DNA of 64,000 nt from Nitrospinia bacterium (GTDB lineage Bacteria > Nitrospinota > Nitrospinia > Nitrospinales > JAJDAT01), in the NCBI GenBank assembly GCA_029261715.1, contig JAJDAT010000001.1, positions 62,001-126,000 on the forward strand, written 5' to 3'. A program made the position numbers and the translations under genes. Positions 1 to 64,000 of the stretch are shown here, one piece after another (the first letter of the stretch is position 1; the number at the start of each line of letters is the position of its first letter). Below the pieces are notes generated by a model that was not told where the DNA came from, did no database searches, and worked only from the letters and a program-made list of their open reading frames with translations.

Positions 1-807
1 GAATTCATGGATGGATGGTATGACTTTATTTGGAATTTTGGGAAAACTGCCGATTTTTTGAAAGACGAGACCGTTATAGCTCGGCATCGTGGGAAAGTTC
101 GCCAATGGTATATTGATCTATTTAGCGGAACTTATGATATTTCCTATTTTTTGAAACTTTATAAAATAGGCGAACACCATGTTCGGTTAGGACTCCCCAC
201 CCATTATGTCAATGCCGCATTTAACTATGTTCGCGTTTTTACTCTGGGTCGCATTTATAAGCTATATAAAAACGATAGCAATTTAACAGATAGACTTAAA
301 GCTGCCGAGAGAATTTTAGATATTAATCTAGACGTCTTAACAAGCTCTTATCGAGAAGAAGAGATGAGTCGTTTTTTATCTCTTTCTAATATTGAAAAAA
401 CGTTATTAGGTTTTCTAAAAAAAGCCAGCGAGTTTTTCAATTATTTACTCGCTGGGGCGTTGGTAATGGTCGCCCTTTTTGCAATTGGACTATTCGTATA
501 TGACGTCTACCTACTCTTTGCGGTTCACGAATCCATAGAACAGGGAATTCTAACGACGCTTGGCAGTCTTTTAATTCTATGGGCAGCCATCGAACTGATA
601 CATGAAGAAATAAAACACTTACGCGGTGGAGGCTTTGCGCTAGAAGCTTTTTTAACGCTGGCGATAGCGGCGTTGATACGTAAGATCCTTATTTTTTCTC
701 TGTCCCCCGCAAAAACGATGGACGTCTTGATGTATGGAGTCTTAGTACTCTGTTTAGGTATTTCCTATTGGTTAATTGTTCATAAAATAACTCCATCCAA
801 GAAATAG
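1..807 (+). CDS. Protoglobin-PsiE fusion protein (5' end cut by window edge)
   Basis: The reading frame is open to base 1, so the first ATG at base 7 is probably internal. From that Met the N-terminal half (about residues 1-125) looks like the later helices of a protoglobin or globin-coupled sensor. It has the 'W..LF.G.YD..Y' stretch and a His pair at 57-58 in 'GEHHVRLGLP', the usual place of the haem-ligating proximal His. Four hydrophobic segments follow (about 145-171, 181-200, 210-230, 239-259) with the 'E.IHEEI.HLR' pattern of PsiE (phosphate-starvation-inducible E family, PF06146). This suggests an inner-membrane protein with a cytoplasmic haem/oxygen-sensing domain. Protoglobins usually have another 60-70 residues before this point, which fits truncation by the window. 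Function of the pairing is inferred. Confidence 0.7.
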   Translation, partial: EFMDGWYDFIWNFGKTADFLKDETVIARHRGKVRQWYIDLFSGTYDISYFLKLYKIGEHHVRLGLPTHYVNAAFNYVRVFTLGRIYKLYKNDSNLTDRLKAAERILDINLDVLTSSYREEEMSRFLSLSNIEKTLLGFLKKASEFFNYLLAGALVMVALFAIGLFVYDVYLLFAVHESIEQGILTTLGSLLILWAAIELIHEEIKHLRGGGFALEAFLTLAIAALIRKILIFSLSPAKTMDVLMYGVLVLCLGISYWLIVHKITPSKK

Positions 808-889
808 CTTTCAAAAACCAAGTTATCCTTACACCAATAGAAAGCTCTTAAAAATGGAGAATACTATTTTTTCGACAACTGATTAAATA

Positions 890-1141
890 TCATTCTCCAC
901 CACTACTCCCACTATCTCCATCACCTCCAAACATATTGCCGCCATACATATGACTACTAGAGTTAATATGATTTTCCGTATCGTTTCCTCCACGATTAGT
1001 TTTTCCACGGTTTCCTGCATTCTTACTGTTCCGCTTAGCATGAAGAAAAGCATATAAAAATGGCAAACCAAAAATCGTGAAAACAAAAAACATAATTACA
1101 TTTAATACTTCAAACTCCATCCCTAAAAAGTCAACATACAT
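890..1141 (-). CDS. Small single-pass membrane protein with Gly/Ser/Asp-rich tail
   Basis: This is an 83-residue protein. One hydrophobic helix (about residues 12-33) is followed by a basic stretch (HAKRNSKNAGNRGK) and then a low-complexity tail rich in Gly, Asp and Ser. The start is supported by a good Shine-Dalgarno sequence (GGAGG) about 10 bases upstream of the ATG. Similar tails ending in GGD/GGSGG are common in small uncharacterised bacterial membrane proteins. It is convergent with the upstream PsiE fusion and stands alone. I do not recognise a named family. Coding status rests on the RBS and the sensible TM-plus-tail layout. Confidence 0.55.
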   Translation of the reverse strand: MYVDFLGMEFEVLNVIMFFVFTIFGLPFLYAFLHAKRNSKNAGNRGKTNRGGNDTENHINSSSHMYGGNMFGGDGDSGSSGGE

Positions 1142-1450
1142 AATTGCAAACGCCTCCTTCAGAACAATATTTAGTTCCTAATAATTAAACCACTTTTTTT
1201 AGCTACAAGCATGCTTTATCAAATAAAGGATCACCTGTTAGCTCAAATAAAAAATGAAATTCAACAGTCTAACGTCAGCCCATATTGGCATTCCAATAAC
1301 AAAGTTATCATGAACTTTCCGAGGTGTCGCTTAACTCAAATAAATCTTCTAACATTTGGACTAAAAAATTTCCCATACAAAAATTATTTTTGATAAAATA
1401 CAGCTCTTTAAAAATTGTCTTTTAGTAATTTCTAATTTTAATAGGTCTCT
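1142..1450. other. Intergenic region, divergent promoters expected
   Basis: This gap lies between the minus-strand small membrane protein and the plus-strand Sel1 gene, so it should carry both promoters. A 60-codon frame at 1211-1393 has no recognisable domain and no good RBS, and I do not call it. I see no structured RNA or repeat here. Confidence 0.4.
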
Positions 1451-2572
1451 ATGAATAAACTTCTTTTTTCAATTCTCATCTTTCCACTAATAATCTGCGT
1501 TCCAATTATTTCAACCGCCGACGACTTGCAAGATGGAATAGAAGCTTTAAACAAGGGAGACTACAAAACCGCTTTAGATAAATTGACCCTATTGGCCAAA
1601 CAGGGTAACCCCAAAGCCCAAGACAATCTTGGGAATATGAATTACGAAGGAAAAGGTGTCGAGCAAAATGATAAAGAAGCGTTGAAGTGGTATTTACTTG
1701 CTGCAAAACAAGGGAACATAAACTCACAATATAGCCTTGGTTATATGCATGAATATGGACAAGGAACAGTCGAAGACTATAAAGAGGCGCTCAAATGGTA
1801 TTCTCTAGCCGCGAAACAAGACCATGCAGATGCCCAATATAATCTTGGAACTATGTATGAAGATGGATCAGGCGTCTCTCAAAATTATAAAGAAGCAAGA
1901 AAGTGGTATCTACAATCCGCAAAACAAGGCAATTCAAACGCTCAAAATAAGCTTGGTGAAATATATCTTTACGGATTAGGCGTCAACCAAGATTACAAAG
2001 AGGCCATTAAATGGTTTACGTTAGCGGCAAAACAAAGTAATGACTCCGCCCAAAATAACCTTGCGGTTATGTATGATAATGGAGAAGGAGTTAGCCAAAG
2101 TTATAAAGAAGCTATCAAATGGTATTTGTTGGCGGCAAATCAGGGCAATTCATCCGCCCAATATAACCTTGGAATTATGTATTCACAAGGAATCGGAGTC
2201 TCCCAAAATAATAAAGAAGCGTTGAAGTGGTATTTACTTGCCGCAAAACAAGATAGTTTAAGAGCTCAAAACAAGCTTGGAGTTATGTATCACATAAAAA
2301 TGAATGACTTGAAAGAAGCGATTAAATGGTATTCCCTAGCCGCAGAACAGGGTTATGCAATATCTCAATATAATCTAGGAGTTATGTATGAAAAGGGCAA
2401 TGGCGTTTCCTCTGACATTATTGAAGCTTTTAAGTTTTATAGTATCGCTAGCGCTAATGGGTATAAGGACGCTAATACATACAAAAATAAACTAGAAAAA
2501 AAGATGACAAATAGCCAGTTAGAAAGAGCCAAAGCGTTGATTAGAAAATGGGTTAACGAACACAAGAAATAA
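1451..2572 (+). CDS. Secreted Sel1-repeat (SLR/TPR-like) protein
   Basis: The 373-aa protein begins with a Sec-type signal peptide (basic MNK, hydrophobic core, cleavage near 'STA-DD', about residue 23). It then consists of about nine tandem 36-residue Sel1-like repeats with the pattern 'A...LG.MY..G.GV..D.KEA.KWY..AA.Q'. Sel1 repeats form alpha-solenoids that mediate protein-protein contacts; in Gram-negatives they are often periplasmic or secreted. The repeats are close to each other in sequence, so expansion is recent. The C-terminal 40 residues are helical and highly charged. The gene stands alone and ends at a strong hairpin terminator. The binding partner cannot be read from sequence. 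Confidence 0.85.
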   Translation: MNKLLFSILIFPLIICVPIISTADDLQDGIEALNKGDYKTALDKLTLLAKQGNPKAQDNLGNMNYEGKGVEQNDKEALKWYLLAAKQGNINSQYSLGYMHEYGQGTVEDYKEALKWYSLAAKQDHADAQYNLGTMYEDGSGVSQNYKEARKWYLQSAKQGNSNAQNKLGEIYLYGLGVNQDYKEAIKWFTLAAKQSNDSAQNNLAVMYDNGEGVSQSYKEAIKWYLLAANQGNSSAQYNLGIMYSQGIGVSQNNKEALKWYLLAAKQDSLRAQNKLGVMYHIKMNDLKEAIKWYSLAAEQGYAISQYNLGVMYEKGNGVSSDIIEAFKFYSIASANGYKDANTYKNKLEKKMTNSQLERAKALIRKWVNEHKK

Positions 2573-2664
2573 AACAATTACCCATAAAGTCCGTTTTAGA
2601 AAGTTAGTATAAAAACAAGAGGCATGCGCTCTTAATCTGTAGAATAGTTTTAAAATTATAGAAA

Positions 2665-2697
2665 AGATCTACGAAAACCTTCGTAGGTCTTTTTTTA
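2665..2697 (+). terminator. Rho-independent terminator of the Sel1 gene
   Basis: An 11-bp stem (2665-2675 with 2680-2690, one G-T pair, loop of 4) is followed by a run of seven T at 2690-2696. It sits between the convergent Sel1 gene and chemoreceptor gene. The run of A just before the stem may allow weaker action on the opposite strand. Confidence 0.85.
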
Positions 2698-2715
2698 TTG
2701 GTTATAACAAACTAC

Positions 2716-5154
2716 TCAATACTTGAATTCTTTTACTAAAGTTTGAAGGTCGGCGGCCATTTGCGCTAATTGCCCTGAAGCGTTTTGAGTGTTCTCTGCA
2801 TCTGTTGTTGCGCTTTGAGCGGCGTTAGCGACGTTGACAATTCTATCCGAAATTTCATTGGTTCCTTGAACGGCTTCCGCAACATTTTGCCCGATCTCAC
2901 CAGCGGTGATGGATTGCTTCTCAACTGAGCTTGCAATAGAGTTGGAAATTTCATTAACGCTGTTAATGATCTGAGTGATCTCGCTAATCGCTTCCACCGC
3001 GTTTTCTGTATCCGATTGAATCGCCTCAATCCGCTGACTAATGTCTTCGGTCGCTTTACTTGTTTCTTTTGCTAATTCTTTAACTTCGTTGGCGACGACA
3101 GCAAACCCCTTACCCGCCTCCCCCGCTCTCGCGGCTTCAATGGTAGCGTTTAGCGCCAACAAGTTCGTTTGTTCGGCAATGCCGTTAATTGATTTCACCA
3201 CCTGACCTATTTCGATACTGCTAGCTCCTAGCTTTGTAACCGTCGCATTCGTGGTTTCAACAACCTTCACAGCATCGCCAGCAATTCTAGCGGCGTCCAT
3301 CGCATTTTTCTCGATCTCTTTGATATTGGCGCTCATATCCTCAACACCGTTAGCAACCGTTTGAACGTTAGCGGTCACCTGTTGTGACGAGTCGGAAACC
3401 AAACTCGCCTGTGAAGAAGTTTCATTAGCATTTTCGTTCATTTGTTCGCTAACTCCCTTTAAGGCTTCGGAAGAACTTCCAAGATCATTGGCGTTTTCCG
3501 CAATTTTAGAAACACTATCGCGAAGATCGTTTAAAAATTTCCCCAACCCTTCCCCCATCTGGCCGATAGCGCTTGTTCCATTCACTTCTACTTTCTTGGT
3601 CAAGTCCCCTTCAGCTGCCGCATTGACAACGTCCAACATGCTATCGACTTTATTTTTAAGATCGAGAGATTGTTCGTGTTCTCTTTGTCCTAATGCCTTT
3701 TTCTCACTAGCTTGAGAAAGCATTATTTCAGAAGTTTGCTTGAAATCCCCTTCAAGTCCCAGTTCTCCAAGTTCGGTATTGCCCTTCAAGATTTCTTTAG
3801 CATGATCCATAAATCGCAATAGTTTATCGGCGAATGAATTGATCACGTTTGCCATACGGCCGATCTCATCATTTCGATCCATATAAAGACGCTCTTTTAG
3901 ATTCCCTTTTTCCATTCCTTCAATCAACTGAACAGCTTGATTCAAAGGCCTGCTAATTCCAGTCGCCATGCGGAAACCGATCACGATTGATAGAATAACG
4001 ATTCCTAACGCCACATAACCTATTTTCCAAATCAATTCTTCTAACGCAGAAGTCATTCTAATTTTCGACTTGTTGAAATCGTCTTCGTAAAACTCTGCGG
4101 TAATAACCCAATCCCAAGGTTTAAAATAGGAGATAGCAACCGTTTTGGCTCTCGCATTATCTTCACCAGAATTTTTCCAAGAATGCCGATCAAAGGCAAC
4201 AGATATACTATGGTCCGTCGTATCATCGGAAAGTCCCAAAGCTTTAGTTACTATGGATTGATTGAATAATTTGCCGTCAGCGTCTTTAACTTCCCAAACG
4301 TTCTCTTTATCTTTCATGCCATTTTTAGACAGGATAAGTTTTCCTTTTTGATTGCCTTTACCGCCCATGATGGAAACGTGTCCGGTTTTTCCAACAACGA
4401 TATCCATAACCCCTTTTCGCAAGCTCTTAATACTTTCCTGTTTCACACCAAAATAAAGAATGCCTTCGATTCGATTGTGACTAGCATCCCAAATGGGTTC
4501 ATAAGCAGTGATGTACCAGGCGTTCACCACAAACGCCCGTCCATAATAGGTTTTTCCACTCATAACGGTTTCTATCACTGGATTAGATTTTCCGTCTGGA
4601 TTTATTTTAGGAATAAACGTTCCAATGGCTCGGTTGCCGTCCAATTTTTTCACATTAGTCGCCACTCTCAACATGTCTCCCGCTTCGTTCATTCGCTGAA
4701 AGATCGTGCAAGTGGCTCCTGCCAACCGTTTAACTTCGTCGACAACAGGAGTAGCGTCGGTCCATCCTTTATTCTTGCCCAACCAAATATCGCCAACCTT
4801 CATTTTAGGCAGCAACATAGAAGTTGTTTTTTTTGTGTATTGATTAACGGCATCCCATGAAACCATTTCATCGCTAAAAGAAACAGGACCCGTTCTGCGG
4901 ATTACGTCTTCGGCAATCTTTAAACCGTATTCAACAGATTGAACGACAGACTCTTGAGCCTCGCGGCACATCAAGTAAACGTCTCGAGCGATTTGTTTGG
5001 CTTCTCTCAGCGCATTTTTGCTAATTTCTTCCGCAATATTTTTATTTAAAACGCCCTTTTGATAAACGGCGATACCGACAATGGAAATCGCCGTAATAAT
5101 CACCAGCGAAAAACATAAAAGACTGATTTTGTTTTTGATATCCATTCGATTCAC
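2716..5154 (-). CDS. Methyl-accepting chemotaxis protein with Cache sensor
   Basis: An 812-aa transmembrane chemoreceptor. TM1 spans about residues 10-29 and is followed by a periplasmic Cache_3/Cache_2-type sensor (about 35-370; signatures '[10 protein letters not shown]', '[22 protein letters not shown]' and '[10 protein letters not shown]'). TM2 (about 374-394), a HAMP domain (about 395-450) and a long helical [16 protein letters not shown] come next. The conserved hairpin tip '[19 protein letters not shown]' lies near 660-690. It would bind CheA/CheW and modulate motility in response to a small periplasmic ligand. The C-terminus (KEFKY) has no obvious NWETF-type CheR-tethering pentapeptide. 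Its own promoter should lie in the large gap above 5154. The ligand is unknown. Family assignment is very secure. Confidence 0.95.
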
Positions 5155-5875
5155 CGCTTAATTGAGATTAAAGGAAAGACGTACTTAAATAGTGAGTCGC
5201 CCTAAAAACTAGTACCTTACACACAATTTTTATCGTCAATAAAGTAGGGGTAGAATGGGAGGTTTCGCTTTAGGAAGATAGAAAAAATTAGAAGGGAAAG
5301 AGCAGAAGGTATCGCCTGAATTCAATAAAGATTAATCGATAATTCAATATAGAATAATCAAAAAAACGAACGTCATCCTTTGTCGTTCCAAAGGAACGAC
5401 AAAGGATCAAGGATATAGGTATAACTATTTATTAACATTTACTAATCATCTTCCTACTAATTTTGACAAATAAGGCAAATTGAAATAATATTTGGTTATT
5501 AAAAATTTCTCGAAGATAGAAGAAAAGACAGAGTGTTTATAAGAAGAGATCTCGTTTGAAAAATTGACCTGCACTGCATTCCAATACTACGTTAAAGGAA
5601 TAATGAAAATCTTATAGCCATCAACCTTATATTCAGAATATCACTCACGAAAACATGTGAAAAAAGTTTTACGATAACTTTAAAGATTAGCAGGGTATAG
5701 AAATACGTATTTTACAGACGGACTAATAAACCTAGAACTCGTCGAATAAATCATCACCTATAAGCACCATATCATTACCAAATTTTTCCCTAAATTTTCT
5801 AATTAATGCAGCTAATTCTCTTTCAATAAATACAGATGAGAACTCACAATATTTTAAAATAAGGAAAACTTCGAT
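5155..5875. other. Intergenic region with a perfect palindrome
   Basis: This 721-bp gap has no convincing ORF. It holds the divergent promoters of the chemoreceptor and the SHRW gene, and a perfect hairpin at 5375-5407 annotated separately. The rest is AT-rich with no other recognisable element. Confidence 0.5.
5375..5407. repeat. Perfect 15-bp inverted repeat (REP-like palindrome)
   Basis: The arms 5375-5389 and 5393-5407 are perfect complements separated by AAA. The arms contain ATCCTT, and a GTCATCC word overlaps the left end at 5372. These words recur in the dispersed repeats near 8.9, 19.0, 51.9 and 62.0 kb, so this may be a relative. There is no T-run, and no gene ends nearby, so it is not an obvious terminator. 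Confidence 0.7.
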
Positions 5876-6961
5876 ATGCTTGGTCCATATGATGTAGAAC
5901 CTGAAAGGTACTCAAAACTTAAAACGCCAGAAAAAACCTTACTCAGTAATTTGCTAGTAATTAAAGGTGAGACGTTAATAAAATGGGGACGATTTAGGAT
6001 CTTTGAAGAAATTAAGGATCAACTAGTTAAATTACCAATTGAAAAAGGCGTATTTCCCTTTTTTATCTCCCATCGCTGGGAAACAAATGAATTACCAGAT
6101 CCAAATAATTACCAATACGAAATAATACAACAAGCTATTGAAATGTCGCCACAAGGCAAGGATTCGTTTTATTGGTATGATTATTCATGCATGCCTCAGA
6201 AACAAAATAGTCATAAAAATGATCAAAATATCAAATATATTCTTCAAAATTTAAACAAAATTGTAAAAAATTCTAAGCTAATCGCAATTCGCAGATCATT
6301 TGATGATTATTTTAGTAGAGGTTGGTGCTTCCATGAATGGTTTACTGCACAATTTACGGGAAAATTTGATAGACTTTTTATAGGAATTAAGCAGGATGCT
6401 TCCTATAAAAGTGAGATTAATCTTGCCAAAAGATTAAGTGACAGAATTATATGCGGAGAATTTTTTCTTTTAGATGATTTACTATTTAGTAAAAATGAGG
6501 ATAGAGAAATAGTCAAAAATTTAACTAAAAAAGCAGCAATAAATTGCCAAAATAAAATTTCTGAATCTTGCTTAGAAGTTATTAAGCACACAATAATGCA
6601 TGACACTTATTCATTTCCTAACGGTTTACGATTAACTTCTAACGATATCTATCAAAGATTTTCTAGGTTAAAAAATTTTATAAAAGTTTGCTCTCTTGTA
6701 TTGCAACCTATTGAACCGGTGACAGACCGAGTTGCCATGTTTTTTCAAAAAAAACATTGGGATGCTTTGATTAAAACCAGCCAACCCATTGCCACTCACT
6801 TGACAAGACTGGAGTATAAGATCGAACTTCGAGACGAAGAAGTTTCACCTGAGGAAAAAGAGTTAAGAAATATTTACGATTATTGTCAAAGAAAACTGCC
6901 AGAAGCTCAATATTCTGTTACCGCTTTTCTTTGCTTTTATTTAATGGGTTATAAAGTTTAA
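5876..6961 (+). CDS. TIR-like 'SHRW' domain protein
   Basis: A 361-aa soluble protein. Residues about 58-170 carry motifs of a TIR-like fold: a hydrophobic strand ending in 'FFISHRWE' (SHRW at 65-68), 'PDP' at 74-76, 'WYDYSCMPQ' at 100-108, and 'SRGWCFHEWF' at 147-156. The last motif resembles the 'S.WC..E' helix of TIR domains, whose Glu is catalytic in NAD-hydrolysing members; E154 would be the equivalent. SHRW/CMPQ-type domains occur in scattered bacteria and eukaryotes. The C-terminal half is helical and unrecognised. The gene is isolated, with large gaps on both sides and a terminator-like hairpin downstream. A signalling or defence role is an inference. NADase activity is not established. 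Confidence 0.65.
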   Translation: MLGPYDVEPERYSKLKTPEKTLLSNLLVIKGETLIKWGRFRIFEEIKDQLVKLPIEKGVFPFFISHRWETNELPDPNNYQYEIIQQAIEMSPQGKDSFYWYDYSCMPQKQNSHKNDQNIKYILQNLNKIVKNSKLIAIRRSFDDYFSRGWCFHEWFTAQFTGKFDRLFIGIKQDASYKSEINLAKRLSDRIICGEFFLLDDLLFSKNEDREIVKNLTKKAAINCQNKISESCLEVIKHTIMHDTYSFPNGLRLTSNDIYQRFSRLKNFIKVCSLVLQPIEPVTDRVAMFFQKKHWDALIKTSQPIATHLTRLEYKIELRDEEVSPEEKELRNIYDYCQRKLPEAQYSVTAFLCFYLMGYKV

Positions 6962-7314
6962 AAAGTATTAAATTTATTTTAAAAGCTTATTATTTGCGAC
7001 ATTATTTGAACTCTTAGACAATTCATAAAACCAAATAAGGCCTAAGAAATGATCCTTAGGCCTTTTGCTATCTCAAAATTTTTCCCTAAATTAATAAATC
7101 GATAATTAAATACCTTAACCAAGGGTTGGAGATAAACTGTGATTTGAGCTAATTGACCAAAATTGTTTTGTATCACAGCCTTGTTGAAGCTTTTGAAACT
7201 AGAAACATAAGATAAAGAATTTCGTATTCGGAGATAAATCTATCAACAGACCAAAAATGTTTAATTTTCATGAACTGGAAGTACGATTTAATCAAACAGA
7301 GACGGGTTTACCAG
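6962..7314. other. Intergenic region with hairpin, convergent gene ends
   Basis: This 353-bp stretch lies between the convergent SHRW and DUF2442 genes. Apart from the terminator hairpin at 7037-7066 I see nothing in it. Confidence 0.5.
7037..7066 (+). terminator. Hairpin terminator downstream of SHRW gene
   Basis: A perfect 10-bp stem (7037-7046 with 7055-7064, loop of 8) runs into TTTT. It lies 75 bases after the stop codon of the SHRW gene. The T-run is short, so strength is uncertain. Confidence 0.6.
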
Positions 7315-7575
7315 TTAGCTGAAATAGAGAACATCAGGATCTAGATCTGCGTCGTTTGAACAAAAAATAGTTCCGAGATCTGAATGGAATTTTATTTTTT
7401 TAAATTCACTTATCTCTTTTAAAAGCTCAAAAATCCCATCAAAAACAACAAATGATTGAATGTCTAATTCTCCTTCAACTCCGTCTTCAAAACGTAAATG
7501 GATTTTATAATCTGAAAGGTGGTCACCCTTCGAGAACCTCAAGGTGACAATATTAGGGGTCGGGATGACGTGCAA
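7315..7575 (-). CDS. DUF2442 family protein, N-terminus probably remodelled
   Basis: The 86-aa frame matches DUF2442 (PF10387) from about residue 20: 'DYKIHLRFEDGVEGELD', then 'F..L.....F..I..H...GTI' and the ending 'DADLDPDVLYF'. DUF2442 proteins are small, often encoded next to toxin-antitoxin-like partners, and of unknown biochemical role. The first 18 codons do not look like the family. Their DNA (about 7515-7575) contains GTCATCCCGAC and a TTCTCGAAGGGTGAC run reminiscent of dispersed intergenic repeats. The original start may therefore have been replaced. A TTG at codon 12 is an alternative start. No -35/-10 was identified. It lies 10 bases downstream of the DUF4123 gene and may be co-transcribed. 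Confidence 0.65.
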   Translation of the reverse strand: MHVIPTPNIVTLRFSKGDHLSDYKIHLRFEDGVEGELDIQSFVVFDGIFELLKEISEFKKIKFHSDLGTIFCSNDADLDPDVLYFS

Positions 7576-7585
7576 AAAAAACCAA

Positions 7586-8146
7586 TTACTTCCTCAACTC
7601 AATTACGTTACTTTCGAGTTCGAAGTCTTTTTTAGTGTAGTAGATCATCTTTTTAGGATCTTCGTCTTCGGAGATGAAACTTTCTATCGGTCCAAAGATC
7701 GTGTCCAATTCTTCAGGGTTGCAGGTGGGTAGGTAAGTTCTAAATACGCGAGGATCATAATACCGAAAGTACATTTGTTTATTATTGGGACCTTCTACCA
7801 TCAAAAATCTTCGCAAATGTCTACGCACGTCTCTGATTGATGAACTGCTTATTAAAAAGATTCCCCAACTATCTCCCCATCCTTCTTCTAAAAGCCATTC
7901 TGTAAAATGATCTTTGTCCAGTTCAACTAGATAGGGAGCCGCGTAACGCAACACTTCCGGTAATCGTCCTTCGTACAAACAAGTATAAACATCGCGAGAA
8001 TGTTGTTTAAGGCGCGAATAGATTTTTTTGTTTCGCGCCCCGTCCAAAACCGCAAAAACATTTTTCTCAAATAAGGAAGGACTGCCTTCGTGCGGTTGGT
8101 TCAACGTCCAAAAGTTATGTATGATTTGTTTCATTGGGGTTTCCAT
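7586..8146 (-). CDS. DUF4123-type adaptor/chaperone of type VI cargo
   Basis: The 186-aa protein has the DUF4123 (PF13503) pattern: 'NVFAVLDGARNK' near residue 30, 'YTCLYEG' near 54, 'APYLVELD' near 70, then 'SS.....RRHLRRFL' and 'MYFRYYDPRVFRTYLPTC' near 125-143. DUF4123 proteins (Tap-1/TEC) bind effectors and help load them onto VgrG of type VI secretion systems. Here it ends a minus-strand operon with a giant unknown protein and other island genes. That supports a role in handling one of these as cargo. No VgrG, Hcp or sheath gene is visible, so the apparatus, if present, is elsewhere. The start ATG follows the 241-aa gene with a gap of 3 bases. Confidence 0.85.
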   Translation of the reverse strand: METPMKQIIHNFWTLNQPHEGSPSLFEKNVFAVLDGARNKKIYSRLKQHSRDVYTCLYEGRLPEVLRYAAPYLVELDKDHFTEWLLEEGWGDSWGIFLISSSSIRDVRRHLRRFLMVEGPNNKQMYFRYYDPRVFRTYLPTCNPEELDTIFGPIESFISEDEDPKKMIYYTKKDFELESNVIELRK

Positions 8147-8149
8147 AGT

Positions 8150-8875
8150 TTATCCCTGTTGAGAATTCTTTCTGGCTTGTTCTTGTCGAGCTTTTTCGCA
8201 CTTCTCGCAAAATGGAGCTCCGTTTTCTGACGCTTTCTCTAAGGTCGTTGCCTGATTTGCGGCAACATCCGGTTGCACGGCGTAACCTTTTGCCGGCGAC
8301 GGATGAAGTTCTTCTTTTGATTCCTCTTTTGCTGGTTGCTCTTTCGCTTTTTGAGCCGCTAGTTTCTTCTGTTGCTCTTTCTTTGCCTTTTCACATTTCT
8401 CGCAGACAGGCGAACCTTTTTCCGCCGCTTTTTCTAAGGTTGCCGCTTGGTCCGCCGCCACCACTGGATCTACGTCATACTTGGCCTCTTCTTTTTTGGC
8501 TTCTTCTTTAGGAGGCGGTTTAACTTGTTCCGCCTCGGCTTGCGCAGGAGTGACGGTAAATGGCTTAATCGGAGCTCCCACTATTTTATCCGGCATGGGA
8601 GGAACAACGATTTTAACGCTTCCATTCACTATTAAAGCGGCCAATTGAGAAAAAACATCGTGTTCACTTAAGCTATCAACATTTTCATGTGGAGATCCTT
8701 CCGCTAGAGTCGATCGCATTGCCGCTATGTTTGACGGGGTGGTCCCTAACCTTTGAAGAAAATCAGCTGCTCGATCTGGTCGCCCAAATTCGATGTGCGG
8801 CATGTTACGGTCCATGGCTTGAGGCCCGCTAACCAGTAGAAACTCTTGTGATAGGGATAGTATGTTTGTTTTCAA
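8150..8875 (-). CDS. T6SS-island protein with two CEKC repeat motifs
   Basis: A 241-aa protein. The N-terminal 100 residues have no family I recognise. The middle is Lys/Glu/Pro-rich and disordered-looking. Two copies of a ~30-residue unit, 'VAADQAATLEKAAEKGSP' followed by CEKCEKA, lie near residues 135-165 and 198-228. Short tails of the form 'AATL..AA..G.PFCE.CE' occur in proteins of type VI secretion islands. The paired CxxC motifs could bind metal or form disulfides. No signal peptide is visible. It lies between the 276-aa protein and the DUF4123 adaptor and is probably co-transcribed with them, although a 180-bp gap with a repeat precedes it. Function unknown. Confidence 0.75.
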   Translation of the reverse strand: MKTNILSLSQEFLLVSGPQAMDRNMPHIEFGRPDRAADFLQRLGTTPSNIAAMRSTLAEGSPHENVDSLSEHDVFSQLAALIVNGSVKIVVPPMPDKIVGAPIKPFTVTPAQAEAEQVKPPPKEEAKKEEAKYDVDPVVAADQAATLEKAAEKGSPVCEKCEKAKKEQQKKLAAQKAKEQPAKEESKEELHPSPAKGYAVQPDVAANQATTLEKASENGAPFCEKCEKARQEQARKNSQQG

Positions 8876-8935
8876 TGGGTCCTTTTCCTTCTAAAGGATA
8901 AGGTTGTCATGCTTCAACAAACACAGCATGACATT

Positions 8936-8996
8936 TTATTAAATCGAGGCGAGATCCTTCACCGAACCTAAAGGTTCGCTTCAGGATGACACGCAA
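8936..8996 (+). repeat. Dispersed REP-like repeat, copy 1
   Basis: It contains the words ATCGAGGCGAGATCCTTC, a GAACCTAAAGGTTC palindrome, and CAGGATGACACGCAA. The same ~55-bp unit occurs at 18990-19050 and 51927-51988, and inverted and more diverged at 62008-62066. All copies are intergenic. An unrelated hairpin (GTCATGC/GCATGAC, 8909-8932) sits just upstream. Confidence 0.85.
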
Positions 8997-9053
8997 CGAA
9001 AACTGTATATCCAACACTTATTCTGCAATCAACATAAAATACAAATCAAAAAC

Positions 9054-9884
9054 TCACCGAACTATTTTCCATTTGCCATCCAGTTTACTTATCGTCATGG
9101 AGTATGTCCCTACCCCGCCTTCTGGATCAGGGTGTTCCTGCAAAATCGGTTTCCATTTTTTAGTGATGATTTCCACCATCTGATCTTGAGCGCATAATCT
9201 GAGATCGTAATCGTCTGGATTTAAATCTTCTATTCCCCACCAGTCTTGTTCGGCGTCGTCTAACGTGACGGTCCTAATTAAATCTGCTTTTTCACCAGGA
9301 ATTAAATCAAACGCTTTTTCTATATCTTTTAATCTCGGTTCACCAAACTCCAAAAACAAATCAGGATCTCCCGCAGCTAAAGACATATGTAGATCTTTTA
9401 TAAATTTTTGTATCTCTTTTAGAGTGTCTGGATTTAACTCTATCCTCGGCGCCTTTTGCCATTCCCATTCGCCAAACAATTTTCCTAAATCAGTCCGCGC
9501 GCCAATCACTTGTTGAAATACTATCCATTGATCAGGCTCTAACTGGCAATCGACACTCATCAAAACTTTCTTTGCCGGACCGCCCATTACCGCGCCGAAA
9601 GGATAAACAGATAACTCCGCTTTAACGGAAGCTTTTTCTTTTAGCTTGATCCGCTTTCTACCTGTTTTAGAATGCAAAGACTCGCTTGGTATTTCTCCAG
9701 GAACTAATATGGCTGATAATTCGTTAACGCCGTCTATCAAATATTGATTACACGGGCCGCCATACCTCTTTCCAAACTCTTCCCCTCTTCGAATTATCGG
9801 AATATCATTTATATAAAATTCCGCGTTAACTCCATCTGCCAAACATTCAAAGACGTAAAACTGTTTTTTAGTTTTTTTTACCAT
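9054..9884 (-). CDS. Conserved-context protein of the giant-protein operon
   Basis: A 276-aa soluble protein with no signal peptide. The first 110 residues look beta-rich ('AEFYINDIPIIRRGEEF', 'CNQYLIDGVNELSAIL'), like the Ig-fold accessory domains in type VI-associated islands. The C-terminal end ('GTYSMTISKLDGKWKIVR') resembles the last strands of NTF2/SnoaL-like folds. I do not assign a family. Its ATG overlaps the end of the 3,023-aa gene by 7 bases. That indicates translational coupling and suggests it works with the giant protein, for example as an accessory, chaperone or immunity-like partner. That role is inferred from position alone. Confidence 0.75.
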   Translation of the reverse strand: MVKKTKKQFYVFECLADGVNAEFYINDIPIIRRGEEFGKRYGGPCNQYLIDGVNELSAILVPGEIPSESLHSKTGRKRIKLKEKASVKAELSVYPFGAVMGGPAKKVLMSVDCQLEPDQWIVFQQVIGARTDLGKLFGEWEWQKAPRIELNPDTLKEIQKFIKDLHMSLAAGDPDLFLEFGEPRLKDIEKAFDLIPGEKADLIRTVTLDDAEQDWWGIEDLNPDDYDLRLCAQDQMVEIITKKWKPILQEHPDPEGGVGTYSMTISKLDGKWKIVR

Positions 9885-12800
9885 TCCGTCCTTTTCAAAG
9901 CGTAATAACGTAAATCATTTGTTTCCGCGTCTAATTTTGCCAACGGACGTTTGCCCAGTCGCTCACGTATATTAATTTCTTCTTTACGAGAAAGCTCTTT
10001 CGCTTGTTTTCGTAAATCGTCTTCGGCTCCATCGCCATCGTCTGATTCTTCTTCTTTACGAGCGACCTCTTCATTTAAGGCAATGATGTCGTCTTTTATG
10101 TAGTCGATAGCCCAAAGTCTTTGTCTGATGTAATAAAGCCGATCTTCAATATTGCTCACAAAATAATTAAGTCGGGTATCTAATCTGTAAGAGCGATGCA
10201 ATATGGAACTGTGTACAGTTTTCCGTTCCCAGTTAAAAGCTTCGACACAGTCTTCCCACTGTTTATTGAACTTCGCTTCAACATCGTTCCAATGGCGTTT
10301 GCCTTCGTAATCGGTATCTTCCCCTTCAAATCGATACAATGGAACTTCATCGGTCTTAGCTTTTCTTCCATGTCTTGAAGCTTTCACCATATCCAATTGC
10401 AATTCTTGATAATTACGCAAACGCTCTAAAGCGCGGCTGTGTTGGTAAACGGCTCTACTCCATGCGAGGTTAACGATTTTCTTAATATTCCACCAGGCGT
10501 TGGCGGCTTTTCTTGGCATTGCTCCGCGTCGCCAGGGAAGCTCTTTTGGGTTGCCCTCGATGATTTTGACTTCTTTGGTTTTCTCTTTGAAACCGACCAC
10601 TTTGAAGGTTCCGCTCGCGGAAACGCCCAACCAGTAGATCATATACTCGACGCCAAACCGATCGATCAAACCTGGAGAAATTCGAAACTTTAATTCAAAG
10701 CCTGTTTTAATGGCTGCATTGCAGTGAAAAACATTCTCGTGGACAAGAACTATATTTACGCCTAGTTCGGCCTTACCCAAAGCCCCTATCCAGGTATCCA
10801 ACCATTCGGGAGTGACAGTATCTGGCGTTTGCCGCTCAAAACCGGCGGCCAAGGTAGCGCCAATCGTTATCTTGCCGTAAATAACCGCTTGAAACTTGAC
10901 CATCAACGCGGCGGCGGAAAACCCCACGTTAACTTGTGCGCTCACGCTAATAAGAGTGAGATCGAGTTTTAGGGAATACCATTTAAAAACTCGGTGATCA
11001 TCGTATTCCTTCCATCCCCAATAGAGACTGAGATCGCCTTCTAAAAAGGATATATTGAACTCAACTCCCCAACCGAAGGTAACGTTACAACCAGAAGAAA
11101 AACCGTTGAAGACAGCAACAATAGCGCGGACCGCTTGAATTGACGCGCCAATGCTTTTAGTGATTTGAAAGTAAAACGGTCCGGTTTGACCATTACGCGT
11201 AAAATCTAAATCAAAATCCGCAAACCCGAATAAGTTGTCGTCCAAAAAAGCTTGAGTCTCAGAAAGCTTTCCGCCACTGGCGACATCAAAATCCACTTCG
11301 CAGGAAGAAACAGTGCTCGATTTAATTTCCGCTTCGTAAACTTCTTCATCTTGGCAATAAGAAATGAACTGAGCGATTAAGCCATCATCTTCGTCATCTT
11401 CATCGTCTTCATCAGCTCCAAATTCGTGAAACACTCGACTGGGCTTGTGCGGCTCTCCCGCTTGTTTTTTAGTTTTTGGTTTTGCTTTAATATCCCGATA
11501 GGACGCTTGATATAAAACTTTGGCTCCACTTAATTGGGATTGCTCGCATTCATCGTCTTCTCCTAAATCGCCAATCTCTAACCAACCTTTGCCGTCGGCT
11601 TCGTCGATTTCGATTTCAATATCTTCGTCTTCTTCCTCTTCCTCCTCTTCTTCCTCTTCTTCGTCTTCTTCCCAACCCAAGCTAAAAGAAAATGCATTAG
11701 AATCTTCTTCCTCATCCTCCTCAACCGCTTCGGAATCGTCTTCCTCTTCTTCCTCTTTTAACCCTTCACCTTCGTCAGAACCTTTTTCCGGATCGTAGAA
11801 TTTTCCTTCTGCTCCTACAGTGACTTCTGGGACTCCAAAATCAAGTTTGTAATGCACGCAAAACTCATCGGATGGATAAACTTCCACAATGGCTTTTAAA
11901 GAATCCGCTTTTTGAGCAGGTTCATCAGCTTCCACATCTGGGATTCCGCAACTTTCTAGTTCAATCATGTATTGTCGCGGCTTCATATGAGCAAAACTAA
12001 CAGCCGACATAATATCGCGTAAAAATCCGATGCCTTGCTCTTTATCATCGTCACCGGTTTTAGTGGTTTCTGTTTCAAAAGAAACTAAAGAAAAACCATC
12101 TTCTTCGTCTTCATCGTCTCCCCCGTCGCCATCGGTTTCCGCATCTTCATGCCAAATCTGATGCGCCTGGTAAACTGGAAATTCAAAGACAGGCACAACC
12201 TCTACTTTTTGGTCTTCTTCTTTATCTGGATCTGGAAATTTAGAACGGATATTACCTGGAGCCGGTTCAATGGGCCACCATTCGTATCGTTCCAACCAAG
12301 GGCGTTTGGTTCTTTCTTCCCCCGTTTCTTCATTTTCCTCCTCTTCTTCCTCTTCATCATCCTCTCTTTCCAGTCCTAAAGTATCGCCAACTTTATTCAA
12401 CACGGTGTCAGTGACTTTTCTCTTAACGGTCATCACTGGCTCAAATAAATCGGCTGCGCGATCCAACATTTTTTGAGCTTTGTCTTCCGCAACTCCGCGA
12501 ACCGCTTCAATTTTTGCCCCTGCCTTCTTGGGTTTTTCCATCACCTTTTCTTTTATCGCGTCTATTTTTGCTTCGGCATTTTCTTTCGCTCCAGCAACTC
12601 GGGCGGCTGCCCGTGCAGCAACGGCTTCGGCCTTCCCCAACTCTCCTTTGATTCGGTCATGAACCTTTATCATTGGATGTTGCATGACGTTATCGCCGCT
12701 AAATACAAATTGCTGATTGCAATATTTTTTTGGAGGACGCACTTCTACTTCAATAGTGGTGTAATGGTAAGTTTCCTCTGGATCGTCTACATGTGGATCG

Positions 12801-15800
12801 TAAAATTCTCTGCCTCCAATCACTTGGAGAATAGGAATTTTAGATGGCGTCGATAACAAAGCCTTTTCAGGAACCTTCGCCAAGCTTTTATCGCGAACCA
12901 CTTCAAAGGTCCCATTGCTTGCAGGCCCGCGCTTCACTTCGCCATCGTCCAATGTATCTCCATGTTTGACAGTGAGGTACATAATCTCCAAGTTACACGG
13001 TCTGCTGAAGTCCGGTTCAGGTTCCTCTTCCATCTGTTTTTCCGCTTCTGCAATCAATTTTTTAATCTTTTCTTGTTCTTCCGCTTCCTTGAGTGGGCAT
13101 TTTTCCGTTGTGTCGTCGCTAGCTGGCGTTTTTACTTTTATATAAATGACGTGAGCGTTGGGTTCCGTTTCGCCATCAGTATCAGGAGTCGGATCGGCCT
13201 GCCATCCCTTTGGCGTTATTAATATAATTTTCTGTTGTTGAAGGTCTCCTGCCGTCGACTTTGGGTATCCCTTGGCAAGAACAACCTTTTGCTTAACCGC
13301 CGCTGTTTTTCCCTTAGGGAGCTTTACCATATAGACTTTACCGCTGAAGGCAGTACTTTTAACTCTTACAATCGTGTCTTCATCCGGCGCTTGGTTCGGC
13401 TCAATACTTAAAGTCGCTTCAGAGTCTTGCTCTAATTCTCCACTCGGAGATGGAGTCATTTTAGCTTTTGAAAAACCAATTCGTGGCCCTACGTTTATCT
13501 CTAAAGTTATTTCTTTGGTCGATCCTAACTTACATCTCTTAGGCCCTTTAATAGTTACCTTCTCCGAACCACCTTCATCGTATTCGTCTTTGATAGAGAC
13601 TTCCAGACCCGCTTCTTTTTCGCCGCAAGGGATTTTGAGTACATAACCGTTTGTCGGTTTAAAGGCGGGGCTTGTTACTAAGACCGAACAACCTTTAATC
13701 GGAGCGGGTGTGGTTAATTTCACATCTATCCAAGCTGTGCCTCCCGTAATGACTTGGTCCGGATCTTTTACTGGCGGGCTCGCAAAACTAACTTCTGGAG
13801 TGTTGACCAAAACCTTCTGTGCGACTTTTGTACCCAAGACGGTATTTTCGCCCTTTTGCAACTTGATATCCTGAGAGCTTGCGCCTTCTTTACTAAAAGT
13901 AACTCGTACTCCTTTAAACTGATCGCCAGTTTTAAAGCTCACCGTTTGAGTTGCAAACGGCCCCGTTACTTTTGCCGTCGCTCCCGCTACAGGAGCTGGG
14001 TGTTTCAAACGCACAAAAATAACGCCTCTATCACCTTTGATAAAAGGTCCGCCATATGCCCCGTCGCCACTATTAAAAGGACCATCGGGTTTCATCAATT
14101 GACGTGGAGGAAAATAAACTGGTCGATCTTTATAAACTTTTACCATCCGAGTGAATTCTGAACCGGTAACGCAACGGTCCAGCCCTTCCAGGGACACTTC
14201 TAAGTTAGGCGACTTAAAGGATTTTACAAATTCGACATCAATAGTTTTCTTTAATTCCCCTTTTGGAAGCGAAATAGAGTAATTGCTGGAAAAAGCTTTA
14301 CATTTTAACGCGGCGGTAATCCCTTCGTCTGGAGCGGGTTGACTCAGATGAATCGTGATTTTGGCTTTATCTCCTACTACAAAATCTTGGTCGTAAGGAT
14401 CAATCCATTCGCCTCGCTCGGAATCGTCTATAGCTTCTTGGATATCATCCAAAGGTTCTTCGGCGAACAAATTAGCCACGGCGGTCATAGTACTTTCTTC
14501 AAGACGATCACCGAGCAATGGCGGAAACGGAAAACGGATAGCCGGCATCGGTTTCACACGCACTTTAATTTGATTAGGATGTTTATCCCCTGATTTCGCC
14601 TCTTTACCAATGCAGAACTTTTTACCTAGTACGGTAAATGTCATTGGATTAAGCGCGTCGGCCTTCTTGATATGCACTTCAATTTCTTTGGACAATTCTC
14701 CCTCTTCAAACTCCACATCGTAAGCCTTACCGCCAAAAGCATAGGAAGTGATTTGGGCTTTGGTATCTTTCGGGGCTTTATGACTGAGCGTTACCTTTAA
14801 AGTCATTTTGGAGTCCAACCCTAATATCGGCAATCCATCGCTACCATTGGAAGGCGCCGGTTTGATTGGGGCTTGATCGTCAAAAAAGATGTAGGGAGTT
14901 ATAACCTTAACTTTTAAAACGCCGCGAAGGTCTTGAGCTGTTTTTATATGAATAGGATCGCGACCGCCTGTAGCGCGAATTACGTCTTCTCCAAAAACGG
15001 ATATGTTCCCGCTAACGCGTTCTATATTGATTTCGTATTCGGTATCTTCTGGATCATCCAACGCTTTAGGGTTTCGAGCAAACTCCACCTCGACGGAACG
15101 TGTCACCTTACCGGCTGGAATAACAATGCCAGGTTGATACGTACCATCATCTTTTTTGTCTTTATAGACCCCTGAAAAAGCCGGACAAGAGATCAAAAAG
15201 ATGGTATTTCTCCGCGAAGGAGCGCTTAAGGTAATGATGAATTTCTTTTTGCTTTTAATGACATATTCGTTTTTGGAATTGAAATGACTCGTCGCAAAAT
15301 GCACAACACGGTAAGGTTGCACTTCAATTTCTTTTTTAACGCATTCTCCTTCACCATAAATATCCAAAGGTTTCAGCGTCACTTCTAAAAGCTTAGACGA
15401 ACCTCCTAAAACAGGAAAACGAAACCCCGTTCCTTTAGACGGCCGAGAGCCATCTCCGCCCTTTTTCACCGATTTATAGATATCCAAGTCGGGGCATTCG
15501 ACAGGCTCAGAAATCGTCTCGTTTGCCTTAAATTTGACATCATAAGTGCGAGGTTTATAGTAGTCATCCTTATCTTTACCAAACCCCATACTAGTGATTT
15601 TTGCGAAGACGCCTTCTTTTAAATTTTTTGTATCTTTCGCTTTTCGCTCACACCGTACCCATACCCGATCACCCACAGCGTGTTTGTCTTTTGCCGGGTT
15701 GATCCACTTCTCGTGAAAAAATACGGCGCAATCTGCAACCTTAACTTTTAGTTTATTATGGTTCTCTCGTAGACGCGCGCTGTCTACAACTTCAATCGAA

Positions 15801-18800
15801 ATCTCTTCCGAATCATCCTCAGTAACATCGACCATTTCCACTGGAATTTCTTGGAGTTCCTCTTCGTCAGAAAAAGCAACGTCGTATTTTTTGTCCGTTC
15901 CAAATGCTTTACCGGATAGTTTCACTTTGACCCCGCCTTGTGGAGGCTTATCCGTTAACTTAACTCTAAGAACAGGTTTTTGCGTAATACGAAAGGGGTA
16001 TATATCCGAATCGGCAGGTTTCTTAACATCTTTAATAGGGGTCTTAGTGCCAAAATAAACTTCGGGGAATGGCTTGATCTTCACGCTAATTTCTTTATTA
16101 CTCCCCAACTTTACGTTGGTATCTTCAACTACTTCTAAAGAGATCTTAACTGTTTTCTCTTTAGCGACGTACTTGGTCGTATCTTCAGGCTTTATGAGCT
16201 CTATCTCAATTTCTGTTTCTTTAGCGTCTTTAGCGAACTTTGCTTGATAAACTTCTTTATCATCCGCATCAGCATTCTTCGGGAATATTCCTTCCTCTGA
16301 AGCTTTGATCGTCGCCAACACTTGGTTGTCCTCGCGGGCCGGATTTTTCAATTCAACCGTTACTTTAAACTTATCGCCTTGAAAAAAGTCTCCGCTAGGT
16401 TCTGTAAATGCAATGGTTCCTATCCGCTTGAAGAAAATAGTGGTTTGGTCGCCAATAGGAAACTCTTTATCAATATTGGAACCCAATTCACAGTTTTCCC
16501 CGTCTATCAGTTTGATATGAGATGTACTGATCGTTGCGTGCTTAGTTAAAGTCGCTTCTATTTCATGAGTTTGACTTTCTTCTGTCCATGCAGTTTTAGC
16601 AATGACAATAGGCTTAGTATCAAAGCCGTCGCTTTTAATTTTAAATTTAACGTCAGCATCAGGGGGCGGCCCTTCCAGGGCAAGCTTCATTTTTATCTTA
16701 TCTTTAATAAAGTGAGGAGCTTTTGGAGTCACCCAATCTTCGCCAGAAGCGAAATTAACAGTACGCTTATTCGCGACTTTGGCTTTGAATTTAATGTTCT
16801 CGTCGTTTAATTCGCAACCAGAGACTTTGCTTAACGTTACTTCGCTATCGTCGGTAGGATTCTTGAAGCTGACGGTAATATCTTTATTACCCTTTTCCGT
16901 AAACTCAACTTCATAATCCGACTCGAAACTAGGACATGAAATCTTAGCTTTAGCTCCAGCCTGTGGCGGAGCTTCTAATGTATGAACTCTCACCTGAGCT
17001 TCATCGCGAGCCTTAAAATTCCAAACATCGCTTACCTTTTTGCCGCCAGAAGTAATTGGTTTGGAAGTGTCGAATCTTATTTTTGGAAAGGGGTTTAACT
17101 TAAATTTACTCTCAATATTTTTTTCGGCTTCCTGGTATGGGGCTTGGTGAATTTCAAAAGTTGCGGTTAAATCTTTTTTCTCGGTAACACCCTTAAAAGT
17201 CACTTCGATTTCTTTTTCTTCTTCTCCTTTTCCAAACTTTATATCCACATCATCAAAAGCGTCAGCGCAAGTTAAAGTTCCCACTTTTCCCGCTTCGCGC
17301 GCGGCGCTAGAAAGCTTGACCGTGAACTTCGCTTTATCCCCTTCGTAAAATGGTCCTTCTGGAGTTGGTTTGGAGTTGGCAAAAGAAACTTCAAAAACAG
17401 ACTCTGTTTTCAACTCAATACTTTTAGCGTCATCGTCAACACGAAAATTTTCTTCAACGTCAAAAGTAACCGTTCCCTTTTTTTCTTGGGGAGTTTTAGC
17501 GATTTCTACTTCGACTTCCGCTTCTTGAGAGCCTTCTTGAAAATTAACGTCATAAGTTTCATCAAATAGAGCGTCACATTTGAGTTTTGCAGCTAAAGCG
17601 CTTTGATTGGCATTATATTTTAACGCTACAGGAATTTTTACTTTATCCCCTTTATAAAACGGACCTTCTTCCGCAGGGCTCTTGATTGAAACCTTATTTT
17701 TTTGATGAACGGCGATGGTCTTTTCGGTAACGGCGCCTTTTTTCGTCTCTCCTTCCGGAGTGATTTTGACTTTAGTTTTTTTATTATTTTCCGTTAACTC
17801 TACGTTAGAAACTTCCGCCGTTTGATCGCCTTCGTTAAACGTTATATCGATAGCGCTTCCAGAACCTACTTGTAACTTTCCATAAACTTTAGTGGCGGTT
17901 GCCTCGTCGTTGAGTTTAACTTTAAAAGTGACTTTGTCTCCGACACAATAATCCGCGTTAGGAACTATCCAGTTATCGCCATCTTCAAAAGTAATAGACG
18001 CTGGAGGAATTACAGAAATATCGGCAAGCTTTGGTTCGTCAAGACCGCATCCGCTTTCGTTGATCAAACGGATCTTATGATCGCCTTTGGATTGATCTTC
18101 CGGTCCAATCTCTGCAGAAAAAGAGGTCGTCTTATTTCCTTTACTGACGCTAAAATCTTTATCTTTTTTTAAGGCAACGCTCGTCAGCTTGCCTTTAGCC
18201 GTGGCAGGAGTTTTATAATCAAACTCGAGATTGAATGAAATCGTATCTCCCGGCTTACATACATTTTTGCCATTCTCTTCTGTCACTCCAGACTTATAAG
18301 GAGAATCGGAGAATTTCATTTTAGGAGCACGAACGTTAATTGGCACGTCCTTACAAGTTGAAGCTTTAATGCAATATTCCTTTTGCGCCAATGTTAAGCT
18401 GCGTTCACCAGTGGTTTCCTGTAAAGAAACTTTAACGCTAGCGGTAGTTGCGCCCTTTGCAAATTTAACTTCTTTTTCTCCGCTGAAAGCATCGCTTGAA
18501 ACAGTGGCTTTAGCCCCCTTTCCAGGAGCCGGGGCATCTAGTATCAAATTAATGTTGGCGTTGCCAATAGGATATTCGTTATTGCCAAGATCGACGGAAT
18601 CGTCTAAAGGGCTTATTGCAGGATCGTCAAAGCTAACTTTTGGTAATCCGTTAACAGTGATTTCCAACCCGGTCGTTATATCGTAATCGCAATCGTTTTG
18701 AATTACATTAAGATCAAAATCAATAGGACCGTCGTCGACACCTTTGATTTTAACTTTTGAATTCAAATAACTTCGAATGGTCGCTTTAACATTGGAAGGC

Positions 18801-18949
18801 TGGAATTGCGAACATGACATTTCAAAGGTAGACTTTTTTCCAGAAAAAGTACCGTGCGAAGGATTCAGCGTAATTTTGACTGTAACCTCATCGTCCTTAG
18901 AATAAGGCCCAGGAGGGTCTAATGTAATTTGAAATTCCTGATCCGCCAA
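9878..18949 (-). CDS. Giant 3,023-aa protein with ~17 tandem Calx-beta/Ig-like units
   Basis: Residues 1 to about 1950 are about 17 tandem ~110-residue beta-sandwich units. Each opens with a motif such as 'PKVSFDDPAI' or 'EVSFANSKP' and continues with 'GD......L..PA......A.......F......V.F..G.......V'. This resembles Calx-beta or invasin-type Ig folds. A short module (about 1955-2080) begins 'CNLEIMYLTVKHGDT' and includes 'ILQVIGG'. An Ala-rich helical stretch (about 2100-2160) and two acidic low-complexity tracts (near 2200 and 2430) come next. The last 600 residues mix beta-rich and helical sequence. There is no signal peptide and no cell-wall anchor, so Sec export is unlikely. A DUF4123 adaptor in the same operon suggests transport by a type VI-like apparatus. 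A cytoplasmic structural role cannot be excluded. The start follows the upstream gene by 134 bases, including a repeat. Confidence 0.85.
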   Translation of the reverse strand: MADQEFQITLDPPGPYSKDDEVTVKITLNPSHGTFSGKKSTFEMSCSQFQPSNVKATIRSYLNSKVKIKGVDDGPIDFDLNVIQNDCDYDITTGLEITVNGLPKVSFDDPAISPLDDSVDLGNNEYPIGNANINLILDAPAPGKGAKATVSSDAFSGEKEVKFAKGATTASVKVSLQETTGERSLTLAQKEYCIKASTCKDVPINVRAPKMKFSDSPYKSGVTEENGKNVCKPGDTISFNLEFDYKTPATAKGKLTSVALKKDKDFSVSKGNKTTSFSAEIGPEDQSKGDHKIRLINESGCGLDEPKLADISVIPPASITFEDGDNWIVPNADYCVGDKVTFKVKLNDEATATKVYGKLQVGSGSAIDITFNEGDQTAEVSNVELTENNKKTKVKITPEGETKKGAVTEKTIAVHQKNKVSIKSPAEEGPFYKGDKVKIPVALKYNANQSALAAKLKCDALFDETYDVNFQEGSQEAEVEVEIAKTPQEKKGTVTFDVEENFRVDDDAKSIELKTESVFEVSFANSKPTPEGPFYEGDKAKFTVKLSSAAREAGKVGTLTCADAFDDVDIKFGKGEEEKEIEVTFKGVTEKKDLTATFEIHQAPYQEAEKNIESKFKLNPFPKIRFDTSKPITSGGKKVSDVWNFKARDEAQVRVHTLEAPPQAGAKAKISCPSFESDYEVEFTEKGNKDITVSFKNPTDDSEVTLSKVSGCELNDENIKFKAKVANKRTVNFASGEDWVTPKAPHFIKDKIKMKLALEGPPPDADVKFKIKSDGFDTKPIVIAKTAWTEESQTHEIEATLTKHATISTSHIKLIDGENCELGSNIDKEFPIGDQTTIFFKRIGTIAFTEPSGDFFQGDKFKVTVELKNPAREDNQVLATIKASEEGIFPKNADADDKEVYQAKFAKDAKETEIEIELIKPEDTTKYVAKEKTVKISLEVVEDTNVKLGSNKEISVKIKPFPEVYFGTKTPIKDVKKPADSDIYPFRITQKPVLRVKLTDKPPQGGVKVKLSGKAFGTDKKYDVAFSDEEELQEIPVEMVDVTEDDSEEISIEVVDSARLRENHNKLKVKVADCAVFFHEKWINPAKDKHAVGDRVWVRCERKAKDTKNLKEGVFAKITSMGFGKDKDDYYKPRTYDVKFKANETISEPVECPDLDIYKSVKKGGDGSRPSKGTGFRFPVLGGSSKLLEVTLKPLDIYGEGECVKKEIEVQPYRVVHFATSHFNSKNEYVIKSKKKFIITLSAPSRRNTIFLISCPAFSGVYKDKKDDGTYQPGIVIPAGKVTRSVEVEFARNPKALDDPEDTEYEINIERVSGNISVFGEDVIRATGGRDPIHIKTAQDLRGVLKVKVITPYIFFDDQAPIKPAPSNGSDGLPILGLDSKMTLKVTLSHKAPKDTKAQITSYAFGGKAYDVEFEEGELSKEIEVHIKKADALNPMTFTVLGKKFCIGKEAKSGDKHPNQIKVRVKPMPAIRFPFPPLLGDRLEESTMTAVANLFAEEPLDDIQEAIDDSERGEWIDPYDQDFVVGDKAKITIHLSQPAPDEGITAALKCKAFSSNYSISLPKGELKKTIDVEFVKSFKSPNLEVSLEGLDRCVTGSEFTRMVKVYKDRPVYFPPRQLMKPDGPFNSGDGAYGGPFIKGDRGVIFVRLKHPAPVAGATAKVTGPFATQTVSFKTGDQFKGVRVTFSKEGASSQDIKLQKGENTVLGTKVAQKVLVNTPEVSFASPPVKDPDQVITGGTAWIDVKLTTPAPIKGCSVLVTSPAFKPTNGYVLKIPCGEKEAGLEVSIKDEYDEGGSEKVTIKGPKRCKLGSTKEITLEINVGPRIGFSKAKMTPSPSGELEQDSEATLSIEPNQAPDEDTIVRVKSTAFSGKVYMVKLPKGKTAAVKQKVVLAKGYPKSTAGDLQQQKIILITPKGWQADPTPDTDGETEPNAHVIYIKVKTPASDDTTEKCPLKEAEEQEKIKKLIAEAEKQMEEEPEPDFSRPCNLEIMYLTVKHGDTLDDGEVKRGPASNGTFEVVRDKSLAKVPEKALLSTPSKIPILQVIGGREFYDPHVDDPEETYHYTTIEVEVRPPKKYCNQQFVFSGDNVMQHPMIKVHDRIKGELGKAEAVAARAAARVAGAKENAEAKIDAIKEKVMEKPKKAGAKIEAVRGVAEDKAQKMLDRAADLFEPVMTVKRKVTDTVLNKVGDTLGLEREDDEEEEEEENEETGEERTKRPWLERYEWWPIEPAPGNIRSKFPDPDKEEDQKVEVVPVFEFPVYQAHQIWHEDAETDGDGGDDEDEEDGFSLVSFETETTKTGDDDKEQGIGFLRDIMSAVSFAHMKPRQYMIELESCGIPDVEADEPAQKADSLKAIVEVYPSDEFCVHYKLDFGVPEVTVGAEGKFYDPEKGSDEGEGLKEEEEEDDSEAVEEDEEEDSNAFSFSLGWEEDEEEEEEEEEEEDEDIEIEIDEADGKGWLEIGDLGEDDECEQSQLSGAKVLYQASYRDIKAKPKTKKQAGEPHKPSRVFHEFGADEDDEDDEDDGLIAQFISYCQDEEVYEAEIKSSTVSSCEVDFDVASGGKLSETQAFLDDNLFGFADFDLDFTRNGQTGPFYFQITKSIGASIQAVRAIVAVFNGFSSGCNVTFGWGVEFNISFLEGDLSLYWGWKEYDDHRVFKWYSLKLDLTLISVSAQVNVGFSAAALMVKFQAVIYGKITIGATLAAGFERQTPDTVTPEWLDTWIGALGKAELGVNIVLVHENVFHCNAAIKTGFELKFRISPGLIDRFGVEYMIYWLGVSASGTFKVVGFKEKTKEVKIIEGNPKELPWRRGAMPRKAANAWWNIKKIVNLAWSRAVYQHSRALERLRNYQELQLDMVKASRHGRKAKTDEVPLYRFEGEDTDYEGKRHWNDVEAKFNKQWEDCVEAFNWERKTVHSSILHRSYRLDTRLNYFVSNIEDRLYYIRQRLWAIDYIKDDIIALNEEVARKEEESDDGDGAEDDLRKQAKELSRKEEINIRERLGKRPLAKLDAETNDLRYYALKRTEW

Positions 18950-18989
18950 GATTAAAACTCCGAATTAAACTCTTAAAAGTGGAGTAAAT

Positions 18990-19050
18990 TTATTTGATCG
19001 AAGCGAGATCCTTCGCCTAACCTAAAGGTTCGCCTCAGGATGACACGCAA
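18990..19050 (+). repeat. Dispersed REP-like repeat, copy 2
   Basis: The unit GCGAGATCCTTCGCC, the CTAAAGGTTCG core and CAGGATGACACGCAA match copy 1 at 8936-8996 with few changes. It lies in the short gap between the giant gene and the 119-aa gene. Confidence 0.85.
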
Positions 19051-19083
19051 TGTGATCTGAATAAAATTATCGTTCTTGATAAC

Positions 19084-19443
19084 TCAAACTCCCAACTTCT
19101 TTTCATATTCCTTTGCAGCTCTATATTCCAGAGCCGCTAATCGAAATTTTTCGCTGTCATCCCAATTCAAAATTGCCTTTGCCCAGCCAGTATCGGGCGA
19201 GATATCTAAATCGTCGTTGTCTAAAAGAAACGTCAAGTGAACCATTCGGGTGGCGTTACTAGGAAGTATGATTTTATATTTGTGAGCCAATAAAAGAGCT
19301 TTTTTAACTCTCTTGAGTACGCCCTCTTCTCCCAGTCTTTCACATATTTCCGGCCAAGATAGATTGACCGCTTTAATCAACCGCTTTAGTCCTCGTTCCT
19401 CAAATGGTTCTAGTTGTTCGTTACGAATTTTTAGCTGTTTCAT
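19084..19443 (-). CDS. Small conserved protein of type VI-type islands
   Basis: A 119-aa protein starting 'MKQLKIRNEQLEPFEERG'. I chose the ATG at 19443 rather than an upstream Met at 19533 because the family begins with this 'IR.EQL' motif and a purine-rich AAGAAAAAAGAAG precedes it. The layout matches small helical proteins often found in type VI secretion islands: 'IR.EQ', then a helical 'A..Y.I......' segment, then 'F......D.SPDTGWAKAILN'. Their function is not known. It overlaps the end of the 321-aa gene by 23 bases and so belongs to the same operon as the giant protein. Confidence 0.75.
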   Translation of the reverse strand: MKQLKIRNEQLEPFEERGLKRLIKAVNLSWPEICERLGEEGVLKRVKKALLLAHKYKIILPSNATRMVHLTFLLDNDDLDISPDTGWAKAILNWDDSEKFRLAALEYRAAKEYEKKLGV

Positions 19444-20386
19444 CTTCTTTTTTCTTAGGTTTTGTAGCCCAAATTGATTTGAAACAAATTTCAGCAAAGT
19501 CGTGAACCCAAGGCCATTTCTTATCGCCCGCAATATTTTTACTCAATTCAAAAAGTCGCTGAATACCCATGAATGCCGAATAAGGTTTAGGTTTCAACGT
19601 TTGGGAGGTAATTTCTATAAAACTTCCAATCAACGGAATAAATTCTTTAATCAAAGTATTTAGGAGCGCTTCAGCCTTAGGCGTAACTTTCACGGGTTCA
19701 TTAATGTTTATTTTTAAATCTTGAGCTTCACCGTCTTCTGGTAAATTTTCGAACCCTTCCACTACTTTTTCTAGATAAGCTTTAACTTTAGGCGCATTCA
19801 TTTGAAATTTTTGAGAATCAATTCTTGGGGAATTCGCCATCAAAGAATCCAACATAAGATCTAAAAGACTAAAAATTCCTTTTATGGAGCCCGTTTTCTT
19901 TTCCATTTTAATTTTTTGGAACCAGGGTTCCCACTTATCTCGAAATTCTTCGTCTATCTTCCGATCTAAAACAGGAACTAAAACCGTTACTCCATCGCGT
20001 ATCGAACAATCCGAAAAAACCAGAAGAGACGATAAAATAGAATCAAACTCTAATTTCTCTCCCCAATGTTCTAATATTTCAACTAACAGTCGATCATTAT
20101 TTTTAATAGCGGAACTAGTATTTGCGGAAAGTGAGACTAAACAATCAATCAAGAATCCATCACCAGGAGTGTCTAATAAAGCTTCTTGGATAAGGTTTTG
20201 GGGATAGATTTGTGTTTTTTCATTTCCAGCCAAAGCCCATAACTCTGCCCAATGCTTTTCTGGTGAATCAAGATAAGGGATATCTTTAGGATCTCCATCC
20301 GCCCATATCCAAAGACCTCTTGTCTGAACGCTTTCTGAATAACGTTCGGCAAGAAAAGAAATCATTTTTTGTTTCGTAACGCTCAT
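19421..20386 (-). CDS. Unrecognised 321-aa protein, first gene of the giant-protein operon
   Basis: A soluble, mostly helical protein with no signal peptide or TM segment. I recognise no domain. Notable stretches are 'GLWIWADGDPKDIPYLDSPEKHW' early, a helical central region, and 'KPKPYSAFMGIQRLFELSKNIAG' near the C-terminus, ending in a Lys-rich tail. It opens the minus-strand operon that continues with the 119-aa gene, the giant protein, the 276-aa protein, the CEKC protein and the DUF4123 adaptor. A role in that system is inferred from position. Its promoter should lie in the 627-bp gap above it. Confidence 0.75.
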   Translation of the reverse strand: MSVTKQKMISFLAERYSESVQTRGLWIWADGDPKDIPYLDSPEKHWAELWALAGNEKTQIYPQNLIQEALLDTPGDGFLIDCLVSLSANTSSAIKNNDRLLVEILEHWGEKLEFDSILSSLLVFSDCSIRDGVTVLVPVLDRKIDEEFRDKWEPWFQKIKMEKKTGSIKGIFSLLDLMLDSLMANSPRIDSQKFQMNAPKVKAYLEKVVEGFENLPEDGEAQDLKININEPVKVTPKAEALLNTLIKEFIPLIGSFIEITSQTLKPKPYSAFMGIQRLFELSKNIAGDKKWPWVHDFAEICFKSIWATKPKKKEDETAKNS

Positions 20387-21013
20387 AATTGAACCGGCAA
20401 GAATGAATCAAGTTCCGAGTGGAAGATATTAATATGTTTTTTTTCGCACACCCTAATATAAGAACATTTTTTGGAGCATAGGTAAAGCATTCAAAATAAT
20501 GTAAACCCATATAAATAAAGGATTATTTTTGCGAGCAAAAACCTAAACCCGATATAAAGGCCTTTCGGATCTAATATTCGGCAAAACTAATAACTTAAAC
20601 CAAATAAAACGTTTTAATGATAAAAAATCTATTTTAGTGGAGAGGAATAATTAAAAATCAATTACACAATTAATCAGAAATTGTTTTCCAAAGTTTATAT
20701 TGAAACTCTATTTAAAATATTCATGAAGCATATTTCCCCTATTTAAAAACCTAAAAAGCTAACGCCAAATATCCTCATGTTGATACTTGAGCCGCTGTCA
20801 CGAAAACCATTAAACATCGTGTATCAACATTTTAAGACACCGTATTAATTAAAGAAATTACTGTAACAATAGAAGAAAATGTTTTTTTTACAACCAACAA
20901 TACTTTATAATTAGGCTATCAAAATAATTTAATTCTACGAACTACCTTCAGAGTAATTTAGTTCCATTTTGAAGTTCTTTAATATCCAATAACATTTTGT
21001 TCATGGAAAATGG
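20387..21013. other. Divergent intergenic region
   Basis: This 627-bp AT-rich gap lies between the giant-protein operon (minus strand) and cheR (plus strand). It should carry both promoters. I see no ORF with a credible start, no tRNA and no clear structured element. Confidence 0.4.
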
Positions 21014-21916
21014 ATGGCCGATAAAGATCTAAATTCAAAGACGTGTTTACCACTTACTCATGAAGTCTTATGGGAAAATGAAAATCAGACCATAGAATTC
21101 AAACTATTGTTGGAAGCCTTACATTTAAAATATGGCTACGACTTTAGAAACTATGTGAAGTCTACCCTGGCAAATAGAATTTTACGTCGGGCCGCTTTAT
21201 CCAAGTGCGCCAACCTTTCCGAAATGACCCGCCGTTTATTATACGATCCTCAGTTTTTTGAAACTCTTTTGTTAGATTTATTTATTAACGTCACCGAGAT
21301 GTTTCGAAACCCCAGCTTTTTTCTTAATCTACGAAAGAAAGTCATCCCTTTTTTACAAACATACTCTTCCTTCAATGTTTGGATTGCCGGATGTGCAACA
21401 GGTGAAGAAGCTTATTCTATTGCGATATTGCTTAAAGAAATGGGGTTGGAGAAAAAGTTTCAAATATACGCAACTGATTTAAATACCAAGGCCATCGAAA
21501 TCGCTAAAAGAGGAAGAATTGACTCTCCAAAATCAAACTTATTTGAAGAAAATTATAAAAAAGCAGGTGGACTTGCTTCGTTAAGCGATTATTTTTATAT
21601 GGATAAAAATGAATGGCGCCTCGACGAAAAGTTATTATCATCGATTTTATTCTCTGAACACAATTTAGCCCACGACGCAACTTTCAATGAAATGCACTTA
21701 ATCTTATGTCGAAACGTTATGATCTATTTTGACTCAAACCTAAAACAAAGAACCTTTGAGTTATTTCATGAAAGCTTAATTAATAAAGGTTTTCTGTGCT
21801 TAGGAACCAGTGAAAGCCTTCTCGGCTCTTCGATTGAAAAATGTTTTCAGGAAATTGAAGACGACCATAAAATCTTCATGAATGTATTTCCAAAAGAGAT
21901 TAAATATGCAATTTAA
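21014..21916 (+). CDS. cheR: CheR-type chemoreceptor methyltransferase
   Basis: A 300-aa protein. The N-terminal helical domain contains 'YGYDFRNYVKSTLANRILRR', and 'FINVTEMFRNPSFF' marks the start of the catalytic region. The SAM-binding motif 'WIAGCATGEEAYSIAI' lies near residues 124-139, 'ATDLNTKAIEIAKRG' follows, and 'ILCRNVMIYF' is near 234-243. CheR methylates glutamates in chemoreceptors using S-adenosylmethionine. Here it is directly followed, with an 11-base overlap, by a hybrid histidine kinase. No CheB is present, so it may serve a sensory pathway other than flagellar adaptation. The length is usual for the family. Confidence 0.93.
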   Translation: MADKDLNSKTCLPLTHEVLWENENQTIEFKLLLEALHLKYGYDFRNYVKSTLANRILRRAALSKCANLSEMTRRLLYDPQFFETLLLDLFINVTEMFRNPSFFLNLRKKVIPFLQTYSSFNVWIAGCATGEEAYSIAILLKEMGLEKKFQIYATDLNTKAIEIAKRGRIDSPKSNLFEENYKKAGGLASLSDYFYMDKNEWRLDEKLLSSILFSEHNLAHDATFNEMHLILCRNVMIYFDSNLKQRTFELFHESLINKGFLCLGTSESLLGSSIEKCFQEIEDDHKIFMNVFPKEIKYAI

Positions 21917-24900
21917 CACTATCGGCCAAAAAATCGGATTAGGTTTTTCAATCATTGCCATAATCTTGGCCTTATCCATAGGAGCGACGATTGTACAGAT
22001 TAATGAGACAGAAAAAGTTGCTCAAAGAATTAACAACCTGAGAAAACCCACAGCTACAGCCAGCTTGCAAATGCTGAACGGCATCAATCAATCTCTGGCA
22101 GCATTAAGAGGCTGGATGATTTTAGGTGAAGAAAAGTTTCGCAAAGAACGAAAAGAAACATGGGAAAAAAGAATCAGTGGGCAACTCACAAAGTTAAAAG
22201 CTTTTTCAAAAAGTTGGACAAACCCAGAAAACATTGAACGCCTTGAAAATCTTGAAAAAAAAATAATATTATTTGAAACAGCACAACAAGAAATTGAGAA
22301 CATTGCTCAATCTTCTAAAAATCTTCCCGCCAAAGAAATTATTTCCAACAAAGTCGATCCTTTAGGCTCAAAAATCAACAAACTGATTTCAACTATTATT
22401 GAGATTGAAATGGGCAATTCCAATACCTACCAAAGAAAAGGCTTGTTTAAAAAAATGGCCGATTTTAGAGGATCAATGGGTATGTCTCTCGCAAATATTC
22501 AAGCTTTTATAAACACAGCCAATGAAAATAATAAAAAAGAATATATAAGATTCTGGGAAATTAACACAGAAGCTCTGAACTATCTAAAGGGATCAACCCA
22601 ATTTTTAAATGAAGAACAGCTAGAGGCTTTCAATAAAATTGTAACGGACAGAGTTTCTTTAGAGGACCTATTTCCTAAGTTAATTTCTATTCGCGAATCG
22701 CCTCAATGGAACTTTGCTCAATATTGGTTGGGCGCTAAAGCGGCTCCTCTAGCCAATCAAATTAAAGCTATCCTCGAGAGTATGGCAGCGAATCAACAAG
22801 TCTTGATGGATGAAGATTTAACACTGAATGAACAAATTATTTCTAATCTATACAGCTTACTCATTTTTGTTTTTATTTTATCCGTTACCGCTTCCTCATT
22901 TATAGGTATTTGGCTAAAAAGAAAAATTACAAAACCGATTAAGGGAGCAGTCGACGCAGCAGATTTTATCGCCGCAGGCAACTTAGATGAAGAGGTTAAA
23001 GTGAGCGGCCTTTTAGAAGCTGAAATATTGGGCTCATCTTTGATGAAAATGCAGAAAAATTTAAGGATCACGCGACAATCCGAAGGAGAAGCCCTCGAAC
23101 TACTCAATAAAGAAAAAGAAAAGCTCCAACAAGAAGACTGGGTAAAAACCCAATATGCGGTAATTATTGAAAGTCTTCAAGGTATTAAAGACCTACGCGA
23201 ATTTGCATCTATTATGATCAATAAACTCACCCCTATGGTTGAAGGCAATTTGGGAGTGTTCTATTTAAACGAAAAAACCGAATTTGGCTTTGAGCTCCAT
23301 TTATACGCTTCATATGCCTACTCCAAACGCAAAAATGTTTCGGACCGATTTAAATTAGGCGAAGGATTGATCGGACAATGCGCTTTAGAAAAAAAACCGA
23401 TCCTGTTGACACAAATTCCCGATGACTATATTCAAATTAGCTCTGGACTAGGCGAAGCAAGCCCCAAAAATATAACCGTTCTCCCCGTATTATACGAGGA
23501 GAATCTAATGGGAGTTTTTGAAATAGCGTCGTTTAAGGAGTTCGCCCATTTAAAAAACCAATTATTAGAACAAGTGGCCTCTAACTTGGGAATCATGATA
23601 GACAATATTTCACATACTATTAAGACCCAAGAACTGCTAGAAGAAGCGCAAAGACAATCTGAAGAGCTACAAACTCAACAAGTCGAAATGAAAGCGACAA
23701 ATGAAGAACTGGAAAAACAAAGAGAAGTTTTAGAAGAAAAAAATAGACAAGTTGAAAAACAGGCTCAAGAATTACAAACACAACAAATCGAAATGCGGGC
23801 GACAAACGAAGAATTAGAAATTCAACAAGTCGAAATGCAAGCGACCAACGAGGAATTAGAAACCCAACAAATAGAAATGAAAGCGGCAAATGAGGAACTT
23901 GAAAAACAAACTCAAATTGTCGAAGAAAAATCTAAACAACTCGCTCTATCTTCAAAATATAAATCAGAATTTCTCGCAAATATGTCGCACGAACTTAGAA
24001 CGCCTTTAAACAGCCTCCTAGTTCTTTCAAAAATTTTAGCCGATGACGACGTCAACCTAACCGCTAAACAAAAAGAATACGCTACTACCATCCATGAATC
24101 TGGGAACGATTTACTTGGGCTATTAAACGACGTTTTGGATTTATCAAAAATTGAAGCGGGAAAAATTGACTTAAATCCAACAATATTTAATCTGGAAGAT
24201 GTTACGGACTATATCAACAGACTTTATGAGCAAGTCGCCTTAGATAAAAATCTAAATTTTGAAATCAACATTTTAGATTCCGTTCCGCCTTTATATTCCG
24301 ACCTCAAACGATTGCAGCAGATATTAGTCAACTTATTATCAAACGCATTCAAATTCACCGAAAAAGGCAGTGTCATACTAGAGATTGGAAAAGCTAAACC
24401 AAATACCAAGTTTAATCATCCTAGCCTAACCGAAATGGATAACATTATTTCTTTTTGCGTTTGGGATACCGGTATTGGAATTCCAACAGGTAAGCTAGGC
24501 CCAATATTTGAAGCATTCCAACAAGCCGATGGCAGTACCAGTAGAAAATATGGAGGAACCGGTTTAGGGCTTTCAATTTGCCGCGAGTTATCGCAACTAC
24601 TATGTGGAGAGATTCATTTAGAAAGCGTTTATGGACAAGGAAGCCGTTTTACGCTTTATATTCCTGTATCTATCGACCCGAATCCTGAAATAGAAGAAGT
24701 TTCAGAAGTCAATATAATCACTACGCCTTCTAAACCTGTTGTCATAGCAAAAGAAAAAAAACAGGTTTTGGTTAAACCAGAGAAACCTAAAGAAAAACCA
24801 AAACAAATATCTATTAAAGATAATTTACCGCCAATATTGATTTTAGATACTGATTCTAAACGCGCCGATTACATTGAAAAAATAGTCGTGCAAGGAGGCG

Positions 24901-25991
24901 GCCAAGCTATTAGAGAAAAGATGCTTGATTCGACCCAAAACTTTGCAAAAGAAAATATGATTGGAGCTGTTTTTATAAATACTGACTGGGCAAAAATAAA
25001 TGGAATAACTCCGCTTAAAACCTTAAAAGAAGATGCTCATTTTAGAGGCGTCCCTTTTTACGCAATTTGTAAAGAGGACGATTTCGAAGAAACTATCGAT
25101 ATTGGAATTAAAGGAATTTTTGATACATCCAAAGGTAAAAATGAATTAAAACAATTTTGCCTAGATATCGTCGATAGAATTCGCAACAGAAAAAAAGTGC
25201 TGTTAGTAGAAGACAACCGCACTCAAAGAAAAATTTTATCGGAATTTATCTCTACTGAAAGCATATTGCTAACTGAAGCCATCACCGGAAAAAGAGCCGT
25301 GAATTTTCTAAATCACTACTCTTTTGACTGCATGATCTTAGATTTATCTTTACCAGATAAATCCGGAATCGACATATTAAGGGAAACACGTGAACAGACA
25401 ATTCATAAAGAGTTGCCTATCATCATATACACCGCTAAAGATATCAGCACGCATGAAGAAAGAGAACTAAAACAGTTATCGCAAAAAATCATCATCAAAA
25501 GCGCAAAATCGCCTCAACGACTTTTAGAAGAATTAGCTCATTTATTAAATGACCATGGGAAGAAAAAAGAAAAAAGTAACGACAACGTTTCTCTTTCTAC
25601 AAAAGCTACTAAAACTTCTTTAAAAGAAAAATCGCTACTTATTGTAGACGACGACATGCGAAATATCTTCGCAATCACCAGCGCCATGGAAAACTTTGGA
25701 GCGACAGTCGATTATGCGCAAGGGGGAAACGAGTGTATTGAAAAACTGAATACAGACGTCGCCGTAGATTTGATTTTAATGGACATTATGATGCCAGAAA
25801 TGGACGGCTATAAAGCGATTGAAAAAATAAGAACAATGCCGGGATTTAATCGTTTACCCATCATTGTAATTACGGCAAAGTCTATGAAAGGCGAACGAGA
25901 AAAATGTATCAAAGCAGGAGCATCCGACTATCTAACTAAACCGCTCAACATGGATCTTTTAGTAGAAAAAATCCAAGTTTGTATCGAATAA
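21906..25991 (+). CDS. Multidomain hybrid histidine kinase (HAMP-GAF-HisKA-HATPase-3xREC)
   Basis: I place the start at the ATG at 21906 (MQFNTIGQ), which overlaps the cheR stop and is preceded by AAGAGA, rather than the longer frame at 21882. The protein is about 1,361 aa. Residues 7-29 are TM1, followed by a helical periplasmic sensor. TM2 (about 318-337) leads to HAMP (about 338-395), a GAF domain (about 425-560), and a coiled coil of repeated 'TQQ.EM.ATNEELE' units (about 580-680). HisKA has the phospho-His in '[10 protein letters not shown]' (near 694); HATPase_c has 'DTGIGIP' and 'GGTGLGLSI' (about 796-922). Three receiver domains follow (near 970-1095, 1097-1212, 1242-1360). The first lacks the usual acidic pocket and is probably inactive. 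The last two retain 'VDD/VED' and '[11 protein letters not shown]' or '[11 protein letters not shown]'. Confidence 0.93.
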
Positions 25992-26007
25992 CAAAAAAAA
26001 CGGCGTC

Positions 26008-27840
26008 ATGAATTCTAAAGAAATAAATATTCTAATAGTCGACGATAATCCAAAGAATTTAACCGCTTTGGAAGCTATTTTAACGGCCCCTGACTACAAC
26101 TTAATTCAAGCCCTGTCTGGTAAAGAAGCGTTAAAAAAGTTACTTGATAACAACAATTTTGCTTTGATAATCACCGACGTTCAAATGCCAGAAATGGACG
26201 GTTTTGAATTGGTCGAGTTGATAAAACTTAGAAAGCGGACGAAAGAAGTACCGGTTATATTCCTATCAGCTTTAAGCATTGAGCAGGCCCATGTTTTTAA
26301 GGGATACGCCAGCGGCGGTTTCGACTATATTACGAAACCGTTTTCACCTGAAATTTTAAAGTCAAAGGTCAATGTTTTCGTAGAGTTTTTTAAAATAAAT
26401 TTGGAAAGAAAGCAATGGGCCCAGGAATTAGAACAAAACAATATCGAATTGGCCGCAGCGAAGGAAAAGGCCGAAGAAGCAAACCGCGCTAAATCTATTT
26501 TTTTAGCCAATATGAGCCATGAAATCAGAACGCCAATGAATGCTATTTTGGGATATTCTCAAATTTTATTGCGTGAGAGAGACTTAAACGATCGCCAAAA
26601 AAAATCCATTCAAACCATTGATAAAAGTGGAAACAACCTACTAAAATTGATAAACGATATTTTAGATATTTCTAAAATTGAAGCTGGTCAAATGGAATTA
26701 AACCCCGTAAATTTTGATTTAAAAAAGATTTTAGATGGATTGTATAAGATGTTTAACGTTCCCTGCCATGAAAAAGGATTAGAATTCAAGTTCACTAACT
26801 TTAAAAGTCAAACTCCCGTCTTCGGCGATGAAGGTAAACTAAGACAAATATTGATTAACTTAATAGACAATGCCCTCAAGTTCACCAAAAAAGGAAGCGT
26901 CTCTTTTTCTGCAAAACGTTTTGATAATAATGAATTTGAATTTGAAGTAACCGATACGGGCAAAGGAATTCCTAAAGAAGCCTATTTAGAAATTTTTGAG
27001 CCATTTCGTCAAGATTCCGAGGGATTATCTACGGGTGGAACTGGTTTAGGTTTATCAATAAGTAAAAAATGCGCCCATATAATGGGTGGAGATTTAATTG
27101 TAGATTCAGAAGTAAACCAAGGAGCGAAATTCACCTTTAGAGTGGAATTGGAGTATGGCGAATTAGAACCTTCCATTAGAATTAGCCGCAACAAGGAAGT
27201 TAAATGCTTGGCAAAAGGTTTTAGCGTGAAGGCTTTGGTCGTCGACGACATACACGAAAACAGATATGCTTTATCAGAATTATTGACGAGTATTGGAGTT
27301 GAAGTTATTCAAGCAAATAATGGTTTGGAAGCTATAGAAAGTTATCGTGAACACCGTCCCGACGTAATCTTTATGGACATTCGCATGCCAGAAATGAATG
27401 GAGACGAAGCGAATAAAATCCTAAATGATGAATTCGGAAAAGAAAACATAAACATTATCGTCGTCTCTGCTTCTATAGTAAGAACAAAAAAACAAGAATT
27501 TGAAACGTTGGGCTGCAAAGATTTAGTTTTGAAACCATTCCGAGCGGAACATATTTTTGCTTCTCTTAAGAATGTATTAGGAGTGGAGTATGAATACCTG
27601 GATATAAAACAAAGTAAACCTGATCCAGAAGTTGATTTTAAAAATTTATCAGTTCCCCAAAAAGTAGTTACAAACTTAAAAAAGGCCGCAGAAATCTGTA
27701 ATATTACTCAATTTGAACTTGAACTAAAAAATTGGAACCCTCCGACCAATAACGAAAAAATACTAACGAAACTTTTAATTAAAAAAATCCAAGATTACAA
27801 CGTGGAAGAAGTTATGGATGTTTTAGAAAAAATAAAATAA
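26008..27840 (+). CDS. Hybrid histidine kinase, REC-HisKA-HATPase-REC
   Basis: A 610-aa cytoplasmic protein without TM segments. The order is: receiver 1 (about residues 5-125, 'IVDDN' and '[11 protein letters not shown]'), coiled coil (about 128-165), HisKA with '[13 protein letters not shown]' (phospho-His near 171), HATPase_c ('DTGKGIP', '[12 protein letters not shown]', about 270-385), receiver 2 (about 408-525, 'VVDDIHENR' and '[11 protein letters not shown]') and a helical tail of 60 residues. The gene starts 16 bases after the preceding hybrid kinase and is surely co-transcribed with it. It can receive phosphate at receiver 1 and pass it to receiver 2, so it is a likely next step in a phosphorelay. 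No DNA-binding output is present in the cluster. Confidence 0.93.
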
Positions 27841-27858
27841 GCTCTATTTTATTATCCC

Positions 27859-28518
27859 CTAATCCATTGGACTCGCGCCTACAAACTCATTAAAGTCGTT
27901 TTCCAAGTTGGCCAATTCATAATGCTCAAAAAAATTACCGGAAATAATCATCTTAGTTTTGCAAATCATAATTTTATCCGAATGCCCCCACTTCGAAGAC
28001 TCCTTCATATCACTGACATTAATTAAGAATTTAGCCCCATCTCTTAAAACTACAATTTTACCGTGATGAAGAACTTCCGAAATCGTATATTCTTTAGCGT
28101 CGCATTTTTTAGATGGAGTGACATTATTTCCAGCGTCTATTTTATTTAGCGTGTTAGGTTCTTCAGAATCGTTGAGCACAACTTCTTGCTCTTCCGATTC
28201 GACAAGCTCAATGTCTTCATTTTTTGGGTTATAGTTACTCAAAGTGCCGTAAATTATTTTGACAATCGACAACCATGATTTGTGATGAAAGTATAGCTGG
28301 ATTTCTTCTAGCTGCGTTTTAATCGCATTCTGTTTTTCTTCGGAAAATGGATCGCCATAGGAGACGTCCTCTAACCACTCGGCGATTTGTTTTCTAGCTA
28401 TTTCCTCTTGCTCTGGTATTGGAACTTCGTCAGCAGAGCTATTAGAAAATGCTAAAAAGATTATTAGAATAAGAAAACAAATCCTTAAGCGAACAAAATT
28501 CGAAGAGTTAAAAACCAT
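27859..28518 (-). CDS. Predicted secreted protein of unknown function
   Basis: A 219-aa protein. An N-terminal hydrophobic segment (about residues 10-28, 'ICFLILIIFLAFSNSSADE') looks like a signal peptide with cleavage near the SSA-D site. A helical region (about 30-95) is followed by an acidic linker. A small beta-rich C-terminal domain with 'EYTISEVLHHGKIVVLRDGAKFLINV' resembles OB-like folds of periplasmic proteins. I do not assign a family. It is convergent with the kinase operon, whose stop is 18 bases away. Confidence 0.7.
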   Translation of the reverse strand: MVFNSSNFVRLRICFLILIIFLAFSNSSADEVPIPEQEEIARKQIAEWLEDVSYGDPFSEEKQNAIKTQLEEIQLYFHHKSWLSIVKIIYGTLSNYNPKNEDIELVESEEQEVVLNDSEEPNTLNKIDAGNNVTPSKKCDAKEYTISEVLHHGKIVVLRDGAKFLINVSDMKESSKWGHSDKIMICKTKMIISGNFFEHYELANLENDFNEFVGASPMD

Positions 28519-29182
28519 TCCATTACCAGAAAAATAATCGCATAGATTACGTTAAATCAGAGACTTAGCTACTCCAACAATACTTCTCTACCTCGACCTT
28601 GTCAAGACTTACAAAGCTAACAGCGCGAGTTTCAATGATTTTCGGAAGAACATGTGTCTGGTCACATCGAGCGGTGAGACGATAGTTCGCTAATTTTGTA
28701 ATAATCTAGAAATAGAATCTTCAATCATTCTCCATTCAAGAGAATATGCGAAACCATTTGGACGTGGATTTCGTCGCCTTTTAGGAAGGGTTCTAATCGT
28801 GTTCGAATACTTTGATTTAAAGCGTCGTGGTCGAATTGCGGCAATTCTTTAATTTGTATATCAAGCTTTTACAGTCATTTAAGATTATTTTCATATTTGG
28901 GATACAAAGCAAAACTCCTCTCAATTTCCCTCAAAAGAACTAACCAGTTTTTGCATACAATATTTTTCTATTGAAATTCATTGATTTTCCCAATATTATA
29001 AGAAAAAATTTTAACCACAAAAACTCGTCATTTTTAAGAATTTATTACGCATAATGATATTTTTTTTATAAAGCGTATTTAATTTTTAAGACACATGAAT
29101 AAGTTTAATAAAATTATTTTTTGATCGGCATTAACAGTTTTCAAAAAACAATAATCATTTCTTAAAAAATATTGAAATACTC
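28519..29182. other. Intergenic region holding the left direct repeat
   Basis: This 664-bp AT-rich gap holds no intact gene. It contains the gene remnant at 28723-28846 described separately and should carry the promoter of the TIR gene. Confidence 0.5.
28723..28846 (-). pseudogene. Gene remnant, left copy of a 124-nt direct repeat
   Basis: Read on the minus strand this encodes 'LPQFDHDALNQSIRTRLEPF' continuing 'LKGDEIHVQMVSHILLNGE' and a TGA stop. A TAA lies in frame a few codons upstream. The right copy at 32411-32534 has the same length, about 91% identity and the same stop, with changes that leave the peptide largely intact. Both look like 3' ends of a once-coding gene. The family is unknown to me. 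Confidence 0.65.
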
Positions 29183-30907
29183 ATGCCACCTAACAAAAAA
29201 ACAGAATTAAAAGTATTTTTATCTTATAGCCAAAGAAACCAAGATCTAGCTTATGCAATTATGCTAAGCACTAAAGATCAGATTTCAAAAAAACCGGAAT
29301 TTAATTATGAATTAAAATTTTTATATGATGAAGATCGTTTTATAGAAGGCGATAACATATATGAAGGTATATTAAACGCGCTAGATGAAGCGGATTGTAT
29401 TTTAGCAATTCTTACAGAGGACTCATTACAATCGCCCTATGTAATAGAAGAGCTAACTCGAGCCCATGATAGAAGATTAGAAATAATCGCTATCTTAGAA
29501 AACGAAAACTTAAAAGATAAAGTCCCATGGTTTCTAAAAGACACAAAATTTATTCTTAAAAAAGATTTAACGTCTTTTCAAATAGCAAAAAATGTTGTCG
29601 AAGTTCTTAAAAGTTATGACACCCGCATAAACCCTTCATCGCTACAAGGAATTACTAGCAACCTATCTCAAATAGTAAAAGAAATAAATTCAAGTAAAGA
29701 CAATTTATATAAAGGGTTTAAAATCAAATTAGCCGAAAACTTATTAACTCAAGTCGATCGTGAAATCAGATCGTTACAAACATCAACTTACGAAATAGCA
29801 ATCTCTGAAGAACAAAACTTCTTATTACGCGCAGGTCCTGTATTTGGATTATCCAAAAGAGTTTATTCTACAAGCGTTGAAAAAATATCTACTTTCTGGA
29901 CAAATAAACAATGTCGTCAAGAAGCGAAACAGTACATCAAGTATCAACCCAAAAATACATTTAGATTATTTGTTTTTGACAGCCCAAAAAAAATGCACGC
30001 GTATGGAAACATTTTAAATGATCATTATGATTCATACGGAGAAGAAGGCGGAGTCTATGTTACTACTTCGGATAATTACGAAAAGTTAGTTGGTAGTTTT
30101 TGCAATTCGAAATCAAAAATAAAAAACCTTTCCGACATTGATTTTGGGATTCTATGTTTTGAAGAAAAAACTCAAAACGATTCGCCTACCAAATTTGTAG
30201 AAGCTCATTTAAACGGTAAGGAATTATTTCTTTACGAAAAAGATAATAAAAAAAATAGACTAGTTAATGAAAAAAACTTAGTTTCTTTTTTTGAAAAACT
30301 ATCAGAAATTGAACCTGGAAAGATGAGTAAAGACAATAAGATTATCAGATGGAAGAAAAACTTATTTTCTGATCACATGCTTTGGAACGATTACTTAAGA
30401 AAACTATTCAAGCAAATAACAGGAGAAGTAATTCATTGCGTTTACTTCCATAAGGAAGCAAAAAAATATTTTAGCGTTAATGATTTAATCAATTACAAGG
30501 ATAAATTGTATCAGCATCTTAATGAAAATTATTCAGGTAAATTCCTAGGAATTCATGTCGGATCCAACATAATGTTAAACGCCAAAGATGGTAAATATGG
30601 CGGCGAATTAACGATGAGTTCAGATTACGTTTACGCTTTACATATAAAATTTAAAGACGAGCAAACTTTAGCAAAATATTATACCGACATTATACATTCC
30701 AATATTCGCCAAGAAATATATTCAATTATCTGTTCCAACACTGAAAAAATCTACAATGTATTGAATAACAATAAAATTGATGAAGAAGAAAAACGTATTC
30801 TTTTTCAAAATATAGAACGAGCAATCGCTCATTCATTAAAAAGATGCGACTTCATTGAAACACAAGCTATCGAAAGTATTATAAAAATGCCTCCCATTGA
30901 TTTTTAA
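29183..30907 (+). CDS. TIR-domain protein with unrecognised C-terminal region
   Basis: A 574-aa protein. Residues about 8-140 form a TIR domain: 'KVFLSYSQRNQDLAYAI' (strand A and BB-loop region), 'FLYDEDRFIEGDNIYEGIL', 'ADCILAILTEDSLQSPYVIEEL' and 'RLEIIAIL'. The Glu pair at 89-90 is where NAD-cleaving TIR domains have their catalytic Glu. The remaining ~430 residues are soluble, mixed alpha/beta and of no family I know; 'FRLFVFDSPKKMHAYGNIL' and 'GVYVTTSDNYEKLVGSF' suggest a second folded domain. Bacterial TIR proteins often act in antiphage abortive infection or as signalling NADases. Here no partner sensor gene is adjacent, so the C-terminal part may itself be the sensor. The defence role is inferred. 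Base composition is very AT-rich. Confidence 0.85.
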   Translation: MPPNKKTELKVFLSYSQRNQDLAYAIMLSTKDQISKKPEFNYELKFLYDEDRFIEGDNIYEGILNALDEADCILAILTEDSLQSPYVIEELTRAHDRRLEIIAILENENLKDKVPWFLKDTKFILKKDLTSFQIAKNVVEVLKSYDTRINPSSLQGITSNLSQIVKEINSSKDNLYKGFKIKLAENLLTQVDREIRSLQTSTYEIAISEEQNFLLRAGPVFGLSKRVYSTSVEKISTFWTNKQCRQEAKQYIKYQPKNTFRLFVFDSPKKMHAYGNILNDHYDSYGEEGGVYVTTSDNYEKLVGSFCNSKSKIKNLSDIDFGILCFEEKTQNDSPTKFVEAHLNGKELFLYEKDNKKNRLVNEKNLVSFFEKLSEIEPGKMSKDNKIIRWKKNLFSDHMLWNDYLRKLFKQITGEVIHCVYFHKEAKKYFSVNDLINYKDKLYQHLNENYSGKFLGIHVGSNIMLNAKDGKYGGELTMSSDYVYALHIKFKDEQTLAKYYTDIIHSNIRQEIYSIICSNTEKIYNVLNNNKIDEEEKRILFQNIERAIAHSLKRCDFIETQAIESIIKMPPIDF

Positions 30908-30983
30908 TAATCAAAAATTTACTCGTCAGAAAATTTATTTTCAGATACCCCTTCCTTATTAATTTGCACAAATACAAAATCAC

Positions 30984-32333
30984 TTGAAAGACAAAAATAA
31001 TCAACGTGCCTTATGGTCTAGTCGAATAGGTTTTATATTAGCTGCTTCTGGATCTGCTGTAGGCTTAGGAAATATATGGAAATTCCCATATGTAACTGGG
31101 CAAAACGGGGGAGGCGCTTTTGTCCTGGTTTACATGATATGCACAGCCATCATTGGCTTACCTCTTATGTTATCCGAGTTTGCAATTGGACGAAACGCAA
31201 ACCTAAACCCAATAGGAGCTTTTAATAAAATAAAACCTAATTCACCGTGGATAGTTATTGGAATTATGGGCCTACTCGGTGGATTCTTAGTACTGTCATT
31301 TTATTCTGTAGTTGGAGGATGGACATTAGCCTATCTCGTAAAATCATTGACACATGGCTTCGATAGTTTTACCACTTCAAAAAATGCGGAAAGTATTTTT
31401 CTTTCATTTACTGCCGACGCTACCGAAACCCTATTTTATCAAATACTATTCATTTCTATATCGATATATATCGTATTAAAGGGAGTTGATAAGGGTATTG
31501 AAAAAATCTGTGACATCCTTATGCCAACGCTTGTAATCATGCTAGCGATTTTGATGATCCGCTCTATTACATTACCCGGAGCAGTGGAGGGGTTAAAGTT
31601 TTACTTATATCCAGATTTTAGTAAAATTAACGGGTCGGTCATTTTAATAGCGTTAGGCCAATCATTCTTTTCTTTAAGCTTAGGGATGGGATGCCTCATT
31701 ACATATGGAAGCTATTTACGCCCTCAAGAAAATTTGATTTCGGTTACAGTTTACATAGTAATTTTTGATATTCTCATCGCTCTTCTTATGGGGATGATAA
31801 TCTTCCCCGCGGTTTTTGCAATGGGAATGGAACCAACAGAAGGTCCCAGTTTAGTTTTCAATGTTTTACCGGTAATTTTCAAAAAGATGTCAATAGGTGG
31901 GATATTTTCGATTATCTTCTTTTGCCTGCTCACCATCGCTGCAATCACTTCCTCAATTTCTCTATTAGAAGGAGTTACATCATTTTTGATCGATAAATAT
32001 GGTTGGAAACGAAAAAATGCCGTTTTGATAACGGCGCTTGCAATCTTTCTTTTTGGGATACCTTCTGCGCTTTCGTTTGGGTTACTTGAGAATTTAAAGC
32101 TAGCAAATATGACATTTTTTGATCTAATCAATAATATTACATCGAACTATCTTCTTCCGCTTAGCGGCATGCTAACTGCAGTTTTTGTAGGTTGGGTTTG
32201 GGGCGTAGAAAAAGTGCAAAAAGAAATTGAGAACAATACATCTAAATCTCGCTGGCCACAAATTTGGATATTCCTTGTCAAATTTATCACCCCTCTAGCT
32301 TTGGCAATTGTCTTTTTATCTAATTTTTTCTAA
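30984..32333 (+). CDS. Sodium-dependent NSS-family (LeuT-like) transporter
   Basis: A 449-aa integral membrane protein. TM1 carries the family signature 'GSAVGLGNIWKFPY' (about residues 24-37), where the unwound helix binds Na+ and substrate. About 11-12 hydrophobic segments follow, and the length is typical of bacterial neurotransmitter:sodium symporters such as LeuT, TnaT and MhsT. These import amino acids with Na+. The start is TTG at 30984: an in-frame TAA lies at 30960 and there is no ATG before the conserved 'RALWSSRIGFILA' start of the family. No good Shine-Dalgarno is visible. The gene lies 76 bases after the TIR gene. The substrate cannot be told from sequence. Confidence 0.92.
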   Translation: MKDKNNQRALWSSRIGFILAASGSAVGLGNIWKFPYVTGQNGGGAFVLVYMICTAIIGLPLMLSEFAIGRNANLNPIGAFNKIKPNSPWIVIGIMGLLGGFLVLSFYSVVGGWTLAYLVKSLTHGFDSFTTSKNAESIFLSFTADATETLFYQILFISISIYIVLKGVDKGIEKICDILMPTLVIMLAILMIRSITLPGAVEGLKFYLYPDFSKINGSVILIALGQSFFSLSLGMGCLITYGSYLRPQENLISVTVYIVIFDILIALLMGMIIFPAVFAMGMEPTEGPSLVFNVLPVIFKKMSIGGIFSIIFFCLLTIAAITSSISLLEGVTSFLIDKYGWKRKNAVLITALAIFLFGIPSALSFGLLENLKLANMTFFDLINNITSNYLLPLSGMLTAVFVGWVWGVEKVQKEIENNTSKSRWPQIWIFLVKFITPLALAIVFLSNFF

Positions 32334-32410
32334 TGAAAATCACTTAATTTGAAAACAAAAACTTCATTTATCCTATTTATTTAGTCAACTAAATAAACTT
32401 TAAGGATTTG

Positions 32411-32534
32411 AATCATTCGCCATTCAAGTGGATATGCGAAACCATTTGAACGTCGATTTCGTCGCCTTTTAGGAAGGGTTCTATTCGTGATCGAATACTT
32501 TGGTCTAAAGCGTCTTGGTCGGATTGCGGCAATT
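32411..32534 (-). pseudogene. Gene remnant, right copy of the 124-nt direct repeat
   Basis: On the minus strand it reads 'LPQSDQDALDQSIRSRIEPF' continuing 'LKGDEIDVQMVSHIHLNGE' and TGA. It differs from 28723-28846 at about 11 of 124 positions without indels. Together they flank the TIR and transporter genes in direct orientation. Confidence 0.65.
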
Positions 32535-32697
32535 TGGAGGAAAAAAATATTGGATAATTTGAGGATTATTGAAAAACAAAATGAATAGGTTACTATAAAT
32601 ATATAATTAAAAAAAAGAGGGAATTTTTTTGAACTCTTGTGATATTGAATATAGGTTAGATTGTCTTTTCTTCAGTTTGTCTAGAACTATGTGGTTT

Positions 32698-32950
32698 TTA
32701 AGGAGTAGACTCAACCTTTTTATTCTTTTTAACTTGAAAACCAAGGGGCAATATAACTCCCTCAAGGTTTGAATCTTCAAAATTTACTTTAAAAATGTTT
32801 GATCCTCTAAGGTCGGATCCATCAAAGTTTGATTCTACAAAGTCAGAATTTATTTAATCAGCGTCTCTAAAGTTTATTCCGCCCAATGAAAGTTGCTAGA
32901 TCCATCTGGAAACTCGCTCCTAATCGCCCTCTACAGAAATCTCCGTTCAA
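32698..32950 (-). pseudogene. Decayed pentapeptide-repeat gene
   Basis: On the minus strand the frame ending at 32698 gives 'NSDFVESNFDGSDLRGSNIF' and 'NFEDSNLEGVILP', the A(D/N)LXX-like pattern of pentapeptide-repeat proteins. An in-frame TAA and at least one frameshift (near 32880) interrupt it, and no start is visible. Intact members form a right-handed beta-helix; this copy cannot be functional at full length. Confidence 0.7.
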
Positions 32951-33285
32951 AAACTAATATTTTTGAATTCGAAATACATTTAAAATAAGACACTCATAAC
33001 TTTTTTAAATCCAATTTGGCCACAATTTTCATCCCCTTATTTAATAGCTTTTTCAGCTCAAAATTTATCTTTCAAAAAATTCAATCAGCTTACAATTTAA
33101 TTAGACACAAAATAATATCTAAATAGTAAAAATTATTTTTGCTATCATAAAATATAAAAACTACAATCAATATTCATTCCGCTAATTGCATGCATTAGAA
33201 ATTTGTGAAGCCGGTTGCGTCATCTTGTTGACGGTTCATTTCAATCAACGTATCAGATGCATAATCTTAATTTAATGAAAGGGCT

Positions 33286-36006
33286 GTGAAAAAAATGACA
33301 TATTCAGAACTTCCAGAAGAATTTAAGGCGGCAGACAAATTGATAATTATTGAACCATCGGGGCACTATGACTGGGACTGGATAGTTGACTTTAAAACTT
33401 ACTATGATGGCAAGAGTTCCCCCCATTCAACGGTAAGAAATAATCTTGACCACGCAATAAATCTACTAACAAACGACGTTGATTATACATTTTCAATATG
33501 CGAGATGGCCTATCTCCAGGCTTATTTGAATGATGAACCAAACCAAGCTTCAGTTATCGAAGGGTTTGGCGATAGATTTTCAATATCTGGCGGCGGCATG
33601 ACATCTGCCGAAAATTTACTCTGCCATGGAGAAACATTTATTCGTAACTACCTTGCGGGTCGTCTCTTTGCATTGAATGCAATTAAAGTAAGCGATGTGC
33701 CTTCTCTTTGGATTCCAGACGATTTTGGACAAGACGCACAGTTACCTATTGTGCTGCGCGCTATGGGATATGAAGGGGCAGCATTCTGGCGTATTCCCGG
33801 TAGCAACGAAAAGTCAGGGATCAATTATCGCAAATCAACTTCTCCCGGTGCTGTACTTGACCGTAATATTGACTTTAGCTTCCAGGCCGCCGATGGGTCG
33901 GCGGTGCAAGCTCATTGGATATGGAAGGGTTACTGTGAAGGCAACAACATTTATGTCGGCCCTTCTGTCCCACCTAATTACAGTATGATAGACACAATCA
34001 TTCTAGATTACGCTTCAGCTTCTCCGGCACCCTATATGTTTGTAACCATAGATTGTGACTTTAACGATCCCAACCAGTTCAGTGGAATTGTACAAAATGT
34101 AAAAGATTGGAATACCAATAAAGCTCCCAGCGCAAATATTTATGCATTAGTTGCCCCTTTCAACTTTTATCAAAATCTCGTTAAAACTTATGCTCAAAGC
34201 AATCCATTAAAAGTATTTTCCGGCCCCCTCAATCCTTATTATTCAGGATGCTATGCTACACATCCAGACTTAAAACTTTTACATTACAGCGCCACTCGTT
34301 TACTTCTCGCCTGTGAAACATTTGAGCGTGTAGGAGCTCTCAATATCACTCATGGATGGGATGAAGGGGCAAAAACGCGTCAGGAGATAGAAGATACCTG
34401 GAATCTATTAATTCCTTCCAGTCACCACGATTACATCACCGGTACTGCCGTTGATTCACCTCCGTATGTTCCTGTGTATAGTGGAGAACAACTGCCGCGC
34501 TTATTCGACTCGTTAACCGCCGCAGTTAACATTCGAAACAAGCTGATGGATAATATTACTTCAAAATTGACCTATACGACCGAAGGTCCAATGGCGGTTT
34601 TTAATCCGCTTAGTATGCAACGAACCAACGAGGTTGTATTTCCGCCCGATGTCGTATATCCACCTGAAATGCCATCCCCAATCAAACAAACCCAGTCTGC
34701 AAGCGTCAACCAAGCGCTCTTTACAGCCAGCGTGCCAGGAATGGGCTACAACACCGTTGTACCCGGACCATCAAACCTTAATCCGGTTCAACTGACATAC
34801 AGTCCCGGAGGAGGATATAGCCTAACGAATAGTCTGTTAACCGCATACTTTGATACAGATGGAAACTTAACATTTCTCAGAGATGAAACAACTAAGAAAA
34901 ATGTGCTTAAAGATAATGAAATAGGCAATAAAATCGTTTTTTATGAAGACTCGGGAAATATGTATCGATTCGGTAATGAAATACTAATGGACGAAACGTC
35001 TCCCTTACAGCCAATGGTTTTCAAACCGGCGGCACACGCCACGACGCTTGACTCCATCATGATGGATACAGGAGATCCATTATTTATGAGCCTGAATGTC
35101 GCAACCACCTATTCTTTTAACAAAAGTAATCCGGTAACATACCAGACAAAATATTCAATGGTTGCGGGGGAACCCTTATTACGTATGACGCTTGTGGGCG
35201 CAGCTCCAGAATCCTACACAGACGAAAAAGGAGTCACCATAGGCTTTTCTGTCATGGCCTGCTTTCCATTATTCTCAGAAATTGCAACTCTCACACATGG
35301 CACTGCCTACCACTGGGACGAAAACAGTCCGCGTGATTTTTATGATTCTACGGCTTGGAATAAAAACCAGGATAAAATTACATTTGAGGCCACTCATGGA
35401 TTCATACTTCCTAAAAACTCAGATTCCATAACCCTGGCGGGAATTTATCATGCCAGTACACCAGCATGGGGCATCGATCCGCATGGAGCTCTAATCGGCT
35501 GTGTCTTACGTAACGCTCATGGATCTATCGGCAACGCCGCCGCCAGACAAGGTATTGATACGGAGGTACATACCGTTTCGTATGCACTTCGAATTCCAAG
35601 CGGCCTAGACGCAGCCGATACTTCCCATCCATTGCAAGAATCTTTGCGTTATAACAATCCGCTCGTTGGCATACCAGTTCCATCAACCGCAGATGATTCG
35701 GCTCCTGCATCTGCCTCTCTTGCGTCGTCGCTGACTTCAAATGCCGTTATCACAGCGGCCAAAGCAGGTAGCATCGATCCAACAAAACTTATATTACGTG
35801 TTTATCAGCCCACAAACAGTCCGCTGAAGGTTGACGTACTTCTGTCATCGATAATAAGAACCTTTAAGTACTCTGTCGCAAGTACCAACGCTCTTGAATT
35901 AGCTACCGATCCCAATACATCGGTAACCGTAAATAATAACGGCATTTCAGTAGACACCAACTATGCGCTTTCAACAGCGGCAATATCTATTACTCCAGAG
36001 CAATAA
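33286..36006 (+). CDS. GH38-like alpha-mannosidase family glycosidase
   Basis: A 906-aa protein matching glycoside hydrolase family 38 in order. 'GHYDWDW' (H27, D29, W32) fits the zinc-binding HxDxxW motif. 'SLWIPDDFGQDAQLPIVL' (about residues 140-157) carries the nucleophile Asp region (D145 or D146). 'SSHHDYITGTA' (near 380-390) fits the second zinc-His region. The C-terminal half has the beta-rich layout of family-38 enzymes. Such enzymes release alpha-mannose from glycans. No signal peptide is seen, so it would be cytoplasmic unless the true start lies elsewhere; bacterial members often are cytoplasmic. It stands alone and ends at a strong terminator. Sequence and codon use look less AT-rich than the flanks, which may point to acquisition. 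Substrate not established. Confidence 0.8.
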   Translation: MKKMTYSELPEEFKAADKLIIIEPSGHYDWDWIVDFKTYYDGKSSPHSTVRNNLDHAINLLTNDVDYTFSICEMAYLQAYLNDEPNQASVIEGFGDRFSISGGGMTSAENLLCHGETFIRNYLAGRLFALNAIKVSDVPSLWIPDDFGQDAQLPIVLRAMGYEGAAFWRIPGSNEKSGINYRKSTSPGAVLDRNIDFSFQAADGSAVQAHWIWKGYCEGNNIYVGPSVPPNYSMIDTIILDYASASPAPYMFVTIDCDFNDPNQFSGIVQNVKDWNTNKAPSANIYALVAPFNFYQNLVKTYAQSNPLKVFSGPLNPYYSGCYATHPDLKLLHYSATRLLLACETFERVGALNITHGWDEGAKTRQEIEDTWNLLIPSSHHDYITGTAVDSPPYVPVYSGEQLPRLFDSLTAAVNIRNKLMDNITSKLTYTTEGPMAVFNPLSMQRTNEVVFPPDVVYPPEMPSPIKQTQSASVNQALFTASVPGMGYNTVVPGPSNLNPVQLTYSPGGGYSLTNSLLTAYFDTDGNLTFLRDETTKKNVLKDNEIGNKIVFYEDSGNMYRFGNEILMDETSPLQPMVFKPAAHATTLDSIMMDTGDPLFMSLNVATTYSFNKSNPVTYQTKYSMVAGEPLLRMTLVGAAPESYTDEKGVTIGFSVMACFPLFSEIATLTHGTAYHWDENSPRDFYDSTAWNKNQDKITFEATHGFILPKNSDSITLAGIYHASTPAWGIDPHGALIGCVLRNAHGSIGNAAARQGIDTEVHTVSYALRIPSGLDAADTSHPLQESLRYNNPLVGIPVPSTADDSAPASASLASSLTSNAVITAAKAGSIDPTKLILRVYQPTNSPLKVDVLLSSIIRTFKYSVASTNALELATDPNTSVTVNNNGISVDTNYALSTAAISITPEQ

Positions 36007-36057
36007 CTATCTGATTACATAAGTTGGTAATAAAATTATTTTAACGTCGTTATGGAC

Positions 36058-36097
36058 GCCTGTAGGTTCTTCTCCAAAGGACCTACCGGCTTTTTTT
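36058..36097 (+). terminator. Rho-independent terminator of the GH38-like gene
   Basis: GCC/GGC plus an 8-bp stem (36062-36069 with 36078-36085, one G-T pair) surrounds a short loop and runs into seven T at 36091-36097. It starts 51 bases after the stop codon. Confidence 0.88.
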
Positions 36098-36462
36098 AGG
36101 GTAGAATAGTTAGAAGAGTTTCAACCTCTTACCTATTTAATCGGAGCCGCATTTTTCATAACGTATATTTACTCTTTTTCAAAGGCGCTCATAGATGTAG
36201 GAATTAAAGAATCGGCTCACCCTATGGGAAAATAGATTAATATTTGGTCTGTTATTGACTTGTTCTAAAACTTTGGCTTAACCATCCTTTTCCAAACTCG
36301 AAAACCCAAAAATCCGATTTCCAAACCCAAAATATTTTCTTCCATTCAACGAAAATAATGCAGAAAAGAAAGAAGCTCTTTCCCTAATTAAAGGTATGCT
36401 ATTAATCCCAGACGGAGATTATAAGGTTTAATAATGAAATGGATTTTGCGCTCACTGGTTAT
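36098..36462. other. Intergenic region, possible short gene remnant
   Basis: This 365-bp stretch separates the convergent GH38-like and TPR-methyltransferase genes. A plus-strand frame of about 50 codons (36279-36430) ends 'ALSLIKGMLLIPDGDYKV' with a stop but has no start codon. It may be the tail of a lost gene. Nothing else is recognised. Confidence 0.35.
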
Positions 36463-37857
36463 TCAGTGCTTCAGCTTAAAGAAAAACAAATTACCCGAAA
36501 CGTTTTGCCCATTCTCAACGCGCAGAATATCGGATTGAATATCTTCTAAGTTCCACTTGAATTTACCAGCAATCTTTTCAACATAACCCTTGGAATGACC
36601 AAATCTTCCGGAAGGTTTTAATGCAAAATCTTTATCGGTTGTTTCGGTTGAAAAAGCAAAGCACGCGCCACTTTCCGCCACATTACTTATCGTTTGAAAT
36701 ACAGGTTCTAAATTTCCCAAATACACAAACACGTCTGCGGCTACAAACAAATCAAACTTTGCTTCGGTTTGTGCGAGGTATTCAATGATCTCTTTTGCCT
36801 TCAATTCGTCATATATTTTTTTGCCCTGCGCCTGCTGAATCATTTTTGTGGAAATGTCTACCCCGTAAAGCTTCTCGCAATGCGATCTAAATAAAGATCC
36901 GCACAGTCCAGTGCCACATCCCAGGTCCAAAATATTAGAAAATCGAAAGTTCTCGGAAATATTTTTCTTTGTCATACTAAGCAACGCCGTAGGCGTTTTG
37001 TACTGCAAGCTTTCTGCTAAATGGGTTTCGAATCGGTTCGCATATTGGTCAAACAATTCTTCTACATAGGCAGGAGATGCTTTTTCGGAATCGTTACCTA
37101 ACAACGAATCCAATAAATGTTTGGCTACCGAATTATCCGGCTCCAAATTCAAAACGCGTTTGTATAACTCAATAGCCTCTTTCGGTTCGCCTATTTGATT
37201 GCAAAGGATAGCCATTTCGTTGAGTCCTCTAACGTAATCTGGGCGCATACCCAAAGCTCTTTCGCAACAGGACTTAGCGGCTGCCAAATCACCTTGACGC
37301 CTGAAAATGATTCCTAAGTTGAGCGCAGCTTCGGCAAACTCCGGTTCCAAAGCCAACGCCTTCTGGTAAAATCCGGAAGCTTGACCTAAATCTCCCTTTT
37401 CCAGAAATGCGTTTCCCAAGTTGAAATAAACATGCGCGCTTGGGTCCAGCTCTAACGCTTTTTGATAAGCTTCTACGGAATCTTCCACTCGCCCTAATCG
37501 AGTTAAACAATCGCCTATATTATTCCAAGCATCGGCATAATCGTCTTTATTTTTTACGGCTGCCTGATAAGCTGTCAAAGCGTCTTCTAGAAGACCGATT
37601 CCATCCAGGGCTTTACCTAAATTGTAGTATGTAGTCGGAGACTCTGGATCGCAACGCGTCGCTTCCCTTAAATAACCAACTCCTTCTTCAAACTTTTCAG
37701 ATTGACAACATAAAACCCCCAATAAAGTCAGGGCTTCGGCATTCTCTGGCTCTTGCTTTAAAACCTTTTTATATCCGGTTTCAGCTTCCGTCCAATTACC
37801 CTCTTGATGGAAGGTTTTAGCGTTGCTTAATTCTAAAGAATCATTTGGAGGGTTCAT
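36463..37857 (-). CDS. TPR protein fused to a SAM-dependent methyltransferase
   Basis: A 464-aa soluble protein. Residues 1 to about 255 are seven or so tetratricopeptide repeats ('A.....LG......G....A...Y..AL.L.P'). The rest is a class I methyltransferase: 'ILDLGCGTGLCG' (motif I, near 307-318), 'LYGVDISTKMIQQAQGK' and 'FDLFVAADVFVYLGN'. TPR-methyltransferase fusions of this shape are common in bacteria, and their substrates are mostly unknown. The TPR region probably holds the target protein. It is transcribed on its own; rnr lies upstream on the same strand with a gap of 116 bases. Function beyond methyl transfer is not readable. Confidence 0.88.
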   Translation of the reverse strand: MNPPNDSLELSNAKTFHQEGNWTEAETGYKKVLKQEPENAEALTLLGVLCCQSEKFEEGVGYLREATRCDPESPTTYYNLGKALDGIGLLEDALTAYQAAVKNKDDYADAWNNIGDCLTRLGRVEDSVEAYQKALELDPSAHVYFNLGNAFLEKGDLGQASGFYQKALALEPEFAEAALNLGIIFRRQGDLAAAKSCCERALGMRPDYVRGLNEMAILCNQIGEPKEAIELYKRVLNLEPDNSVAKHLLDSLLGNDSEKASPAYVEELFDQYANRFETHLAESLQYKTPTALLSMTKKNISENFRFSNILDLGCGTGLCGSLFRSHCEKLYGVDISTKMIQQAQGKKIYDELKAKEIIEYLAQTEAKFDLFVAADVFVYLGNLEPVFQTISNVAESGACFAFSTETTDKDFALKPSGRFGHSKGYVEKIAGKFKWNLEDIQSDILRVENGQNVSGNLFFFKLKH

Positions 37858-37973
37858 GATATTAAAGTATAGCTAACAGAATAATTTTATCGCTACTATT
37901 AGAAAGAGTATCCTAATTAAAATTTATTTTAAATGACGAGGTAAGTTAAGGGGAACCAAACCCACTTGTGGGT

Positions 37974-40094
37974 TTAATAAGCCTCAGCCAGTCCTGGTAT
38001 AACAAATTCAATCTGCCGTTGGCTCAAATCCACTCTGGAAAGTTTTACATTTACCGAATCGCCAATCTGGAAAGTTTTTTTCTTATATTGACCTTTCAAT
38101 TTATGTTCGGTTTCGTAAAAAACATAATAATCGTCAGTCAAACTTCCCATTTTTACGAGTCCTTCTACATAGGGGTCTATCAATTCCACAAAAAAACCAA
38201 ACGCCATTACCGAAGAAATATACCCTTCAAACCTTTGTCCTACTTTATCAACCATGAATTGAGCGCGTCGTAAATCCTGGATATCTCGTTCAGCCTCCAT
38301 GGCTTTTCTTTCTCTGACGCTCGATTGCTGCGCCCAAACAAGCGTCTTTTCACGCAGTTTGGAACGCGCCTTATCATTAATCTCTCCATTTAAAAAATCT
38401 TTAACGATGCGGTGAACCGCTAAGTCAGGATATCTACGTATTGGCGAGGTAAAATGAACGTAATGATCAAACCCTAAACAAAAATGTCCCGAGTTTACAG
38501 ATGAATATTCTGCTTTTTTCATCGTTCTTAATAACAAATAATTTAAAGGACGACTAAACGGTTTGTCGACAGTTCGCTTTAAAATAGTCTGCAGATCTTT
38601 TTGTCGAATATTTTGACCAAATTCAAACTCTTCTCCTTGGCTTTGCAAGAACAAAGAAACTCCCTCCAGCTTCTCAGCATTCGGCGACTCGTGATAGCGA
38701 TTCAAACCGGGCAAACGATTCTTATCTAAAAACCGGGCAACAGCGCGATTAGCGGATAACATAAACTCTTCAATCAATTCATGCGCCGCATTGCGCTCAG
38801 TTACGCCAATGCTTTGAACTTTTCCGTTCTTCGCAAGTGTTATCTGAGATTCCGGAATGTCAAACTCAACGCTTCCTTCCCCAATTCGATTCTTTTTTAA
38901 AATTAGAGCAAGCTTCGCCATCTTTTGCAAAGCAGGATAAACTTTTCCGTAACCCCCTTCTTCGTCGCCTTCCTTCATTAAACGATACGCTTCGGTATAT
39001 GTGAGTCGCCTTTTACTCTTAATAACCGAAGGAAAAATTTTATAACTGCGCATAACGCCATTATCATCCATCTCCATCAAAACCGTCATAGCCAGGCGTT
39101 CTACATCCGGCTTCAAACTACACAAGTTGCTAGAAAGCGGAAATGGAAGCATTGGCACAACGCCATTAGCGTAGTAAACGCTAGTGCCTCTCTCCAACGC
39201 GTCTTTATCCAATGCAGAATTTTCTTTAACAAAATGCCCAACATCGGCAATGTGCACGCCCAACGTATAGCCTTTGGAGGTAATCTCAATGGAAACTGCA
39301 TCGTCAAAGTCTTTCGCAGTTTCTCCGTCAATTGTGAAAAGTGTCCAGTCTCTTAAGTCTTCCCTACCCTCTAAATCCTCTTCGCTCAATTCTTCGGAAA
39401 AGTTTTCTGCCTCAAACTCGGAACCTTGAGAAAATTCCAATAACACGCGGTGCTTTCGCAAGATGGCTCGCGCCTCCGCTTCTGGGTCCAAAGCGTAACC
39501 AAACACTTCGGTAATCTGTCCTGAAGGATTAAAACGATTGGTGGGATACTCAGTAATTTCTACATTAACAAGCTGGCCGTTTTTCGCCCCAGATCGCCAA
39601 CGTTTTGGGATTATAAATGGATAGTAGTACTTTGACTCCGAGGGAATCACCCAGCCCTCGCCATCGCTCGTTTCAAACGTTCCAATAAGTTCTTTGGTGT
39701 TTCTTTCAATAATCCGTTCTACGACACCATCAGGACGTCCAAACTTTCTCCCAGGTTTCAAACGGACCAAAACTTTATCCAGGTGCATAGCGCCCTTCAT
39801 ATGCGCTCTACCGATAAAAGCGTCTTCTCCTCCCGCCTCGGGGATAAAGAACCCATTGCCATTAGGTCTACATTGGACAATTCCCGGAAGCAGGCTTTTT
39901 TGATCGGGAGAGCAAAACCGACCGCCGCGCGTTCTTTCTAAACTGCCGCTAAAAGCAAGGTCTTTTACAATTTGGCGAAACTCCCGACGTTTACTATCAG
40001 GAACCGAAAAAAAACGAATCATTTCGGCAACCTTCATAGGCCGCTTAGCTTTTTCCTGAATATGCTTTAAAATGGATTTTTCAGTAATTTCCAT
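37974..40094 (-). CDS. rnr: Ribonuclease R, 3'-5' exoribonuclease
   Basis: A 706-aa RNase II/R family enzyme. An N-terminal winged-helix segment (about residues 1-70) is followed by cold-shock-like OB domains. The RNB catalytic domain carries 'FTIDGETAKDFDDAVSIE' (about 252-269, with the acidic metal ligands) and 'HFTSPIRRYPDLAVHR' (about 541-556). An S1 domain lies at the C-terminus ('FEGYISSVMAFGFFVELIDP', about 625-645). It degrades structured RNA processively from the 3' end. It is slightly shorter than E. coli RNase R because the basic tail is minimal. A palindrome at 37958-37975 overlaps the stop codon. The gene is divergent from the zapB-like/zapA pair. Confidence 0.95.
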   Translation of the reverse strand: MEITEKSILKHIQEKAKRPMKVAEMIRFFSVPDSKRREFRQIVKDLAFSGSLERTRGGRFCSPDQKSLLPGIVQCRPNGNGFFIPEAGGEDAFIGRAHMKGAMHLDKVLVRLKPGRKFGRPDGVVERIIERNTKELIGTFETSDGEGWVIPSESKYYYPFIIPKRWRSGAKNGQLVNVEITEYPTNRFNPSGQITEVFGYALDPEAEARAILRKHRVLLEFSQGSEFEAENFSEELSEEDLEGREDLRDWTLFTIDGETAKDFDDAVSIEITSKGYTLGVHIADVGHFVKENSALDKDALERGTSVYYANGVVPMLPFPLSSNLCSLKPDVERLAMTVLMEMDDNGVMRSYKIFPSVIKSKRRLTYTEAYRLMKEGDEEGGYGKVYPALQKMAKLALILKKNRIGEGSVEFDIPESQITLAKNGKVQSIGVTERNAAHELIEEFMLSANRAVARFLDKNRLPGLNRYHESPNAEKLEGVSLFLQSQGEEFEFGQNIRQKDLQTILKRTVDKPFSRPLNYLLLRTMKKAEYSSVNSGHFCLGFDHYVHFTSPIRRYPDLAVHRIVKDFLNGEINDKARSKLREKTLVWAQQSSVRERKAMEAERDIQDLRRAQFMVDKVGQRFEGYISSVMAFGFFVELIDPYVEGLVKMGSLTDDYYVFYETEHKLKGQYKKKTFQIGDSVNVKLSRVDLSQRQIEFVIPGLAEAY

Positions 40095-40302
40095 GATTTC
40101 TGAAAGCTCTTAATTCGTCTTAAAACCTTAATTCGCTGAAGTGTACCTCAAAAATCATCGCTTCCCCTAATAAAAGATATTTACTTGAAAACATTAAACT
40201 ATTGGACTTTTAAACCAGATATAAGGTAAAACTCAATGAGTAGAAGTACTCTTAATATAAATGAACCTTGACACTCCCATACCCCAGCGCTACGATTTTT
40301 CC

Positions 40303-40581
40303 ATGAATTCGGACAAACTCCAAAACTTAGAAAACCAAATAGATAGACTGATAGAAACAGTTCAAGGATTACGTAAAGAAAACCAAGAACTAAAGCTCAA
40401 AAATGAAGAGCTAAATAAAGAAAAAGAAAGACTATCGACTGAGGAAAAGGCATCAAAGGCAGAACTGGAAAAAACGGCGTTATTAGAAAAACGTATCCAA
40501 AAACTAACAGAAGCCAATAGCAAAGCCAAAACTGAAATGAAAAAAATTCTAAAAACGATTGAAAATAACAACTTTCTTTAA
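40303..40581 (+). CDS. ZapB-like coiled-coil cell-division protein
   Basis: The preferred start is the ATG at 40303 (MNSDKLQNLE), giving about 92 aa; an upstream in-frame ATG at 40261 would add 14 unconserved residues. The whole product is a heptad-rich coiled coil ('LENQIDRLIETVQGLRKENQ'), as in ZapB and related small Z-ring factors. It ends 3 bases before zapA, the usual gene pairing in several proteobacterial groups. A role at the FtsZ ring is inferred from this pairing and the coiled-coil character; there is no enzymatic motif. Confidence 0.7.
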   Translation: MNSDKLQNLENQIDRLIETVQGLRKENQELKLKNEELNKEKERLSTEEKASKAELEKTALLEKRIQKLTEANSKAKTEMKKILKTIENNNFL

Positions 40582-40584
40582 CTC

Positions 40585-40881
40585 ATGAAAAAAAGCATCC
40601 CGCTAAAAATTCACGGTAAAACTTACCAGGTAAAAACCGATCAAGATCTTGCACAGCTCCAAATGCTGGCGGATTTTGTGGAAAAGAAGATGAAAGAGAT
40701 TTCGGATGCGACAACAATCCAATCAACTCTAGATTTAACCATTCTTACCCTCCTAAATATGGCGAAAGACTTATATGACTCTGAAACAAGCCGAGAGAGA
40801 CTGGAAAAAAACGTAGAAGAAATGACAAACCGATCCATTGAAAAAATCCAAAACGAAATCCCTTTTACCGACAGTAACTGA
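40585..40881 (+). CDS. zapA: Cell division protein ZapA
   Basis: A 98-aa protein with the ZapA layout: an N-terminal strand-turn segment 'IPLKIHGKTYQVKTDQD', 'LQMLADFVEKKMKEI', and a C-terminal coiled coil from 'LDLTILTLLNMAKDLYDSE' to the end. ZapA tetramers cross-link FtsZ filaments at mid-cell. It follows the ZapB-like gene by 3 bases. In related genomes zapA is followed by 6S RNA and ygfA. Here those are about 11.5 kb downstream, and the 3' part of zapA is present a second time at 43.7 kb. Confidence 0.9.
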   Translation: MKKSIPLKIHGKTYQVKTDQDLAQLQMLADFVEKKMKEISDATTIQSTLDLTILTLLNMAKDLYDSETSRERLEKNVEEMTNRSIEKIQNEIPFTDSN

Positions 40882-40956
40882 GTAAGAATATTTAAATTTA
40901 GCGTTATAAGGGAATATTCCGCAATTGTTTTGTTCTTACAACTCGCGTCAAAAATC

Positions 40957-41868
40957 ATGAAAAAAAGTATCCGCATCCTCTCTTGTGCCCTATTACTTAT
41001 CGTTTTAGCAGTTCCTTCCTTTGCGGCCCAAAGAACTCTTCGAGTCGCATTGATTCCTGCGGACGGAGGCACCGAGGACGGCACCTTAGCTGATTGGCGT
41101 CCGCTCTTTGCAGCCTTAAGTAAGATGACCGGCCTAGAATTTGATCTTAAAGTAGGTCAAAGCTACGCAATGGCAATTCAGGCGATGGTAAATAAACACG
41201 TCGATTTGGCTTGGTTTGGTCCAGTGAGCTATCTTCAAACAAAAAAACGCGGCGCAGCAGAACTTCTCGCAATCAGCGTAAAGAAGGGAAATTCTGTTTA
41301 CTACTCAGGCATCTTTGTTGCCCGCGACTCTGACATGAAGAACATTTCAGATTTAAAAGGTAAAAAAGTTGCCTTTGGCGATACAAGTTCAACTTCTAGT
41401 TTCGTTTATCCTATGGCAAAACTTATTGAATCGGGAATTGATCCTATTAAAGATTTGGATCGCGTCTATTTAACAGGTAGTCACTCAAACAGCCTGCAAG
41501 CGTTAGCAAATGGCCATGTCGACGCAGCTGCCGCTTCCTTCATTTCTTTCGACAAAGCCGTTAATGCAGGAGCAATTGATTTTCGTAAATTTAGGCTTTT
41601 AGTAAAGAGCGTTCCAATACCAAACCCACCCTTAGCTATGCACCCCAATTTGCCAGAATCTCTTAAACAACGTTTACGCAAAGCTATTGCGAAAGTGCAC
41701 AAAGCGCCAGGAATCACCCCGGACATGATTCGCGGTTACGGCGGAAGAAAAGTTGATAGGTATGATTCTGATGTTGATGAAAGTCTTATGGACGAGGCTA
41801 GTAAAACTCTCGAACTACTCACTCCCGATATAATGAGCGCTATCCTGGAAAAAGCGGGAGAAAGATAA
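40957..41868 (+). CDS. phnD: Phosphate/phosphonate ABC transporter substrate-binding protein
   Basis: A 303-aa periplasmic binding protein. I start at the ATG at 40957 because it begins a clean signal peptide ('MKKSIRILSCALLLIVLAVP', cleavage after SFA). The mature part has PhnD-family motifs: 'LRVALIPADGG', 'VDLAWFGPVSYL', 'LKGKKVAFGDTSSTSSFVYP' and 'VDAAAASFISF'. Members bind phosphonates, phosphite or related oxyanions. phnC and phnE follow, so the operon encodes a complete importer. No phosphonate-degrading genes are nearby. The ligand is therefore open; phosphate-like anions are most likely. Confidence 0.9.
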   Translation: MKKSIRILSCALLLIVLAVPSFAAQRTLRVALIPADGGTEDGTLADWRPLFAALSKMTGLEFDLKVGQSYAMAIQAMVNKHVDLAWFGPVSYLQTKKRGAAELLAISVKKGNSVYYSGIFVARDSDMKNISDLKGKKVAFGDTSSTSSFVYPMAKLIESGIDPIKDLDRVYLTGSHSNSLQALANGHVDAAAASFISFDKAVNAGAIDFRKFRLLVKSVPIPNPPLAMHPNLPESLKQRLRKAIAKVHKAPGITPDMIRGYGGRKVDRYDSDVDESLMDEASKTLELLTPDIMSAILEKAGER

Positions 41869-41878
41869 TGCCTAGACA

Positions 41879-42631
41879 ATGTTAAAATTCCAGGAAGTAT
41901 CCAAGAAGTACCTGGATGGAACCGAGGCTTTAAAAACCGTGTCTTTCGAGGTGCCTCCTAGTCAGTTCTGCGTCATATTAGGTTCTTCAGGCGCTGGTAA
42001 ATCTACTCTCCTTAAGATGGTCAATGGCTTGATTTCTCCTTCCACAGGATCTATTTCCGTAAACCAAATACCCGTGATCCCGCAGCGTATCAAATCCATA
42101 CGTCAACAGGTTGCAATGATCCACCAACAGTTCAACTTAGTGGGACGACTCAGCGTAGAAAAAAATATCATGACCGGAGCCCTACGCGAGATGAACATCA
42201 TACAAAAACTTCTCCATTCGTTTCCGATAGATCTACGCCGGCGTGCCTGTCAAATAATGGAGTCCGTAGGTTTGGAGGAAAAACACCTTAATCGAAGGGT
42301 TACCGAATTATCGGGAGGACAGCAACAACGAGTGGGAATAGCGCGTGCCTTTATCCTTAATCCTTCTCTTATTTTGGCCGATGAGCCGGTCGCCAGCTTG
42401 GACCCGCGCATCAGTCGTGATATTCTTAGTATCCTTAAACGATCGGCCAGTGAAAAAGGCGCGACAGTGCTTTGCAGTCTTCATCAATTAGACTTAGCCC
42501 GTGAATTCGCAGACCGTATCGTAGCCTTTAAACACGGACAGATAATTTTCGATGGGGCTCCTGACGATTTGAAAGAATCGGTTATAGAAAAAACCTATGA
42601 GCTCGACGATCAAGGGCTTAATGAAGAATAA
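41879..42631 (+). CDS. phnC: Phosphonate-type ABC transporter ATPase
   Basis: A 250-aa ABC ATPase with Walker A 'GSSGAGKSTL' (about residues 35-44), Q-loop 'MIHQQFNLVGRLSV', signature 'ELSGGQQQRVGIARA' (about 141-155), Walker B 'LILADEPVASLDP' and H-loop 'LHQLD'. The 'HQQFNLV.RLSV' sequence is typical of PhnC. It lies 10 bases after phnD and overlaps phnE by 11 bases, so the three genes form one operon. Confidence 0.93.
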   Translation: MLKFQEVSKKYLDGTEALKTVSFEVPPSQFCVILGSSGAGKSTLLKMVNGLISPSTGSISVNQIPVIPQRIKSIRQQVAMIHQQFNLVGRLSVEKNIMTGALREMNIIQKLLHSFPIDLRRRACQIMESVGLEEKHLNRRVTELSGGQQQRVGIARAFILNPSLILADEPVASLDPRISRDILSILKRSASEKGATVLCSLHQLDLAREFADRIVAFKHGQIIFDGAPDDLKESVIEKTYELDDQGLNEE

Positions 42632-43661
42632 TCAATTTAAATCCGAAGCTAAAAGCCCCACATCCGATTGGCGCCTCAAGCCAGCTTTTTCCTATCGCTC
42701 TGTGATCTATGCTCTATTGATATTGATAATTTTTTACGTTACTTCCAACATCTGGACCAAACAAGTTAGCGAAATATACTCCAAAGCCAAAGAAGAAGTT
42801 GCAGAGAAAGAAACTCCAGCCTGGAAACATGCGACTATAAAAATATTCAACAGTTTCATCAAGATGGGCAAAGAAATGTTTCCTCCGCAAATTTCGGAAT
42901 CGACACCCATTGAAGCAATTTCAGAATTTGATCCTCAAAACTTGCCAATCTTCTCAAAGTTGATAGACAAAACATATAAAGAACACGAGCTAAACCCAGA
43001 TACCTTCAAAATGGAGACGACCGAAGTAAAGAAACAAATTCTTAAACGCCCTTTTGGTTACCTTGAAAAAGTCTTAGCCAAAATGCTTGAGACTTTAGAA
43101 ATTGCTTTATGGGGAACCGTTCTTTCAGTGTTGATCAGTCTACCACTGGCATACTTTTGCGCGGCAAATTACGCTCCGAAAAGATTTTTATATTTAGCGG
43201 CTAGAGGAATCGTTAGTTTGATACGAGCAATTCCCGAGTTAATAAGCGCTCTTTTCTTGGTTGTCGCCTTTGGCTTTGGTCCCATTGCAGGTATCCTAGC
43301 CTTGGCAATTCACTCGGCGGGTTTTCTCGGAAAATTTTATGCAGAAGACATCGAGAACGCCGATAAAGGACCGCAAGAGGCTATAGAAGCTACCGGCGCC
43401 AGTCCTTTCATGACGTTATATTATTCAGTGGTGCCACAAGTTTTCCCACAATACATTGCTTACACCGTCTATATTCTTGATCGAAATGTAAGGATGGCAA
43501 CGGTAATGGGGTTTGTTAACGCAGGCGGCATTGGCGCAGAACTCAAAGGCAGGCTTGATCAGTTCCAGTATTCACATGTCTGTACAATCTTGATAGTTAT
43601 TTTTGTAACGGTCTTTGCGCTGGATCGGCTATCTGCACATTTCCGTAACCGACTCATCTAA
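42621..43661 (+). CDS. phnE: Phosphonate-type ABC transporter permease
   Basis: The start is the ATG at 42621, preceded by AAGGG; an in-frame ATG at 42597 is less likely. The product is about 346 aa. One TM near residues 22-40 is followed by a long hydrophilic stretch (about 45-150) and then the permease core with four or five TM segments. The EAA coupling loop reads 'EAIEATGASPFMTLYYSVVP'. The long N-terminal insert is seen in a subset of PhnE proteins. The stop is followed within 25 bases by the start of the duplicated zapA fragment. Confidence 0.92.
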   Translation: MKNNQFKSEAKSPTSDWRLKPAFSYRSVIYALLILIIFYVTSNIWTKQVSEIYSKAKEEVAEKETPAWKHATIKIFNSFIKMGKEMFPPQISESTPIEAISEFDPQNLPIFSKLIDKTYKEHELNPDTFKMETTEVKKQILKRPFGYLEKVLAKMLETLEIALWGTVLSVLISLPLAYFCAANYAPKRFLYLAARGIVSLIRAIPELISALFLVVAFGFGPIAGILALAIHSAGFLGKFYAEDIENADKGPQEAIEATGASPFMTLYYSVVPQVFPQYIAYTVYILDRNVRMATVMGFVNAGGIGAELKGRLDQFQYSHVCTILIVIFVTVFALDRLSAHFRNRLI

Positions 43662-43683
43662 CCGATCTCCATTCGTTAAAAAC

Positions 43684-43869
43684 GAGACAGCCCTCCCCTC
43701 CAACATGGATTTAGCGACCCTACTCCTCCTAAATATGGCAAAAGACTTATACCACTCTGAATTAAGTCGAGAACAACTGGAGAAAAAAGTAGAAGAAGTG
43801 GCAAACCGGTCCATTGAAAAAAACCAAAACGAAATCCCTTTTAAAAACCAACTTCCTCTTAATCAATAA
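43684..43869 (+). pseudogene. Truncated second copy of the zapA 3' end
   Basis: From about 43684 to 43850 the DNA is about 80% identical to the 3' half of zapA (40707-40874). The frame gives 'LLLLNMAKDLYHSELSREQL' and 'VANRSIEKNQNEIPF' against the ZapA C-terminal coiled coil. The first ~40 ZapA residues are missing. An ATG at 43706 could start a ~54-aa coiled-coil peptide, but no RBS is convincing. It is in the same orientation as zapA, so phnDCE lies between two direct copies. Confidence 0.85.
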
Positions 43870-44074
43870 GTTGAAGGCGTTGCCCTATGGGTACGGTTTC
43901 TTCACGTCTCATCACTACTAATTCACAATCCCGTTGTTTTTGTCGAACTTCAATGAGAGGTCTTTTATCCTGTTCAAAAGCAGAATAACAATTGATGATG
44001 TCATCGACCGTTTCCATTTCAAACAATTCATATTTTGGTAAAAAAGAGTCAAAAGAGATAAAGTTGTCTTTCAT
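43859..44074 (-). CDS. Small hypothetical protein, 71 aa
   Basis: The frame encodes an acidic-then-basic peptide ending 'VRQKQRDCELVVMRREETVP' and IGQRLQLID. No family is recognised and the Shine-Dalgarno is weak. A decayed copy of its 3' end, with the same stop position ('VPIGQPLQHTY'), lies at 50520-50600 in the same orientation. That supports past coding use. Its end touches the zapA fragment's stop codon. The two copies bracket the 44-50 kb module. Confidence 0.45.
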   Translation of the reverse strand: MKDNFISFDSFLPKYELFEMETVDDIINCYSAFEQDKRPLIEVRQKQRDCELVVMRREETVPIGQRLQLID

Positions 44075-44151
44075 TTAGATCAAAGATGAAATATTGAAAA
44101 CAGATATAAAAAGATTGTAGCTCAATATCACAAAGCCAATAGATTTTGGCT

Positions 44152-44180
44152 TTGCAAAACAATTTCATTAATTCTATAAT
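44152..44180 (+). promoter_or_regulatory. Sigma70-type promoter for the phosphopantetheinyl transferase gene
   Basis: TTGCAA at 44152-44157, a 17-base spacer and a perfect TATAAT at 44175-44180. Transcription would start near 44187 and give a leader of about 60 bases. A 9-bp inverted repeat at 44131-44154 overlaps the -35 element and could be an operator. Confidence 0.7.
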
Positions 44181-44249
44181 TTAATTGCTTTAATCTTGGG
44201 AAATTTAAAAAATTAAACTCTTAGATCATCAGAAATTAAATTCAAAGAA

Positions 44250-44915
44250 ATGTCTCCCTTAAATAATTTTTTTGAAAAAGCCAAAAGGAATATACCAAAC
44301 AGTTTGATTATAAAAATTGACCTATTAAGTAATTGTCAAGGTTACATTTATTCTGATGAAGAAAAATTTATTTCAAATTTTAGCGTAGGAAGAAAAAAAG
44401 AATTTATAGCAGGGCGCACTCTTGCAAGACAATCTTTACAAGAATTAGGTAAAGAACCATGTTCAATATTAAACGATAAGAACGGATGTCCTCTTTGGCC
44501 TGATTCAGTTGTAGGATCAATATCACATAAGAGAAATATTTGCGCCACTTTAATTGGACTAAAGGAAAATTTTGATTCTGTCGGTATCGATATCGAGTTT
44601 AATGAACCTCTTTCTCAATCAATGTGGAATATGTTTACTACAATTGAAGAAATATCGGAAGGCAATACAACAGATTTTTCTGACCAAATATTTGCCAATA
44701 TGCTGCTCTCAGCCAAAGAAGCTGTTTATAAAAGTATTTTTCCCATTGCCCAAGTGAAAACTCCATCACTGAAGGACCTTTCCTTGAATTTCAAAAAAAA
44801 TGACGACTTTTTTAATATCAAAACTGGTTTTGAGAAAAATGCTTGGGAAGGAAAACAATTCCTAGAATCATCCCATATTCTATCAATAATTTGGTTATCC
44901 GGAAAAAATGTTTGA
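44250..44915 (+). CDS. 4'-phosphopantetheinyl transferase, EntD/Sfp type
   Basis: A 221-aa protein with the EntD-type motif series: 'EFIAGRTLARQSLQELGKEP' (about residues 50-69), 'GCPLWPDSVVGSISHKRNIC' (about 79-98), 'VGIDIEF' (about 113-119, metal-binding acidic pair) and 'LLSAKEAVYKSIFP' (about 152-165). These enzymes move phosphopantetheine from CoA to a Ser of acyl or peptidyl carrier proteins. No carrier protein, PKS or NRPS is visible in the window, so its target lies elsewhere or is unusual. It has its own promoter and is followed after 55 bases by the promoter-led operon below. Whether it works with that operon is unclear. Confidence 0.85.
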   Translation: MSPLNNFFEKAKRNIPNSLIIKIDLLSNCQGYIYSDEEKFISNFSVGRKKEFIAGRTLARQSLQELGKEPCSILNDKNGCPLWPDSVVGSISHKRNICATLIGLKENFDSVGIDIEFNEPLSQSMWNMFTTIEEISEGNTTDFSDQIFANMLLSAKEAVYKSIFPIAQVKTPSLKDLSLNFKKNDDFFNIKTGFEKNAWEGKQFLESSHILSIIWLSGKNV

Positions 44916-44940
44916 TTTTCTAACAAATCTATGCGATAAT
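44912..44940 (+). promoter_or_regulatory. Promoter of the XRE-ImmA-TS-MazG operon
   Basis: TTGATT at 44912-44917, a 17-base spacer and GATAAT at 44935-44940 with a TG just upstream (extended -10). The predicted start near 44947 leaves only about 24 bases of leader before the ATG at 44971. An XRE regulator is encoded two genes downstream and may act here. The -35 hexamer overlaps the stop codon of the transferase gene. Confidence 0.7.
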
Positions 44941-44970
44941 GTCTGAGAATAAAACATGGAGACTATCATT

Positions 44971-45282
44971 ATGAATTCATCGACCGCCACATCCCAAATT
45001 TCCTTAGAAGAATTTTTAATATTAAGAGCTCAACTAATCAAAAAACTCTTGGAAAGACTTCAAGAAGAAATTGATTTAATGGAATTTGATGATCCCCCCG
45101 AAGGAGAACTTTGGGATGATCTTCCAATTGTTGATTCTAAAACAGTTGTTAAGCTCTCTCCTTTATTAGAAGAGGATACTGGAATGAAATTAAAAAATAA
45201 ATGGATTAGGCGAGGAGGATATGACAGTGCTGATGAGGCTATCAAGGATTTAATCAAAAAAATCGAACAGGAATTAATGTAA
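44971..45282 (+). CDS. Small acidic protein, first gene of the module operon
   Basis: I start at the ATG at 44971 because GGAG lies 10 bases upstream of it; an ATG at 44956 is only a few bases from the predicted transcription start. The product is 103 aa, helical and acidic, with 'LRAQLIKKLLERLQEEIDLM', then 'DDPPEGELWDDLPIVDSKTV' and a C-terminal 'GYDSADEAIKDLIKKIEQEL'. I know no family for it. It precedes the XRE gene by 12 bases and is clearly part of the same operon. Confidence 0.7.
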   Translation: MNSSTATSQISLEEFLILRAQLIKKLLERLQEEIDLMEFDDPPEGELWDDLPIVDSKTVVKLSPLLEEDTGMKLKNKWIRRGGYDSADEAIKDLIKKIEQELM

Positions 45283-45294
45283 ATAAGAGAGAAA

Positions 45295-45633
45295 ATGATG
45301 AATGATGAAACCAGAGGAAAAATTGGTTCTCGTTTGAAGAAAGCACGAGAATATTTGGGAATTTCTCAAGAAGAGGCATCAAATGTAGCGAATATTCCAA
45401 GATCAGCCATCTCACTGATGGAAAGTGGTCAAAGGAAACTTGATTCAGTCGAGCTTTGTGCATTAGCAAAACTATATCAAAAACCTGTGTCTTTTTTTAC
45501 TGAAGACTCAGATCAGGAAATGGCAGATGAAGAGATTTCAACTTTGTATCGCAAGCTTTCAGACCTTTCAGATAAAGATAAAAAAGAATTAATGCAATTC
45601 GCTGATTTCCTATCTCAACGAGGAAAAAAATAA
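45295..45633 (+). CDS. XRE-family HTH regulator
   Basis: A 112-aa protein with a Cro/cI-type helix-turn-helix at about residues 10-64: 'IGSRLKKAREYLGISQEEAS', 'IPRSAISLMESGQRK', 'L..LAKLY..PVSFF'. The C-terminal 45 residues are helical and acidic. XRE repressors paired with ImmA/IrrE peptidases are switched off by cleavage, as in ICEBs1 ImmR/ImmA and DdrO/IrrE. The neighbouring gene is such a peptidase, two bases downstream. It probably represses the promoter at 44912-44940; that is inferred. Confidence 0.9.
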   Translation: MMNDETRGKIGSRLKKAREYLGISQEEASNVANIPRSAISLMESGQRKLDSVELCALAKLYQKPVSFFTEDSDQEMADEEISTLYRKLSDLSDKDKKELMQFADFLSQRGKK

Positions 45634-45635
45634 TC

Positions 45636-46607
45636 GTGACTATACGAGATGCTACTTTAAACGGAGTCAGAGCTGCATCAGAACTTCACGAAAAACTTGG
45701 ATTAAGAAAAACATTAAAAAGTGGTATTGAAAATATCGATGTTTTTCAAACCATTTCTGACCTTGACTTGCCTCTCCTTTGCAAACCTTTAGAAAACCTT
45801 TTAGGAGTTTATATTAGTAAACCAAATAAAGGAATTTTGGTAACAACAAATAGAAGACTTCCTATTCAACGTTTTACAGCTGCGCATGAATTAGGACATC
45901 ATGTATTGGGTCATGAGGAAAGTTACGACAGTGAAGATTCCATGGGTTTAGCGCGACAAAGAGTAATGCAATCCCCTTTGTATGAAATAGAAGCAGAAGC
46001 TTTTGCTGCTGAGTTTCTGCTTCCTAAATGGCTTCTAATTGCCATGCTAAAGAGACAAGGTTGGGGAAAATCTGATTTAGGCTCACCAGAAACGGTTTAT
46101 CAACTATCCCTTAGAGCTGGGATAAGTTATGAGGCGACCTGGCGCTGTCTACATACCAATAATTTGATAAATCAATCAACTATGGAGATATTAAAAAATA
46201 CACCTCCAAAGGTATCTAAACTTGCTGTATTAGGAGATATCACTCCGGTGGATTCGTGGGCTGATGCGTATTTTCTTACTGAAAAGGATAATGGTTCAAA
46301 ATTAATTGCAAGTCAGGAAGACACCGTAATAATTCAACTGAGTGAACATACTTCTGGTGGTTATGTCTGGTCAACCCCAGAAAACAATAATTCTATTGAC
46401 TTAATAAACGATGAAAGGATTAAACAACAAAATTTTATTGGAGGTCAATCAGTACGAAAGATCGCACTTCGTGGGAAAAATATTTCTCAATTAAAAATGA
46501 AGGAATACCGACAATGGGAAGATGGTTCAAACCCAATAAATAATTTTAATGTGACTTTGGATTTTTCTGGAAAAGAAGTTGATTTGCCCAGGGTGACTAG
46601 GCCATGA
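45636..46607 (+). CDS. ImmA/IrrE metallopeptidase fused to a chagasin-like inhibitor
   Basis: A 323-aa protein starting with GTG, two bases after the XRE gene. Residues about 50-200 are an ImmA/IrrE-type zinc peptidase with 'FTAAHELGHHVLGHE' (H84, E85, H88) and the downstream Glu region 'YEIEAEAFAAEFLLP'. Residues about 215-310 match chagasin-type inhibitors of papain-like proteases (MEROPS I42): 'DTVIIQLSEHTSGGYVWSTP' gives the loop corresponding to the conserved 'N.TTGY.W', and 'GGQSVRKIALRGK' a later strand. The next gene encodes a papain-like protease, overlapping by 4 bases. A likely reading is that the peptidase part inactivates the XRE regulator and the inhibitor part restrains the protease. 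That functional link is inference from domain content and order. Confidence 0.85.
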   Translation: MTIRDATLNGVRAASELHEKLGLRKTLKSGIENIDVFQTISDLDLPLLCKPLENLLGVYISKPNKGILVTTNRRLPIQRFTAAHELGHHVLGHEESYDSEDSMGLARQRVMQSPLYEIEAEAFAAEFLLPKWLLIAMLKRQGWGKSDLGSPETVYQLSLRAGISYEATWRCLHTNNLINQSTMEILKNTPPKVSKLAVLGDITPVDSWADAYFLTEKDNGSKLIASQEDTVIIQLSEHTSGGYVWSTPENNNSIDLINDERIKQQNFIGGQSVRKIALRGKNISQLKMKEYRQWEDGSNPINNFNVTLDFSGKEVDLPRVTRP

Positions 46608-47263
46608 ATGATCATTCTAATGACGAAGAACCTAAAGTCATTGTGGATTTAAGAATGGAGTTTCCTGAAGTTCGGGATCAGGGTCATAGACCAGCCTGTT
46701 TAGCTTTTGCGGCAAGTGATGCCCATTCAAATTTTCAAGGTTTCAACCAGCACCTTTCAGTTGAGTACTTAATTTATTACGCTTATTTGGAAGATGGTCA
46801 TCAAGATTATTCTTTGGGTATTTCAACCAGTGCTGCAATAAAGGCTTTGAGTAGAGAGGGACAACCTTTTGAATCTGATTGGCCATACAATCCTAATCAA
46901 AATAGTCCATTAGAACCAATAGCCGGTTTATCTCCTATCTATAAAGTAAATTACGTGAAAAACTTGTCTTGGTCTGTTTCTGAGTTTATTAAGATCTTAG
47001 ACGAACGCAAAGCTATAGTCATTGGGATATCCATAAAAGAAACTTTCTTTAAGCAAGTTTCTTACCCTCATATTATAGAGGATCAAGGCGAATTGATGGG
47101 TTTACATGCTTTGATTTTAGTGGGTTATGGAAAGCTCTCTTCAGGTAATGTTTTATTTTTGTTAAGAAACAGTTGGGGACAAACTTGGGGGAATAATGGT
47201 TATTCCTGGTTAACAGAAAGTTATTTAAAAAATAATATGAACATGTATATGACCTTTAATTAA
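46604..47263 (+). CDS. Papain-like (C1-family) cysteine protease
   Basis: A 219-aa protein with the complete papain triad region. 'RDQGHRPACLAFAAS' contains Q26 (oxyanion hole) and C32 (nucleophile), 'GLHALILVGYG' contains H168, and 'FLLRNSWGQTWGNNGYSWL' contains N189. There is no signal peptide and no pro-region, so it would fold as an active cytoplasmic protease and need an inhibitor. The preceding gene supplies a chagasin-like domain, the natural inhibitor type for this family, and overlaps it by ATGA. This suggests a toxin/inhibitor or controlled-protease pair. The protease target is unknown. Confidence 0.88.
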   Translation: MNDHSNDEEPKVIVDLRMEFPEVRDQGHRPACLAFAASDAHSNFQGFNQHLSVEYLIYYAYLEDGHQDYSLGISTSAAIKALSREGQPFESDWPYNPNQNSPLEPIAGLSPIYKVNYVKNLSWSVSEFIKILDERKAIVIGISIKETFFKQVSYPHIIEDQGELMGLHALILVGYGKLSSGNVLFLLRNSWGQTWGNNGYSWLTESYLKNNMNMYMTFN

Positions 47264-47269
47264 TTTTTT

Positions 47270-48052
47270 ATGAAATCTATTTCTAAAAAAACTAGAGCTG
47301 AAGCTTGGCTGTCAGCCATAAAACATTTATTGAATAATGAAGATTACCAAGAATTAAATTTAGTGCTTGAGGTTATGAACCCTGATGTAGGTACCCCATT
47401 TTCTAGATTAATAGAGGCTGAAGTTGATAAATATTTAAGAGATGCGGAGTTGCACCCCTTGCACACCGTTTCCGAAACCATTTTTCCTGCGACTTTATAT
47501 AAGAAACATGGGGCACGTGGTGTATTTGAAATTTATCCAGAGGAGATTTATCCGTTAATAAAATCAGCTAATGGGAATAGAAATGGTACTTACGCTTTTC
47601 GACTAGTTCATGGATATGATCAGAATAATATAACTTGCAATCCGCTTAAAGATCGATTGGAACGCATGAAAAAAGAATTAAGTCATAAAGGAACAAAAAT
47701 GTCCGTATATGAAGTGTCCATAGATGAGGTTCACTCCATACCAATAAATAGAAACGAAGGTTATATTGGTTTCCCATGCCTTAGTCATTTAAGCTTCAAG
47801 TTATGTTCAAAAAAAAAAATAATTCACCTTACAGCAATTTATCGTTCCCAATTTTATATTGAAAAGGCACTTGGTAATTTACTTGGATTGGCAAGATTGC
47901 AAGATTTTATGGCTCGTGAGCTTGGAATTAAACCCGGTGTTCTTGTTTGCCATGCCACCGATGCGAGGCTGGATTTTCCTACCGGATTTGGAAAAGTTAA
48001 GGTGTTAAATTTAATTCAATACTTGGAGAAAAAAAGAAGTGAACATTTGTGA
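47270..48052 (+). CDS. Thymidylate-synthase-like enzyme (possible dUMP/dCMP hydroxymethylase type)
   Basis: A 260-aa protein. The C-terminal half keeps the thymidylate synthase core: 'GFPCLSHLSFKLC' with C170 at the catalytic position, 'LTAIYRSQFYIEKALGNLLG' matching the 'RS.D...G.P.N' phosphate/nucleotide-binding stretch (R182, N193), and 'VCHATDARLD' near the C-terminus. The N-terminal half diverges from canonical ThyA, and the protein is a little short. Such divergent members include phage dUMP and dCMP hydroxymethylases that make modified DNA precursors. It lies 6 bases after the protease gene and overlaps the MazG-like gene by 14 bases. Which one-carbon transfer it performs is inferred from neighbours. 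Confidence 0.75.
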   Translation: MKSISKKTRAEAWLSAIKHLLNNEDYQELNLVLEVMNPDVGTPFSRLIEAEVDKYLRDAELHPLHTVSETIFPATLYKKHGARGVFEIYPEEIYPLIKSANGNRNGTYAFRLVHGYDQNNITCNPLKDRLERMKKELSHKGTKMSVYEVSIDEVHSIPINRNEGYIGFPCLSHLSFKLCSKKKIIHLTAIYRSQFYIEKALGNLLGLARLQDFMARELGIKPGVLVCHATDARLDFPTGFGKVKVLNLIQYLEKKRSEHL

Positions 48053-49115
48053 GTATCAAATAAAGGCCTTAGAAACTGACAAAATTCCATGGGATGAAAA
48101 AAATGGGCCGGATATTCTCTTGCTTGGATTTTTAGGGGAAATGGGTGCTTTATCCAAAGTCTTCAAAAGAGGTGAACGAGATGGTGAAGTTTATGAATCA
48201 TTTAATAAACATCTTAATGAAAATCTAGGGGATTTACTTTGGCACGTTGCCATACTGGCTAATAAATTTGGTGTCTCCTTTAACTATACACCAAGGAAGA
48301 ATGCTCTTCACAACGATGGGATGGCTGTATTTTATTCACTTGCTCATAAAGTTGTAAGGTTGTCTGATGAACGCAACAACATCTTAGGGGGGCTTCAACA
48401 AGCGTCTTTAGAAGTAAAACAATTAATTTATGAAATATTAGATGATATGCACTATATCGCATCCCTTTATGAAACAAGCCTTGATCTTATAGCTGAAGAA
48501 AATTCAAAAAAAATTAAATCATACTGGAAAGGTGATCCAACTCTCCCAGCTCGCCAATTTGATAAAGATTTTCCTTATTACGAGCAGTTTCCAAGAAAAT
48601 TTGAAATTGAATTTATGGAAATTGACGATGGGAAGAAGATTATCATGCATATGAATGGTCTTAATATAGGAGATAGACTTACTGATAATGCTTTAAAAGA
48701 CGATGCGTATCGTTATCATGATGTATTTCATTTGGCTAATTTGGCAACATTAGGTTGGTCTCCTGTTTTTAGGAATATCCTTCGATGCAAGCGTAAAAGC
48801 AATCGGTCGGTTGATGAAGTCCAAGATGGAGCAAGAGCAGGGATAATTGAAGAAGCTGTTGTGAATTATATTTATGATTATGCTCGTGATCTTCAGTTTT
48901 TAAAGGGAAAAAAGTTGGTGGATTTAAATCTGATTTTACGATTTTCAAAACTTGTCCGCAATTATGAAGTGGAAAGTTGTGAACCATGGGAATGGGCACA
49001 TTGTATTCTTTCCGGGTGTGAGGTATTTAGAAGTTTAAGAGATAATAAGGGGGGAAGGGTCGAGATAGACTCTGATAGGCGATCAATTAAGTTTATAGGG
49101 CGACTAAATAGTTAG
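48039..49115 (+). CDS. Two-domain MazG-like nucleotide pyrophosphohydrolase
   Basis: A 358-aa protein with a GTG start overlapping the previous stop. Residues about 5-85 are an all-alpha NTP-PPase domain: 'DILLLGFLGEMGALSKVFKR' and 'NENLGDLLWHVAILANKFG'. One of the usual metal-binding Glu residues is changed (canonical GE.GE reads GEMGA, residues 33-37), while E34, E61 and D65 remain. A second helical module (about 205-300) reads 'GDRLTDNALKDDAYRYHDVF', 'HLANLATLGWSPVFRNILRC' and 'EEAVVNYIYDYARD', which is found in long MazG-like proteins. MazG enzymes cut (d)NTPs to monophosphates. In phage modification pathways they remove competing dNTPs. Its 3' end overlaps the convergent gene by 23 bases. 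Confidence 0.85.
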   Translation: MNICEYQIKALETDKIPWDEKNGPDILLLGFLGEMGALSKVFKRGERDGEVYESFNKHLNENLGDLLWHVAILANKFGVSFNYTPRKNALHNDGMAVFYSLAHKVVRLSDERNNILGGLQQASLEVKQLIYEILDDMHYIASLYETSLDLIAEENSKKIKSYWKGDPTLPARQFDKDFPYYEQFPRKFEIEFMEIDDGKKIIMHMNGLNIGDRLTDNALKDDAYRYHDVFHLANLATLGWSPVFRNILRCKRKSNRSVDEVQDGARAGIIEEAVVNYIYDYARDLQFLKGKKLVDLNLILRFSKLVRNYEVESCEPWEWAHCILSGCEVFRSLRDNKGGRVEIDSDRRSIKFIGRLNS

Positions 49116-50133
49116 GAGTTTGGTGAATCAAATCATTAATATCCCACTTCGGCGGATACCAAACAAATTCCGGCTCGTGAAAAAGTGATTTAGATTTTGG
49201 TTTGTATTTTTGTTTTATTCTTACTCTTTCGCTAACACCTTTTATATTAGGGTGCGCAACTCTAGCATATTTACCAACTTCACAGAATAAATTTTGGCAA
49301 TCGATTAAGTGAAGTGATCTACCCCATAGAGATCTGAATTTTATACCCAGTTTATTAAAATAAAGCTCTTGTTCTTCTGTCATCATCTTAATGACATCTT
49401 CTTCACTGTAATCTCGAAGATCAGAAAAGCATTTTTTTATACCATCTTTTGCGCCAGGCCCAGGAACAACAAAATCATTTTCAGAATAATCAAAGTATGT
49501 AGAATAGTTTAAATCTGTGGCAAATTGGTAAGCTAAAAAACTTCCCAATGATTCAATTTTTAGTAATTCAGCGTAAATGCTTTCCAAGGAGTTTTGTTTT
49601 TCAAGTTTCCTGGGAAAATTAGATTTTAATAAAGAGTCTAAAAGCATTAAATGAAATCTGTGCTTGCGAATAGATCCATATTTTTTTTTCGAGCCAGAGG
49701 CCATAATATAGGCTGCAGAGTATATAGAAATGCCTGATGAAATTGTTTTGTCTAAGATCTGATCGTATTGATCAACGCTAAAAGTGGTTAACCTCACTTC
49801 ACCAAATTTTTGTTCTAATAATTCCCAAGTTTCAATTTTGTTAAACAGTTTAAAAAGTAAAATACGAAAGACAGTATCTTTAAGACTCCACTTTTTGGAA
49901 TAGATGACATTTTTAATCAGATATTGACTTACTCGATCAGACGCACGATATGCATTGGTGAATTTAAACTCTCTTATAATAGGATCATCAGTCCAAGGTT
50001 GGGATAGATCATTCAAACGCGCAAAAAACACCTCCTGACGCTCTGCAGCAAAACGCCAATATGTTTCAAACACTTCAGTTTTTAATGGTTTTAACCGTCT
50101 AGACAAATTTAGTGGTGAAACTTTTTTAAACAT
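49093..50133 (-). CDS. HMUDK-helical / thymine-hypermodification family protein
   Basis: A 346-aa protein. Residues 25-110 carry 'YWRFAAERQEVFFARL', 'LSQPWTDDPIIREFKFTN' and 'AYRASDRVSQYLI' (ER 31-32, PWTDDP 46-51, N60, R63, D66-R67). This is the pattern of the 5-hmdU DNA kinase helical domain (PF18723) and its relatives, the alpha-glutamyl/putrescinyl-thymine pyrophosphorylases. A Gly-rich 'VPGPGAKDGIKKCF' near residue 223 resembles a helix-hairpin-helix DNA-binding loop. In phages such proteins act on 5-hydroxymethyl-uracil in DNA. No separate kinase P-loop is present here. It converges on the MazG-like gene. The first 15 residues are not conserved-looking. Activity (kinase partner, transferase or glycosylase-like) is not resolved from sequence. 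Confidence 0.75.
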   Translation of the reverse strand: MFKKVSPLNLSRRLKPLKTEVFETYWRFAAERQEVFFARLNDLSQPWTDDPIIREFKFTNAYRASDRVSQYLIKNVIYSKKWSLKDTVFRILLFKLFNKIETWELLEQKFGEVRLTTFSVDQYDQILDKTISSGISIYSAAYIMASGSKKKYGSIRKHRFHLMLLDSLLKSNFPRKLEKQNSLESIYAELLKIESLGSFLAYQFATDLNYSTYFDYSENDFVVPGPGAKDGIKKCFSDLRDYSEEDVIKMMTEEQELYFNKLGIKFRSLWGRSLHLIDCQNLFCEVGKYARVAHPNIKGVSERVRIKQKYKPKSKSLFHEPEFVWYPPKWDINDLIHQTPNYLVAL

Positions 50134-50857
50134 CTTTTAGGTAGGGAAATAAGGTAAAGCTACAAGGAATATGAACAAAATAAGGTTGGTCAACTTCTAA
50201 AAAGGGGTTAATTGAATGTTTACCTACAAATATTCAATTAAGCTCTCCTTTTATTGTAATTCAACAGTTTTTTCAAGTATATTTTTTTAAGTTTCTTCTA
50301 TTTCGTTGTTTCTTAAAAAATTATTTGTATTGAACTATTGGTATTATGTTGGAGAAAAAAATAAAATAATGATTTAAAACGGAATTAACTGTTCAAATTC
50401 ATCCTGTGTGGATTTTTTGCGAAAGTATACAACAAAACCCGACAGAATAGGACATATTGGCAACGGACAGCCTCTAAAGCCATTGTAAATCAAGACCGTT
50501 AAAATCAATTAACCCTGTCTTAATAAGTATGTTGGAGAGGTTGCCCTATAGGTACGATTCCTTAAGATCTTCTTGATTTCCCCTCTTAATTCTTGCAAAA
50601 AACCCAGATCAAAATATACAGCCCAAACATCTATTTCGACTTCACCTCTTTGCGTTATTATCTTCTTTTTGATTTCTGCTATTAAACTAATTTCAGATAG
50701 TAAACGATGAACTCAATATTCAAGTTTGCGCCAACTTTTTGGCTCTGGAAGTCAAAAAATCTATGGAGAAAAAGAAGATGTTTTATTTTAAATAGAGAGG
50801 GAGAGTTTTTTGCTAATCAGTTAGAAGTCTAGTCAATCGCTTTAAAGAAATTGTGAT
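50134..50857. other. Intergenic region with a decayed gene copy
   Basis: This 724-bp AT-rich gap lies between the hypermodification-family gene and the HDOD gene. It holds the remnant at 50520-50600 and otherwise no credible ORF. A minus-strand frame of about 65 codons (roughly 50513-50715) lacks a start codon and overlaps the remnant. Confidence 0.45.
50520..50600 (-). pseudogene. Decayed 3' end of the 71-aa ORF (right copy)
   Basis: The minus-strand DNA GTACCTATAGGGCAAC and its flanks match the 3' end of the ORF at 43859-44074 (about 28 of 37 bases, same stop position). An in-frame TAA just upstream shows decay. It has the same orientation as the left copy, so the 44-50 kb module is bracketed by direct repeats. 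Confidence 0.55.
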
Positions 50858-51697
50858 TTATAAATAAGAACTAACGGCGCCATCGTATAATTCACGGATT
50901 TTTTCTTCGATGGGTTCCCAGAAAAATTCCTCAAGCTCTAGTTTACCCAAAACACTTTTGTACATCATAGGGATATGAGGTTCTCCGCTTTCGCCCATTT
51001 CTAGAATATGAGCGACCGAATCCGCTAAATGGATCACTCCGCCTTCAAACGAAAATCCTTTCCCTTGAAATGGCTCGTGATGATTTGCCGCCGCCGCGAT
51101 TATGCTTTCCGGAAGTTTCCATGCATTCAATAAGCGACTGCCAACATCGGTGTGGTTGAACCCTATTACCTTGTCTTCCTCTTCATACAATGGACTATTG
51201 TTCTCTCGACATTTCGCTATGACTTCCTCGGAGGCATCGGGAAGACAATTAAAAATTACGAGACTGCCAATATCATGCAGCATACCGGACAAATAAAATC
51301 TTTCCGGCTTAGGATCTTGAATCAGTGTCGCAATTTCTCGCGCAATCACACCGGTGGCAATGTTATGCTTCCAAAAAGAATTTATACTTACGAACTCTTC
51401 AGATAGGTCTTTAAATTGCTGAACCACCACTGAAGAAATGACTAAATCGTGTAAATCAATTACGCCTACAATGCTAAGGGCATGGGAAATCGTGTCTACT
51501 TTTGATTCCAGGCCAAAAAAAGGACTGTTAACAATTTTAAGAAGTCGCGCAACCAGAGCTGGATCTCCACTAATAATTTCCGCTATTTCATTAAACCCCA
51601 TATCTTCATCTAGCAAAGCATCTTGAAGCTTATACACCACAGCGGGCATTGAAGAAACATAACTCTGAGCCACTTCGTCTAATGATTTAATATCCAT
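50858..51697 (-). CDS. HDOD-domain signalling protein
   Basis: A 279-aa protein made of one HDOD domain: 'LPAVVYKLQD'-like N-terminal helix, 'ISGDPALVARLLKIVNSPFF', 'ISHALSIVGVIDLHDLVISS', 'GMLHDIGSLVI' and 'HHEPF'. HDOD is a degenerate HD domain found in regulators of motility, stress and cell cycle; only part of the HD metal site remains. No output domain is attached. It is transcribed alone towards the module. The function is unknown beyond the family. Confidence 0.92.
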   Translation of the reverse strand: MDIKSLDEVAQSYVSSMPAVVYKLQDALLDEDMGFNEIAEIISGDPALVARLLKIVNSPFFGLESKVDTISHALSIVGVIDLHDLVISSVVVQQFKDLSEEFVSINSFWKHNIATGVIAREIATLIQDPKPERFYLSGMLHDIGSLVIFNCLPDASEEVIAKCRENNSPLYEEEDKVIGFNHTDVGSRLLNAWKLPESIIAAAANHHEPFQGKGFSFEGGVIHLADSVAHILEMGESGEPHIPMMYKSVLGKLELEEFFWEPIEEKIRELYDGAVSSYL

Positions 51698-51815
51698 AAA
51701 GTTTTCTCGAAATTTTTTTTTTGGAAGCTGAGAGTTTCAACTCCAGTTTTTTAAGTTCCAGTTTAAAAGATACGACTTGCATACACAAGAAACGCTTTCG
51801 TTGTAAAGGGTACTT

Positions 51816-52121
51816 ACTAGTGTCCCGTGCGGTTATTTTATTAAACTAATTTGGGGAATATTTTTCTCCCAAAACTAATAAATGAGCGCGTGAGACTTCT
51901 AAAAACTAGAAAATTAAAGGTAGCTATTTTATTAAATCGGGGCGAGATCCTTCACCGAACTTAAAAGTTCGCTTCAGGAAGACATGCGGTGGGGGCGGTA
52001 TTAAACAAAATTAACTTGAGTTTGACTGCGGCTATATAAACTGATTTCTTTATCAATCAACACGCAAAACGAATCGGTTGCTCATAATTAACTTAAATGA
52101 TTAACCGCACATAACACTAGT
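51816..52121. mobile_element. MITE-like element with 20-bp terminal inverted repeats
   Basis: The left end (51816-51835, ACTAGTGTCCCGTGCGGTTA) and the inverted right end (52102-52121) agree at 17 of 20 bases. The 306-bp interior has no transposase frame and contains copy 3 of the dispersed repeat. The palindromic ACTAGT at each tip makes the target duplication hard to define. It is probably a non-autonomous derivative of an IS element that I cannot name. Confidence 0.6.
51927..51988 (+). repeat. Dispersed REP-like repeat, copy 3
   Basis: It has AAATCGGGGCGAGATCCTTC, a GAACTTAAAAGTTC palindrome and TTCAGGAAGACATGCGG. The palindrome differs from copy 1 in both arms together (C/T with G/A), so pairing is kept. 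It lies inside the MITE-like element. Confidence 0.8.
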
Positions 52122-52345
52122 CAAAAATAACGCTATCAGTATTCTGCAATGTATTAATAAATACCTTATCTTTTTTAAAGAATTTTAAAGATATTATTTC
52201 AACCGCTTTAAGTTTTATAAAATCCGCTCAATTCTTAATTATATAACCCTTTATTATCAGCGCTTGATTCACTACAATAAGCTTCATCAACTGTCCAATA
52301 AACATTGAAATTGTGACAATTAAGGGTTTGAGACTCCTAAATTCT

Positions 52346-52560
52346 TGTGATAGGATCAAATTACCCTAAGGGTTTCCCTGTATGGTTCGAATCAACAATC
52401 ATTTTTTGGACCAATACTATCTTTGAGGGATTGAGGACAGGGCGCGGTGAGCAAACCTTTGAAGTTAAAAGGTAGCCTAAAGCGTTACGCGGATATCCCA
52501 CCTACTTGCTAGGTTCAAAAGATGGAACTTGATACGGCCATACGGGGGGATCCTGTTTTA
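52346..52560 (+). ncRNA. ssrS: 6S RNA
   Basis: The ends pair as a long rod: 52350-52357 with 52549-52556 (8 bp) and 52376-52385 with 52538-52547 (10 bp, one G-T), then 52391-52395 with 52529-52533. A large, weakly paired centre follows, with a terminal hairpin (52455-52460 with 52468-52473) and a small side hairpin at 52500-52514. The stretch GCGGTGAGCA ... TAGCCTAAA resembles the same segment of E. coli 6S RNA. It lies upstream of ygfA, the standard 6S neighbour. 6S RNA binds sigma70 RNA polymerase and mimics an open promoter. A TTTTA after the closing stem may end transcription. Confidence 0.8.
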
Positions 52561-52665
52561 CTATTATTTCGCTCTCAATTATATCTCCATCCTATCATTT
52601 TTCACTCCAAGCCTCTTCAATTTGCTTTAACCTATTAATTATTATCTCTTTTATAAAATAGATCA

Positions 52666-52694
52666 TTGCTCCTTGTGATTAGTTTTTCTATAAT
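52666..52694 (+). promoter_or_regulatory. Sigma70-type promoter for ygfA-rny operon
   Basis: TTGCTC at 52666-52671, a 17-base spacer and TATAAT at 52689-52694. Transcription from about 52701 would give a leader of about 335 bases before ygfA. The leader contains a hairpin with AGCCTT/AAGGCT arms near 52951-52971 but no riboswitch I recognise. The larger stretch 51698-53037 holds only the MITE-like element, 6S RNA and this leader. Confidence 0.6.
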
Positions 52695-53037
52695 ACATAG
52701 TTGGAGTATATAAAGGTTAAAGCCTGATAAGGTTTTTAGACATAAAATGTGACTTCGAATTAACCCGGCTTATTTTTGGGATTCTAATAAATTGACCGAG
52801 AGCGTTTTAATGAACTTGGACACTAAAGTTAAATATATACCAACCTCTTCAAACTATTTAGTGTATCAATCCGTTCCTTCTAAGTTCTGTCTTGCCTTTT
52901 TTCCTCCTAAAAATAAAGCGTATTTCCAAAATCGCTAGCTTTTTTACTTTAGCCTTTTTATAAAGGCTAGTTAACGGTTTACGCTCACCCCTTTCTTTGT
53001 TTTTTAGCGAAAGCTTAATAATGAGAAGGGATCGATT

Positions 53038-53631
53038 TTGAAAATCAAAATTGAGAAGAACCAAATAAGAAAACAAATGACTCAAATGAGAAACTCATTG
53101 AGTCATAGTGATTTAATAAAAAAAAGCTCGTTAATTATGGAAAGTTTACTTTCCTCAGACGAGTTTAAAAAAGCCGAAAAGATTTTATTTTTCATGTCTT
53201 TGGAAAAAGAAGTTCAAACCTGGGACATGATTTGCCAAAGCTTTCAAAATGGCAAAAAGATTCATCTACCGATTACGGTAAAGAATTCGCCCGATTTAAA
53301 AATCGTGCGGATTCGCGATACAAACATCGACTTCGTTTCAGGCGCTTATGGAATTAAGGAGCCTGGAAGCGATAGTTATGATTTCGTCGATCCACATGAG
53401 ATCGACTTAATTGTTGTGCCCGGGTTGGCTTTCGACAATCAAGGCGGACGCCTTGGTTTTGGAAAAGGTTACTACGACCGGTTATTTGCAAGTGGAAATC
53501 CAAAAACGCTTCGGTTTGGAGTGGCTCTGGATTTTCAAGTGGTCGCTTCTTTACCACAGTCAAAAGACGATCTTCCTGTTCATTCAATAGTGACGGAAAA
53601 ACGGGTACTTTTTTGTAATCCCATTAATTAA
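53038..53631 (+). CDS. ygfA: 5-formyltetrahydrofolate cyclo-ligase
   Basis: A 197-aa protein of the MTHFS family. It has the family's helical N-terminus ('IRKQMTQMRNSL'), 'FFMSLEKEVQTWDMI', and the nucleotide/folate site 'DLIVVPGLAFDNQGGRLGFGKGYYDRL' (key residues G-R-LG-GKGYYD, about 121-147). It converts 5-formyl-THF to 5,10-methenyl-THF with ATP. The start is TTG at 53038, preceded by GAGAAGGG at good spacing; no in-frame ATG comes early enough. The 6S RNA-ygfA order is widely conserved. rny follows after 31 bases. Confidence 0.92.
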   Translation: MKIKIEKNQIRKQMTQMRNSLSHSDLIKKSSLIMESLLSSDEFKKAEKILFFMSLEKEVQTWDMICQSFQNGKKIHLPITVKNSPDLKIVRIRDTNIDFVSGAYGIKEPGSDSYDFVDPHEIDLIVVPGLAFDNQGGRLGFGKGYYDRLFASGNPKTLRFGVALDFQVVASLPQSKDDLPVHSIVTEKRVLFCNPIN

Positions 53632-53662
53632 TGGGTCCATATAAATAGAAGGGGTAAAGAAA

Positions 53663-55249
53663 ATGGGTATCTTCTTCGAAATTAAAGTTAACTTTTTAAC
53701 TTTAATTCTTGCTTCAGTCTTCGCTTTGGTAGCTGGATACGCAGTCGGCTACATTGTTAGAAAACTTTTTAAAGAATCACAAATAAAAGACGCCGAAGAA
53801 CTGGGAAAGAAAATTATTAAGGAAGCGGAAAGAGAAGCTGCAAACAAGTTAAAAGTAGCGGAAATCTCAGCCAAAGAAGCTCATATTCAATCTAAGTCTA
53901 ACTTAGAAAAAGAAAATAAGGCAAAGTTAGCTGAAATACGTAAACAAGAACGCGACTTGCTTGATAAAGAAAATACCCTTCATAAAGAAAGTGAAGAAAA
54001 CAAACGCGGACTGAGTGAAATCAATAAATCCAGACAATCTTTTATTGATAAAGAAAAACACTTAGAAAAAGAAAAAGAGCACTATCGGACGCTAACCAAC
54101 GAAGGAATGAAAAAGTTAGAAGCCATTAGCTCCTACACCGCTAGCCAGGCAAAAGAAGAAATAAAAAATATGGTCCTGGAAGAAGCTAAACTGGATGCGG
54201 CCCGAGAAGTAAAGAAGATTGAAGAAAAAGCCAAAAGCCAAGCGGATGATGAAGCTCGTAAAATCATATCTATGGCAGTGCAAAGATTGGCTTCAGATCA
54301 TGTTGCGGAAAGCACCGTTTCTGTAGTGGAACTTCCCAACGATGAAATCAAAGGAAGAATTATCGGAAGAGAAGGCAGGAATATTCGCGCTCTTGAACAA
54401 AGCACAGGCATTGATTTAATCATCGATGATACTCCTGGAGCTGTTGTTCTATCAGGATTCGATCCTATTCGACGAGAAATTGCCCGCAGATCTTTGGAAA
54501 AACTGACTACTGACGGAAGAATCCACCCTGGTCGCATAGAAGAAGTTGTTGAGAAAACTAAAAAAGAACTCCAAAGTTTTATTGAAGATGCTGGAGCCCA
54601 AGCTGTAATGGATCTTGGAATTAATAATTTACATCCAGATATCGTTAAGCTTTTAGGTCGCTTACAATTTAGAACCAGCTACACACAAAACGTTTTGGAA
54701 CATGTTAAAGAGGTTTCCTGGGTTTGCGGCGTTATGGCTGGCGAACTAGGACTGGACGTTCAGCTAGCTAAAAGAGCTGGCCTACTCCATGATATTGGTA
54801 AATCAGTAGACCATCAAACTGACGGAACTCATACTCAGTTGGGAGTCGATATCGCTCTAAAATATAACGAACACCCCTATGTAATAAATTCAATCGCTTC
54901 TCATCATGAAGACTGCGAACCAGAATCCGTCTACGCCGTTCTCGTTTCCGCGAGCGATACCATTTCCGCATCGCGTCCAGGAGCGCGCAGAGAAATGCTG
55001 GAAACTTATGTGAAACGAATGGGCCAACTCGAAGAAATCGGCGATTCATTTGATGGCGTTAATAAAACCTACGCCATTCAAGCGGGCCGTGAAGTGCGAA
55101 TTGTAGTAGAACCGGATGGATTGAACGACAGACAAGCCTCCATACTGGCCAAGGATGTTTCCAAAAGAATTGAAAAGGAAGTCACCTATCCAGGAGAAAT
55201 CAAAATAACCGTTCTGAGGGAAACCCGATATACTGAATTCGCTCGGTAA
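53663..55249 (+). CDS. rny: Ribonuclease Y
   Basis: A 528-aa membrane-anchored endoribonuclease. An N-terminal TM helix (about residues 10-32) is followed by a long Lys/Glu coiled coil (about 35-205). A KH domain ('[20 protein letters not shown]', about 228-247) and an HD domain ('[14 protein letters not shown]' and 'ASHHEDCEP', about 372-420) come next, then a C-terminal domain. It starts mRNA decay at the membrane. The ATG has a good RBS (AAGGGG). The order rny-ymdB matches many genomes; the two proteins are both RNA-linked phosphodiesterases. Confidence 0.96.
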
Positions 55250-55273
55250 ATATGGGAATTTCAGTAAATTCAA

Positions 55274-55352
55274 ATTTGCCAAGAGCTTAGCCTTAATCCT
55301 TTGCGGCTAGGCAATAGCAAACCAGTAAAACTTTAAACTATTAGAGGTTCCC
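55274..55352 (+). promoter_or_regulatory. Structured leader element, copy 1 (before ymdB)
   Basis: An 8-bp hairpin (55285-55292 with 55305-55312) lies inside a TTTGC/GCAAA clamp. GAGCTT at 55283-55288 can instead pair with AGGTTC at 55345-55350, which overlaps the purine-rich AGAGG near the gene start. The same layout occurs before lolC at 57836-57912. It could be a cis-acting RNA switch or an intergenic repeat. I cannot match it to a known riboswitch. Confidence 0.6.
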
Positions 55353-55363
55353 TTAATTCATTG

Positions 55364-56143
55364 ATGAATATTTTATATATCGGCGACATCGTCGGCAAAC
55401 CGGGCAAACTGGCTTTAGAAACTTCGTTACAAAAATTGCGTGACAAATACGATATTAACCTTTGTATCGGAAACGGCGAGAATGCTTCAGGAGGCTTTGG
55501 AATTACCCCCGAAATTGCCGATGAATTATTCGGACTTGGCATAGACGTTATCACTTCCGGCAACCACATCTATGACAAAAAAGAAATCATTCCCGTTCTA
55601 GATAGAAGTTCAACTATCCTAAGACCGGCAAACTACCCTGCTGAAGCCCCTGGCAAAGGAAGCTGCTTTGTAAAAGCAAATAACGGCCAAATGGTAGGAG
55701 TTCTAAACCTGATTGGCAGAGTCTTTATGGATACTGCCGACTGTCCCTTTAAAAAAGCCGACACCGAAGTCGCTAAACTAAAAGCAAAAACCCCCATCAT
55801 TTTTGTGGATATGCATGCGGAAGTCACATCAGAAAAATCCGCTATGGGATGGTATTTGGATGGAAGAGCCACCGCAGTTATCGGGTCGCACACCCATGTG
55901 CAAACAGCAGATGAAAGAATTCTACCCAATGGCACCGCTTATTTATCAGACGCAGGAATGACCGGCCCTAAAAACTCAGTAATCGGCATTAAGACAGAAA
56001 ATGCAATCAGTAAGTTTATCAGTAAATTTCCCAGAAGATTTGAAACGGCTACAGGGGAAACTCAATTACGAGCAGCCGTTGTTAACCTTGACCCACAAAC
56101 TGGAAAAGCCAAAGGAATTGAACGTATTCAGCTAGATGTGTAA
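55364..56143 (+). CDS. ymdB: YmdB-family metallophosphoesterase (TIGR00282)
   Basis: A 259-aa protein. I take the ATG at 55364 rather than TTG at 55361. It has the family's metal-binding series 'NILYIGDIVGKPG', 'CIGNGENASGGFGIT', 'TSGNHIYDKKE', 'VDMHAEVTSEKSAMGWYLDG' and 'GSHTHVQTADERILPNGTAY'. YmdB hydrolyses 2',3'- and 3',5'-cyclic nucleotides and influences RNA turnover and biofilm or sporulation choices in Bacillus. It follows rny by 114 bases, which are mostly the structured leader element. It is full length for the family. Confidence 0.94.
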   Translation: MNILYIGDIVGKPGKLALETSLQKLRDKYDINLCIGNGENASGGFGITPEIADELFGLGIDVITSGNHIYDKKEIIPVLDRSSTILRPANYPAEAPGKGSCFVKANNGQMVGVLNLIGRVFMDTADCPFKKADTEVAKLKAKTPIIFVDMHAEVTSEKSAMGWYLDGRATAVIGSHTHVQTADERILPNGTAYLSDAGMTGPKNSVIGIKTENAISKFISKFPRRFETATGETQLRAAVVNLDPQTGKAKGIERIQLDV

Positions 56144-56262
56144 TAATCGCTTTTTAATTTTATAACGAGAACGTTTGACTATGCGGGAACAAACCCGTTA
56201 AAGACCCAAGTCGCTAAATTTCTCACAAACCGCTTAACATTTAAAACTATCTCAACGCTCCC

Positions 56263-57768
56263 ATGGAAGACCAAAATGAAATCGTAAAACTCCGACGAGA
56301 AAAAATTCAGGAGTTACAAGACCAAGGAATCAACCCTTTCATCAACCGCTTTAAAGTTTCCGAAACGCTTGGAAATTTTTCCGAGTACTCCGATTTTTCA
56401 AAAGAAGATTTGGAAGAAAAGAACCTCGAATACATTGTAGCGGGAAGAATAATGACCCGCAGAAAACATGGCAAAACCACCTTTTGCAACATAAAAGATA
56501 GAACCGGCGAAGTCCAGGTTTTTATACGATCTAACGATATTGGAGACGAAGCTTACGCCTTATTTTCCAAATTCGATATTGGCGATTTCATTGGCGTAGA
56601 AGGCAAGCTTTCTAAAACCAAAACTGGCGAGTTAACCGTCTTCGCAAAAAAGGTAGAGCTTCTCACCAAATCTATTCAACCGCTTCCTGAAAAATGGCAC
56701 GGTTTAAAAGATGTTGAGCAAAGATACCGCCGCCGTTATGTAGACCTAATCGTCAACTCCGATGCGAAAGCCGTTTTCATCTATCGCACTAAAATAGTGC
56801 AAGCCCTGCGTGATTTCTTGAACAAAAGAGACTATCTAGAAGTCGAAACTCCTATGATGCAAGCCATCCCGGGAGGCGCGACGGCAAAACCTTTTATGAC
56901 CCATCATAACGCGCTAGATATGGATTTATATTTACGCGTCGCTCCAGAACTTTATTTAAAAAGACTGGTTGTCGGCGGCATTGAACGCGTTTACGAAATC
57001 AATCGCAATTTTCGTAACGAAGGGATTTCTACACAGCACAATCCTGAGTTTACAATGCTGGAGTTTTATACCGCTTACGCTGACTATAACGATCTTATGG
57101 ATCTGACCGAAGAGCTTTTTAGATTTATCGGCGAAACCGTATTTGGTAAACAAACCTTCCCTTGTACCTCTGTAATAGAAGGCGAAACACTCGAAGAAGA
57201 AATTGATTTTTCAAAACCCTTTAAACGAATTGCGTTAAAAGAATCTTTGATAGAAATCGGCGGCGTTCCCGCAGACGTCTTGGAAGATCCAGAAAAAACC
57301 GTCGCCTTTGCGCTGGAAAACAAAGTTGCCTTAGAAAAAAGAGACAAACACGGCAAGATACTCGGCAAACTATTCGATCACTTTGTAGAACACAAACTCG
57401 TGCAACCGACTTTTATAATCGACTACCCTCTTGAACTGTCTCCTTTATCTAAAAAGAAAGAAGACAATCCAGAATTGGTCGAAAGGTTCGAACTGTTTAT
57501 TTCTCGAAAAGAAATTGCAAACGCTTATACCGAGTTAAACGATCCCATTGATCAAAAAAAGCGATTCGAGGAACAAGTGGACGAAAGAACTTCTGGCGAC
57601 GACGAAGCGCATTGGATGGACCTCGATTTCGTGAGAGCTTTAGAACATGGAATGCCCCCTACCGCAGGCGAAGGAATTGGCATAGATCGTTTGACCATGT
57701 TGTTCACAAATCAACAATCCATTCGCGACGTTATTTTGTTTCCTCTGCTCAAAAAAGAAGTCGGTTGA
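56263..57768 (+). CDS. lysS: Lysyl-tRNA synthetase, class II
   Basis: A 501-aa class II synthetase. The OB anticodon-binding domain (about residues 55-150: '[20 protein letters not shown]') is followed by the catalytic domain. Motif 1 lies around '[20 protein letters not shown]', motif 2 at '[20 protein letters not shown]' and motif 3 near the C-terminus at '[13 protein letters not shown]'. It charges tRNA-Lys. The length equals that of E. coli LysS. It lies 119 bases after ymdB. Confidence 0.96.
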
Positions 57769-57835
57769 TCCAAACGAACTAGCTTTTATCATTTTTAATT
57801 CTTTGTCATTTGTAAAGAGATCTCTAAAAATCCAG

Positions 57836-57912
57836 ATTTGCCAAGAGCCTAGCCTTTAAACTAAGGCTAGGCGATAGCAAACAAGTAATAATAAAAATTA
57901 TTAGAGGCTCCG
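57836..57912 (+). promoter_or_regulatory. Structured leader element, copy 2 (before lolC)
   Basis: A 10-bp hairpin (57847-57856 with 57863-57872) competes with a long-range pairing of GAGCCT (57845-57850) and AGGCTC (57905-57910). Compared with copy 1, two base pairs change (G-T to G-C and T-G to C-G) but pairing holds in both. It ends 12 bases before the lolC start codon. Confidence 0.6.
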
Positions 57913-57924
57913 TAAAAATCTTTT

Positions 57925-59199
57925 ATGTCCTACGAACTATTTATCAGCCTCAGGCACCTGCGTCACCGGAAAAGCCAAAAGTTCATTTCTCTCATTACAT
58001 GGATTTCCATAGGAGGAGTGGCCGTTGGCGTTATGGCTTTAATAATAGTAATTGCCGTCATGTCCGGTTTTGGAAAAGATTTAAGAGATAAGATACTTGG
58101 AACCAACAGCCATATCGTGGTCAGTAACCTGACTGGCGGCGGGATAACAGCCTATAAAGAATTAATAAAAGAAATCGAAACCGTAAAAGGCGTTAAGTCC
58201 GCAGGGCCATTTATTTTAAGCCAAGTGATGCTCACCCGTGGCGAACGAGTGGCCGGCGTTGTCATTCGCGGAATCGATCCTGAAATAGAATCAAAAGTAT
58301 CCGATTTACAAAACAATCTAGTCGACGGTAAGCTCACCTATTTAGCAAATCCGCCAATTGTCGAAGGAAAAACCGGCAAAAGCCGAGCGGGAATTATTTT
58401 AGGTCGTGAACTGGCAAGATCATTAGGCGCCTATCCCGGCGATACAGTTTCCATGGTCTCGCCCGTCGCCCGCATGACCCCATTGGGCTTAATCCCAAAA
58501 CTAAAAATGTTTCAAGTCGTTGGGCTTTTTGATTCCGGCATGTACGAATACGATTCAAACCTGGGATTTATTGATCTAGACGCTAGCCAAAAGTTTTTTG
58601 GAATGAAAGGACAAGCCACAGGAATTGAAATCCGAATTCATGAAATTGACGACGCCGCAATAATTGGAGAAACCATTAAAGATAAATTAGGTTTCCCTTA
58701 TCACGCTCGCGATTGGATGAGCATGAATAGAAACTTATTTTCCGCTCTTAAAATGGAAAAAGTCGTCATGTTCATTATTTTAGTTCTCATCATTCTAGTG
58801 GCCGCATTCAATATCATAAGTACATTGTTTATGGTGGTCATGGACAAAACAAAAGACATAGCCATCTTGAAATCGATGGGCGCCAGCCGAAAAAGCATCA
58901 TGAGAGTTTTTAGCTATCAAGGATTAATCGTTGGGCTATCCGGCACCTTTCTTGGCTGTGTTGGCGGGTTCACCGTCGTTCCAAATTTAAACGAAATTGT
59001 CTCTTTTTTAGAAAGCGTTTTAGGAATCGATATCTTTCCTAAAGACGTTTATTACCTCAGCAAACTCCCATCAGATATACAATACTTCGATTCTATCCTT
59101 ATTGTAATATTCTCTATAGCTATTTGCTACGTTGCCTCTCTTTATCCCGCTTGGCGCGCTTCTAAGTTAGACCCTGTAGACGGTCTCCGCTATGAATAA
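57925..59199 (+). CDS. lolC: Lipoprotein-releasing ABC permease LolC/LolE family
   Basis: A 424-aa MacB/LolCE-type permease. TM1 lies in 'KSQKFISLITWISIGGVAVG' (about residues 16-48), followed by a ~220-residue periplasmic domain and three C-terminal TM segments ('MFIILVLIILVAAFNIIST' and two more). 'KTKDIAILKSMGASRKSIMR' is the usual coupling helix. With LolD it extracts lipoproteins from the inner membrane and passes them to LolA. Only one permease gene is visible, so it may act as a homodimer (LolF-like use). It overlaps lolD by 8 bases. Confidence 0.93.
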   Translation: MSYELFISLRHLRHRKSQKFISLITWISIGGVAVGVMALIIVIAVMSGFGKDLRDKILGTNSHIVVSNLTGGGITAYKELIKEIETVKGVKSAGPFILSQVMLTRGERVAGVVIRGIDPEIESKVSDLQNNLVDGKLTYLANPPIVEGKTGKSRAGIILGRELARSLGAYPGDTVSMVSPVARMTPLGLIPKLKMFQVVGLFDSGMYEYDSNLGFIDLDASQKFFGMKGQATGIEIRIHEIDDAAIIGETIKDKLGFPYHARDWMSMNRNLFSALKMEKVVMFIILVLIILVAAFNIISTLFMVVMDKTKDIAILKSMGASRKSIMRVFSYQGLIVGLSGTFLGCVGGFTVVPNLNEIVSFLESVLGIDIFPKDVYYLSKLPSDIQYFDSILIVIFSIAICYVASLYPAWRASKLDPVDGLRYE

Positions 59200-59902
59200 T
59201 TCGTCAGAACAAAACGAAAAGATTCTACAAGCTATAGAAGTTTGTAAAACTTACAAAGACGTTAAAAACCCTCTGCAAGTTCTTCGCGAAACCGCTATGT
59301 ACATAAACCGAGGGGAACTCCTCGGAATCATCGGAGCTTCCGGCGTTGGTAAAAGCACACTCCTTCATATTCTAGGCGGTTTGGACAAACCCGATAACGG
59401 AAGAGTTTTATTTAACGACAAGGATATATACGCTCAAACGCCAGAGTTTCTCGACCAATTTCGCAACAAAAATATAGGTTTTGTCTTCCAGTTTTTCAAT
59501 TTATTGCCAGAGTTCAACGTGCTGGAAAACGTTTTATTTCCTTCCCTGATAGGCAATAGAGATAAAACCAAAGCGACCGAAAGAGCCAAGATGCTATTAA
59601 ACGAAGTTGGACTCATCGGACGTTTGGATCATAAACCCGGCGAGCTTTCCGGAGGAGAAACCCAACGTGTCGCCTTGGCGCGAGCATTAATCAACGAACC
59701 TAATATGGTCCTTGCCGATGAACCCACAGGGAATCTTGACTCTAAATCTAGCGACAAATTATTAGACTTGATAAGGGAATTGAACAAAAAAACGGGACAA
59801 ACTTTTGTCATCGTTACGCATAGCCACAAAATTGCGCGTTCATTAGACCGAGTCCTGGAGCTTGCAGACGGCAAAATTAATAAAGTAGAAAACGATCTTT
59901 AA
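59192..59902 (+). CDS. lolD: Lipoprotein-releasing ABC ATPase LolD
   Basis: A 236-aa ABC ATPase. Walker A 'GASGVGKSTLLHILGGLDKP' (about residues 46-65), Q-loop 'FVFQFFNLLPEFNVLENV', signature 'ELSGGETQRVALARAL' (about 151-166), Walker B 'MVLADEPTGNLD' and H-loop 'VTHSH'. The Q-loop wording is typical of LolD/MacB-type ATPases. Its start is inside the end of lolC (ATGAATAA), which implies coupled translation. Confidence 0.95.
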   Translation: MNNSSEQNEKILQAIEVCKTYKDVKNPLQVLRETAMYINRGELLGIIGASGVGKSTLLHILGGLDKPDNGRVLFNDKDIYAQTPEFLDQFRNKNIGFVFQFFNLLPEFNVLENVLFPSLIGNRDKTKATERAKMLLNEVGLIGRLDHKPGELSGGETQRVALARALINEPNMVLADEPTGNLDSKSSDKLLDLIRELNKKTGQTFVIVTHSHKIARSLDRVLELADGKINKVENDL

Positions 59903-60020
59903 TCATCCCTACCAACTAACTCTATCCCCTCGACCGATTAGATAAAAATTTCTATAATAAACTCCATACTAGCAAGTAAGCGGTAATACTTTTTAGTATA
60001 TATAAAAGGAGATTAAACAA

Positions 60021-60461
60021 ATGGAACAACGCGTAAGTATCATTACCCTTGGCGTATCTGATCTCAAAAAGTCTAGAGCGTTTTACGATGCGTTAGGTTG
60101 GAAAGTCGCATCGGAAGACCAAGCGGAAGAAATTGTAGCGTATGACTTACAGAATATGACTTTAGCGCTGTATCCGTTGAACAAACTAGCCGAAGACGCC
60201 AAAATTCCCGTCGAGCGAACTGGTTACTCCACCATCACGATTGCCTATAATGTAAACTCTGAAGCCGAAGTCAATGAGACACTAGAAGAAGTTCAAAAAG
60301 CTGGAGGTAAACTCATTAAATCAGCGGAAAAAGTTTTTTGGGGAGGTTACTCAGGTTATTTTTCAGACCCAGACGGAAACTTATGGGAGGTAGCGTATAA
60401 CCCCTTTGCGCCGCTAGGACCAAAAGGCGAGTTTCAATGGGGCGGCGTTCAGCAAAGCTGA
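60021..60461 (+). CDS. VOC (glyoxalase/bleomycin-resistance) superfamily protein
   Basis: A 146-aa protein with two beta-alpha-beta-beta-beta modules: 'SIITLGVSDLKKSRAFYDAL' at the start and 'GYSGYFSDPDGNLWEVAYNP' near residues 113-132. These place the metal-binding residues of VOC enzymes. The family covers glyoxalases, dioxygenases and resistance proteins, so the substrate cannot be told. The RBS AAAAGGAGA is strong. It stands between lolD and the convergent FliM-peptide paralogs. Confidence 0.88.
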   Translation: MEQRVSIITLGVSDLKKSRAFYDALGWKVASEDQAEEIVAYDLQNMTLALYPLNKLAEDAKIPVERTGYSTITIAYNVNSEAEVNETLEEVQKAGGKLIKSAEKVFWGGYSGYFSDPDGNLWEVAYNPFAPLGPKGEFQWGGVQQS

Positions 60462-60465
60462 GCGA

Positions 60466-60837
60466 CTATCGCAAAGCCAAAGAACCGTAACTTGGCACAG
60501 GCACCATCCTACCGGCTCGGGCAGTACTTAAAACAAGATTCACCATAGAATCATAATCTCTTCGTCTTTGCTCGAAAAAATCAATTGCCTCTTTATTGAT
60601 TCGTTTGGTTTGCTTTATATTATCAACCGTTTGCTTATGAAGTTTAATCAGTTGAGACTCCTTGCTTTGCAACCTGGAGTAATGCATTCCAGCTCTTCTT
60701 CGCGAATCGGTAATAAACTGCCGAAATGTCTTTAAAGGCTCTAAAGGACCAGATGCGGGAGAATCTTGGGAAATAGGCGCATCTTCTACTCTTTTCGAGT
60801 TTAAAAGAGCGTCTACCTCAGTTTGACTCATATCCAT
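60466..60837 (-). CDS. Small protein with FliM/FliN-like N-terminal peptide, paralog 1
   Basis: A 123-aa protein beginning 'MDMSQTEVDALLNSKRVED', which matches the 'LSQ.EIDALL' start of FliM/FliN, the segment that binds CheY-P in FliM. A Pro-rich linker ('SGPLEPLKTFR'), a basic helical central part ('LIKLHKQTV..I', 'KEAIDFFEQRRRDYDSMVNL') and a conserved tail 'GRMVPVPSYGSLAL' follow. No FliM core or SpoA domain is present. Two paralogs lie upstream at 61291 and 62144. A role around CheY or the flagellar switch is suggested by the peptide only. Confidence 0.75.
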   Translation of the reverse strand: MDMSQTEVDALLNSKRVEDAPISQDSPASGPLEPLKTFRQFITDSRRRAGMHYSRLQSKESQLIKLHKQTVDNIKQTKRINKEAIDFFEQRRRDYDSMVNLVLSTARAGRMVPVPSYGSLALR

Positions 60838-61290
60838 GATTATTCGCTCTCCGATTTTTTTAAAAGCTTAATTAGTAGCTGTCGAGCTTCTTATAACTTA
60901 AAAAAATTCTATCCTAAATTTTTCTCAAAATCTAATATTTAAATGTAAACTTTTAGTAACAATTGTTTATCTGTGATAACAGTAAACCCTTTTTAATCAA
61001 GGGGCTGCGGCTTATCGGAACAAAAACGAATTATCGGAACTCTGGCTGAGTTAGACAATGGCAAGCTTCTTGTTTTAGTCAAAAATAAAGCTAACTCCTT
61101 TCATACTTTTAATAAAATTCCAGGCATTTTTCTAATTTTTTTTCATCGAAAAATTATAAAAAGCTCAATAATTAAATTAAAAACATGGATTATGAAACTT
61201 AATAAAGAAATAGGATTGCAGAACGGATTCGATTTAAGCGGAGAAAAGTTTTAAAAACTTTATCGGTGGGAAACTTATAGAAGGTATTTT
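60838..61290. other. Intergenic region between FliM-peptide paralogs 1 and 2
   Basis: The 453-bp gap carries the conserved upstream block at 60931-60966 for paralog 1. I see no ORF or structured RNA in the rest. Confidence 0.45.
60931..60966 (-). promoter_or_regulatory. Conserved upstream block of paralog 1
   Basis: A 36-base stretch is shared with 61757-61792 with a single difference. On the minus strand it reads GTTACTAAAAGTTTACATTT in its centre. A looser match (GTGACGAAAAAGTTAC) lies upstream of paralog 3. The TAAAAGTTT is close to the -35 of flagellar sigma28 promoters, but the -10 match is poor. It is likely a shared promoter or operator. Confidence 0.55.
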
Positions 61291-61665
61291 TTATAATTGC
61301 TTCAATGCTAACGAACCAAAGCTTGGAATAGGAACCATTCTTCCCAAGTGAATATTTTTCAACATATAATTTATCATTGCTTCATAGTCTTTTCTTCTTT
61401 GTTTAAAAAAATCTAACGCGTCTTTATTAATTTGTCGAGTGTCTTTTATAGTATTTACCGTTTGCTTATGAAGCTTAATTAGTTGCAATTCTTTATCTCT
61501 TAGCCGATGTAAGTGCTTTCCAATTTTTTTGCGAGTTTCGTCAATAAACTTACGAAACGTTTTTAAAGGCTCCAACGGACACGCCAAAGGAGAACTGTCG
61601 GAAATAGCATCCTCTACCCTTTGGGATTTAAAAAGTGCGTCAACATCATTTTGACTCATTTCCAT
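61291..61665 (-). CDS. Small protein with FliM/FliN-like N-terminal peptide, paralog 2
   Basis: A 124-aa paralog starting 'MEMSQNDVDALFKSQRVED', then 'PLEPLKTFRKFIDETRKKIG', 'LIKLHKQTVNTIKDTRQINK' and 'DALDFFKQRRKDYEAMINYM', ending 'GRMVPIPSFGSLALKQL'. Both the N-terminal peptide and the C-terminal 'P.FGS' tail are conserved with paralogs 1 and 3, while the linker varies. Each paralog has its own upstream region, so they are not one operon. Confidence 0.75.
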   Translation of the reverse strand: MEMSQNDVDALFKSQRVEDAISDSSPLACPLEPLKTFRKFIDETRKKIGKHLHRLRDKELQLIKLHKQTVNTIKDTRQINKDALDFFKQRRKDYEAMINYMLKNIHLGRMVPIPSFGSLALKQL

Positions 61666-61756
61666 AATCTTGAATCTCCATTAGTTTAACTTATAAAACG
61701 TAACTATCGACCATCCGTTAAGTTTTGAAGAAGTCTAATGGAAACTTTAGTGGAAA

Positions 61757-61792
61757 TCTAATGTTTAAATGTAAACTTTTAGTAACAATTGT
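61757..61792 (-). promoter_or_regulatory. Conserved upstream block of paralog 2
   Basis: It is identical to 60931-60966 except for one base. It lies about 95 bases upstream of the start codon, the same distance as for paralog 1, so it was duplicated with the gene and kept. Confidence 0.55.
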
Positions 61793-62007
61793 AGCAAAAA
61801 GTTAAAATTTCTGAACTCGAAACAAACTGCTGAAAAACAGCAATCAAGCTTAAAACTATGTAGTTCCAGAAAATTCCCAAAATAAACAGTCATTATGGTT
61901 ATCTATAAAAATAAATACGAAGTTAGATATCTTAAGGTAAGAAACTAGTGGAATGAATGAGTTTGTTTATAGAGAATGTCCTATCATCTCTTAAAACGCA
62001 CAACTCC

Positions 62008-62066
62008 ACATGTCATCTTGAACCGAACCTTTAGATTCGACGAAAGATCACGCCTCGATTCAATAA
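62008..62066 (-). repeat. Dispersed REP-like repeat, copy 4 (inverted)
   Basis: Read on the minus strand it has AATCGAGGCGTGATCTTTC, a GAATCTAAAGGTTC core and CAAGATGACATG. It is the most diverged copy and the only inverted one. Confidence 0.7.
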
Positions 62067-62143
62067 ATCGCTACCTTCAATTTTTTATAGTTTTTGAAAC
62101 GGAAATTGTAAAACGGATATGGGGCTGGAGGGAATGTTTTAAA

Positions 62144-62512
62144 TTACTTTAGAATGGTGGATCCAAAACTTGGCACTTTGATAATACGCCCGGCCCTGGC
62201 CCCTTTTAGGACTAAATTGATCATAGCTTCGTAGTCCCTTTTTCTTTCTTCAAAGAATTCGATAGCCTCTTTTGGAATTTTACGTGTTTGTTGGATTTTG
62301 GTAACAGTTTGCTTATGGAGACTAATGATTTGAGATTCCTTATCCTTTACCCGTGGGTAGTGATCGCCTAACCTTGTGCGCGTTTCATCAATAAATGCGC
62401 GGAAGGTTCTCAATGGCTCTAAGGGATTAGCTAAGGGAGTGTCATCGGGGACAGCTTCGTCTATCCGCTGTTGATTAAATAACGCATCTACATCATTCTG
62501 GCTAAGTTCCAT
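62144..62512 (-). CDS. Small protein with FliM/FliN-like N-terminal peptide, paralog 3
   Basis: A 122-aa paralog starting 'MELSQNDVDALFNQQRIDE', the copy closest to the FliM consensus (LSQ..VDALF). It continues with 'PLEPLRTFRAFIDETRTRLG', 'IISLHKQTVTKIQQTRKIPK' and 'AIEFFEERKRDYEAMINLVL', and ends 'GRIIKVPSFGSTILK'. It may be the ancestral copy. Its upstream region shares only a loose version of the block found before the other two. Confidence 0.75.
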   Translation of the reverse strand: MELSQNDVDALFNQQRIDEAVPDDTPLANPLEPLRTFRAFIDETRTRLGDHYPRVKDKESQIISLHKQTVTKIQQTRKIPKEAIEFFEERKRDYEAMINLVLKGARAGRIIKVPSFGSTILK

Positions 62513-63022
62513 GGCCTCGATTCATTCGATTTTATAATAATATCAATTAGTATATTCAAAAATGCCTACAAAGCAAAGTAACTTTTTCGTCACAATAGGT
62601 TTAAAATCAATATTTTAAGGTACTTTTGACGACCAACTGACTATTGTTAAGGTGATATTAGTCGTTATTTAGCGGGGCAATCTAAAATTTATTCATGCTC
62701 ATATTATAAATTAGGTCTACCAAATATGCATATAAATAAACATTGTCAAAGTGAAAACCATTGAAAAGCGGCCATAAAAACCGAACTCGATCCACATATC
62801 CTAGCTTGTAAACATACTTGCTATTTGTCTTTATAAAATAAAAAACCTTACGTAAGGATCGCTTTGATTCCAAAAAACCCTATCTTTCTTCTCTCTTTTT
62901 CTCTGGAATTCGGAGCTTGCCCTGAGGCACTCGAAGGATCCGACTTAGCAGTTTCACAAAAGCGGCGTTATCCTTTATAATACCCTTCCTTTTTAAACAA
63001 TTAATCGACAATAAAACAAAAT
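62513..63022. other. Divergent intergenic region
   Basis: The 510-bp gap separates paralog 3 (minus) from the STAND ATPase gene (plus). Minus-strand frames at 62682-62873 and 62880-63089 have no domain or RBS and I do not call them. The promoter at 62953-62981 is listed separately. Confidence 0.45.
62953..62981 (+). promoter_or_regulatory. Sigma70-type promoter of the STAND ATPase gene
   Basis: TTCACA at 62953-62958, a 17-base spacer and a perfect TATAAT at 62976-62981. The predicted transcript starts near 62988, 35 bases before the ATG. Confidence 0.65.
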
Positions 63023-64000
63023 ATGGAATCTGAAGCTCCCCAAGAAGAACCTGAAGCTGGCGGGTTGTCGCTAAACTTTGCCTTTGCAACCGCGTCGCTG
63101 TTTGCCAGAATCGATCAATTCATTGGTCGCGATGACGCTATCGCTGAAGTTGAAAAATGCTTCCTGTCAGATCAAAGAATCGTTGGATTCGACGGTATTG
63201 GCGGAATGGGCAAAACCTTTGCCGCCGTTAAAATCGCCCAAAATTTACTCGATACCGAGCAAACCGATTTAAAAGTAGAAAAAGTATTTTTCATCGACGG
63301 TCGCGACGGACTGGGAGCCACGTTTCATTCCTTCTTGGGACAATTCATTCAAGTTTGCGAACTCTATAACGAACTCAAGCTGACCAAAATATTTTTTGAT
63401 AAAGACGACTCACCGCAAGAAGTCGCCGTAGAATTGATCAAATATTTACACGAACGCAATATTTTATTCGTCTTTGACAACTTGGAATCGTGGCTCGACG
63501 AGGATGGTAGTTTCAAAGATTGGCAGTTATACGAATTCTTTTTTAACTTGGTTCAAATGAGCGAAGGTAATTTAAAATTCCTGCTAACTTCTCGGCAACG
63601 GTTTTCTTTCAACTCCTACGAAGCCGACACCCAGGACCCACGCTGGATTTCGCTCAAGCCCTTTTCAGTGGACGAACGGCTGGCCGCTTTAAACCAACAT
63701 CCTGATCTTAGCGAGCAACCTCCCGCTGATAAAATGAAAATCGTTCATGACATTGGAGAGCATCCTTACGAAATCGGGTTACTGGCTAAAGATCAAGGCG
63801 TCCCCAGCACACGAGCGGCGGAAATTAACGGGAAACGCGAAGAGACTGGCGACTTTGTAGCGCTGGAGCATTATCTCGGTCAGCTATCAGAAGATGAGTT
63901 GGAACTGCTGCAAATTCGAGCCATATTTCGAAAAGAACATTTGAATAAAAAATTAACCGAACTCTTCTGGGGGTTTCAAAGGAAAAAAGCCGGCAAACCT
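63023..64000 (+). CDS. STAND/NB-ARC-like NTPase (3' end beyond window)
   Basis: The frame runs open from the ATG at 63023 to the window end (326 codons). A Glu-rich start leads to 'FIGRDDAIAEVEK', Walker A 'GIGGMGKTF' (about residues 62-70) and Walker B 'ILFVFDNLESW' (about 148-158). The sensor-1-like Arg lies in 'FLLTSRQRF' and a helical winged-helix-like region follows. This is the NB-ARC/STAND switch architecture used in bacterial signalling and in Avs-type defence. The missing C-terminus, probably TPR or other repeats, would show which. The first 35 residues carry no recognisable effector domain. Confidence 0.85.
   Translation, partial: MESEAPQEEPEAGGLSLNFAFATASLFARIDQFIGRDDAIAEVEKCFLSDQRIVGFDGIGGMGKTFAAVKIAQNLLDTEQTDLKVEKVFFIDGRDGLGATFHSFLGQFIQVCELYNELKLTKIFFDKDDSPQEVAVELIKYLHERNILFVFDNLESWLDEDGSFKDWQLYEFFFNLVQMSEGNLKFLLTSRQRFSFNSYEADTQDPRWISLKPFSVDERLAALNQHPDLSEQPPADKMKIVHDIGEHPYEIGLLAKDQGVPSTRAAEINGKREETGDFVALEHYLGQLSEDELELLQIRAIFRKEHLNKKLTELFWGFQRKKAGKP

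What the first reader, a model, noticed from the sequence alone, without database searches (positions are those of the whole stretch)
47270..50133. TS-like, MazG-like and HMUDK-like genes in a chromosome without visible phage genes
The TS-like enzyme keeps the catalytic Cys (C170) but diverges in its N-terminal half. The MazG-like protein has a second helical module. The HMUDK-like protein has the PWTDDP and AYRASDR motifs. No capsid, portal, integrase or polymerase gene is near. The set may make a modified thymine in host DNA or be a remnant of a domesticated phage pathway.
Basis: partly seen in the sequence, partly recalled or inferred. Interest (0 to 1): 0.7.

Follow-up and report, generated by a model that had tools for sequence, protein, structure and literature searches.

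The report
Mobile thymine-enzyme cassette, likely phage defence
The three odd genes belong to a complete eight-gene cassette that has moved between many bacterial phyla and looks like an anti-phage system, pairing thymine-handling enzymes with an acyl carrier protein and a protease linked to what looks like its own inhibitor; no such system turned up in the literature I could search.

Summary
Window 44250-50133 is an eight-gene cassette: PPTase, acyl carrier protein (ACP), HTH repressor, ImmA protease with chagasin tail, papain-like C1 protease, TS-fold protein, MazG+MazG_C, and (convergent) HMUDK_hel. Relatives occur across many bacterial phyla and on a haloarchaeal plasmid. TS-fold and ImmA genes co-occur in 52 of 58 loci with the TS gene (p=4e-14). 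The ACP serine is invariant (47/47). The chagasin tail occurs only where a C1 protease follows (11/11 versus 0/44). Uracil-DNA glycosylase replaces HMUDK_hel in several plasmid loci, and MazG_C alternates with a hydroxymethylase-like TS plus kinase. The TS-like protein keeps Cys and Asn177 (63/63) but has lost folate-site residues; it forms its own 100/100 clade, neither ThyA nor known hydroxymethylase. The cassette sits in an 11.5-kb insertion between zapA and 6S RNA, which adjoin in seven same-order genomes. It is not a phage remnant. Host thymine modification is not shown: no kinase or hydroxymethylase is nearby. Most likely it is a damage- or infection-triggered defence system of a modular, only partly described family. 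The chemistry is unknown.

The parts
44250..44915 (+). 4'-phosphopantetheinyl transferase (Sfp type); would charge the ACP
   Evidence: PF17837 E=2e-20, PF01648 E=6e-6; PPTase near HMUDK_hel in 26 of 89 loci, associated with ACP p=3e-4
44956..45282 (+). acyl carrier protein-like, 108 aa; Ser61 (codon 45136-45138) is the predicted phosphopantetheine site
   Evidence: Ser invariant in 47/47 relatives, DS[LK] motif, profile match to E. coli AcpP E=4.6e-4; relatives annotated 'acyl carrier protein'
45295..45633 (+). XRE-type HTH repressor, CapH-like
   Evidence: HTH_3 E=2e-9; PADLOC capH E=2e-11
45636..46607 (+). ImmA/IrrE metallopeptidase, CapP-like, with C-terminal chagasin domain (about 46311-46556)
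   Evidence: Peptidase_M78 E=7e-13, Inhibitor_I42 E=6e-8 at residues 226-307; PADLOC capP E=3e-15
46604..47263 (+). papain-like C1 peptidase with Cys-His-Asn motifs
   Evidence: PF00112 E=5e-14; motifs kept
47270..48052 (+). divergent thymidylate-synthase-fold protein (TS1 clade); nucleophile C170 at 47777-47779
   Evidence: profile-profile to ThyA E=2e-7; residue census; own clade 100/100
48039..49115 (+). MazG domain (residues 1-165, two metal-ligand positions changed: A37, N62) plus MazG_C domain (48552-49094)
   Evidence: PF18722 E=3e-71; alignment; model pLDDT 93.9
49093..50133 (-). HMUDK_hel protein without kinase domain; glycosylase-like fold suggested
   Evidence: PF18723 E=3e-105; model pLDDT 92.9; best solved match 8z2m, a 5-PmdU glycinyltransferase, prob 0.80, E=0.095
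43686..43843 (+). partial second copy of the zapA 3' end (80% identical to 40710-40867), upstream edge of the cassette insertion
   Evidence: repeat D1
43857..43909 (.). 53-nt repeat left of the cassette, 77% identical to 50518-50570
   Evidence: repeat D3
50518..50570 (.). 53-nt repeat right of the cassette
   Evidence: repeat D3
52372..52552 (+). 6S RNA gene, right border of the zapA/6S insertion site
   Evidence: Rfam RF00013, 76.8 bits, E=4.6e-14

Best explanation
A complete, horizontally acquired conflict (most likely anti-phage) cassette of a modular family. Shown by sequence: an eight-gene unit with a base/nucleotide half (HMUDK_hel plus MazG-MazG_C) and a response half (ACP with PPTase, HTH repressor, ImmA protease carrying a chagasin inhibitor domain, C1 protease, TS-fold protein). 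Inferred: HTH and ImmA are a CapH/CapP-like switch that is released by DNA damage or infection. HMUDK_hel, like the uracil-DNA glycosylase that takes its place elsewhere, flips out and recognises or alters thymine-derived bases in DNA. MazG_C and the TS-fold protein act on the matching free nucleotides, the latter through its Cys and Asn but without folate, possibly with the ACP arm as partner. In this subtype the C1 protease is the effector and is held by the chagasin tail until activation.
For: Same gene set in many phyla and on plasmids. TS~ImmA p=4e-14; response halves TS1/ImmA and TIR/Nmad2 largely exclusive (50, 16, 2 both); MazG_C versus TS2 exclusive p=7e-7. Chagasin tail only with adjacent C1: 11/11 versus 0/44, p=8e-12, and seven UDG-type or archaeal plasmid ImmA proteins also carry it. 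UDG replaces HMUDK_hel while MazG_C stays. capH/capP hits. Defence-type neighbours: CBASS phospholipase, TIR, ABC-3C, SIR2, caspase. Insertion at zapA-6S with empty site in seven genomes; TS1 in 1 of 61 same-order genomes. DefensePredictor predicts MazG, MazG-C and aGPT-Pplase systems as defence and validated E. coli systems with 5hmdU-kinase and TS domains (PMC13092281).
Against: No PADLOC model hits TS1, C1, MazG_C or HMUDK_hel. No phage-resistance experiment exists for this class. The role of the ACP is unexplained; no ligase or acyltransferase is encoded that would load it. C1 and chagasin are absent from most class-1 loci, so the effector there is unknown. HMUDK_hel fold matches are weak (E about 0.1). 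Whether chagasin inhibits this C1 is inferred from family knowledge and linkage, not tested.
Confidence: 0.58

Rival explanations
1. The cassette makes a hypermodified thymine in the host's own DNA, as an epigenetic mark or as the self-label of a restriction-like system; the TS-fold protein plus ACP install the side group, HMUDK_hel acts on the base in DNA.
For: Related loci encode TS2 (dUMP-type: N177 28/28, near phage TS of hypermodified-type phages), a thymidylate-kinase-like domain fused to HMUDK_hel, and dCTP deaminase/dUTPase-like proteins, an anabolic route as in phages. HMUDK_hel best solved match is a DNA glycinyltransferase.
Against: In the window no TS2, kinase or dCTP deaminase is present; genome-wide no PF00303 match and no TS2 match. 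TS1 coexists with TS2 in other loci, so it does not replace it. No cognate nuclease in the cassette.
Confidence: 0.2
2. A plasmid or island maintenance (addiction) module: ImmA-chagasin acts as antitoxin against the C1 protease, and the nucleotide enzymes serve the mobile element.
For: Strict chagasin-C1 linkage; frequent on conjugative plasmids (15 of 24 TS1 plasmids typed conjugative).
Against: Many chromosomal loci; C1 is dispensable for the rest of the cassette; the DNA-base enzymes are the constant part.
Confidence: 0.13
3. Remnant or domesticated part of a phage thymine-modification pathway.
For: HMUDK_hel, MazG_C and TS have phage relatives; a few IMG/VR contigs carry the cassette.
Against: All eight ORFs are intact, no virion genes, gene order conserved across phyla; the phage HMUDK_hel hits listed are 27-35% identical whereas the closest bacterial ones are 50-63%; window MazG has no tblastn hit in 50,697 phage records.
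Confidence: 0.05

Closest known systems
Phage thymine hypermodification enzymes (5-hmdU DNA kinase HMUDK, dUMP hydroxymethylase, PUGT/aGPT-Pplase)
   Same: Shares the HMUDK_hel domain and, in sister loci, the fused kinase domain, dUMP-type TS and dCTP deaminase
   Different: Window copy has no kinase and no hydroxymethylase; adds ACP, PPTase, HTH, ImmA, C1 protease; bacterial clade
DefensePredictor systems (PMC13092281): validated E. coli systems containing thymidylate synthase, dNMP kinase, 5hmdU kinase and NMAD domains; predicted aGPT-Pplase, MazG, MazG-C, UDG systems
   Same: Same base/nucleotide domains; my class 2 (TIR+Nmad2+HMUDK_hel+kinase+TS2) resembles the validated domain set as far as the figure legend tells
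   Different: The TS1-ACP-PPTase-ImmA-chagasin-C1 response half is not mentioned in the passages read; supplements were not available, so overlap with a predicted entry cannot be excluded
CapH/CapP regulators of CBASS; PprI/DdrO
   Same: Adjacent HTH repressor and ImmA/IrrE metallopeptidase; HMM hits to capH and capP
   Different: No cyclase; ImmA carries a C-terminal chagasin domain (or a different acidic tail in loci without C1)
Chagasin (I42) inhibitors and papain-like C1 proteases
   Same: Pfam matches and loop motifs (GY.W, GG, RPW) in the ImmA tail; Cys-His-Asn in the protease
   Different: Inhibitor fused to a regulatory metallopeptidase and encoded next to its presumed target in a mobile cassette
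Thymidylate synthase ThyA
   Same: Fold, nucleophilic Cys, Asn177
   Different: R21 and the C-terminal closure absent, E58, D169, H207 and Y209 replaced, G173 always Lys/Arg

Membership tests
Thymidylate synthase (ThyA) | nucleophilic Cys146 and Asn177 | tested here: met
   63/63 each
Thymidylate synthase (ThyA) | folate and catalytic residues E58, D169, H207, Y209, C-terminal V262 loop | tested here: not met
   E58 variable, D169 mostly Tyr/Gln/Phe, H207 mostly Lys, Y209 mostly Asp/Glu, V262 absent
Thymidylate synthase (ThyA) | groups with ThyA in a tree | tested here: not met
   TS1 is a separate clade, 100/100, in 100% of bootstrap trees
dUMP/dCMP hydroxymethylase | groups with phage dUMP- or dCMP-hydroxymethylases | tested here: not met
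   phage Lucjan, Se-F and Rgz1 proteins fall with TS2/ThyA, not TS1
5-hmdU DNA kinase (HMUDK) | helical domain PF18723 | tested here: met
   E=3e-105
5-hmdU DNA kinase (HMUDK) | P-loop kinase domain, fused or adjacent | tested here: not met
   no Thymidylate_kin domain in the cassette; present in 36 of 89 related loci
MazG NTP pyrophosphohydrolase | ExxE...ExxD metal ligands | tested here: not met
   window has A37 and N62; E34, E61 and D65 kept
MazG_C (PF18722) | profile match above cut-off, conserved polar residues | tested here: met
   239 bits versus 29.7 cut-off; D222, H227, D228, H231, K251, R252, D259, D263, R266, E272 invariant
Acyl carrier protein | Ser phosphopantetheine site in a DSL-type motif | tested here: met
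   47/47 Ser; Pfam itself gives no hit
Acyl carrier protein | is phosphopantetheinylated in vivo | not testable with these tools
   needs mass spectrometry
CapH/CapP-type switch | HTH plus ImmA with HExxH, adjacent | tested here: met
CapH/CapP-type switch | ImmA cleaves the HTH repressor upon DNA damage | not testable with these tools
   needs an assay
Chagasin I42 inhibitor | profile match and inhibitory loop motifs | tested here: met
   E=6e-8 window, E=7e-8 L098; loops in 11 aligned tails, with variation in some
Anti-phage defence system | protects against phage | not testable with these tools
   only context evidence

The most novel reading that the evidence does not exclude
A new type of immune system in which an ACP phosphopantetheine arm and a folate-free TS-fold enzyme form a covalent adduct with thymine-derived nucleotides (made by the cassette or by the phage); this product or its absence, read out through the ImmA-chagasin protein, unleashes a papain-like protease, while HMUDK_hel or UDG handles the same base in DNA.
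Probability: 0.15. Interest if true: 0.92.

Novelty: new variant of a known kind. Interest (0 to 1): 0.7.

Why it matters
It joins five things not previously linked in the papers I could search: an acyl carrier protein with its PPTase, a thymidylate-synthase fold stripped of its folate site, a protease/inhibitor pair built into an ImmA switch, the orphan MazG_C domain, and the HMUDK helical domain, which is exchangeable with uracil-DNA glycosylase. The strict chagasin-C1 linkage gives a directly testable activation step, and the modular swaps show which parts act together. If it is defence, it gives roles to MazG_C and HMUDK_hel, two families so far mostly only predicted to be defensive.

Tried and rejected
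Phage remnant: rejected by conservation of the whole cassette. ThyA or hydroxymethylase identity of the TS-like gene: rejected by residues and tree. A 1,643-aa neighbour of TS1 in L037/L058 that I thought might be an NRPS/PKS partner for the ACP is NAD-glutamate dehydrogenase. First TS tree contained a wrong 154-aa ORF for phage Se-F; rebuilt correctly. One apparent exception to the chagasin-C1 rule (L056) is a C1 gene cut by the contig end. Foldseek for the MazG model found no solved match for MazG_C and only the MazG part among viral models. E. coli genomes: no DNA match to a Pseudomonas class-2 locus. Window MazG against phages: none. Promoter and terminator scan of the cassette was no richer than shuffled sequence. 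Iyer 2013, Burroughs 2015 and the thymidine-hypermodification paper were not held, so their content is from memory only and is not used as evidence.
Full report
Observation. The three ORFs are real and correctly placed. Pfam names two of them beyond doubt: MazG_C (E=3e-71) and HMUDK_hel (E=3e-105). The TS-like protein is only marginal in Pfam (E=0.045) but hits the methanogen TS family (E=5e-9). The HMUDK-like protein is the helical domain alone. In 21 related loci a thymidylate-kinase-like P-loop domain is fused in front of it and in about 12 more it is a neighbouring gene; here there is none.

The unit is larger than reported. Directly upstream, tightly packed on the same strand, lie an Sfp-type PPTase (44250-44915), a 108-aa protein, an XRE repressor, an ImmA/IrrE metallopeptidase with a C-terminal chagasin (I42) domain, and a papain-like C1 peptidase. 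Annotated plasmids in cyanobacteria, Sinorhizobium, Rhizobium and Streptomyces show closely related gene orders, and the small protein is annotated in some of them as acyl carrier protein. In 47 relatives the serine of the DS[LK]-type motif is invariant and the profile aligns to E. coli AcpP around that serine (E=4.6e-4 for a single comparison). I therefore read it as an ACP. Its phosphopantetheinylation is inferred.

Survey. One scan of 84,980 genomes gave at least 483 HMUDK_hel relatives; 80 loci were kept. With the plasmid loci and the window, 89 loci could be analysed. Two halves emerge. The base/nucleotide half is HMUDK_hel with either MazG_C (51 loci) or TS2 (30; 25 of them with the kinase domain, p=5e-9), MazG_C and TS2 avoiding each other (6 loci with both, p=7e-7); a dCTP-deaminase-like gene is present in 25. 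The response half is either ACP-HTH-ImmA-TS1 (TS1 with ImmA in 52 of 58, p=4e-14) or ThsB-type TIR plus Nmad2 (p=4e-11 for the pair), 50 versus 16 loci with only 2 holding both. Because the scan kept the 80 closest relatives, these counts describe that sample, not nature at large; related loci are not independent, so p-values are guides.

Exchange of HMUDK_hel for UDG. tblastn with the window TS protein on plasmids found the module ACP-HTH-ImmA-C1-TS1 without HMUDK_hel. In Burkholderia glumae, Bradyrhizobium, Tardibacter, Sulfitobacter, Acuticoccus and S. fredii the convergent partner is a uracil-DNA glycosylase followed by a MazG protein; the three of these MazG proteins that I scanned also carry MazG_C. 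A haloarchaeal plasmid has the HMUDK_hel version with PPTase and a separate tmk-like kinase. The HMUDK_hel model (pLDDT 92.9) has as best solved match a phage 5-PmdU glycinyltransferase (8z2m, prob 0.80, E=0.095), and DNA glycosylases (2h56, 3n0u, 3fhf) are the next sensible matches. The matches are weak, but they agree with the exchange: both slots hold a glycosylase-like, base-flipping-type protein.

Protease and inhibitor. All 10 loci with a C1 gene have an ImmA with the chagasin-like tail; the single apparent extra (L056) has a C1 gene cut off by the contig end, giving 11/11. None of the 44 ImmA proteins without C1 has it; nearly all end in a different, acidic tail (Fisher p=8e-12). Seven further UDG-type or archaeal plasmid ImmA proteins score as chagasin-positive, all next to C1. 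The C1 proteins keep Cys-His-Asn motifs (one, L014, escaped the Cys pattern used). That the tail inhibits the neighbouring protease is inferred from the known function of I42 proteins.

The TS-like protein. Profile comparison covers nearly the whole TS fold (ThyA E=2e-7, TS2 E=1e-8). Of 63 sequences all keep Cys146 and Asn177 (ThyA numbering) and 62 keep Tyr94; R21 and the C-terminal closure are absent, E58, D169, H207 and Y209 are mostly replaced, R166 is kept in 21, and G173 is Lys or Arg in all 63. The tree puts them in one clade (100/100, all bootstraps) apart from ThyA, a phage protein annotated as deoxycytidylate-type (Rgz1) and TS proteins of phages Lucjan and Se-F; that the last two make hydroxymethyl-dUMP is from general knowledge of their relatives, not tested. 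So the window protein probably still binds a uracil-type nucleotide covalently but not with the usual folate chemistry. TS2, in contrast, keeps E58, R166, D169, N177, H207 and Y209 in all 28.

MazG part. The window copy has lost two of the four ligand positions (A37, N62), while MazG_C has about a dozen invariant polar residues, so MazG_C is the likelier active domain. Its model is confident (93.9) but has no solved match.

Acquisition. Cassette DNA has 33-36% G+C against about 40-43% in most flanking housekeeping genes, with reversed GC skew. zapA (40585-40881) and the 6S RNA (52372-52552) are 11.5 kb apart here, whereas in seven same-order genomes zapA, 6S and the 5-FTHF cyclo-ligase gene adjoin within about 1 kb. 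A partial zapA copy (43686-43843) and a 53-nt repeat (43857 and 50518) lie at the edges of the cassette. HMUDK_hel is in 4 of 61 same-order genomes (own included) and TS1 only in this one; the two related HMUDK_hel loci examined further lack the class-1 genes.

Function. Regulators match CapH/CapP, a pair known from CBASS; ImmA/IrrE proteins such as PprI sense DNA damage through single-stranded DNA (PMC10904395, listed). Defence-type genes lie next to several plasmid copies. DefensePredictor lists MazG, MazG-C and aGPT-Pplase systems as predicted defence and reports validated E. coli systems with 5-hydroxymethyluracil kinase and thymidylate synthase domains. Searches for a paper that combines ACP/PPTase with TS, ImmA and phage defence found none. 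I conclude that this is most likely a defence cassette; which base it acts on, and what the ACP does, remain open. Host-DNA modification is the main rival: the genome has ThyX, no PF00303 protein above threshold and no TS2 (an empty answer by itself), and no kinase next to HMUDK_hel (a second thymidylate-kinase-type match lies on another contig), which lowers but does not exclude it.

Noticed in passing
window 40881-52372: The zapA-6S RNA-ygfA interval is an insertion site: 11.5 kb here (phosphonate-type ABC transporter genes, partial zapA copy, the cassette, an HDOD gene) against about 0.1 kb between zapA and 6S in seven same-order genomes.
   Followed up: yes
L025, L031, L052, L063, L089 and others: A sister class joins HMUDK_hel with a ThsB-type TIR protein, Nmad2 and often a TIR-SLOG protein, a Thoeris-like response half on a base-modification half.
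   Followed up: partly
L013, L024, L028, L036: HMUDK_hel next to a radical SAM protein, in place of MazG_C or TS2.
   Followed up: no
window 29183-30907: 574-aa protein with an N-terminal TIR domain (PF13676 E=9e-10), in a low-G+C stretch 14 kb upstream of the cassette.
   Followed up: no
L115-L119 (IMG/VR): MazG_C occurs with Nmad2/TIR or with ACP-HTH-ImmA-TS1 but without HMUDK_hel in the stretch held: a further rearrangement.
   Followed up: partly
ImmA proteins of loci without C1 (L018 to L091): Most of their tails share a conserved ending (YRHLEE..DE) of unknown function, in the place of chagasin; it may restrain a different effector.
   Followed up: no
G000 C16:126797-128230: Two ThyX-family matches inside one 605-aa reading frame, i.e. 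an apparent tandem ThyX protein.
   Followed up: no
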